NCBI GenBank assembly: GCA_018814355.1
Contig: JAHIZT010000077.1
Location: 1 to 36,666, forward strand
DNA length: 36,666 bases
Direction of reading: 5' to 3'
DNA from: Candidatus Thermoplasmatota archaeon
GTDB taxonomy: Archaea; Thermoplasmatota; Thermoplasmata; UBA10834
Part shown: one piece after another, positions 1 to 36,666 of the stretch
Layout of the letters: every line of letters begins with the position of its first letter
Position numbering within the stretch: position 1 is the first letter of the stretch
The notes under the pieces: generated by a model
Databases searched by the model: none
Told to the model about the DNA's origin: nothing
Seen by the model: only the letters and a program-made list of their open reading frames with translations
Program-made: the position numbers and the translations under genes

Positions 1-252
1 AGGGTATGTATTGCGCGTGCGCTGGTCAACGATCAGCAGATACTGCTCGCCGACGAACCGACCGGAAACCTGGACGTGAAGAACGGCGAGATCGTGCTCG
101 ATCTCATCAGGGACCTACATGATGACGATCACACCATCATCCTGATCACGCACAACCCGGAGATATCCAAGATGGGTGAGGTGCTCGTAGAGCTTCTCGA
201 CGGTCGGGTGGTATCGTCTGGGAATGTTGCTGGGGCAATGGGAGGTGGATAG
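1..252 (+). CDS. ABC transporter ATP-binding protein, LolD/MacB type (3' part only)
   Basis: The first 83 codons of the window, open from base 1, are the C-terminal part of an ABC ATPase; the 5' end lies outside. The end of the signature region (RVCIARAL), Walker B plus D-loop (ILLADEPTGNLD) and the switch histidine (LITHNP) are all visible. The PTGNLD form is typical of the LolD/MacB/FtsE group, which energises FtsX-like permeases that export substrates or do mechanical work at the membrane. It ends in TAG one base before the ATG of the DUF2318 gene, so the two are almost certainly co-transcribed. The permease partner would be expected just upstream, outside this window. Substrate unknown. 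Confidence 0.93.
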   Translation, partial: RVCIARALVNDQQILLADEPTGNLDVKNGEIVLDLIRDLHDDDHTIILITHNPEISKMGEVLVELLDGRVVSSGNVAGAMGGG

Positions 253-253
253 G

Positions 254-919
254 ATGGCTCGATCAAAGAGCAGAGCTGGGATGAAGAAGTGCCCTGTCTG
301 TCAGTGCGAGCTGAAGAGAAGTAACTACAGCGCTCACATGAAGCGACTCCACAATGTGGAATCCCCCGATGTGGACGAGAGGCGTGACGTTTCGCACAAG
401 GGTAAGCGATTGGAGATTCGGAAGGTCGAACTGGCCAGAAGACGAAGGACGAGACACATATCCATTGCAGCCTCTCTCGTCCTGATAGTCATCGTCGGCA
501 TCGCGCTGTACTTTTCGTTCCAAGGCAGTACGCCCGGGCCCTCTCCCGTGCAGGCACCGCCGCCGCAAGTCGAGAGCGCGGTGAGGATACCAGTTAGCCA
601 GCTTAGTACTAGCGCCACCTTCTACACATACAACTCGGGCAGTACTCTTGTCCGCTATTTCGGAGCTGTAGGGTCTGACGGCAATGTGCATGTCGCGGCG
701 GATGCGTGTGATGTCTGCTATTCGGAGAAGAAGGGCTATAGGCAGGTCGGCGGCGTCATGAAGTGCAACAACTGCGGGAAGGAGTTCGCAATCAACAGCG
801 TGGGGACTGAGAATCTCTCAGGAGGCTGCTGGCCGAGCTACTTGCCCGTGACAATATCGGGAGGGGACGCCGTTATCCAACTTTCCGACCTGAAGGCGAA
901 GAGTTTCATGTTTGCCTGA
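254..919 (+). CDS. Membrane-anchored DUF2318 (FtrD-like) protein with N-terminal zinc finger
   Basis: About 221 residues. The N-terminus carries a C2H2-like finger (CPVCQCELKRSNYSAHMKRLH), followed by a basic stretch, a single transmembrane helix at about residues 70-90, a Pro-rich linker and an extracytoplasmic domain. That domain matches DUF2318: ACDVCYSEKKGYRQ, MKCNNCGKEF, then NLSGGCWPSYLP near the end. In the family the paired CxxC motifs bind iron or another metal, and members accompany iron-uptake or MacB-like ABC systems. I chose ATG 254 rather than the upstream in-frame TTG/ATG-like starts at 224 because GGGAGGTGG lies directly upstream and the gene then abuts the ABC ATPase. An N-terminal cytoplasmic zinc finger on a DUF2318 protein is unusual. 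The family call is fairly secure; function is inferred. Confidence 0.82.
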   Translation: MARSKSRAGMKKCPVCQCELKRSNYSAHMKRLHNVESPDVDERRDVSHKGKRLEIRKVELARRRRTRHISIAASLVLIVIVGIALYFSFQGSTPGPSPVQAPPPQVESAVRIPVSQLSTSATFYTYNSGSTLVRYFGAVGSDGNVHVAADACDVCYSEKKGYRQVGGVMKCNNCGKEFAINSVGTENLSGGCWPSYLPVTISGGDAVIQLSDLKAKSFMFA

Positions 920-1479
920 GAACAAAACGCATGTGCAGACACCCGACCCTTCGGCTAGTAGAGGGTTATTGGATCAAGATAGACTCTTTCCCACTGCTCA
1001 AGGGGATTCTATGCCGGCAAAGAATTCCACCCAGACTTGTCACGCCTCCAGCTTTAGTCGCCAGTAGATTCCAGGTCAATATCCGGGTTCGAATGTCTAG
1101 TTGGAAAAAAGGAGAAAAAGGTTTAGTGCATTCTCCCAAATTCAATTCCGGCTGATTGACTTCTGGCCAGTGGCCCAGATATGGTGTCGGCCTACCCCGC
1201 TTTCGACTTATTGGCTCTTTTCTAATCTGAGGGGGCTGTAATCCGCGGGGAATCTGCCACACCCTTTGTTTTCTTCTTGAGATGGTACGAGTCCGGTGTG
1301 ACACGAACCCTCTGAAATCACTGGCTCGACCCGAAAAGGTACATGAGCGCCTGAAGATCGGGTCTTTAGAGAGCTGTAGAAAGGGAGGCAGAACCTCATC
1401 ACCCTAGCTCCCTCTAGGCCTTGCTCATCCCTAGGCTTAGACCAAGCTGCCTTCAACGATTGAGGGAGGAGTGACTCTG
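920..1479. other. Intergenic stretch without a supported gene
   Basis: About 560 bases between the DUF2318 gene and the convergent acetyltransferase gene. Short open frames exist on both strands, but their translations are low-complexity or lack recognisable motifs and ribosome-binding sites. I looked for RNase P RNA, SRP RNA and tRNA signatures and saw none. A purine-rich run (GGAAAAAAGGAGAAAAAGG) sits near 1101-1120. Confidence 0.5.
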
Positions 1480-1983
1480 TTAGTATTCGAATTGGCGCTC
1501 GAACAGTCTCGGATCCTTCTTCCATTCGCGACCAGAGAAGTCGATGAAAAGCTCTATTCTACCGATCTTATCGAAGCCTCGGCTGCGGAAGTACTCAATG
1601 GCTCTCTCGTTCCTGGCGACAGGTCTTACTGAGAGGTATTTGACTCCCTTTTGCTTTCGCACGCGCTTTCTCACTTCGTTCAGCAACATCGTGCCGATGC
1701 CTTTTCCTCGGCAACCCCTGCTCACAATCAGTGGCTCCACTTCGAATTCCTCTTCTCCATCCATGTATCCGACAAGGCCGACCACCTTTGAGCCGAGAGA
1801 AGCTACAATCAACTGACCGGGGCCGACCTTCTTCAGGTGCTCGTCAAAATGCAGTCCTGGATTGGCACCGCCGATTCCGGAGTCATCGTAAATATCTCTG
1901 TGCCATTGAGTGAGCTCGCCCCACAGTGCGCGACATTCTTCTCTGTCTTTGTCCTTATATCCTCGGATGACCACCTTCTTCAT
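1480..1983 (-). CDS. GNAT family N-acetyltransferase
   Basis: A 167-residue protein of normal GNAT length. The acetyl-CoA binding motif A is clear (VSRGCRGKGIGTMLLNEV, the R/Q-x-x-G-x-G/A loop), followed by motif B with NERAIEYFRSRGF, typical of RimI-like acetyltransferases. It should transfer an acetyl group from acetyl-CoA to an amine; the acceptor cannot be read from sequence. The ATG at 1983 has AGGGAGAGAT a few bases upstream, and a TATA-like ATTTTATGA lies about 55 bases upstream on the same strand. It ends in TAA. It stands alone, facing away from the aldo/keto reductase. Confidence 0.88.
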   Translation of the reverse strand: MKKVVIRGYKDKDREECRALWGELTQWHRDIYDDSGIGGANPGLHFDEHLKKVGPGQLIVASLGSKVVGLVGYMDGEEEFEVEPLIVSRGCRGKGIGTMLLNEVRKRVRKQKGVKYLSVRPVARNERAIEYFRSRGFDKIGRIELFIDFSGREWKKDPRLFERQFEY

Positions 1984-2517
1984 GGCGATCTCTCCCTATG
2001 AAGTCCGTTCACACAGACCATCAGGTCAGCTCTTCTCATAAAATCTCTCCTCGTTGCTGAACAGTTGTATTGCACTCGCGGTATTGAAAGCCCTCCAGTT
2101 CCCTGACCTCGGTTGCGTTTCAGATAGGAGCCCCCTAGAGTGTGTCATTTGGTTTCTGCTCCTTCCTTTGCTCTCAGAACCACTTGGCCCCTCGAAGTAG
2201 AGAGCTTTCGGATCCCTAATCGCTTGGACAAGTCGCGACCCCTTTTCGGGGCCCCGGGCGGAGAATCAATCCCTGCAGACTGAGGATTGGCGAGTCAGGT
2301 CGGAAATGGACCTCGTGGGGTTCGAACCCACCAGAACGACTGGCACCAATCATAGTCATAGAATTCCGTTGCACGTCCAGCAGTAGGTTGATAACGGACT
2401 TGTCTCATTCGAGCTAAGGAAGGTCGGTGTGGGATTCGCCCGACCGAGACGCTAACCGATGTGGGCCGGATCCCTTGAGAGCTTCAAGAGAAAGGATTTG
2501 CCGTGGAATCGGGGAAG
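1984..2517. other. Divergent intergenic region; contains a tRNA 3'-end-like element
   Basis: About 530 bases between the acetyltransferase and the aldo/keto reductase genes. It should hold both promoters. It also has a GC-rich hairpin near 2238-2252 (CCCC/GGGG around TTTTC) and the tRNA-like piece annotated separately. No convincing coding frame. Confidence 0.5.
2307..2331 (-). other. tRNA 3'-end-like remnant (T-arm plus acceptor strand)
   Basis: Read on the minus strand this is a perfect 5-bp T-stem GTGGG/CCCAC around a canonical TTCGAAC loop, then a 7-nt acceptor strand GAGGTCC and an A discriminator. A matching 5' acceptor (GGACCTC) is absent. The best candidate, GGACGTG at about 2372-2378, is at the right distance for a 72-nt tRNA but gives only five of seven pairs, and neither a D-arm nor an anticodon arm folds. 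It could be an attachment-site remnant, a decayed tRNA, or the 3' half of a split tRNA. Confidence 0.4.
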
Positions 2518-3675
2518 ATGCAGCTCCGGGATTTTGGAAGAGTAGACTGGAAGGTATCAGCTTTGGGCTTCGGCTGCATGCGTCTGCCTACCTTGGACGG
2601 AAAACCCCTGAGCGGCAAGATAGACGAACGAGAATCGATCAGGATGATCCGTCACGCAATCGACCATGGCGTCAACTACATCGATACTGCGTATCCGTAT
2701 CATGAGGGCAGGAGCGAGATCGTCCTCGGCAAGGCGCTCAAGGACGGATACCGAGAGAGGGTGAGGACGGCGACCAAGTCACCCATGTGGCTTATCAAGA
2801 GACAGAAGGATTTCGACACTTACCTGAACACGCAGCTCAGACGGCTCAAGACAGATCACATCGACTTCTACCTGCTCCACGGCCTGAACAAGAAGAGATG
2901 GCGCGACACCGTGCTCAAACACAACCTGCTGAAGAGGGCGGAGAACGCAATACAAGATGGGAAGATAGGTCACCTGGGGTTCTCGTTCCACGACGACTAC
3001 GCTGCTTTCAAGGAGATAGTCGACGGCTATGATGGATGGGACTTTTGTCAGATCCAGTACAACTACATGGATATCGAGAATCAGGCGGGCACGAAAGGGC
3101 TCAGGTACGCCGCATCCAAGGGCCTTGCCGTTGTCGTTATGGAGCCCCTGCTTGGAGGAAGGCTCGCGAATCCTCCTGCCAAGATCAGGAAGATGCTCGA
3201 TCGACACGACAGCAAGCGGTCTCCCGCGGACCTCGCACTCCAGTGGATCTGGAACCAGCCCGAGGTTTCCGTTATCCTGAGCGGCATGAGCACCATGAAA
3301 CAGGTAAAACAGAACATCAGGTCGGCCAGTTCATCTTACATAGGTTCCATGGACAAGAAGGATCTGAGATTCGTCGACCAGCTCCGGTCGAAGTACATGA
3401 AGGAGACGCCGATCTCGTGCACGAAGTGCGGATACTGCATGCCCTGCCCTAACGGGGTAGACATACCAGGCAACTTCGAACTGTACAACGACGGATACAT
3501 CCACCACGATGCGCAGACCTCTCGAAGGACTTACGAGAGGTTCATGGGCAAGAAGCAGAGGGCGAGCTGGTGTAAACAGTGCGGGAAATGCGCGAAGAAG
3601 TGCCCCCAGAAGCTCCCAATAATGACTCTCATGCCCGAGGTGCACTCGGTCCTCGGGGAGGGCATGCCCTTCTAA
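2518..3675 (+). CDS. Aldo/keto reductase with C-terminal 4Fe-4S ferredoxin domain
   Basis: About 385 residues. The N-terminal (beta/alpha)8 aldo/keto reductase domain shows the opening LGFGCMRLP, the catalytic Asp/Tyr segment NYIDTAYPYHEGRSE, a Lys in TKSPMW and the His of DFYLLHGLN. The last ~90 residues hold two cysteine clusters, CTKCGYCMPCPNGVDIP and CKQCGKCAKKCPQKLPI, which bind iron-sulfur clusters. This matches the ferredoxin-containing AKR group (COG1453), common in anaerobes, where electrons may come from ferredoxin as well as NAD(P)H; the substrate is unknown. I prefer ATG 2518 because homologues begin M-Q-x-R-x-F-G. A GTG at 2503 with AAAGGA upstream is the alternative. Probably monocistronic. 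Confidence 0.9.
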   Translation: MQLRDFGRVDWKVSALGFGCMRLPTLDGKPLSGKIDERESIRMIRHAIDHGVNYIDTAYPYHEGRSEIVLGKALKDGYRERVRTATKSPMWLIKRQKDFDTYLNTQLRRLKTDHIDFYLLHGLNKKRWRDTVLKHNLLKRAENAIQDGKIGHLGFSFHDDYAAFKEIVDGYDGWDFCQIQYNYMDIENQAGTKGLRYAASKGLAVVVMEPLLGGRLANPPAKIRKMLDRHDSKRSPADLALQWIWNQPEVSVILSGMSTMKQVKQNIRSASSSYIGSMDKKDLRFVDQLRSKYMKETPISCTKCGYCMPCPNGVDIPGNFELYNDGYIHHDAQTSRRTYERFMGKKQRASWCKQCGKCAKKCPQKLPIMTLMPEVHSVLGEGMPF

Positions 3676-3759
3676 ATGACCGTACCCCGCTCGGTCGGGA
3701 CCACATATGCCGAATACCGGATAAGGTATGGCCGCGATCCTTCAAATCGGGAAGCAAAC

Positions 3760-3768
3760 AATTTATGA
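3760..3768 (+). promoter_or_regulatory. TATA box for tRNA-Gly
   Basis: AATTTATGA centred about 28 bases ahead of the 5' end of the tRNA-Gly gene, the spacing expected for archaeal TBP/TFB promoters. Confidence 0.6.
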
Positions 3769-3791
3769 GTGGATGCGCTTCACGCCACCGA

Positions 3792-3905
3792 GCAGGTGTA
3801 ATCTAGCTGGTTAGGATTTTGGCCTTCCAACTACTCCAAGAACAGAAAGATAAAATTGGAGAGGGACGAAAGCCAACGGCCCGGGTTCAAATCCCGGCAC
3901 CTGCA
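3792..3905 (+). tRNA. tRNA-Gly(UCC) with a 41-nt intron
   Basis: Acceptor GCAGGTG pairs with CACCTGC followed by discriminator A; CCA is not encoded. The D-stem is ATCT/GGAT, the anticodon stem TTGGC/GCCAA, and the T-arm CCGGG-TTCAAAT-CCCGG. The anticodon loop reads CTTCCA up to position 37, giving anticodon UCC at 3826-3828. An intron at 3830-3870 interrupts positions 37/38, the canonical archaeal site. It contains its own 6-bp helix CTCCAA/TTGGAG (3834-3839 with 3856-3861), consistent with a bulge-helix-bulge substrate. Removing the intron leaves a normal 73-nt tRNA. Confidence 0.95.
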
Positions 3906-3960
3906 CTTTCGTTCCGTTAGGTTTCAGTTCAGCCCTACTCGCAATCTCTTGCTTGTCGGT

Positions 3961-4164
3961 CTAAGCCTCGTCCTCGTTCTCTCCGAGCACAGGGTTGTGT
4001 GCGAGTGCGTATATCTCGTCGAATTGCCTCGATTCAGCCAGCGCTAGTTGCTGGTTGAAGCAGTGTGGATGGAATCCGACAACCCTCGAGTGTGCGTAGT
4101 TGTCGAAATCGTCTTCGGTTTCAGTCTTCAGTTCTGGCTGCTTCTTCTTCCACAGTCGTACCAT
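3961..4164 (-). CDS. Small acidic protein of unknown function
   Basis: A 67-residue ORF starting MVRLWKKKQPELKTETEDDF and ending in an acidic tail. I see no known domain. ATG 4164 follows AGGTG by about 7 bases, and that ribosome-binding site overlaps the TAG stop of the preceding small ORF, which argues that the pair is translated as an operon. The frame is also continuous with the upstream ORF except for that one TAG (see findings). The local base composition is more AT-rich than the neighbouring core genes, so this may be acquired DNA. Confidence 0.4.
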   Translation of the reverse strand: MVRLWKKKQPELKTETEDDFDNYAHSRVVGFHPHCFNQQLALAESRQFDEIYALAHNPVLGENEDEA

Positions 4165-4173
4165 CTCAAACAC

Positions 4174-4407
4174 CTATCCTGTCATTTCCGCGTACTCACT
4201 TGCTTCAGGCTCTACTTCGATGTCGGTCTGCAAGCTCCGATCTATCTCAGACAGATCATTCAGGAGCTGTGAGATGTCCGTAACATCTTCTCCAAGACTC
4301 GACATCTCGTTCGCGAGATCCTCGAGATCCTGAAGCGTGTGTGTCTTCGCCCACTCTATCGCATAGGCGTTTCGGACCGCTGCTTGCGCCGCATCCCTGT
4401 GCTTCAT
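4174..4407 (-). CDS. Small acidic, probably coiled-coil protein of unknown function
   Basis: A 77-residue ORF from ATG 4407 (MKHRDAAQAAVRNAYAIEW). The middle is heptad-like and leucine/acid rich (DLEDLANEMSSLGEDV, ISQLLNDLSEIDRSL), suggesting a coiled coil or helical hairpin. AGGATGGG lies just ahead of the start, and a good TATA box and inverted repeat lie upstream. It ends in TAG at 4174-4176. It could be a small regulator or antitoxin-like protein, but nothing in the sequence proves this. A longer frame extends to 4542, but that extension crosses the promoter-like region. Confidence 0.45.
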   Translation of the reverse strand: MKHRDAAQAAVRNAYAIEWAKTHTLQDLEDLANEMSSLGEDVTDISQLLNDLSEIDRSLQTDIEVEPEASEYAEMTG

Positions 4408-4439
4408 TGCATCCCATCCTAAAGCGTTTGTCTGACGAT

Positions 4440-4471
4440 TTGTCAGCTGAATTGCCGTATATCGCTGACAA
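4440..4471. promoter_or_regulatory. Inverted-repeat operator candidate ahead of the small-ORF pair
   Basis: TTGTCAGC at 4440-4447 is repeated as its perfect reverse complement GCTGACAA at 4464-4471, arms 24 bases apart. A further half-site CTGAC lies at 4432-4436. The repeat abuts a minus-strand TATA box and would cover the predicted transcription start, the usual position for an archaeal repressor site. Confidence 0.45.
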
Positions 4472-4472
4472 G

Positions 4473-4480
4473 TATTTATA
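4473..4480 (-). promoter_or_regulatory. TATA box for the small-ORF pair
   Basis: Minus-strand TATAAATA, about 66 bases upstream of ATG 4407, predicting a transcript start near 4448, inside the inverted repeat. Confidence 0.5.
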
Positions 4481-4523
4481 CATTCTTGAAATGACGCAAT
4501 CCTCAAGCCAGAATGGTTGGATT

Positions 4524-4576
4524 CTGGATCCAGCCTCTTCATAGAAATCTCTACGAGATTTCTGTGCTGGATTCAG
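4524..4576. repeat. Large nested hairpin
   Basis: An outer stem CTGGATCCAGC (4524-4534) with GCTGGATTCAG (4566-4576), one mismatch in 11, encloses a perfect 9-bp inner stem AGAAATCTC (4543-4551) / GAGATTTCT (4555-4563) with a three-base loop. The two stems are separated by an asymmetric internal loop of 8 and 2 bases. It lies between the divergent small-ORF promoter and the TPR gene. Confidence 0.6.
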
Positions 4577-4693
4577 ACATGAGCCGCATATCTGGCGAAA
4601 ACACACTGGATCACCCGTCGGACGAGAGAACGCATTTCCCAAATGCTGTCCCGAGCGAGCCATGCGATATGCTGGAAACCATTTTATCGAGCG

Positions 4694-7600
4694 ATGCATA
4701 TCAAGTCGCAATCAGCCAGGTGGAAGTGTTTGGGCTTACTTGACACGCTCTTGAACAAGGAGAAGAAGCTCCTGGAGAAGTCTAAGAAAGAACTGGCAAG
4801 AGTGGACTCCCTCGAAAAGAGCGGCAGGTCGAAAGAGGCCTTGGCCGAGCTAGAGAAGACCAGCGCGATGCTGAAGGAGAACATGATCTTCATCGGAAAG
4901 ATGAGACTTGACTTTTCGCCCGTTTTCTCCGATCTGGGAAAAAAGTTCCTGGGATTCGACAGGGCACAGATGGCCCAGGATGCGGCCAGAGTGTCCCTCC
5001 AGCTGGACCCGAAGAACTCAGTCGCGATGGTTGTCGACGGACGTTCAGCTATCAGACTAGGCAATGTGAAGGAAGCGCTCATCACGTTGTCGAGCGCAGT
5101 CGCGGTCTTCCCGAAGTCCGAGGATCTCTGGTCCGCACTGGGGGACGCGCAGGAGTCATCCGGAGATATCGGCAACTCTATCGAGAGCTACAAGTGCGCG
5201 CTCGAAATCAACTCTCGGGCCATAGAATACTACGACAAGATACTCGCGCACACGCCCCAAGACACCGACATGATGAAAAGGAAGGGGACAGCGCTCACGA
5301 AGCTGCAGCGGTATGACGACTCCGTCAAAACCTTTCAGGCAGGAATCGCCATCGACCCAAAGGACAAGGATCTCTGGATCGGCATCGCGACCGCACTGAA
5401 CTCCGCTGGGAAGAGTGACGAGGCCATCAAGGCTTTGAACAAGGCGCTGAAGTTGGACCCCAACGACAAGTACTGTCACGATAACCTAGGCAGGATACTG
5501 CTGAAGCTGGGGAGACCCGAGGAGGCGCTCGAGAGCTTCTCGAGGGCGGCGGAGATAGACCGGGGCGACAAGATCGTGTGGAACGAGCTCGGAGTCGTCC
5601 AGGAGGAGCTGAAGCAGTACGATGCGGCGCTCGAATCGTTCGACCGCGCGCTCACGATCGACCCAAAGGATATCAACGTACTCAACAACAAGAAGATGAC
5701 ACTGCTGAAGGTCGAGAGATATCCAGACCTCATCATGACTTGCGACAAGATACTCCTTCTGAACCCGCAGGACCATGGGACTCTCCTCGACAAGGCCCGC
5801 GCGCTGTTCGCCATGGACAAGATCGGCGAGGCACTCACATTCGCCGACTCATCGCTCGTTCTGGCACCAAAGTCAAAGGACGCCATGAACCTCAAGAAAG
5901 AGTGTCTGATCAGGTTGGGGAGGCACGAGGACGTAGTCGTCTGGTGCAACAAGATACTCGCGGTGGACCCGAACGACTATGTCGCCACGCACGATAAGGG
6001 CGTCGCGCAGATGAAGGCCGGCAGGCCCCAGGAAGCCGTGAAGACCTTTGAAAGGGGGCTGAAAGCCGTGCCCACGCAGTTGCCGATGCTTGAGAGCCTG
6101 AAGGAAGCGTACAAGCAGCTTCAGAAGGACGACCTCGTGGTCCAGACTTGCGACAGGATCGTGGCAGTGGACCAGAACAACAAGGCTGCGTACTTCGACA
6201 AGGCAGTCGCGCTAGACAGGGCGGAGAAATACGACGAGTGTCAGGCCGCTTATCGGCTTGCGCTCAAGCACGACCCCACCAATCCAGATGTGTTCTACAA
6301 CATCGCAGCCCTATTCCTCAGGATCGGCAAACCGCGAGAGGCAGTCGACTACGCGAAGCAGGGCCTTATCGTCGCGCCGGGATCGCACTCCCTCTGGCGC
6401 ATAAGGGGAGATGCGAGCTACCAATCCAAAGAATACGAGAATGCCGTCGCCTCATACGGAAAGGCAGTTGAGCTGGACCCGAGCGACAAGAAATCGTACA
6501 AGACCATGGGTCGAGCACTGGTCGAGCTCAAGAGGTACGAGCAGGGACTGGTAGCCTTCGAGCACGCTGCCAAGCTGGACTCGAAGGACGCGGACGCGTG
6601 GTACCAGAAGTGTGTCGCGCTCGAATGGCTGGACCGCGACCAGGACGCGCTGTCATCCATCACCGAGGCCGTGCGCCTGAACGCTACAGTTCCAGAGTAT
6701 AGGGTGAAGCAGGGCGTATTGCTGACTAAACTCGGCAAGCCAGATGAGGCGCTGAATGCGTACGACGAAGCGGTCAAGATATCGCCGAGGAGCGTGCATG
6801 TCCTCAATGCGAAGAAGGACCTCCTCAAATCCCTTAAGCGGAACGAGGAGGTCGTCACCGTCTGCAACGAGATCCTCAAGCTCGCACCCAAGGACAGAGA
6901 CGCGCTTGTTGACAAAGGCAGCGCCTCGCTGTTCCTGAAGAAGCCCAACGAGGCGCTCGTGTGCTTCAACAAAGCGCTCGATCACCATGCAGACGATCTT
7001 GATGTCCTCGAGCTGAAGAAGCTGGCGCTCATCTCGATGGACGACCCCGACAGCGTCGTTTCGGTCACGGACCACATTCTAAGGTTGAGCCCAAAGAACA
7101 AGAACGCGCACTCGGACCGCGCAGCGGCACTGGAGAAGCTAGATCGGATGGACGAGGCGCTCAAGAGCTACGAGCACGCGCTCAGTCTGGACCAGAAGGA
7201 TGTCTTCCTCTGGAACAGGAAGGGGTTGCTGCTGCTGAGTGCGGGGAACCCTGCACAAGCTGCCGAGGCTTTCGAAATAGCCATCAAGCTCGATTCCAAC
7301 CAGCCCTTCGTGCTCAACAACAAGGGCAAGGCCTATCTCGAGCTCCGAAGGTTCGAGGAGTCCCTTGCGGACTTCAAGAAGGCGATCAAGATACTCCCCA
7401 ATGTGGCGGAATTTCACATGAACCAGGGGCGGGCGCTTGCTAGCCTCGGGAGGTTCGATGATAGCATCGGATCCTTCAACGCGGCCAGGAGACTTGCGCC
7501 AAAGGACGTGGCGACGCTGAAGTACATGGGCATGGCGCTCCTGAAGCTGAACAGGACCTCCGAGGCCCTGGGGGCTTTCGACGAGTCCATAAGGCTTGGG

Positions 7601-9229
7601 TCGAACGATAAGGACATGTGGAAGAGCAGGGCGAAGGCGTTCGAGGTCACGGGCAACAAGGAGGAGGCAGTCAAATCGTACATGAAGGCGCTCGAGACCG
7701 ACCAGGGAGACCAGGCCGCATGGTACAGGCTCGGGTTGCTTCACCTGGAGATTGGGAGGTTCTCGGACGCGAACGCGTGCTTCGACAAGGCGTTGGACAT
7801 TGAGAGCTCCAACCCCAAGATATGGATGAGCAAGGGCTTCGCGATGGAGAAGCAGGGGCTGTTCGAGGAGGCTGTCAGCTCGTACGACCGTGCGATTGGT
7901 CTCGACTCCAACGACAAGGAGGCTTGGAAGAGCAAGGGGCAGGTCCTGCTGGCCCTTGGTCGCGCGGAGCCAGCGTTCAGATGCTTCGACCACGCGCTCA
8001 GCATCGACCCGTACTTCGAGGTCGCAGCCGAGGGCAGGAAGCAGGCGGAGGAGGACATCCGCAAGAACAAGATCGAGGATTATTCGAGGTCGGTGCTTGA
8101 GTTCGAGTACGCGCACGGAAGGCCTGTCACCAAGGAGGAAGCCTTCAAGGTCTGCGGGATACCGTACGCCTTCCTCAGCGACGTCATGGAGTTCCTGAGC
8201 GGCAAGGCTGAGATAAGCCTTACTGGCATATCGAAGGAGGAGTTCGACAGGTACGAACGGATGTCCAGAGAGGTCCTGGTGAACACCTTGGAGAAGAGGG
8301 ACCTGGCAGCGCACGGCATCAGATTGTGCGACATCACAGTGAGCTTCCCGGACCTCAGGATCTCGAGCGCGAAGAAGGTCCTGAGCTATATCCAAGCGGT
8401 GGAGGAGCACCAGTTCAGCACGAAGGTCTCCGACCCTCAAACGGAGGACCTGCTCAGGCAAGCGCTCGACCTGCCGAACGACCAGAAGAACGTGCTTGGG
8501 CTCATCAGGAATCTAGGCATCGGAGCGTACTGGGCCAGACAGCTGACGACGATACTGCAGACTTTTCAAGGCGCGGGCTTCGAGACACAATCAGTCACGC
8601 TCAAATCAATCGTCAGTGACAGCTACGGACACTACTCGCCATATGATGAGCGCGCGGTCAGACGCGCGCACGCGGAACCCGAGCCGAGACACTCCCATGA
8701 GAGACGGGAGGGGATACCGAAGGAGGAGCCCAGGGGCGCGGAGCGATACGCCGAGCCGCGCGAGGAGCGCGAGCCGAGGAGACAGAGGGGGTACGAGGCC
8801 GAAGTCGAGCGGGAAAGGCCTCGCCAGAGACCTCCTAGGGAGCGTCCTGGCAGAGAGGCTCAGAAACCCCCGGAAGAGATACCATCCGATCTCGTAGGAA
8901 GGAGATGTCTGTTTCACGGAGGCATCGCGGTCGCGAGATGCCGGAAGTGCAAGGCCGTGCTGTGCAAGGAATGCATCCGCGGTTCAGATAGGTGCCCGAG
9001 GTGCAACACGCCCCTGAAGGCAGTGGAAGAGACCGGAGACCGCAGAGAGCCCAGAGAGAGAGAGAGACCCGAGTCAAGAAGGCGGCCGCGCGACGAGGAG
9101 CCGGAAGAAGGACCTCAGGAAGAGGTCGAGGAAGAGCCGGAGGAGCAGCCTCGCCGTAGAGGACGAGAACCCCAGCCGAAGCCGGCCCGCAGGAAGCAGG
9201 ATGATGATGAGGAGCTCTCGAGGCTCTGA
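4694..9229 (+). CDS. Giant tetratricopeptide-repeat protein with C-terminal zinc finger
   Basis: About 1,511 residues. A Lys/Glu-rich helical start (NKEKKLLEKSKKELARV) precedes about 31 TPR units covering roughly residues 85-1115, countable by the recurring unit-joint motifs such as LDPKNS, IDPKDKDLW and LDSNDKEAW. Next comes a conserved-looking helical domain (about 1130-1295), a disordered Arg/Glu/Pro-rich segment, a cross-brace-like finger CxxH-CxxC-CxxC-CxxC at about 1404-1436, and a second charged tail. No signal peptide or membrane helix, so it is probably a cytoplasmic scaffold. The start is uncertain: ATG 4694 has no clear ribosome-binding site, while TTG 4730 follows AGGTGGA by about five bases and is a strong alternative. 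GC-rich codon use matches the core genes. Partner proteins and function are unknown. Confidence 0.88.
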   Translation: MHIKSQSARWKCLGLLDTLLNKEKKLLEKSKKELARVDSLEKSGRSKEALAELEKTSAMLKENMIFIGKMRLDFSPVFSDLGKKFLGFDRAQMAQDAARVSLQLDPKNSVAMVVDGRSAIRLGNVKEALITLSSAVAVFPKSEDLWSALGDAQESSGDIGNSIESYKCALEINSRAIEYYDKILAHTPQDTDMMKRKGTALTKLQRYDDSVKTFQAGIAIDPKDKDLWIGIATALNSAGKSDEAIKALNKALKLDPNDKYCHDNLGRILLKLGRPEEALESFSRAAEIDRGDKIVWNELGVVQEELKQYDAALESFDRALTIDPKDINVLNNKKMTLLKVERYPDLIMTCDKILLLNPQDHGTLLDKARALFAMDKIGEALTFADSSLVLAPKSKDAMNLKKECLIRLGRHEDVVVWCNKILAVDPNDYVATHDKGVAQMKAGRPQEAVKTFERGLKAVPTQLPMLESLKEAYKQLQKDDLVVQTCDRIVAVDQNNKAAYFDKAVALDRAEKYDECQAAYRLALKHDPTNPDVFYNIAALFLRIGKPREAVDYAKQGLIVAPGSHSLWRIRGDASYQSKEYENAVASYGKAVELDPSDKKSYKTMGRALVELKRYEQGLVAFEHAAKLDSKDADAWYQKCVALEWLDRDQDALSSITEAVRLNATVPEYRVKQGVLLTKLGKPDEALNAYDEAVKISPRSVHVLNAKKDLLKSLKRNEEVVTVCNEILKLAPKDRDALVDKGSASLFLKKPNEALVCFNKALDHHADDLDVLELKKLALISMDDPDSVVSVTDHILRLSPKNKNAHSDRAAALEKLDRMDEALKSYEHALSLDQKDVFLWNRKGLLLLSAGNPAQAAEAFEIAIKLDSNQPFVLNNKGKAYLELRRFEESLADFKKAIKILPNVAEFHMNQGRALASLGRFDDSIGSFNAARRLAPKDVATLKYMGMALLKLNRTSEALGAFDESIRLGSNDKDMWKSRAKAFEVTGNKEEAVKSYMKALETDQGDQAAWYRLGLLHLEIGRFSDANACFDKALDIESSNPKIWMSKGFAMEKQGLFEEAVSSYDRAIGLDSNDKEAWKSKGQVLLALGRAEPAFRCFDHALSIDPYFEVAAEGRKQAEEDIRKNKIEDYSRSVLEFEYAHGRPVTKEEAFKVCGIPYAFLSDVMEFLSGKAEISLTGISKEEFDRYERMSREVLVNTLEKRDLAAHGIRLCDITVSFPDLRISSAKKVLSYIQAVEEHQFSTKVSDPQTEDLLRQALDLPNDQKNVLGLIRNLGIGAYWARQLTTILQTFQGAGFETQSVTLKSIVSDSYGHYSPYDERAVRRAHAEPEPRHSHERREGIPKEEPRGAERYAEPREEREPRRQRGYEAEVERERPRQRPPRERPGREAQKPPEEIPSDLVGRRCLFHGGIAVARCRKCKAVLCKECIRGSDRCPRCNTPLKAVEETGDRREPRERERPESRRRPRDEEPEEGPQEEVEEEPEEQPRRRGREPQPKPARRKQDDDEELSRL

Positions 9230-9305
9230 ATACCTGGCGGCCATTGGATTATTTTATAACCCCGCACTCTCTCCCAAAGTCAAGCATTTGTCAGGAGTTG
9301 ACATA

Positions 9306-10133
9306 ATGGGACGAATCGGCAGAGGGTGGCAGCTAGCCAAGATGAGCTTGCGCGTTGTGAGGAAAGACAAGGAGATCCTCCTGTTTCCATTGCTCTCAGG
9401 GATCATAACGATACTGATACTGGCCAGCTTCTTCGTTGGCGTGTTCTTCACGAGTGGGTTCAGCAATGCGAATTCGTGGACCTTCTACATCTTCTTCTTC
9501 GTGTTCTACTTCGTGACGTTCTTCATTTCGATCTTCTTCAACGCAGCTGTGATAGGATGCGCAACAATACGAATGAACGGCGGGGATCCGGTGTTTTCCG
9601 ATGGCATCAAGACAGCCATGCAGAACATCAAGCAGATACTCTTCTGGGCGTTGTTCGCGGCGACAGTCGGACTCATCCTGAGAGCCATCCAGGAGAGGGT
9701 CGGGATCCTCGGGAAGTTCATCGTCGGGGCGCTCGGGGCGGCGTTCACCATTGCGACATACTTCGTCGTGCCCGTCCTGATCTATGAGAAGCTTGGGCCG
9801 TGGGGGTCGCTGAAGAGGAGCGGCTCGATATTGAAGAACACATGGGGAGAGGCGCTCGTCGGGAACCTGGGCCTCGGAGTTGTGTTCTTCCTCCTAGGAT
9901 TGCTCGGACTGGTGCCCATAATCGTGGGCGTGCTGTTCATGAGCCTCTGGCCGATCGTGATAGGAGTCGTAACCGCGTTCGTGTACTGGCTCATACTGGG
10001 GCTTGTGCTCTCGGCCGCACAATCGGTGCTCGTGGCCGCATTGTACAGGTATGCCACGACGGGCAAGGTCTCCGAGGATTTCGCTGGCCTGTCGTTCGAC
10101 AACCCCTGGGCCACGCCGTTCAAGAGGATCTGA
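9306..10133 (+). CDS. Polytopic membrane protein, DUF6159-like
   Basis: 275 residues with about six transmembrane segments in three closely spaced pairs. The opening RGWQLAKMSLRVVRKDKEIL followed by LLFPLLSGI is the hallmark of the DUF6159 family, integral membrane proteins of unknown role. ATG 9306 follows AGGAG by eight bases; an AT-rich TATA-like TATTTTATAA lies near 9250. The open frame continues upstream to 9201, overlapping the end of the TPR gene, but that extension has no ribosome-binding site and covers the promoter. Function not known. Confidence 0.82.
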   Translation: MGRIGRGWQLAKMSLRVVRKDKEILLFPLLSGIITILILASFFVGVFFTSGFSNANSWTFYIFFFVFYFVTFFISIFFNAAVIGCATIRMNGGDPVFSDGIKTAMQNIKQILFWALFAATVGLILRAIQERVGILGKFIVGALGAAFTIATYFVVPVLIYEKLGPWGSLKRSGSILKNTWGEALVGNLGLGVVFFLLGLLGLVPIIVGVLFMSLWPIVIGVVTAFVYWLILGLVLSAAQSVLVAALYRYATTGKVSEDFAGLSFDNPWATPFKRI

Positions 10134-10135
10134 GC

Positions 10136-10612
10136 CTACCCGTGGAGCTTCTTGGTGAGCTTTGCGACGCGCTTTCCGTAACGGATGCAGTTCTTCTCAG
10201 CTCTAGCGTCTGGCTTTTCGATTGAGACCGGACCGTAATGATCTCCAGAAGAGTCGCCGCAGACGACCATGCCGTGAATCAGAAGGCTCTGGAGGATCGA
10301 CAGCACGGTGGTCTCGTTCCCGCCGCCGACGTTCGCGCTCGACGAGAACGCCCCGCCCACCTTGTCCTGGAGCTTGCCGTGGTGCTTGATGCTCCTGTCC
10401 AGCAGGTCCTTTATCTGAGATGCGGGTCCGCCGTAGTACGTCGGCGAGCCGATGATGATGCCGTCATAGCCCTTTAGATCGTCGACCTTGACCTCTTTCA
10501 CATCCTTTGTGTCAACCTCGACACCCGCGTCCATGACCCCTTTCTGGATCAGGTAGGCCATCTTCTTCGTGTTCCCAGACCTCGAGTAGTAGCATATCAA
10601 TATCTTCGCCAT
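10136..10612 (-). CDS. Flavodoxin-like / NAD(P)H:quinone reductase-type FMN protein
   Basis: 158 residues, the size of a single flavodoxin fold. The FMN phosphate loop YYSRSGNTKKMA is at residues 8-19, followed by GIIIGSPTYYGGPASQIKDL, typical of the WrbA/flavodoxin_5 group. The 90s segment GAFSSSANVGGGNETTVLSI is the usual flavin-contacting loop of WrbA-like proteins. It should bind FMN and act as a one- or two-electron carrier or quinone reductase. ATG 10612 follows AAGGAAGGAG. The end is convergent with the DUF6159-like gene, two bases apart. Stop is TAG. Confidence 0.9.
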   Translation of the reverse strand: MAKILICYYSRSGNTKKMAYLIQKGVMDAGVEVDTKDVKEVKVDDLKGYDGIIIGSPTYYGGPASQIKDLLDRSIKHHGKLQDKVGGAFSSSANVGGGNETTVLSILQSLLIHGMVVCGDSSGDHYGPVSIEKPDARAEKNCIRYGKRVAKLTKKLHG

Positions 10613-10677
10613 GAGCTCCTTCCTTCTAGAGGGGGAACCGCGGGATGGCTCATTAAAGAATCGCCGGCCCTGACCGC

Positions 10678-10823
10678 TCAGTCCGCACCGAGCCACGCAA
10701 GCCTCGAACCGATCCACAGAAGCGTCAGAACGAACACCGAGGCCACGATTGCCGCTACAATAATCCATACGCGCTCGCGCGTGTCTTCTCCTGTTCTCGG
10801 GCCGCTTCACCGCTCTCCTCCAT
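10678..10823 (-). pseudogene. Possible frameshifted single-membrane-span small protein
   Basis: Reading from ATG 10823 gives a charged stretch MEESGEAAREQEKTRA before a premature stop. Shifting by one base within the CG-repeat region near 10763 opens RVWIIVAAIVASVFVLTLL plus a basic end and TGA at 10678-10680. Together they resemble a ~48-residue one-helix membrane protein. Its length (146) is one short of a multiple of three, consistent with a one-base deletion, a sequencing error or programmed frameshifting. Weak evidence: no homologue recognised and no clear ribosome-binding site. Confidence 0.22.
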
Positions 10824-11151
10824 GACATATGGCTGTCCGGACGGGAACGGTTGACTAGCCATGCGATTCACCTTCGGGACATAAACCGACATGATGACTA
10901 TTCATCCCTTGTGTGAGGAGACACATCTGCCTTGACTGCGCTGCCGTTGAGAATGAACTCGAACGATTCCGGTTCAGAGCCCGGCTAAATTCCCCCCTGA
11001 TGGTTCGCACATGCACAATCGGATTTCGTGATTGGTGAGTGTCGCCTGTCCGGAGAGACTGGACAAACCCCACCGCCGACCGAATCTGAAGATACGAAGG
11101 TTGAAGTCCCTGAACGAATCTCTACCGACCCGGATAAGGGAGTCCTCAAGC
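10824..11151. other. Intergenic stretch without a supported gene
   Basis: About 330 bases upstream of the zinc-ribbon gene. It presumably contains that gene's promoter, but no strong TATA box stands out. Open frames on both strands lack motifs and ribosome-binding sites. Confidence 0.4.
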
Positions 11152-11625
11152 ATGCGAGTGTGCAACAGGTGCCGCAAGGAGACAGACGAAATGTTCTGTC
11201 CCACATGTCACGTCCTCACCTATCCGCCAAGGGCCGCTGGACCGGCACCGGCCTCAGCCGCTGGCGAGACCTTCGATTGCACCATCTGGCAAGGTCAGAA
11301 CAGGACGCGAGGGATCGAGGTTCCACCCAGCGTGCGGGACAAGTACTTCTCAAAAGCTCAAGACATGGTCGTGCTCTACATAGATGGTAAGAGGTCCGTC
11401 GCCAAACTCGGGCCTCAGTTCTGGAAGAAACCGTCGGTGATCAAGAAAGCAGTCAGTGACGATGGCAAGGACCAGCTCGTGAAGCTCTTCGAGAAACACC
11501 ATCTGCTCCCGCCGAGCCAGTCGATCAAGGAGAAGGGCATTGTGGACACGGTCATCTTCGAGGTCATCACTCCAATGGAGGAGTTCAAGATAGCCGTCAC
11601 CGAGCGTCAGGAAGACGAGGGATAG
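11152..11625 (+). CDS. Zinc-ribbon protein of unknown function
   Basis: 157 residues. An N-terminal treble-clef or zinc-ribbon knuckle pair, CNRC and CPTC, is at about residues 4-21. A Pro/Ala-rich linker follows, then a compact alpha/beta domain with VVLYIDGKRSVAKLG, a Lys-rich helical part and VIFEVITPMEEFKIAV. No named family recognised. ATG 11152 is chosen because the zinc ribbon begins right there and GGGAG lies 10 bases upstream; the frame is open back to 11032 but that part has no coding character. It ends TAG, eight bases from the convergent kbl stop. Confidence 0.65.
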   Translation: MRVCNRCRKETDEMFCPTCHVLTYPPRAAGPAPASAAGETFDCTIWQGQNRTRGIEVPPSVRDKYFSKAQDMVVLYIDGKRSVAKLGPQFWKKPSVIKKAVSDDGKDQLVKLFEKHHLLPPSQSIKEKGIVDTVIFEVITPMEEFKIAVTERQEDEG

Positions 11626-11633
11626 GACAAAGA

Positions 11634-12833
11634 CTAGACTATCTTCAGCTCTTTGCCTATCTTCTCGAAAGCGCTCAATGCCTCGTCGAGGTCCTTCCTG
11701 GTCAGCGCTGCGTTCATGATGGTTCTGATCCTGGCCTTGTCCTTCGACACCATCGGAAACACAATCGGCAGCGCGAACACGCCGATGTCGAACAATCTCG
11801 AGCTGAACTCCTTCGCGGCGCCGCTCTCGCCCATCATCACGGGTATGATGGGTGTCTGGCTGTTTCCCGTGTCGAATCCAAGCTGGCGAACGCCCTTCCT
11901 GAAGTAGTCGGTGTTGGCCCACAGGTTCTTGACATGCTGCGGCTCCGTCTCCAAGACATCGATGGCCGCGATGCACGCTGCAGCCACGGCCGGAGGATGA
12001 GACCCGCTCAGCAGCCATGTCCTAGATTTGTTGAACGCGAAGTTGATCAAGTCCCTGCTCCCTGAGATATGGCCTCCGACGACTCCGAAGGCCTTCGAGA
12101 AGGTCCCCATCTCGACCTGGACATCATTGCGCTTCAGCATGAAATGAGAGACGATGCCTCTCCCGCCAGCTCCAAGGACTCCTTCTCCATGGGCGTCGTC
12201 CACATAGACCATGGCGCCATGATCGTGCGTGACCGGGGCGATTCCATCCAGGGGCGCAATGTCCCCGTCCATGCTGAACACTCCGTCCGTGATGACAAGG
12301 ATCTTGCGATAAGGTGGAGAGTGCTTCTCGGCCTCCGCGAGGACTCTCTTCAGGTCCTCCACATCACAGTGCCTGTATACCGCGCGGTCAGCCTTCGACA
12401 GCCTCACACCATCGATGATGCTCCCGTGGTTGAGCTCGTCACTGACGATGAGATTTCCAGCGTCGGCGAGCTGAGGTATCAGGCCCGCGTTGGCGGCGAA
12501 CCCAGTCTGATACACGAGCGAGGCGTCTGCCTCCTTGAACTTGGCCAGGCGCCTCTCCAGCTCCATGTGGAGGTCCATGTTGCCGGCGATCGGACGAACA
12601 GAGCCAGAGCCGGCACCGTACTTGTTGACCGCATCGATTGCAGCCTTCTTCAGCTTCGGATGATTGCTCAGGCTGAGGTAGTTGTTGGAGCAGAGCATCA
12701 GGACCTTCTTGCCGTCGACGACGCACCTGGGCGTGCTCGGTCCCTGGAGCACGCGCAACTTCCAGTCCAGCTCGCTCGACACTAGCTGATCATACTCTGA
12801 TTTCAGAAATCCCACGGGATCTCTCCGGACCAT
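11634..12833 (-). CDS. kbl: Glycine C-acetyltransferase (2-amino-3-ketobutyrate CoA ligase)
   Basis: 399 residues, the standard length of this fold-type I PLP enzyme. It cleaves 2-amino-3-oxobutanoate with CoA to glycine and acetyl-CoA, the second step of threonine breakdown. NNYLSLSNHP, the cofactor-binding VYVDDAHGEGVLG (Asp and His), and the Schiff-base lysine in MGTFSKAFGVVGG at about residue 247 are present. It begins four bases after the tdh stop, with GGTGAGGAG just ahead of ATG 12833, so the two are one operon. The alpha-oxoamine synthase family also includes biotin and serine palmitoyl enzymes; the tdh neighbour makes Kbl by far the best call. Confidence 0.93.
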   Translation of the reverse strand: MVRRDPVGFLKSEYDQLVSSELDWKLRVLQGPSTPRCVVDGKKVLMLCSNNYLSLSNHPKLKKAAIDAVNKYGAGSGSVRPIAGNMDLHMELERRLAKFKEADASLVYQTGFAANAGLIPQLADAGNLIVSDELNHGSIIDGVRLSKADRAVYRHCDVEDLKRVLAEAEKHSPPYRKILVITDGVFSMDGDIAPLDGIAPVTHDHGAMVYVDDAHGEGVLGAGGRGIVSHFMLKRNDVQVEMGTFSKAFGVVGGHISGSRDLINFAFNKSRTWLLSGSHPPAVAAACIAAIDVLETEPQHVKNLWANTDYFRKGVRQLGFDTGNSQTPIIPVMMGESGAAKEFSSRLFDIGVFALPIVFPMVSKDKARIRTIMNAALTRKDLDEALSAFEKIGKELKIV

Positions 12834-12837
12834 CTCC

Positions 12838-13905
12838 TCACCACTCGGGTTTCAAGGACACCTTCGCAGCCTGCTTGGTGCGAATGAGGTGCATTCCTTC
12901 CTCGATGTCCCTTATGGGTAAGGTGTGCGTGATTATAGACTCGAGCTTCGACCTGAAGGCCGGCTTCTTCATGACTTCGAACATGAGGTCCCAGGTCTGG
13001 AACATCTTCCGGCCGGTAATGCCGAAGACCGTGGCGCTCTTGAACGTGATTGCATTGTTGACATCGAGCGTGACAGGGTCGTTGTAGAGTCCAAGTATGG
13101 AGACCCTCCCACCAGGAGTCAGCATATCGAAGACCTGCCTGAGGGCCGGTGCCGCTCCCGACATCTCGAGACATACATCTGCGCCATTGTCGTCAGTCAG
13201 CTCCTTGACCTTCTTGACGAGCGCTCCGTTCCCCATCGCAGCATCGAGCACATGGTCCGCGCCCATCTTCTTCGCCAGCTCGGTCCTGACCTTCTCGCTA
13301 CCGAGCTCGGTGGCTAATACCTGCTTCGCGCCCATTGTCTTCAGCAGAGCAATCGCCATCAGACCGATCGGTCCGCAGCCAGCGACGACGACGTTCTTGT
13401 CCTTTATGTCGTGGAAACAGTCGTTCGGGAAGACGGTGAACGTGGCATTTCCGAGAGGCTCCAAGAGAGACCCCAGTCTAGGGTCGACCCCTTTCGGGAG
13501 CTTCATCGCATTTAGCTCAGGCAGCTTGACGTACTCAGCGAAGACTCCGTCGGTGTCGACGCCTAGAATCTTCATGTTCCGGCAGATGTGCATCCTGCCG
13601 GTCCTGCACTGATAGCATGTGCCGTCCACGATGTGTGTCTCGGCGGAGACCATGTCCCCCACCTTGACCTTCTTAACGCCCTTGCCTACCTGGACGACCT
13701 CTCCGCAAAACTCGTGTCCGAAGACGATCGGCAGCGTCTTGACGCGCTTCTGGGCCCAGTGGTTCCAGTCCCATATGTGAACGTCCGTGCCGCAGATGGA
13801 GGTCATCTTCGTCTGGACCAAGACCTCACCATTGCCGGCGACTGGCTTATCCACGTCCTCGACCGACGCTCCCGGCTCCCTGTTCCTTTTGACAACCGCG
13901 TGCAT
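12838..13905 (-). CDS. tdh: L-threonine 3-dehydrogenase
   Basis: 355 residues, a medium-chain zinc dehydrogenase oxidising threonine to 2-amino-3-oxobutanoate with NAD+. The catalytic zinc site (Cys38 in CGTDVHIWDW with Thr40 and His43, then GHEF at 63-66) and the Rossmann motif VVAGCGPIGLMAIAL are visible. The segment KILGVDTDGVFAEY is typical of archaeal Tdh. The structural-zinc loop reads D-x2-C-x2-C-x7-C at 94-108: the first cysteine of the usual quartet is Asp94. Acidic substitution at this position is known in related archaeal alcohol dehydrogenases, so zinc may still bind. It is the first gene of the tdh-kbl operon; an inverted repeat lies in its leader. Confidence 0.94.
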   Translation of the reverse strand: MHAVVKRNREPGASVEDVDKPVAGNGEVLVQTKMTSICGTDVHIWDWNHWAQKRVKTLPIVFGHEFCGEVVQVGKGVKKVKVGDMVSAETHIVDGTCYQCRTGRMHICRNMKILGVDTDGVFAEYVKLPELNAMKLPKGVDPRLGSLLEPLGNATFTVFPNDCFHDIKDKNVVVAGCGPIGLMAIALLKTMGAKQVLATELGSEKVRTELAKKMGADHVLDAAMGNGALVKKVKELTDDNGADVCLEMSGAAPALRQVFDMLTPGGRVSILGLYNDPVTLDVNNAITFKSATVFGITGRKMFQTWDLMFEVMKKPAFRSKLESIITHTLPIRDIEEGMHLIRTKQAAKVSLKPEW

Positions 13906-13918
13906 CTACGGTTCACAG

Positions 13919-13935
13919 CTCCTATTGTCTAGGAG
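13919..13935 (-). promoter_or_regulatory. Short inverted repeat in the tdh leader
   Basis: CTCCTA/TAGGAG arms of six bases around a five-base loop, 14 to 30 bases upstream of the tdh ATG. The downstream arm on the transcript carries AGGAG, so it could fold over a ribosome-binding site or serve as an operator. Confidence 0.35.
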
Positions 13936-14033
13936 TGGACATTGGTTTTGGTTCTTAAGCGATTTGGGGGTACAAAGAAGCTCGACAGAGAATCCTTCAT
14001 CTGGTTTCCGGAGCATCTTGTCATGGGGATAGA

Positions 14034-14552
14034 TTGACCGAAGCACTGGAGGAAGCATATCAATCATCCAGCGTTCCTCCAGCCGGGAAGGTCAACTGGA
14101 AGAGCATCATCGGGCTTCTCCCTGCGGGCATGCTGTACGCTATGGCATATTCCAGTTTCTTCAACCATTCTCAGAGGGACGATTACACTCCTCTGGGTTA
14201 CATCTGGAGTTTGTGTGGCTTAGCATTGGTCGTTGTCTCGATGATCGGGATCCGCACGATCAGGTTCGGAGAGAAGAGCGACGCAACTTCATTCATCATG
14301 TTCGGCTGGGCGTGCTTGTCGGCTCTGCTAGGGTTTGTATTCCTAGCCGGGGGGCCCTTTCCTCACAACGCTTGGCTCGGATTCGGCTATGTGATGATGA
14401 CCATGATGCTCATGAATCTTGGTGCGATTATCTTCGTGTGGGACTCCCTGACCGGCATCTTCGGAGCGTACGCAAAGGCGATCATAGTAGCGATGGGGTC
14501 CGCAGGAATCATCGCAGCTGGCGTGTGGGCTTGGTTTTGGATACAATACTAA
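14034..14552 (+). CDS. Small membrane protein of unknown function, four to five spans
   Basis: About 172 residues with hydrophobic spans near residues 24-42, 60-80, 90-110, 120-140 and 148-170 and a short polar cytoplasmic-looking start. No family recognised. The only usable start I see is TTG 14034 with GGGGAT just ahead; the ATG at 14023 is out of frame and stops after four codons, so it might be a tiny leader. Its 3' end is convergent with the RNase J-like gene, 40 bases away. Confidence 0.65.
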   Translation: MTEALEEAYQSSSVPPAGKVNWKSIIGLLPAGMLYAMAYSSFFNHSQRDDYTPLGYIWSLCGLALVVVSMIGIRTIRFGEKSDATSFIMFGWACLSALLGFVFLAGGPFPHNAWLGFGYVMMTMMLMNLGAIIFVWDSLTGIFGAYAKAIIVAMGSAGIIAAGVWAWFWIQY

Positions 14553-14592
14553 TGACAGGACATTCGACGTAGCGAAACGATGTGATTGGTAA

Positions 14593-15954
14593 TTAGGACA
14601 GTGAGATGCGCTTGCGGGCAATGGGACACTCGACCGCCCTCCCGCACTTTCTGAACATGTTCGCGTGTTCGGTGTGCACAGGCACCACGACCTTCGGGCC
14701 GATCCTCCGGACGATGTCGAATATCTCTTCCATGTTGGCGTGCCCTGACGCGTGCGCCTGGTGGAAATCAAGGTTGAACCGCTTAATCCAGTTCTGCAGG
14801 ATCTCCTCCTGAACATCGTCCTCCTCGAACGGCTCGCTCTTGGACCTGATGAAAAGGCTTCCCGGGCTAGGGAGTATGTCTATGAGCTCGGTCAGCTGCA
14901 TTATGTCAGTCTGGAAGATCAACTGCTCCTGTCGTTCGGCAACATCGTCGCAACACATCACATGGTCGTTGCGCCCCAGCATATCCTTGTAGTGCTTGTC
15001 ATGGGGCAACGGCCTGGACATGCCCTGGCGGACGTAAACCAACATGTTCGGGTCCGTCATAGGGTCAGGGACCGATATTCGCCTGTCGCCCTTGAGGGAT
15101 TCGAGGAGGTGGGCCACCTTTGTCGAAACCACGAACTTCCTCCCGGTCGCCTTTGCGACATCTCTGTAGGTGCGCATGCGGTCGACGTCCTTGGGGTAGA
15201 ACGAGACTATCGCCAGCTTCTTGCTGCTCGTCACCAGCTTCCTGGCCTTCTCCTCCACCTCCTTCTCGGAGAGGTCTACTCTTGGATCTTTGGGGGAAAC
15301 TCGGGTGCCTTCGCATATCAACGCAATCGGCTTCTCCGCGGCAGCGCGATTCACGAACTCCCTCGTCATGTCGCTCCTGGGCCCGTGGAGCCTGAGGTCC
15401 CCCGTGTAGACGACACACCCCGTCGACGTATGTACTAGGAAACCGTATGCCCCCGGGACAGAATGATCCACATGGACTGGCTCGACCTCTACAGAACCGA
15501 TCCTGATCCTCGATCCAGTCCGGAAGGTCTTGAAATCATGGTCACCGAATGATATGTTGGTCCCGCCTGTCGCCTCCCACGATTGTCTGATGGCATCAGC
15601 AGCCGCTCCCAGATGGACGGGGATTCTATCATCGACGAACTTGAGGTGCATAGCATGGTCGAAGTGCATGTGAGAGATGAATATCGCATCAAACTCAGGC
15701 TTCGAATGCTTCAAGTCCGTGTGCTTGAGCCACTTCTCACCGTACAACCCTTTGATCTGGGGCATCAGGTCGAAGAAGAAGTAGTCCTTGAGCCCGGTCC
15801 TCGACTCGCGTGGCATCAGCCAGTCAACGAAGAATTCGTCCTTCATGTTGAACGGCTCGCCGAAGTCGAGGAATATCCTGGTGTCCCCGTCCTCGAGAAG
15901 GATCTTGTTGCCGCCTATGTGGTCCACCCCACCGTAGGCCGTGATATTGATCAT
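14593..15954 (-). CDS. RNase J-like beta-CASP metallo-beta-lactamase nuclease
   Basis: 453 residues. The metallo-beta-lactamase metal motifs are present: ISHMHFDHAMHL (HxHxDH), the His of PVHVDHSVPGAYG, and VVYTGDLRLHG (Asp). The beta-CASP part follows: LICEGTRVSP (motif A acidic residue), FHQAHASGHAN (motif B/C His) and VVPVHTEHANMF. This arrangement matches RNase J-type 5'-3' exoribonucleases rather than the CPSF branch. It likely trims or degrades RNA in the cytoplasm. I chose ATG 15954 (MINITAYGGVDHIGGNKILL); the 19-codon upstream extension is basic, non-conserved in appearance, and overlaps the HAD gene's 3' end. It follows the HAD hydrolase by 37 bases on the same strand. Confidence 0.88.
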   Translation of the reverse strand: MINITAYGGVDHIGGNKILLEDGDTRIFLDFGEPFNMKDEFFVDWLMPRESRTGLKDYFFFDLMPQIKGLYGEKWLKHTDLKHSKPEFDAIFISHMHFDHAMHLKFVDDRIPVHLGAAADAIRQSWEATGGTNISFGDHDFKTFRTGSRIRIGSVEVEPVHVDHSVPGAYGFLVHTSTGCVVYTGDLRLHGPRSDMTREFVNRAAAEKPIALICEGTRVSPKDPRVDLSEKEVEEKARKLVTSSKKLAIVSFYPKDVDRMRTYRDVAKATGRKFVVSTKVAHLLESLKGDRRISVPDPMTDPNMLVYVRQGMSRPLPHDKHYKDMLGRNDHVMCCDDVAERQEQLIFQTDIMQLTELIDILPSPGSLFIRSKSEPFEEDDVQEEILQNWIKRFNLDFHQAHASGHANMEEIFDIVRRIGPKVVVPVHTEHANMFRKCGRAVECPIARKRISLS

Positions 15955-15991
15955 CTTGCTACGCCTCGATCTTCCTCTCAACTGTCGCACC

Positions 15992-16636
15992 TCATGCGCC
16001 TGGGACGGCAATCAACCTTTTGGTCGCGGAGCGGTCGCCACAGGCAATCCCAGTTGAAGCCACGGGAACCGCGAACTCGTCTAGAGTGGCATTCCTGCGC
16101 CGGTTGCGCTCCATATCGTCGACGAGGTCGGCGATCTTCAACCACGATGGAAGGTCTCTGAGACCTTTGATCCTCTCAGCCTTCGCCCACCTGTTGTACA
16201 AACGGTCGACCAGGACGGCCTCTATTCCCGCCCTCTTCACCGGGAAGAGGTCCAGGCTTGGCATGTCTCCGACCATTACGGACTCCTCCTTCTTCAATCC
16301 GTTCTGGTAGAGATAGCGTTCGATCTGCTTCCCCTTGTCCCCGTTGAGCATGATCTTGTCGAAACAGTCTCCGATTCCGAACTTCTTCAGAAGAGCGCTC
16401 AGGATGTCCTCCGTGTTGCGCGACACCAGGCAGAGAGTGTCGACCTGGCGTCTCAGCTGATGGAGCGCCTCATAGACGCCATCGTCGAGTTCGAAGAACT
16501 CGAGCGCAGCCTCCGGAGTCGGGTCCGCCCAAAACACCCAGCGCGATCTGCCGCCCTTGGGGACATAGAGCGTCCCTTCAGCGTCCAGGAACACGTGTTT
16601 GAATTTGCGAGGCCTGCGTGCATCCCCTTGTTCCAT
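15992..16636 (-). CDS. HAD-superfamily hydrolase with a variant first motif
   Basis: 214 residues. Motif I reads FLDAEGTLYVP, motif II LVSRNT, then a Lys near GDKGKQ, and motif III/IV MVGDMPSLDLFPVKRAG. The order and spacing fit a HAD phosphatase with a helical C1 cap. The second aspartate of the usual DxD is glutamate, which may alter or weaken phosphatase acid/base catalysis. The substrate cannot be inferred. The last ~25 residues are Ala/Val/Thr-rich and may be an extension. It is upstream of, and probably co-transcribed with, the RNase J-like gene, and divergent from the CARF-like pair. Confidence 0.8.
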   Translation of the reverse strand: MEQGDARRPRKFKHVFLDAEGTLYVPKGGRSRWVFWADPTPEAALEFFELDDGVYEALHQLRRQVDTLCLVSRNTEDILSALLKKFGIGDCFDKIMLNGDKGKQIERYLYQNGLKKEESVMVGDMPSLDLFPVKRAGIEAVLVDRLYNRWAKAERIKGLRDLPSWLKIADLVDDMERNRRRNATLDEFAVPVASTGIACGDRSATKRLIAVPGA

Positions 16637-16717
16637 GATTGACCGGAGCTTCAGTCCTAGTCTTCACAGGAACCCAAGACCGTATGACATCAGACGATAC
16701 CATGTTGGGCAATTGAG

Positions 16718-16729
16718 ACTAATATTAGT
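16718..16729. promoter_or_regulatory. 12-bp perfect palindrome between HAD and CARF-like genes
   Basis: ACTAATATTAGT, self-complementary, in the 163-base divergent region, 71 bases ahead of the first CARF-like start. A dimeric winged-helix regulator encoded next door is a natural candidate binder. Confidence 0.4.
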
Positions 16730-16799
16730 ATGACAATCATTCTGACGGTATCACGAGAAGTAAAAGCATCCTGCGGCATACAGTACCTCGGAGAGAGAT

Positions 16800-17468
16800 A
16801 TGGTCGTAATATTCGGAACCCTCGGATATCGCCCCAAGTCGCTCATACCCACGATCAGGTCCACGCCAGACGTGCAAAAGGTCGTTTTCTACTGTGGGGC
16901 TGACCACTCTGACCCGGATGCGGTCAAGAAGGTCTCGGAGGCCCGGAAGGCCGTGGTCGACTATTGCAGGACCATGAAGATATCTGTGGACGCGGTCGAC
17001 CTAGACGACCCGTTCGATTTCAAGAACATCGCGTTAAGGATAAGAGGGGATATCAGAAAACACAAGCGTGAGGGGAAGGAGATCGCGGTCTTCAACATAG
17101 CCGGAGGGACCAGGCCTACCTCCTCCGCTGCATTGCTGGTCTGCATCCTGGAAGGGATACCGACCGTATACGTCCACGATGTGACTTACGAGGAGATCCA
17201 CCTGCCCCTGCTCAGGATGGAATACAACAAGGTGCTCTCAGGCGAGGAGCGGGAGATCCTGAAGGTGCTCTCGAAGAGCAAGTCAAAACCGGTGACGGAG
17301 GTCGAGCTGGCAACTCTGGTCGGCAAGCACAAGGCCACGATAAACCACCACATAAAGAATCTGGTGTCGAAGGGCGCTGTGAGGCTGGAGAGGCACCCTG
17401 ATGACATGAGGAAGAAGATCGTGCGGGTGGAGGAATCGACAGAGCTGCTCCTTGGTGATGAGGATTGA
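16800..17468 (+). CDS. CARF-like sensor fused to winged-helix DNA-binding domain (first of pair)
   Basis: 222 residues. The N-terminal ~130 residues look like a CARF/Rossmann-type ligand sensor: a starting strand VVIFGTLGYRPKSLIP and, after a long helix, the strand-plus-glycine loop AVFNIAGGTRPTSSAALL at about 98-115, which resembles the ligand loop of Csa3 and of the HFX_2341/DUF6293 regulators. A MarR/ArsR-like winged helix follows at about 150-205 (VTEVELATLVGKHKATINHH, then KGAVRLER). ATG 16800 is preceded by GGAGAGAGAT. The next gene overlaps by four bases, so both are co-translated. It may sense a cyclic oligonucleotide or other nucleotide and control transcription; ligand and targets are inferred only. 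No cas gene or CRISPR array is in the window. Confidence 0.72.
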   Translation: MVVIFGTLGYRPKSLIPTIRSTPDVQKVVFYCGADHSDPDAVKKVSEARKAVVDYCRTMKISVDAVDLDDPFDFKNIALRIRGDIRKHKREGKEIAVFNIAGGTRPTSSAALLVCILEGIPTVYVHDVTYEEIHLPLLRMEYNKVLSGEEREILKVLSKSKSKPVTEVELATLVGKHKATINHHIKNLVSKGAVRLERHPDDMRKKIVRVEESTELLLGDED

Positions 17469-18115
17469 GAGTCCTGGTCTCGACCTTCAGCATTGGGGAC
17501 CTGGACAAGGTCCTTCTGGCCATGAAACACCTGCCATACGAGAGGCTAGTCCTGATGGGCGACAGAGACATTGAGGAATCCAGCGACTTCAACAAGATCC
17601 GAGAGCTGGAAGCGATGACCGGCCATGATGTCACGGTTGAAATCGTAGATGATGCCGACTTCATGGAGCTCGTTGAAGGTGTATCTGAGGTCCTTCAAAG
17701 ACAGGCGCGCGACTCGAGCACGGGGACAAGGAACGCGGTGAGCTTGAACATAAGCGGAGGCGACAAGCTTCTGGGGGACGCCGCCCTCTTCGCCGCCTTC
17801 AGGTCCGGGGTTGACGCCTACCATTGCGATGGGAAGTTGGTCAGACTGCCAGTTGTTCATGGAGCCACGGCCGTCGACAGATTCACTCCGCTCCAGGCGA
17901 AGTTCATCGCTGGCATAGGTGAGGAATGGGTCTCGCTGGGCAAGATCATCGAGGGCATGCAGCCTGTAGGAAAGTCGGCCACCGAGCGCGTGATAAGGGA
18001 GCTGAGGAAGGCCGGTCTGCTGAGATCCGAGGTCCGCTCAGGCGAGGTGCTCCTGTCGCTCACGGATCAAGGGAGAGAAGTGCTCCGAGCCATCCGGATA
18101 GTCAAGAGGGACTGA
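17465..18115 (+). CDS. CARF-like sensor fused to winged-helix domain (second of pair)
   Basis: 216 residues, same architecture as the upstream gene but clearly diverged. The start strand is RVLVSTFSIGDLDKVLLAM; the sensor loop is AVSLNISGGDKLLGDAALF at about 90-108; a winged-helix domain occupies roughly 150-212 (KSATERVIRELRKAGLL, then the wing SGEVLLSLTDQGREVL). The start is TTG 17465, which shares bases with the TGA stop of the first gene (ATTGA), implying translational coupling and perhaps a heterodimer. Csa3-like or HFX_2341/DUF6293-like are the best family matches by motif; I cannot decide between them without a profile search. Confidence 0.68.
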   Translation: MRVLVSTFSIGDLDKVLLAMKHLPYERLVLMGDRDIEESSDFNKIRELEAMTGHDVTVEIVDDADFMELVEGVSEVLQRQARDSSTGTRNAVSLNISGGDKLLGDAALFAAFRSGVDAYHCDGKLVRLPVVHGATAVDRFTPLQAKFIAGIGEEWVSLGKIIEGMQPVGKSATERVIRELRKAGLLRSEVRSGEVLLSLTDQGREVLRAIRIVKRD

Positions 18116-18122
18116 GACCCTG

Positions 18123-18890
18123 TCAGCGCTCTATGTCCTCACCGCCCTCGAGGATCTGCTGCGCCAAGGCATAGATGTCCTCGAGGCCTTCACCGGTGTC
18201 GGCACTCACTGGAACGACCGTCCTGCCGGCCCCTACCGTCTCCAGGGCCTGTAGGAACTCCGCACTCACCTGGGTCTGGCTGTCGACGTTCTCATCGATT
18301 AGCGCGTTGTACAGAGCGTAGTAATCCCTGCTCCAGAGGTCTATCTTGTCGCGGTCGATCTCAGATAGTACATCCACCTTGGAGAGCAGAGACAAGGTCG
18401 GGATCTGCAGCCGGAAATGGACCGTCGCCGCGAGCATGAGCGAGGAAATGTATCCGTTCGGCGTCTTCGCGAGCGCAGGATCGAACAGATAGGCGAGCAC
18501 CGCTGATTCCCCGCTCAGTTCGTCGATTATGAAGCGGCTGCTCTGCCTGAAAGTGAACAACTCCATCTGACCGGGAGTGTCTATAAGGACATAGTCGGTG
18601 TTGAAGCCTTCGACCACTTGGGCTATCTCCTTGATGTTGAGGGCCATCATGTCCGCCGCGGCCACCTGGGCGCCGTTCGGGCCGAGGCCATACTCCTCCA
18701 TGACCTCTGACAACTTGATCCAGTCCCTGACATCGACATCCGGCGCATACAACAGCGTGTCCACGCCCGGATCGAGGTTCACGGTGACCCCATCGTAGCC
18801 CTGGTTCTGCAGCCACAGAAGGAACGCATTCGTCAGCGTGCTCTTGCCGCTCCCCGCGGTCCCGATAAAATACATGTGTTTTGCAGCCAT
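18123..18890 (-). CDS. GPN-loop GTPase (XAB1/Npa3 family)
   Basis: 255 residues. The P-loop GTAGSGKST is at 10-18, the family-defining Gly-Pro-Asn insertion (GLGPNGA) at about 68-74, the G3-like DTPGQMELF near 109 and the G4-like LLSKVDVL. Eukaryotic members act as homo- or heterodimers in RNA polymerase assembly; the archaeal single-copy form is a homodimeric GTPase of less certain role. Length is typical. ATG 18890 is preceded by AAGGAG at eight bases. It lies downstream of tRNA-Lys on the same strand and convergent with the CARF-like pair. Confidence 0.93.
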   Translation of the reverse strand: MAAKHMYFIGTAGSGKSTLTNAFLLWLQNQGYDGVTVNLDPGVDTLLYAPDVDVRDWIKLSEVMEEYGLGPNGAQVAAADMMALNIKEIAQVVEGFNTDYVLIDTPGQMELFTFRQSSRFIIDELSGESAVLAYLFDPALAKTPNGYISSLMLAATVHFRLQIPTLSLLSKVDVLSEIDRDKIDLWSRDYYALYNALIDENVDSQTQVSAEFLQALETVGAGRTVVPVSADTGEGLEDIYALAQQILEGGEDIER

Positions 18891-18918
18891 TTCGAGGCTC
18901 CTTGTTGGAGTGAAAGAG

Positions 18919-19021
18919 CGGGCCTGAAGGGATTCGAACCCTTGGCCAACCGGTGTCTCCGACGATCCCTTTCAGAACCGAAGTAAGAGCCGGTTGCTCT
19001 ACCTAGCTGAGCTACAGGCCC
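18919..19021 (-). tRNA. tRNA-Lys(CUU) with a 29-nt intron
   Basis: Acceptor GGGCCTG pairs with CAGGCCC, discriminator G; CCA is not encoded. The D-arm GCTC/GAGC, anticodon stem ACCGG/CCGGT and T-arm AAGGG-TTCGAAT-CCCTT are all perfect. The loop reads CTCTTA to position 37, so the anticodon is CUU (plus-strand 18985-18987). The intron at 18955-18983 splits positions 37/38, the canonical archaeal site. The spliced tRNA is 74 nt. Confidence 0.95.
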
Positions 19022-19047
19022 GCAGGTTCGCAGTATATTATGACCAT

Positions 19048-19056
19048 TTATATAAC
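19048..19056 (-). promoter_or_regulatory. TATA box for tRNA-Lys
   Basis: TTATATAAA on the minus strand, about 27-35 bases upstream of the tRNA-Lys 5' end; the strongest TATA element seen in the window. Confidence 0.7.
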
Positions 19057-19205
19057 TATCGCGGTGGCAACTAAATGACTGGATGACTGGCCAACTCCTC
19101 TTCAGACCTAGCCCAATGCTAGAAATGTGCATCGGGCAATTCAAAACACAATTATATAAGATACAATAGATGATTTATAGAAAGGGTTTGAAACGTTCAT
19201 GGACC

Positions 19206-20657
19206 TCACTGCTCGGAGAACTCCTTCACGATGTTCTCCAACTTCTTAGACACGGTCGCGTCCAACGGGACGGGCTTGTGGGTCTTGAGTATGTTGTCCA
19301 CCTTCTCCAGTGCGACCGTCATCGGATCCCTGGAGCCCTTCTTCACCCACATGTCGTACGGGTCGCTGTCCCACAGCATCGGGATCATGATTTCCCTCAT
19401 GTGCTTCAGAGTGTGCACCTGGGACAGGTAGCTCCCGCCTATCCCGACCTTCTTGATCATGTCGAGCGCGATCGTCTCCTGGTTCACTTCGAACCCCTTG
19501 AAGATGGTGATCGTCATCCGCGCGATCTCGTGGTCCAGAAGCAGCTGCTCGTAGGAGAGCAGTGTGGAGCCATCAGGAACGCCGAGCCCGTTGACAACCT
19601 CTCCCCCAACCCTTGCACAGTCCATCGCCATGGTCGTGTTCTCGAGGCACGCCTGCAGTCCAGGCACCTTTGTGCCCGAGCCGAATCCACCGACGGAGTT
19701 GGGCAGCTTGCAGTACCTGGACATCTGCACAGCTCCGGAGCACAGGAGGGTGCTCTCTGGTGCTCCGCCCATATAGGAGCCAGTCCTGGGATCCATACTG
19801 GAAAGAACTGAGCCGTAGATCACAGGCGCACCGGGCGAGTGGGCCTGCATGATGCAGACGACGGCCAATGTCTCAGCATGGTTCACGACCAGGTCACCAG
19901 CAAGGGTCACGGGCCCGCTGATGCCAGCCTGGGCCATCCCCGTGATGTGGAGGGGCACGTGGTTCTCCGCCCAAACCATCGCAGCGTCCGTCGCGGTCCC
20001 GTCGAGCATCAAGGGGGACATGGTGCAGAGCATCGCTGAGATGTAGTGCCTCCTCCGGAGTTCCTCGAGTCCGCCCATGACCTCAGCGGCCATCTTGACC
20101 TGCGTCCTTGCTTCTTCCACAGTCGTTGTGGATTCAGAGAGAAGGTGCTTCTGAGTGTTCTCCATCGCCACCTTCATCCCGTGGATGACATGGACCTTCT
20201 CTGGCAAGTCGGTCACGACGACCATCGGCTCGTAGATGCTGACATATGGAAGGTAGTCACTTATCACGGTGGTCTTTCTGATGTCCTCCAGGACCGGCTT
20301 CCTTCTAGTATTGTTGGCCGAGTCCCATACGGACACGCCGCATCCGTCCGTGGTGTAGTAGCTGTGGGTTCCGTCCAGGGGCAGGTCGAATTCATTCGTC
20401 CTGCCCGCCAGAACGATCTTCTGCGGGGCCTTGCTGACTAGCGACTTGACGACGTCCTTTGGAAACTTGACGTCGGGGCTCCTGTCATCGACTATCGCCC
20501 CCGCCCTTTTAAGCGCGGCCCTGGCGTTCTTGCTGTGGACCCTGATGCCCGTAGTCTCCATGACCTCGAGGGCCGCCTCGTGTATCATTCGTTTGTCGTT
20601 CTCACTCATGGTGTCTACCGGTTTCTGTATTCTGAACCTCTGCGCGAAGTCTGTCAT
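19206..20657 (-). CDS. MttB-superfamily (COG5598) methylamine/betaine:corrinoid methyltransferase, non-pyrrolysine
   Basis: 483 residues, an uninterrupted frame of family length. Features include the N-terminal helical part with ALEVMETTGIRVHS, LAGDLVVNHAETLAVV, PVIYGSVLSSMDPRTGSYMG and GAVQMSRYCKLP. Family members transfer a methyl group from a methylated amine such as trimethylamine or glycine betaine to a corrinoid protein. No TAG codon is present, so this is a non-pyrrolysine member and trimethylamine should not be assumed as substrate. ATG 20657 has AGGAGGA seven bases upstream; a GTG at 20666 would sit directly on that site. The next gene upstream on the same strand is a second MttB paralogue. 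No corrinoid protein, reactivase or MtbA-like gene is within the window. Confidence 0.87.
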   Translation of the reverse strand: MTDFAQRFRIQKPVDTMSENDKRMIHEAALEVMETTGIRVHSKNARAALKRAGAIVDDRSPDVKFPKDVVKSLVSKAPQKIVLAGRTNEFDLPLDGTHSYYTTDGCGVSVWDSANNTRRKPVLEDIRKTTVISDYLPYVSIYEPMVVVTDLPEKVHVIHGMKVAMENTQKHLLSESTTTVEEARTQVKMAAEVMGGLEELRRRHYISAMLCTMSPLMLDGTATDAAMVWAENHVPLHITGMAQAGISGPVTLAGDLVVNHAETLAVVCIMQAHSPGAPVIYGSVLSSMDPRTGSYMGGAPESTLLCSGAVQMSRYCKLPNSVGGFGSGTKVPGLQACLENTTMAMDCARVGGEVVNGLGVPDGSTLLSYEQLLLDHEIARMTITIFKGFEVNQETIALDMIKKVGIGGSYLSQVHTLKHMREIMIPMLWDSDPYDMWVKKGSRDPMTVALEKVDNILKTHKPVPLDATVSKKLENIVKEFSEQ

Positions 20658-20761
20658 CTTCTTCACTTCCTCCTGATACGCATCAGGTATTGGGCGACTG
20701 TTAGATATGCAATTGGAAATGGTTTGCTACGGAACTCGCCGAGACGCTTGAGGAATGCGGC

Positions 20762-22228
20762 TCAGTTCCTACGTCGTTCCAGATCGTCCGTCCCAAAGCT
20801 CTTTGAGTACTCTCTGACCAAGCTGTCGATGTTCTTCCTTACCTCGGTCTCGAGGGGCTCTGGGTGATGCGTGTTCAGTAGCTCCATCATGCGTTCCTTT
20901 GCACGCTTCTTCGCGTCCTTAGAGCCCATCTCGTCCCACTTGGTCCTCGTCCACCGGTCCGACAGCTTCGGCATCAGGTGCTCCTTGCGGAACTTGACCA
21001 TCGTGTCCATCTGCTTGAGATAGTTCCCCATCGGACCCACCTTGGCGATCACATCGACCGAGAGAGTGTCCTCGTTCACCTCTATCCCCTCAGCGAACCT
21101 GAGGGCGTTGGATGCAATCTCGTCATCGATGACCGATTGAACGGGTGAAAACGAGTTGAACGCCTCCGTGGACCCGATGAACAGGTCAGAGAAATCAGCG
21201 CCTGCGGATGCAGCTGCCAGAGCAGCGAAGGCTTTCTCATAGGCGGCCTGCTCATCGACCGCTTTCGAGTCACTCTGCACACCCATGTTGCTAGGAAGTC
21301 TGTAGTATTTCGCAAGCTGGACCGCGCCAACGCCAATGAGAGAGAACTCGGGAGACCCTGTCGCAGCCATGCTTGTCCTCATGTCCAGCGGACAAGAAAC
21401 GGAACCGTAGATGATCTTCGGAGCTTTGGTCACGCAGCTGGCAATCACGATCGAGCTGAGCACCTATGCATTCTGCTGGACCAGAAGCCCGGCGATCGAT
21501 GCAGGGGCGGTGCCTCCTGCAAGGGCCATGACGGTCACGAACACCGGCATGTCCATGCTTACGTACCCGAGCAACCCCTCGAGCATCGTGTGCTCGTGCG
21601 CGAGCGGGCTTATTGGGTCGACATATCCGCAGAAGAGCGGTTTCTTGCGCAGCATCTCCCTGTCGCCGTAGATGGCCTCGCCCAGCCTCATTGCCAGCTC
21701 GACATCATTCTTGTCAGTGCTCCCGCCGAAGGTCAGCTTGGAGGAGTTGATCAAGCCAGCAGCCATCGCAACGACTCTCTTGGCATTGTCAGGAACATCG
21801 CTCAATGACATCGGGACGTAAGCGATCTGGACGTTGTCCAGAGCGTCCAGCAACTGACAGCAGAGAATACCGTCCGCGAGCGTCGCGACCCTGGCCTTGT
21901 CGGTCTCCGGGTCTATGTAGTAGACACTCTCCGCTCCAGGGCCCATCTTCGTTTTTCCATCCACCACTTCGATGGTGTGCTTCTCGCTCCTTGCATGCCA
22001 CTTGAAGTTGTGCTTGCAGTTCTTCACGGCTTCCATCACAACCGGCTCATGCATCTTGACAATCCTCGTCTTCCGGTCGACCATCAATCCTTTCCGCTCG
22101 AGGAGGTCAAGGGTCAGATCAGAATTGACAAGGACGCCGGTCTTCTCAAGAACCTGGAGAGTGGCGCCATGGATGGCGTCCAGCTGATTCTTCTCCAATA
22201 CCTTCAACATCTGTCTCCTAGACACCAT
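20762..22228 (-). CDS. Second MttB-superfamily methyltransferase, interrupted by one in-frame TAG
   Basis: Reading from ATG 22228 through one TAG at 21464-21466 gives 488 codons, matching the paralogue downstream. Both halves belong to the family: QLDAIHGATLQVLEKTGVLV and LAGGTAPASIAGLLVQQN before the TAG, KIIYGSVSCPLDMRTS and GAVQLAKYYRLP after it. The TAG is codon 255. The aligned residue in the other paralogue is Glu (in NHAETLA), one base from TAG (GAG to TAG). Pyrrolysine in Methanosarcina MttB lies about 160 residues from the C-terminus, whereas 233 codons follow here, and the expected region reads SDSK. So this is a broken gene, a sequencing error, or pyrrolysine at a new site. A GTG directly after the TAG could restart translation. 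Confidence 0.75.
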
Positions 22229-22428
22229 GGGACCACACTCCGTTCGCCGGAAACGAGTTCGACTTGGACAAATTCCAAAGAGCAAAGCTCTCAGAAACCT
22301 CTCTCACCTGACGCTCCGGTGGCCGGACAACATCCTTCATTTAGATAAATTGATGCCCAAGACTTCAGGGAAAATTGCGTCCACAAAGGACCACTGAGCG
22401 AGCTCATCTGCTATTCGCCCATCAAAGC

Positions 22429-22435
22429 ATTTATG
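22429..22435 (+). promoter_or_regulatory. TATA box ahead of the MBL hydrolase gene
   Basis: ATTTATG 27-33 bases upstream of ATG 22462, which has no Shine-Dalgarno sequence; the spacing predicts a leaderless transcript. Confidence 0.45.
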
Positions 22436-22461
22436 ATACAGGGTCGCAATGGCGACGCTGG

Positions 22462-23235
22462 ATGCACGATAGTTTTGTTGCCATCCTCAGCAGCGGGAGT
22501 AGCGGCAACTCGGCTCTTGTCATGTCCAAAGACTCAGGAGTCCTCATAGACGCCGGGATATCGTGTCGCGAGCTCGAACGTAGGATGGCGTTGTTCGGCG
22601 CAGAGCCGACGCAAGTCGAGGCCGTAGTGCTCACACACGAACACACCGACCATGTCAGGAGCGCCAAGAGGTTCGGCGACGAATATGGTGTGCCCGTGTA
22701 CGGCACTCGAGGAACTCTGGCTCTCACACCGCTCGATGGCGTTGAGACCGTAACCTTTCCCGCAGGGAAGACCTTCACAATCGGTTCGCTGCATCTGAAA
22801 CCATTCAAGGTTCGTCATCTCGCGGCCGATCCGGTCGCATTTTCCATCAATGTCGGCTCGAAGAGAGTCAGCATCGCCTCTGACCTGGGATGCATCACAG
22901 CGAGCGTTGTGGACGAGATGAGCGATTCGGACCTCCTTATGATCGAAGCCAATTACGACGAGAAGATGCTCCTCGGAGGCAGTTATCCTGAATTCCTGAA
23001 GAGAGCGATAAGGGGGGACAATGGCCATCTGTCGAACGATGACGCGGGCAGGCTCTCGGCGAAGACAGCCACCTCAAGGACCAAGAAGGTCGTCCTGGTG
23101 CACTTGAGCAATGAGAACAACACGCCTGAGAGAGCGAGGGAGACTGTAGAGCAGAGCCTTAGACAATCGAAGCTGCAAACAGAAGTGAAGGTCACGGAAC
23201 ACGGAGCGGCGAACGGCCCATTCGCACTATCCTGA
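22462..23235 (+). CDS. Metallo-beta-lactamase fold hydrolase, YycJ/WalJ-like
   Basis: 257 residues. SSGSSGNSALVMS at the start is characteristic of the YycJ/WalJ branch. The metal motif is LTHEHTDHVRSAK (HxHxDH); later ligands are in FKVRHLAADP, IASDLGC and LVHLSNENNTPE. Bacterial relatives are linked to DNA or RNA 5'-exonuclease activity, so a nuclease or phosphodiesterase role is likely but not proven here. I chose ATG 22462 because the conserved domain begins there and a TATA box sits about 30 bases upstream. It overlaps the convergent GINS gene by nine bases at the 3' ends. Confidence 0.88.
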   Translation: MHDSFVAILSSGSSGNSALVMSKDSGVLIDAGISCRELERRMALFGAEPTQVEAVVLTHEHTDHVRSAKRFGDEYGVPVYGTRGTLALTPLDGVETVTFPAGKTFTIGSLHLKPFKVRHLAADPVAFSINVGSKRVSIASDLGCITASVVDEMSDSDLLMIEANYDEKMLLGGSYPEFLKRAIRGDNGHLSNDDAGRLSAKTATSRTKKVVLVHLSNENNTPERARETVEQSLRQSKLQTEVKVTEHGAANGPFALS

Positions 23236-23865
23236 GCCTATCACGCTTGCTTTGCCGTGTGAAACGAGTGTGTTCGCGATGCCCCTCGGAAGCGAGATGA
23301 TGTCCTCCTTCTTCAGCTTATAATCCTTGTCGACGCCCGCGAACGTCGGAAGGTCTTCAAGCACCCGAACAAGGACCAGTTCGTCCCTGGCCTTATCGCC
23401 GGTGTCTTCTGGATTCTTGTCCTCACACGCCTTTGCCGCCGGTGCTTCGGGCAGTTCCGTCACGTCCCTCGGCTGAGTGAATCTGGGCCCGAGCTCTTCG
23501 AAGTCTGCATTCGAATCTTTGTGCGCTCCGATAACGGATGTCAGGCTGGAGAAAAGAACCAACTCGTCGGGAGTCAGGTTTCCCGTGTCTGGATTGTCCC
23601 CAGCCACCTTCCTCAAGGCGAGAAGCGCGATCTTCCTCTGCCTTAGCTCGTATACCCTCTTCGACTTGTCGATGGCCTTCTTGAGCTGGTCGTTGAGCAT
23701 CATGCTGGCCTGGGACATCGGGTTCATGGCGATCTCGCGCTCGCTCTCCTTCCTCAGAGTCTTGATGTAGGCGCTCATCTTGTCATATAGGGCGGGATCG
23801 GCCTTTGTCAGCTGAGAGGACTTGTTCTCCTGTCTGAAAAGACCCATGATGTCCTCGTAGGTCAT
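23227..23865 (-). CDS. GINS-complex subunit, Gins51-like
   Basis: 212 residues. An N-terminal helical A domain (MTYEDIMGLFRQENKSS on through MLNDQLKKAIDKSKRVYELR) is followed by a Pro/Asp/Glu-rich linker at about 130-165 and a small beta B domain (VRVLEDLPTFAGVDKDYKLK, then SLPRGIANTLVSHGKASVI). That A-then-B order is the Gins51 (Sld5/Psf1-like) arrangement. GINS joins Cdc45/RecJ-like protein and MCM in the replicative helicase. The start at ATG 23865 follows a strong GAGAGGGGGGAT; longer starts at 23886 and 23898 would bury it. It faces away from DUF167. Confidence 0.82.
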   Translation of the reverse strand: MTYEDIMGLFRQENKSSQLTKADPALYDKMSAYIKTLRKESEREIAMNPMSQASMMLNDQLKKAIDKSKRVYELRQRKIALLALRKVAGDNPDTGNLTPDELVLFSSLTSVIGAHKDSNADFEELGPRFTQPRDVTELPEAPAAKACEDKNPEDTGDKARDELVLVRVLEDLPTFAGVDKDYKLKKEDIISLPRGIANTLVSHGKASVIGSG

Positions 23866-23987
23866 ATCCCCCCTCTCAGCGGCCATCAAATCAAGCATAC
23901 ATCATTAACGTATTTAGTGCTTGTGCGCTGCAGTCAGTGAAGCAGCAACTATTATGACAGCTTGTCATTACTGCCTGAGGACAAACG

Positions 23988-24290
23988 ATGGCCTCGACCA
24001 GCTTCTTGAGACCACTACGCTCGGGATGCGCACTCGTCGTGGACGCGTCTCCGGGAGCGCAGAAGACCGAGATCGTTGGAGTCAACGAGTGGCGAGGTAC
24101 GCTCCAGATCAAGATCGCTGCTGAACCAAGAGAGGGAGCGGCCAATGAAGAGCTAGTGAGATTCGTTGCTGAGAGGCTGGGCGTCCCGAAGGGGGCAATC
24201 AAGATCCTCAAAGGGCAGAAGTCCACTCACAAAGTGCTTCTGTTGCCTGTATCCGCTGAGAAAGCAGCCACTCTCGTGGAGCGTGATTGA
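23988..24290 (+). CDS. DUF167 (YggU) family protein
   Basis: 100 residues, the usual length. KIAAEPREGAANEELVRFVAERLGVPK is the hallmark segment, followed by IKILKGQKSTHKVLLL. Members are small alpha/beta proteins of uncertain function. Its stop codon directly abuts the GTG start of the Toprim gene, so they form a coupled pair. Confidence 0.9.
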   Translation: MASTSFLRPLRSGCALVVDASPGAQKTEIVGVNEWRGTLQIKIAAEPREGAANEELVRFVAERLGVPKGAIKILKGQKSTHKVLLLPVSAEKAATLVERD

Positions 24291-24683
24291 GTGCTCTCCG
24301 CTGAGGAACGACTTGAGCAGCTCGAGAAGTTGTTCGAAGAGCTGGAGGATCTCAGCGACGACGCTCCCGTGATTGTAGAAGGCGCTCGAGACGTGGCAGC
24401 GCTGAAGCGTCTGGGCATCACGAAGAATGTCATTGCCCTGCACAAGGGGGTTTCCATATTCTCGTTCTGCGAGGAACTCTCGCGAAGATCGAGGGCAGCC
24501 ATCGTACTCACTGACTGGGATAGGAGAGGCGGGATGCTAGCGAGAATGCTTAGGAACGGCCTGAAAGCGAACGGCGTCGAGGTCAATGATTACATCAGGA
24601 CTCGGATAGTGATCCTGTCGAAGAATGAGATCAAAGATATCGAGAGCTTGCCCACCTTCATTGAACGCCTGCGATCGATGTGA
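24291..24683 (+). CDS. Small Toprim-domain protein
   Basis: 130 residues, essentially one Toprim domain. The catalytic Glu lies in PVIVEGARDVAALKRLG (about residue 30) and the DxD motif in IVLTDWDRRGG (about 78-82). This resembles archaeal stand-alone Toprim proteins related to RNase M5 and to the DnaG Toprim core; such proteins may act on RNA or DNA, but the substrate is unknown. The start is GTG 24291, immediately after the TGA of DUF167 (TGAGTG), so translation is coupled. Confidence 0.85.
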   Translation: MLSAEERLEQLEKLFEELEDLSDDAPVIVEGARDVAALKRLGITKNVIALHKGVSIFSFCEELSRRSRAAIVLTDWDRRGGMLARMLRNGLKANGVEVNDYIRTRIVILSKNEIKDIESLPTFIERLRSM

Positions 24684-24755
24684 TCTGGGCAGGCCATGCA
24701 AGGGCAGCATGGTTGAAGGACAAATGATTTAGATTAGAAACTCAATGAAACGTGC

Positions 24756-26087
24756 ATGGCCCTCTCCGAGTGTTCTCTGGAGATGCTCCAGTACCTCAAG
24801 CTGAAGTCCGTCGACGAGCTTTTCAAGGACATACCGAGGGAAGTCAGGATCGACGGCCTCAGATTGCCGGACGGGCTGTCCGAGCTCGAGTTGAGACGCG
24901 AGCTCGAGACCATGATGGCTGTGAACAAGACGGCATCGTCTCAGCCGACATTCCTAGGCGCGGGGGTATACCATCACTTCATACCCGCTGCAGTTAGAAC
25001 GATAGCCTCCAGGGGCGAGTTCATCACCTCATATACTCCATATCAACCAGAGATCAGCCAAGGGATGCTCCAGTCGCTCTTCGAGTACCAGTCGTTCATG
25101 GCCGAGCTCACTGCCATGGACGTCGTCAACTCGAGCATGTACGACGCATCGACAGCACTCGGTGAAGCGGTTCTAATGAGCCACAGGATCTCAGGCGGGG
25201 ACACTTTCCTAATGAGCAGGGCCGTGAGCCCCGAGAAGAAGGATGTAGCGAGAACCTATGCCAGGGGAGCGGACATCAAGATTGTAGATGTCATGTACGA
25301 TCCGCATACGGGTCAGGTCGATCTCGCTGACCTGAAATCGAAGGTCAAGAACAACATCACAGGGTTCTATTTCGAAACGCCCAATTTCCTGGGGCCAATC
25401 GAGACGCAAGCTCATGAGATACGCGGGATGCTCGGCGACAAAACCATGGTCGTTGGGGTGAACCCGATGTCTCTTACGCTCCTCAGGCCGCCAGGAGACG
25501 TGGGCGCGGACATCGTCATCGGTGACGCCCAGGCCTTCGGAACACCCATGAACCTCGGAGGCCCGATGATTGGCATATTCGGATGCAAATCGGAACATGT
25601 GAGGAAGATGCCCGGCAGGATCATCGGCCTCACGAATGATATAGACGGCAAGCGCGCCTACTGCATGACCCTTCAGACAAGGGAGCAGCACATACGCAGG
25701 AGCAAGGCGACCTCGAACATCTGCACGAACGAGGCGTTGGTGGCTCTGACCGCAGCCGCATATCTATCTATCGTGGGGAAGTCAGGATTGAGAGAGATAG
25801 CGGCGAAGAACGTGGAGAACATGCACTCGCTCGCGACCAGGATCAACTCGGTCAAGGGCTTCAAGGCGCCTCACTTCAGATCGGCGCACTTCAACGAGTT
25901 CGTTGTCTCATCCGACCTCAACTCAGACAGGGTCCACAAAGAACTTCTCGCAAAGGGAGTTCACGGAGGCCTTGTTCTGGACAGATTCTTCCCAGAGCTG
26001 AAGCACTCCGCGCTGTACGCGACGACCGAAATGCACACAAAGGCGGACCACGACCAGCTGATCGCCGGCCTGGAGGCTGTCAGATGA
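24756..26087 (+). CDS. gcvPA: Glycine dehydrogenase (decarboxylating) subunit 1
   Basis: 443 residues, the N-terminal half-protein of the split archaeal and bacterial P-protein. MLQYLKLKSVDELFKDIP at the start and FLGAGVYHHFIPAAVRTI, YTPYQPEISQGMLQ and NSSMYDASTALGEA are diagnostic. With GcvPB it decarboxylates glycine and passes the aminomethyl group to GcvH. ATG 24756 is preceded by an AT-rich promoter-like segment (ATGATTTAGATTAG). It overlaps gcvPB by four bases (ATGA). gcvH, gcvT and the lipoamide dehydrogenase are not in the window. Confidence 0.96.
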   Translation: MALSECSLEMLQYLKLKSVDELFKDIPREVRIDGLRLPDGLSELELRRELETMMAVNKTASSQPTFLGAGVYHHFIPAAVRTIASRGEFITSYTPYQPEISQGMLQSLFEYQSFMAELTAMDVVNSSMYDASTALGEAVLMSHRISGGDTFLMSRAVSPEKKDVARTYARGADIKIVDVMYDPHTGQVDLADLKSKVKNNITGFYFETPNFLGPIETQAHEIRGMLGDKTMVVGVNPMSLTLLRPPGDVGADIVIGDAQAFGTPMNLGGPMIGIFGCKSEHVRKMPGRIIGLTNDIDGKRAYCMTLQTREQHIRRSKATSNICTNEALVALTAAAYLSIVGKSGLREIAAKNVENMHSLATRINSVKGFKAPHFRSAHFNEFVVSSDLNSDRVHKELLAKGVHGGLVLDRFFPELKHSALYATTEMHTKADHDQLIAGLEAVR

Positions 26088-27553
26088 CCTACCACCAAGC
26101 GGTCCACGAGGTCCCAATCATATTCGAGAACTGCGAGCGGCCGACGACTGCAGATAAGTTCGATCCCACCCTTGGCGGGAAGCTCCCTGAGGAGATCGTG
26201 AGGAAGGAACTCAACCTTCCGGACCTTCCGGAGAGGGATGTCGTGAAGCATTTCATCAACCTCTCACAGATGAACTTCGGAGTCGACAACGGATTCTATC
26301 CGCTGGGCTCGTGCACCATGAAGTACAATCCGAAAGTGTGCGATGAGATTGTCTCGATGAGGACGGTCACCGACATCCACCCGCTCCAGGACCCATCGAC
26401 AATACAAGGCGCCCTGAAGCTGATGTACGAGCTCGAGCAGATGCTGTGCGAGATCGGAGGAGTCGACACGGTCACGCTTCAGCCTGCCGCGGGAGCCCAT
26501 GGCGAGTTCACGGGCATACATCTCGTGAAAGCATACCACGAGGCGAACGGGGAGACCAGGAAGGAGGTCATACTCCCTGATACTGCTCACGGGACCAATC
26601 CAGCGAGCGCAGCGATGGTCGGCTACGACGTCCTCGACCTGCCTTCCAAGGAGGGATGCGTTGATGTCGAGGCGCTCAAGGCGGCCGTGTCCAAGGACAC
26701 CGCAGCGTTCATGCTGACGAACCCGAACACCCTCGGCCTGTTCGAGAAGAACGTAAGGGAGATTGCAGGCATACTTCACGATGCGGGAGCGCTCCTGTAC
26801 TACGACGGCGCGAACCTGAACGCCATCATGGGCAAGACATCACCTGGAAAGATGGATTTCGACATCGTCCACTTTAACCTGCACAAGACTTTTGCGACTC
26901 CTCACGGCGGGGGCGGTCCCGGCGCGGGGCCGGTCGGAGTCAAGAAGAAGCTGGAGGAATTCCTGCCCGTCCCGAGAATCGTCGAAAACAAAGGAACCTA
27001 CTCGCTGGACAGCAACAAGCCAAAGAGCATAGGCAAGGTGAGGGCTTTCTTCGGCAACTACGCAGTCCTTGTCAGAGCCTATGCTTACATCAAGATGCAG
27101 GGGGGCAAGGGGCTTGTATCGGTGTCGGAGAACGCGGTCCTCAACTCCAACTACCTGAAGGAGAGGCTGAAGGGCAGCTTCGAGCTACCCTATGATCCGC
27201 TCCGGAAGCACGAGTTCGTCCTGAGCGGGAGACCTCTGAAAGCGAAGGGGCTCAGGACCCTGGACTTCGCGAAGAGGCTGCTCGACTACGGTTTCCACGC
27301 TCCGACGATCTACTTCCCCATCATCGTGGACGAGGCCATCATGATCGAGCCCACCGAGACGGAATCCAGAGAGACACTGGACGCATTCGCCGATGCGTGC
27401 GAGGCAATCCTGAAAGAGGATCCCGAGCTCCTGCACTCTGCACCCCGGAATACTACCAGAAGAAGGCTTGACGAGGCGAAGGCCGCGAGGGACATGATCT
27501 TCAGCTGGCGCGCCTACGAGAAGAAGCTCCAGGGCGGGACCGGCGGGCAGTAG
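26084..27553 (+). CDS. gcvPB: Glycine dehydrogenase (decarboxylating) subunit 2
   Basis: 489 residues, carrying the PLP site of the P-protein. YPLGSCTMKYNPKVCDE, PAAGAHGEFTGI, DTAHGTNPASAAMVGYDV and the Schiff-base lysine in HFNLHKTFATPHGGGGPGAG (about Lys268) are all intact. It starts inside the gcvPA stop, so equal amounts of the two subunits are likely made. Ends TAG, four bases from the convergent RAM-domain gene. Confidence 0.96.
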   Translation: MTYHQAVHEVPIIFENCERPTTADKFDPTLGGKLPEEIVRKELNLPDLPERDVVKHFINLSQMNFGVDNGFYPLGSCTMKYNPKVCDEIVSMRTVTDIHPLQDPSTIQGALKLMYELEQMLCEIGGVDTVTLQPAAGAHGEFTGIHLVKAYHEANGETRKEVILPDTAHGTNPASAAMVGYDVLDLPSKEGCVDVEALKAAVSKDTAAFMLTNPNTLGLFEKNVREIAGILHDAGALLYYDGANLNAIMGKTSPGKMDFDIVHFNLHKTFATPHGGGGPGAGPVGVKKKLEEFLPVPRIVENKGTYSLDSNKPKSIGKVRAFFGNYAVLVRAYAYIKMQGGKGLVSVSENAVLNSNYLKERLKGSFELPYDPLRKHEFVLSGRPLKAKGLRTLDFAKRLLDYGFHAPTIYFPIIVDEAIMIEPTETESRETLDAFADACEAILKEDPELLHSAPRNTTRRRLDEAKAARDMIFSWRAYEKKLQGGTGGQ

Positions 27554-27556
27554 ACA

Positions 27557-27805
27557 TCAGCGCTTGAACTGGGCGCTGATGAGCGTCCTGGTGCTGGTCA
27601 CACCGGGTATCGTGCGTATCTTGCCAAGGACATCGTCGCAAAGGACATCGTAGTCCTTGGTCTCCATGCGGACTATCATGTCGAACTGGCCGAACAGCTG
27701 GTGTACCTCCGAGAGACCTGGCACCTTGCGCAGATGCTCAAGGACCGAACCCTCCTTGCCTGTTGCGGTGGTTATCAATACGTAGGCCACGACCAGCTGA
27801 ATCAC
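27557..27805 (-). CDS. Stand-alone Lrp/AsnC ligand-binding (RAM) domain protein
   Basis: About 82 residues covering only the RAM domain: AYVLITTATGKEGSVLEHLR, VHQLFGQFDMIVRMETKDYD, IPGVTSTRTLI. There is no helix-turn-helix. Such small RAM proteins form oligomers that bind amino acids and may modulate full-length Lrp proteins. Location convergent to gcvPAB hints at glycine or amino acid sensing, which is inference. The start is uncertain: GTG 27805 or GTG 27790, the latter about 11 bases after AGGTGA. Confidence 0.85.
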   Translation of the reverse strand: MIQLVVAYVLITTATGKEGSVLEHLRKVPGLSEVHQLFGQFDMIVRMETKDYDVLCDDVLGKIRTIPGVTSTRTLISAQFKR

Positions 27806-27885
27806 CTGAATTGGCCTGTAACGTGCTTCTGCCCTACTTATAACCTATCGGAGCGGGCCAGCTGGAAAAATACGATGTGAATGAT

Positions 27886-27893
27886 TATTTATG
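27886..27893 (+). promoter_or_regulatory. TATA box ahead of thymidylate kinase
   Basis: TATTTATG-like element (within TTATTTATG) 28-35 bases upstream of ATG 27921, which lacks a clear ribosome-binding site; predicts a leaderless message. Confidence 0.4.
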
Positions 27894-27920
27894 CTCATCC
27901 CCCAATCCGAGAACGACCGC

Positions 27921-28517
27921 ATGACAGGCTTCGTTGTGTTCGAGGGCATAGATGGCTGCGGGAAGTCATCCGTTGCTAGACTCGTTGCCGAAAGGATCGG
28001 CAAGCGGGCCGTGCTCACTAGAGAGCCGACCGAATCTTGGATAGGGAAGGCTGTCAGGAAAGGCGACAAGCACAAGGTCAGCCCCTACACGGACGCACTC
28101 CTGTTCATGGCAGATAGGGCTCAGCATTCCATCTGGATCTCCGAGCAGCTCAAGAAGGGGAAGCTGGTGCTCTCCGACAGATACTATCATTCTACGGTGG
28201 CGTACCAGGCGGCCTACTTGAAGGACAAGTTCGACGGGGACGCATTCAAGTGGCTTCTTGAGGCTAATGAGAGGATATCGCTACATCCCGAACTGACGGT
28301 ACTTCTGGTCATATCTCCGGAGTCCGCCCTTGAGCGCATCAGAGGCACTAGATCCAAACTATCTCGGTTCGAGAAGCTGGACTTCCTGAGGGAAGTCCAC
28401 AGCAACTACCTGAAGCTCGCGCGGCAGGACCGTTCAATCGTCAAGGTCGATGCCAAGAAGGACCTCGGGTCAGTCGTCGAGAAGGTACTCCAAGAAATCA
28501 AGAAGAGGAAGCTTTAA
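27921..28517 (+). CDS. tmk: Thymidylate kinase
   Basis: 198 residues. The P-loop FEGIDGCGKSSVA is at about 7-19, followed by LTREPTESWIG, the DRYYHSTVAYQ motif and a lid region. It phosphorylates dTMP to dTDP. I chose ATG 27921 because the fold starts there (MTGFVVFEGID) and a TATA box overlaps the upstream ATG at 27891. Downstream, coaBC starts 16 bases later, so the tmk-coaBC-PoK genes may be one transcript. Confidence 0.93.
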   Translation: MTGFVVFEGIDGCGKSSVARLVAERIGKRAVLTREPTESWIGKAVRKGDKHKVSPYTDALLFMADRAQHSIWISEQLKKGKLVLSDRYYHSTVAYQAAYLKDKFDGDAFKWLLEANERISLHPELTVLLVISPESALERIRGTRSKLSRFEKLDFLREVHSNYLKLARQDRSIVKVDAKKDLGSVVEKVLQEIKKRKL

Positions 28518-28533
28518 GCGTATAGGAAATCTC

Positions 28534-29739
28534 ATGAGTGATGCAATGCACCCAGCAGACCATCTGAGGGGATCCAAGAGCGACAGGCTCAAGGGACGCA
28601 AGATCGTCCTAGGCGTCACGGGCAGCATCGCTGCCGTGGAGACCGTGAAGCTCTGCAGAGAGCTGATCAGGAACGGAGCGGAAGTCCATGCCGTGATGTC
28701 GAAGGACGCGCGGGTCATCGTCCACCCGTGGGCACTCGAGTTCGCGACGGGCAGACCCGTCATCACTCAGATAGACGGCGGGGTCCAGCATGTCGTGCTG
28801 TGCGGAGACGTGCCGGACAGAGCCGACCTGCTTCTCATAGCCCCTGCGACGGCCAACACGATCTCGAAGATGGCATACGGGATCGATGATACTCCGGTCA
28901 CAACGATGGCGACCACGGCGATCGGAGGCGAGATGCCGGTCATGGTCGTGCCTGCGATGCACGGATCGATGATGGCCCACAAGATCGTGAACGATAACAT
29001 CAGGAAGCTCGAGAAGCTGGGAGTGATTTTCCTTAAGTCGAAGATGGAGGAGTCAAAGGTGAAGATGCCCTCCATAGACTACATCGTCTCTTCAGTCATA
29101 GCAGCCATCGGGAAACGGGACCTCGTTGGAAGAAAAGTGCTCGTGATCGCCGGGGCGACCGAGGAGCCCATTGACGATATCCGAGTGGTCACGAACAATA
29201 GCTCAGGCGAGACGGGAGTGGAACTCGCGAGGGCTGCTCACGAGAGGGGCGCTAATGTTGAGCTCTGGATGGGCAGATGCGACACCGGACTCCCGGAGCA
29301 TATCGACACCGTCCGGTTCTCCTCCTTCAACGACCTGTCCAAGCTGCTGAAGGGCAGGAGATTCGACATCGTGTTCTTCCCAGCAGCAGTCTCGGACTAC
29401 TCCCCAGCCAAGATGCTAGGGAAGATCCCTTCCACCGAGAAGAGCCTGACGCTCGTGCTCAGGAGGAACCCGAAGCTCATAGACACCATCAAGGCCAAAC
29501 TGGTAGTTGGATTCAAGGCTCAGGCGCGCGTGAACGATGAAGAGCTGGTCAAGGATGCATTGGCCCTCATCAGGCGCTCGAAATGTCACCTAGTCGTAGC
29601 CAACAAGGTCGAGAACGTCAAGAGGGGGAAGACGCATGTTGTGCTGGTCAAGAAGGACGTGGAACCAGAGCACCTCGAGGGCACCAAGCTCCAGGTAGCC
29701 GACATGATCATAGACAAGGTCGTCAGGATGATTGAATGA
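28534..29739 (+). CDS. coaBC: Bifunctional phosphopantothenoylcysteine decarboxylase/synthase
   Basis: About 401 residues. The N-terminal flavoprotein decarboxylase (CoaC) half shows KIVLGVTGSIAAVETVKLCR, the active-site-like histidine in VIVHPWALEFATG and PAMHGSMM. The C-terminal synthase (CoaB) half begins GRKVLVIAGATEEPIDDIR, with NNSSGETGVELARAA and FFPAAVSDYSPAKM. It joins 4'-phosphopantothenate to cysteine and decarboxylates the product on the way to CoA. The CoaB loop reads GATEEPID where many have GPTxEPID. ATG 28534 follows AGGAAA by six bases. It overlaps the pantoate kinase gene by ATGA. Confidence 0.93.
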   Translation: MSDAMHPADHLRGSKSDRLKGRKIVLGVTGSIAAVETVKLCRELIRNGAEVHAVMSKDARVIVHPWALEFATGRPVITQIDGGVQHVVLCGDVPDRADLLLIAPATANTISKMAYGIDDTPVTTMATTAIGGEMPVMVVPAMHGSMMAHKIVNDNIRKLEKLGVIFLKSKMEESKVKMPSIDYIVSSVIAAIGKRDLVGRKVLVIAGATEEPIDDIRVVTNNSSGETGVELARAAHERGANVELWMGRCDTGLPEHIDTVRFSSFNDLSKLLKGRRFDIVFFPAAVSDYSPAKMLGKIPSTEKSLTLVLRRNPKLIDTIKAKLVVGFKAQARVNDEELVKDALALIRRSKCHLVVANKVENVKRGKTHVVLVKKDVEPEHLEGTKLQVADMIIDKVVRMIE

Positions 29740-30596
29740 TTGCCAAGGCGTTCTGCCCTGGGCACATTACCGGTTTCTTCCAGATATGCGAGGTAGAGGA
29801 TTTGCTGTCGACTGGCTCTAGAGGGGCGGGGCTCTGCCTCTCATTGGGAGCTACTTCGAAGGTCTGGGTATCCCATTCACGAAGGCAAGCCATCGAAGTC
29901 CTGATCGATGGCAAGAAGTCGAAGGCAGAGGTAACCAGGACTGCTCTTCGGTATTTGCTGGGTAAGGACAAACTCAAGATCGAAGTCTCCACTAATTTGG
30001 ACCTGCCACAGAGCCAAGGATTTGGCATGAGCGCTGCAGGTGCTCTCTCCGCGTCGCTGGCACTCGCAGAGGTCCTGGGAAGGAAGAGGCAGGAAGCTTT
30101 CGAGGCAGCACACATCGCGGAGATCATGTGCAAGTGCGGGCTCGGAGATGTTTCAGCAATCCACAAGGGCGGCATAACGATCCGGAAGAAGCCTGGGCTA
30201 CCCCCGATCGGCGATGTGCTACGGATCGATGGCACGCCGGAGGTCGTCCTGGCAGTTGTCGGAAAGAGGTTGCTCACCAAGAGCGTACTCACAGACCCGG
30301 CGAAGCGGGAGGCAATCAACGAGAACGGTTCCAAGAGAGTTGATGAGCTTATGGGAAATCCCACGGTGGAGAAACTGATGGAGTTGTCCGCCTCGTTCGC
30401 GGTTGAATCGGGCCTGGTATCGAAGCGGATAACGGAGGCAATGGACGCTGCCTCCAAGCTGGGAATGGCGAGCATGTCGATGCTTGGCAGCTCCGTGTTT
30501 GCGATCGGAGACAAGAAGGGACTCGCGACTGTCCTATCAGATTACGGCGAGGTCTGGGTCTGCAGGGTGGATGTCAAAGGGCCTCATATGATCTAG
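29736..30596 (+). CDS. Pantoate kinase (archaeal GHMP kinase)
   Basis: 286 residues. AFCPGHITGFFQICEVED at the start and the GHMP phosphate loop SQGFGMSAAGALSASLALAE are diagnostic of archaeal pantoate kinase, as is GLGDVSAIHKGGITIRKKPG. In archaea this enzyme phosphorylates pantoate before phosphopantothenate synthetase acts, replacing bacterial PanC/CoaA. Overlap with coaBC ties it to CoA synthesis; phosphopantothenate synthetase itself is not in the window. Stop is TAG. Confidence 0.9.
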   Translation: MIAKAFCPGHITGFFQICEVEDLLSTGSRGAGLCLSLGATSKVWVSHSRRQAIEVLIDGKKSKAEVTRTALRYLLGKDKLKIEVSTNLDLPQSQGFGMSAAGALSASLALAEVLGRKRQEAFEAAHIAEIMCKCGLGDVSAIHKGGITIRKKPGLPPIGDVLRIDGTPEVVLAVVGKRLLTKSVLTDPAKREAINENGSKRVDELMGNPTVEKLMELSASFAVESGLVSKRITEAMDAASKLGMASMSMLGSSVFAIGDKKGLATVLSDYGEVWVCRVDVKGPHMI

Positions 30597-30664
30597 CCCC
30601 GCAGGTACCTAGGATCGCCCTCGACATGCAAATGTAAAATACGCGCAAAGTCATTGGACCGTTG

Positions 30665-31126
30665 ATGGTAGAGGGGGGTTCGGAGACGGAGGAAACAACA
30701 TCTGAGTCCTGGGACGTTCGGACCCATGGTCTCGAGCAACTCAAGGAACTCAACGCCATGGAACGGAACCAAGACCGAAGCTACTGGGCGTCCAGCGCAA
30801 TTTTCGTGGCCGCGAGCGCTATACTCGCAGTCGTCTTCTTCCAGCAGGAGGAACACTATCTGGCGAGGTCGGCCATTGGGGCACTGGGGCTATTGACCAC
30901 GGCAGTCTGGCTCTTGATTGCGCTACGTTCGCATCAGTTCGAGACGCTGTGGATGAAGAGGGCGGAGGCGCTCGAGGAGAAGCTAGGGGTGGATCCGAAG
31001 TACAGGATATGGGGAGAGAGACCAAAGGGGTTCTCTAGCTGGCACTCGATGCTATTGGCAATGGGCGGATTCGTCGCATTCTGGGTGGTCGGGGCGGCGT
31101 TTGCCGTCTGGAACCTCTTGGACTGA
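30665..31126 (+). CDS. Small membrane protein of unknown function, three spans
   Basis: About 153 residues. An acidic start is followed by two adjacent spans (YWASSAIFVAASAILAVVFF and ARSAIGALGLLTTAVWLLIA), a charged helical segment WMKRAEALEEKLG, then a third span near the C-terminus. The layout resembles RipA-like small octameric membrane proteins, but the match is only by shape. ATG 30665 is preceded by CATTGGACCGTTG without a clear ribosome-binding site; a TTG at 30662 is in frame. It is convergent with DUF357, seven bases apart. Confidence 0.7.
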   Translation: MVEGGSETEETTSESWDVRTHGLEQLKELNAMERNQDRSYWASSAIFVAASAILAVVFFQQEEHYLARSAIGALGLLTTAVWLLIALRSHQFETLWMKRAEALEEKLGVDPKYRIWGERPKGFSSWHSMLLAMGGFVAFWVVGAAFAVWNLLD

Positions 31127-31132
31127 GGCCGG

Positions 31133-31435
31133 TCACTCGAACAGCGTGAACAGCCTGTCGTCTCCGCCCACGTCGAACAGTCCTATCCTGGCGCCACTGT
31201 CCAGCCATCCATGGGCGTAGTTGATGCACGCAAATGCGTTCACGAGGTCTCCCTTGTGCGAGAAGTCCTTGGCGTCCTCGAAATACGCCTTGGCCATCTT
31301 GAGGAAATCATCTGCGAGTTTTCTGTTGAATGACTTCTCTGGCGCAGCGATCTTCAACTTACCCAGAGCTTCTGAGGTCAGAGCGATGTACCGTTCGACC
31401 CTTTCCTCCGTCATCATGACGCCCTTAGAGGCCAT
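31133..31435 (-). CDS. DUF357 family protein
   Basis: 100 residues of helical type. The conserved DUF357 signature is clear at the C-terminus: YFEDAKDFSHKGDLVNAFAC, then INYAHGWLDSGARIGLFDVGGDDRLFTL. The family is archaeal and its role is unknown. ATG 31435 follows AAGGATG, two bases after the HerA stop, so it is co-transcribed with HerA. Confidence 0.9.
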   Translation of the reverse strand: MASKGVMMTEERVERYIALTSEALGKLKIAAPEKSFNRKLADDFLKMAKAYFEDAKDFSHKGDLVNAFACINYAHGWLDSGARIGLFDVGGDDRLFTLFE

Positions 31436-31437
31436 GT

Positions 31438-33039
31438 CTACATCCTTCTGGACGGGATGACCTCTACGCTCTCTCCGCCGTGCTTCGACTCCCTGGGCCT
31501 TATCTCAACAAGCAACGGCATCGAGACCCCGCCACCGGTGATGATCGCTGTCCCTATGGGGAGCCTCTGGATCTCCTCCTCCATGCCCACGGTCAAGCCT
31601 TCGATAGATGACGCGATGGCCTTCAGGTCGTTCGGGTTCGTCACCTTCAGTATTATCTGGGTGTTGCATTGGCTGAGAACGTTCTTGTCGACTTTGGCCG
31701 CTCTCTGCGTGATGATCATAAGCCCGAGGCCGAACTTCCTGCCCTCGGATGCGATGGTTCTGAACACCTTGGAGCACGCGACTACGCCGGACTGAGGACA
31801 GAAGTTGTGCGCCTCCTCCACCACCAGCATCATGGGCGGTATCTTGCCGACCTTGCGGAGCTCGAACAGGGTGTTCCCGATCCTGTTGACTATCAGCTCC
31901 TGGATGTCGGGCGGAGTCCCTCTCAGGTTGATGATGGTGCACTTGCCCTTCTGGATGAGCTCGTCTATCTTAGTGCCCTGGTCCGCGAACACCTCTATCT
32001 CGTTCAGGTACTCGAGCTCGTTGATGAGCGTGGCGCACGAAGGTTCAGCGTTTGCTTCGAGGACCGCGATGATGTCGTTTATGGAGTAGTTGCCCTTCGT
32101 CTCCTTGAGGGCGTCCACGGCCTTCCTGAGCATCGTGAGGAACGACCTCACGTTCTTGATGTTCGTGAGCCCTATGATCTCCCTGGCATCCAGGTTGTGC
32201 AGAGTGAACTTGAGCGGCTTCGCCCCCTTGTTGATGTTCGTGTCAGTTGCGAACTCCACGATCTTGTCATCGTAGCCTTTGGGGGAGACTCCGAAGTCAC
32301 GCGTGGTCTTCTTCACTGTTCCCTTGTGCTTCATGGTGCAGTATTCGCCGTGAGGGTCCAGGACGCAGACCGTGACATTGTGCTTCATCAGCTCCTCGAT
32401 TAGAGCGCCGGAACAGTACGACTTGCCACCGCCAGTCTTGCTCAAGATGCTGACATGCTTCTGTACCATCGTGTTGATATCCAACTCAACCCTGATGGCA
32501 TGACCTGATAGAAGTCCTATGTAGGCTCCCGTGTCGGGGTGCTCCTCGATGCCCACTATCTTACGTATGAGGTCCTCCTTGGCCCGGAAGACGACCTCCC
32601 CGGCCTTCAGGGGGGTTCTTGGCACCTGCAACAGATTCCTCTCGTCCCTGTAACCAACCACCGAGATGACGGCAGTCTCCTTCTCATCTATGCTCACGGG
32701 CGTTCCCTGCGCCATTACCTCGACGCCCTCGATCGTGAAGTCGGTCTTCCTGACTATCTCGGAGACCTGTCCCAGAATCCAACCGTTGATCTCGTGCTTG
32801 ACCTGCACGTATTCCATCTTCTCCAGCGGTCCCGTCACGCCGCAGTTGAAGGTGATCGTGCCCACGTTGCCGTATATCATTCCGACAGGCTCGAGCCCTT
32901 CAGGTGTGACCTTCCTCTTCGAAAGTAGCCTTGGCCTAGGCGTCTCATGTGGAGCTTGCGGCACCGTCCCATGCATGCTCTGGACCTGTACCCCCGGCGA
33001 AGATGGGTACGACTGGTCGATGATCTCGTTCAACTGCAT
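31438..33039 (-). CDS. HerA-like DNA-translocating ATPase
   Basis: 533 residues. An N-terminal beta-barrel HAS-like part is followed by the Walker A motif LSKTGGGKSY (about 199-208), VLDPHGEYCTM, Walker B MMLVVEEAHNFCP and an arginine/sensor region with IITQRAAKVDKNVLSQCNTQ. HerA hexamers work with the NurA nuclease to resect DNA ends. Neither nurA, mre11 nor rad50 is adjacent; only DUF357 follows. I chose ATG 33039 because TATA-like elements (33055-33064 and 33073-33079) lie just upstream and the longer frame starts at a TTG inside them. Stop is TAG. Confidence 0.92.
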   Translation of the reverse strand: MQLNEIIDQSYPSSPGVQVQSMHGTVPQAPHETPRPRLLSKRKVTPEGLEPVGMIYGNVGTITFNCGVTGPLEKMEYVQVKHEINGWILGQVSEIVRKTDFTIEGVEVMAQGTPVSIDEKETAVISVVGYRDERNLLQVPRTPLKAGEVVFRAKEDLIRKIVGIEEHPDTGAYIGLLSGHAIRVELDINTMVQKHVSILSKTGGGKSYCSGALIEELMKHNVTVCVLDPHGEYCTMKHKGTVKKTTRDFGVSPKGYDDKIVEFATDTNINKGAKPLKFTLHNLDAREIIGLTNIKNVRSFLTMLRKAVDALKETKGNYSINDIIAVLEANAEPSCATLINELEYLNEIEVFADQGTKIDELIQKGKCTIINLRGTPPDIQELIVNRIGNTLFELRKVGKIPPMMLVVEEAHNFCPQSGVVACSKVFRTIASEGRKFGLGLMIITQRAAKVDKNVLSQCNTQIILKVTNPNDLKAIASSIEGLTVGMEEEIQRLPIGTAIITGGGVSMPLLVEIRPRESKHGGESVEVIPSRRM

Positions 33040-33158
33040 CCCATCGCTGTTCCGTAATATATGTACCAAGTGTATAAATGTTTTCGCACTGGGAGTCGAG
33101 CTCCTCGGAGCCGTGAAGATATTAAAGAAGGGACATCATTCCCCGCACCACAGGTACC

Positions 33159-34013
33159 ATGTTCGTCGTCGGGGGGTCGGCGTCGCAGCTCCTCTCCAAG
33201 GAGCTGGCGAAGAGTCTGAGGGCGAAGCTCGCCAAGGTCGAGATCAAGAGGTTTCCTGATGACGAGTGCTATGTCAGGATAGATGAAGACCTGGACGACC
33301 AGGAAGTCTTCCTCGTACAGACCTCCTGGCCGGACAGGAACATCGTGGAGTTGTTTCTGCTCCAAGATGCGATCAAGGAATTTGATGTCGACTCGCTCAC
33401 GACAGTTGTCCCGTACTTCGGCTATGCCCGTCAGGACAAGCAGTTCAAACCCGGGGAGCCGATAAGCGCCCGTGCGATCGCGCGTCTCATCCAGATGAAT
33501 ACTGACGAGTTCATCACCGTGGACGTGCACGCCCCGAGCGTCACGGATTGGTTCGAGGGCAAGTCGGCCAAGAACGTGGCCGCGTACCCCGAGATCGGGA
33601 AGTTTCTCAAGGGCAAGAGGATCGAGCTCATTCTATCGCCGGACGAAGGAAGGGCCGACAACGCAAAGCGCGTCGCCGACGTCGTCAACTGCGAGGCAGA
33701 CTTCCTCGTGAAAGAACGCTTGGACGGGGAGACGGTCAAGATGACCCCGAAACGGCTCGATGCGAATGGCAAAAAGGTGGCCGTCGTGGACGATATCATC
33801 TCCACCGGCATAACCATCATCAAGGCGGCCGAGCAGCTCAGGAAGCAAGGGGCGGCGAAGATCTACGCCGTATGCACCCACGGGGTTTTCGCCGGCAATG
33901 CCATACCCAAACTAGAAGCCGTGTGCGACGAAGTCTGCACCACTGATACCATCGAGAATCCCAAGACCTGCATTTCCGTGGCTCCTCAGATTGCAAAGAT
34001 AGCCAGGGATTGA
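33159..34013 (+). CDS. prs: Ribose-phosphate pyrophosphokinase (archaeal class III type)
   Basis: 284 residues, shorter than bacterial class I enzymes. KRFPDDECYVRIDEDL, the ATP-binding loop YFGYARQDKQF and the PRPP-binding loop VAVVDDIISTGITIIKAA are intact. It makes PRPP from ribose 5-phosphate and ATP for nucleotide, His and Trp synthesis. ATG 33159 is preceded by a TATA-like ATATTAAAG near 33119. It diverges from herA across about 120 bases. Confidence 0.95.
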   Translation: MFVVGGSASQLLSKELAKSLRAKLAKVEIKRFPDDECYVRIDEDLDDQEVFLVQTSWPDRNIVELFLLQDAIKEFDVDSLTTVVPYFGYARQDKQFKPGEPISARAIARLIQMNTDEFITVDVHAPSVTDWFEGKSAKNVAAYPEIGKFLKGKRIELILSPDEGRADNAKRVADVVNCEADFLVKERLDGETVKMTPKRLDANGKKVAVVDDIISTGITIIKAAEQLRKQGAAKIYAVCTHGVFAGNAIPKLEAVCDEVCTTDTIENPKTCISVAPQIAKIARD

Positions 34014-34124
34014 AGGCGTTGTGATTCAGGCGCTTCATTGCTCCCACCGGCACGCATCAGCAGCCATGGACAACCATTAAGACATGCATTGCAAATATGC
34101 GACCCCGAAGGAATTGGTGAGGAG

Positions 34125-34730
34125 ATGATTCCATCGAGGTGGGCCGGTAGGGTCATCCTGTCGATTATACTCGTAATCATGCTCGTGTTCCTGTCGATAT
34201 CGTTGCCCATTTTCGCAGTCCGTTATGTGGATGATTCTGGCAATTCCCACGATTCAGCCGTCGTCTACAGGGACTACATAGACAAAGATATCGGACTCAA
34301 CGACCTGTTTCGCGACAGTGTTCTGAGCACGGCGATGTGGTACTTCACTGTGACGACATGGATCTGGATGTTGCTCGCCATCATGTTCATAGGATTGATG
34401 TTGTTGAACATCAGGTGGGGAAGCCTCGTTTGGGGATGGATCATGGCAATCACCGGCGCGATCTCGATAGCATACCTGTCGGCGAAGCTGGCAGCAACTA
34501 GCGGATCGCTGGCGTATGCGAACATTGAAGGATTCTACGGCACTCTGACCAGCTCAGGAGGAACGGAATATCACTGGGGACCAGGTCTTGGCTGGTGGGT
34601 CCTGCTCATCGCTGTGATCATTCAAATCCTGGCTGTCATGGCGCGGACTTATTCCGTTATTCATGAGTCCAAGACCGAGCGCGCCTGGACAGAGACCCCT
34701 CCCGCCCAGGACGGACCAAAACCTACATAA
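34125..34730 (+). CDS. Membrane protein of unknown function, four spans
   Basis: 201 residues. Spans near residues 8-32, 75-95, 100-125 and 158-180, with an extracytoplasmic Asp/Tyr-rich loop between the first two and a Pro-rich acidic tail. No family recognised. ATG 34125 follows GGTGAGG by three bases; the longer frame from 34038 has no such site. It ends 26 bases before the prolyl-tRNA synthetase start. Confidence 0.7.
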   Translation: MIPSRWAGRVILSIILVIMLVFLSISLPIFAVRYVDDSGNSHDSAVVYRDYIDKDIGLNDLFRDSVLSTAMWYFTVTTWIWMLLAIMFIGLMLLNIRWGSLVWGWIMAITGAISIAYLSAKLAATSGSLAYANIEGFYGTLTSSGGTEYHWGPGLGWWVLLIAVIIQILAVMARTYSVIHESKTERAWTETPPAQDGPKPT

Positions 34731-34756
34731 GGCTCCCTTTGTTTCCAGACCACGCC

Positions 34757-36154
34757 ATGAAGAAGGCAGAGGACTTCAGCGAGTGGTACAACGAGATCGT
34801 CGAGAGGGCCAACCTGACGGACAAGAGATATCCCATCAAGGGGATGAACGTCTGGACGCCCTACGGCTGGAAGATCATGCAGGCGATCGACTCCCAGATA
34901 AGACAGGAGTTCGATGCGACGAACCATCTGGAAGTGTGCTTCCCGCTTCTAATCCCTGAGGACCAGTTCGCGAAGGAGAAGGAGCACATCAAGGGGTTCG
35001 ACGCCGAAGTGTTCTGGGTGACGCACGCAGGTCTGAACCCGCTCGACGTCAAGCTGCTCCTGAGGCCCACTAGCGAGACGGCCATGTACCCGATGTTCGC
35101 GCTCTGGGTAAGATCCCATGCGGACCTTCCGCTCAAGACCTACCAGATAGTCAACACCTTCAGGTACGAGACGAAGCAGACCAGGGCGTTTATCCGTGTA
35201 AGGGAGATCCATTTCTTCGAATCGCACACATGCCACGCGGACTTCGAAGACGCCGAGAGGCAGGTCAACGAGGACTACGACATACTCAGGCTCCTAGCCA
35301 AGAAGTGGTGCATTCCGTACAGACTGCTCAAGCGCACTAACTGGGACAAGTTCCCAGGGGCGTTCTACACCGTCGGGATAGACACGCTCCTGCCCGATGG
35401 CAGGAGCCTCCAGCTCGGCTCGATACACCAGTACATGGAGAACTTCTCTAAGCCTTACGAAATCAAGTACGAGGACGAGAAGGGGGAGCACAGGTACGTC
35501 CATCAGACCACCTTCGGCATGAGCGAGCGCCTGGTCGGCGCGGTCGTGGCGCTACACGGCGACGACAAGGGCATCGTCCTGCCTCCCGATGTGGCGACGA
35601 ACCAGGTAGTGATCGTTCCTGTCCTTGCCAAAGGGGAGACTGAGAAGGTCTCTGCAGCAGCCAGGGAATTGCACGATGAGGTCAAGGCTGCCGGTGTGAG
35701 GGCGAGCATCGACGAGAGAGATGTGCGGCCAGGCGTGAAGTACTACGACTGGGAGCTCAAGGGCGTCCCGCTGAGGCTGGAACTGGGCAAGAGGGACATC
35801 GAGAAGGGCATGGTCACATTCGTCCGCAGGGACACGGGTGAGAAGACCCTGAAGGACCGCAAGAACGTGGCAGCCGAGGTCAAGGACATGCTCGCGCTCA
35901 TTGCCAAGGACATGATGGCTAGAGCGTCCAAGGAGATGGAGAACGGGATTGCTACGGTAGACAGCCTCGACAATCTGCCCGAAAAGATGATAAGAGTCGG
36001 CTGGTGCGGTGGGGATGATTGCGGACACGAGTTGGAGACACGGTCGGACATGAACATTCTCGGAACGCCAGTAGACGACGAGCATTTCTCAGGCTCTTGC
36101 GTTGTGTGCGGCAAACCGACCAAGTCCCCGGTCTACCTGGCGAAAGTCATGTGA
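34757..36154 (+). CDS. proS: Prolyl-tRNA synthetase, archaeal/eukaryotic type
   Basis: 465 residues, a class II synthetase. It begins KKAEDFSEWYNEIVERANLT, typical of the archaeal type, with motif 2 around FRYETKQTRAFIRVREI and FFESHTCHA, motif 3 near TTFGMSERLVGAVVALHGDD, an anticodon-binding domain VVIVPVLAKGETEKV, and a C-terminal zinc-binding domain with cysteines in WCGGDDCGHE and CVVCGKP. The bacterial editing insertion is absent. ATG 34757 starts the conserved part; an in-frame TTG at 34739 is less likely. Confidence 0.96.
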   Translation: MKKAEDFSEWYNEIVERANLTDKRYPIKGMNVWTPYGWKIMQAIDSQIRQEFDATNHLEVCFPLLIPEDQFAKEKEHIKGFDAEVFWVTHAGLNPLDVKLLLRPTSETAMYPMFALWVRSHADLPLKTYQIVNTFRYETKQTRAFIRVREIHFFESHTCHADFEDAERQVNEDYDILRLLAKKWCIPYRLLKRTNWDKFPGAFYTVGIDTLLPDGRSLQLGSIHQYMENFSKPYEIKYEDEKGEHRYVHQTTFGMSERLVGAVVALHGDDKGIVLPPDVATNQVVIVPVLAKGETEKVSAAARELHDEVKAAGVRASIDERDVRPGVKYYDWELKGVPLRLELGKRDIEKGMVTFVRRDTGEKTLKDRKNVAAEVKDMLALIAKDMMARASKEMENGIATVDSLDNLPEKMIRVGWCGGDDCGHELETRSDMNILGTPVDDEHFSGSCVVCGKPTKSPVYLAKVM

Positions 36155-36161
36155 CGGTCGT

Positions 36162-36383
36162 CTACGCTTCGGTTGGCTTCTTCCAGTTGAGGAGGATGCC
36201 GAAGACGCCGAATGATATCAGAAGTATGTAGATCGTATAGATGCCGATGTTGCCCCTGGTGAACGGGCTCCACGTGCCATAGAGGATGCCCCAAGCCCAA
36301 TAGAGCGCTACACCCGCGACCAGCAGGATCGTATAGAAGGTCAGTACGGCCTTCCGCTGGAAACCTTCGCCCTCTGCCATCAT
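36162..36383 (-). CDS. Small two-span membrane protein
   Basis: 73-74 residues: a short polar start, a span VLTFYTILLVAGVALYWAWG, a loop with WSPFTRGNIG, then a span IYTIYILLISFGVFGILLNW and a short basic end. No family recognised. Two adjacent ATGs (36383, 36380) lie 21-27 bases downstream of minus-strand ATTTATAC, so a leaderless start is likely. Convergent with proS. Stop is TAG. Confidence 0.7.
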   Translation of the reverse strand: MMAEGEGFQRKAVLTFYTILLVAGVALYWAWGILYGTWSPFTRGNIGIYTIYILLISFGVFGILLNWKKPTEA

Positions 36384-36666
36384 CGCGCCCAATGGATTGG
36401 TCGTATAAATGGGTTTCTAGCCCCCGGTTCTGTCTAGACTCGGGTGGTACATATAGTACCAACTATCAAGAATACGTTGTCTCGTTGACCACCAGATGCC
36501 AGTCAAGGCACACGCACGGGTCGATCCGTGCAACAGCAGCAGAACGCGCTCGACATGTGGGAGAGTGCTTGATTCCCGAATGGGCGCGTGTGTCGCGTGC
36601 GCTCGTTCAGATGTGCCCATCCAGGCGCCGTCTGCGAGCGCCGGCCTGCTGCCGACAGCCGTCTCC
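36384..36666. other. Terminal stretch without a supported gene
   Basis: It holds the promoter of the two-span protein (TATA near 36404-36410). I see no convincing coding frame in the remaining ~250 bases; a short minus-strand frame there lacks motifs. Sequence continues beyond the window. Confidence 0.4.

Follow-up and report, generated by a model that had tools for sequence, protein, structure and literature searches.

The window analysed here, a stretch of 36,666 nucleotides, is the entire contig C77 of a Thermoplasmata MAG of 2.06 Mb, which is 97.2% complete and in 135 contigs; the relatives with which it was compared are Thermoplasmata MAGs as well. Two MttB-family methyltransferase genes lie in tandem on its minus strand, and the upstream one of the pair is interrupted by an in-frame TAG. 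The features concerned are the following:

20762..22228, minus strand: MttB-family (COG5598/PF06253) methyltransferase gene of a non-pyrrolysine subfamily, interrupted by TAG; 488 codons, a PF06253 score of 271 bits with the stop read through, and an unbroken orthologue in each of seven same-genus genomes.
21464..21466, minus strand: in-frame TAG, codon 255, in the column of a conserved Glu in an NAE motif; GAG or GAA in orthologues.
21275..21277, minus strand: codon of Gln318, in the column where L063 of the PylS-encoding relative G036 has pyrrolysine (TAG, the X of its GMXTDSK motif).
19206..20666, minus strand: tandem MttB-family paralogue, intact; Glu at the TAG column and Gly at the pyrrolysine column.

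The minus-strand codons around the TAG read CAG AAT GCA TAG GTG CTC AGC, with 254 codons ahead of the stop and 233 behind it, the latter count reproducing that of the original prediction. The sole further stop of the gene is its terminal TGA at 20764..20762. Read through the TAG, the gene matches PF06253 (COG5598) over profile positions 22-494 with only this one TAG inside, and either piece taken alone still matches Pfam MTTB, the N-terminal piece at profile positions 22-274 (2.2e-33) and the C-terminal piece, in the same frame, at positions 277-494 (3.2e-40). The initial claim of an in-frame TAG inside an otherwise complete MttB-family gene of 488 codons is thus borne out. A chance fusion of two ORFs was considered and rejected, as the readthrough product is 67-83% identical to intact orthologues in either half. 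Within the MttB superfamily the window gene is an ordinary member without pyrrolysine, and its product is probably a methylamine or quaternary-amine:corrinoid methyltransferase. Known relatives demethylate quaternary amines and methylamines. For an order of related Thermoplasmata that are not methanogens, it has been proposed that MttB genes serve methylotrophy (PMC11264602).

The canonical pyrrolysine column was defined by the in-frame TAG of the MttB gene L063 in G036, a same-class relative in which PylS scores over the curated cut-off. This column lies 63 codons downstream of the TAG in the window gene, which has no TAG there and reads Gln318 in the motif GVQSDSK, so that the interruption does lie away from the usual pyrrolysine position, as had been suspected. 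The TAG column itself holds a family-wide Glu, in the motif NAE. Glu is seen there in the aligned sequence of the downstream tandem paralogue, in agreement with the original prediction, and also in L063 and in glycine betaine methyltransferase structures, while the other paralogues of the host genome that cover the column have Glu (n=20) or Gln (n=3).

A search for the machinery of pyrrolysine decoding, the absence of which had been proposed as a check, found none of its four proteins over cut-off in the host genome. PylS reached 34 bits against a cut-off of 178 in this 97% complete assembly, PylB 32 bits against 348, PylC 22 bits against 248 and PylD 19 bits against 150; a detectable set of PylS and PylBCD is therefore not encoded by the host. 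Each Pyl search was run with a control set of 14 genomes, exactly one of which was over the cut-off. Methanosarcina acetivorans has the pyrrolysine trait, and one control pass per search is therefore expected. Of the 20 genomes searched from the same genus, family or order, none had PylS over the cut-off. PylS did pass in two same-class genomes, indicating that the search works.

No CUA anticodon occurs among the 40 tRNA matches in the host genome. Most of these anticodons were named by ARAGORN, and the rest, in genes with introns or cut by contig ends, were read by eye from the anticodon stems. Since about seven expected tRNAs were likewise not recovered, this evidence lends support but is incomplete. 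Searching by pattern for a tRNA with the CUA anticodon gave a single match, on contig C41, which was rejected because it is not a tRNA. A PYLIS-like stem-loop was not found downstream of the TAG, where the fold is weaker than those of shuffled sequences (z = +1.5). Among the tRNA genes read by eye, two in the window contain introns and were missed by ARAGORN, at 18919-19021 on the minus strand, Lys(CUU), and at 3792-3905 on the plus strand, Gly(UCC). Elsewhere in the host genome, the tRNA L032 (C53:59207-59307, minus strand) was likewise read by eye, as Thr(CGU), and its D-arm region has an apparent insertion (intron).

TAG is in normal use as a stop codon; its genome-wide decoding as an amino acid would extend all genes that end in it. 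Terminal TAG is found in 9/24 near-full-length MttB genes of the host genome and within the window as well, where the original prediction had listed at least nine such genes. The usage is confirmed, including for the ORFs called kbl, gcvPB, pantoate kinase and herA; the number is not, as terminal TAG is found in six of the 26 larger window ORFs.

Orthologues of the interrupted gene are found in all seven same-genus genomes. Each of them encodes Glu where the window gene has TAG, five with the codon GAG and two (G007 and G002) with GAA, and none has an internal stop. Conservation of the TAG in relatives, which had been named as a sign of readthrough, is thus not observed, and the disabling change is one that the intact orthologues lack. 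A TAG flagged in the G007 orthologue lies before the start codon and was rejected as a case of apparent conservation. Of the other stops flagged in MttB matches of relatives, those that were read precede the start codon or end the gene, except for the pyrrolysine TAG of G036. Where the other orthologues are invariant, private changes occur in the window gene at 2/107 columns before the TAG and at 1/108 after it (3/215 overall), a count as low as that of any clade member. A two-ratio codon model gives a low dN/dS and no relaxed constraint, a result to be read for its direction only, with synonymous sites saturated and the window branch at the upper bound. So few private changes imply either that full constraint on the protein lasted until very recent times, or that the TAG is an error.

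The host, in which no Pyl genes are detectable, carries a large expansion of non-pyrrolysine MttB genes, with 27 Pfam MTTB matches, about 24 of them near-full-length. A large MttB set is also present in the same-genus and same-family genomes, and relatives of the interrupted gene and its tandem paralogue are likewise adjacent in G004, G006 and G007. The only close paralogue of the interrupted gene in the host genome (L100, C124:57982-59432) is 61% identical to it, the next being 33% identical, and in the tree these two genes form one two-member subfamily. The C124 copy is broken as well. It is split near C124:58291-58320 by a one-base frameshift, which amounts to a one-base difference in a C run, and after the frameshift it has no excess of private changes (6/191). 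The other 22 near-full-length MttB genes are open, and the chance that both broken genes among 24 would be these two is 1 in 276, as counted post hoc. That both members of the subfamily are broken mildly favours a real recent loss of one methyltransferase activity over two independent errors, and the subfamily is apparently being lost in the host species. A further short C-terminal MttB remnant (L094, C95:1191-1478; profile positions 400-495) is not at the contig ends, adjoins locally repeated sequence and is apparently a degraded MttB copy.

The scenario that we favour, with a probability of about 0.6, is that the window gene would have been knocked out very recently, in one genome, by one base substitution in the codon of the conserved Glu255, which made it TAG. 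This was most likely a G-to-T change from GAG to TAG. Translation would then end after residue 254, leaving half of an enzyme that is most likely inactive, and the lineage may be losing the subfamily, given the frameshift in the one other member that the genome has. Less probable, though quite possible, is that the TAG is instead an error of the MAG consensus, due to base calling, low coverage or a mixture of strains, and that the living population has GAG and an intact gene. The assembly is in 135 contigs, the other broken copy has its one-base difference in a C run, and the absence of decay, with the rest of the gene under full constraint and no relaxation of its low dN/dS, fits an error of sequencing or assembly equally well. 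However, no other internal stop was confirmed among the listed MttB genes of relatives, many of which come from equally fragmented MAGs, and an error would have had to occur twice independently, both times in the one two-member subfamily. The original prediction had preferred a recent nonsense mutation, or else a sequence error, and either way this preference is supported by the Pyl searches and by the Glu in same-genus orthologues.

It is very unlikely that the gene has been split into a two-chain enzyme, with the N-terminal half ending at the TAG and the C-terminal half starting at the GTG directly after it. Reinitiation is formally possible at this GTG and both halves keep their family-level similarity, but the GTG is the Val codon of the family, which most orthologues share within an open frame, no relative is split at the TAG site, and no Shine-Dalgarno sequence is evident by eye. 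Even less likely is that the TAG is decoded, be it as pyrrolysine at a novel site, with the help of an amber suppressor tRNA, or through programmed readthrough. Coding constraint does persist beyond the TAG and the recovered tRNA set is incomplete; yet no stable structure follows the stop and, as far as can be tested, the TAG is not recoded, because PylSBCD are below cut-off, no CUA tRNA was found among the 40 matches, TAG ends many genes, the MttB genes included, the TAG is private to the window gene, and its column differs from the pyrrolysine column, which holds Gln. It is scarcely credible that the archaeon makes the methyltransferase at full length by means of an amber suppressor independent of Pyl, or of a readthrough signal, and places an ordinary amino acid where the conserved Glu would be. 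The novel pyrrolysine site that had initially been entertained finds no support either, with no PylS, PylB, PylC or PylD over cut-off and the TAG absent from same-genus orthologues. Since it is easy to take an in-frame TAG of an MttB gene for pyrrolysine, the value of the case lies mainly in its negative result: the position, the absent pyl genes, the use of TAG as a terminator and the orthologue comparison all point away from pyrrolysine.

With the pyrrolysine MttB L063 of G036 the window gene shares the Pfam family and a single in-frame TAG. However, L063 has its TAG in GMXTDSK and a genome with PylS, whereas the window gene has Gln there, its TAG 63 codons upstream and no detectable pyl genes. 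Non-pyrrolysine members of the superfamily are represented by the glycine betaine methyltransferase structures PDB 9yce and 2qne, to which the window gene shows a full-length family match (about 229 bits, query residues 19-489). The DSK motif without pyrrolysine is common to them and the window gene, while their QNAEVL motif has Glu where the window gene has TAG. The lesion itself would be an ordinary result. Like pseudogenes that have recently arisen by a single lesion in expanded gene families of prokaryotes, from which nothing distinctive sets it apart, the window gene combines one nonsense change and no other decay with a lesion private to one genome and intact copies in its congeners.
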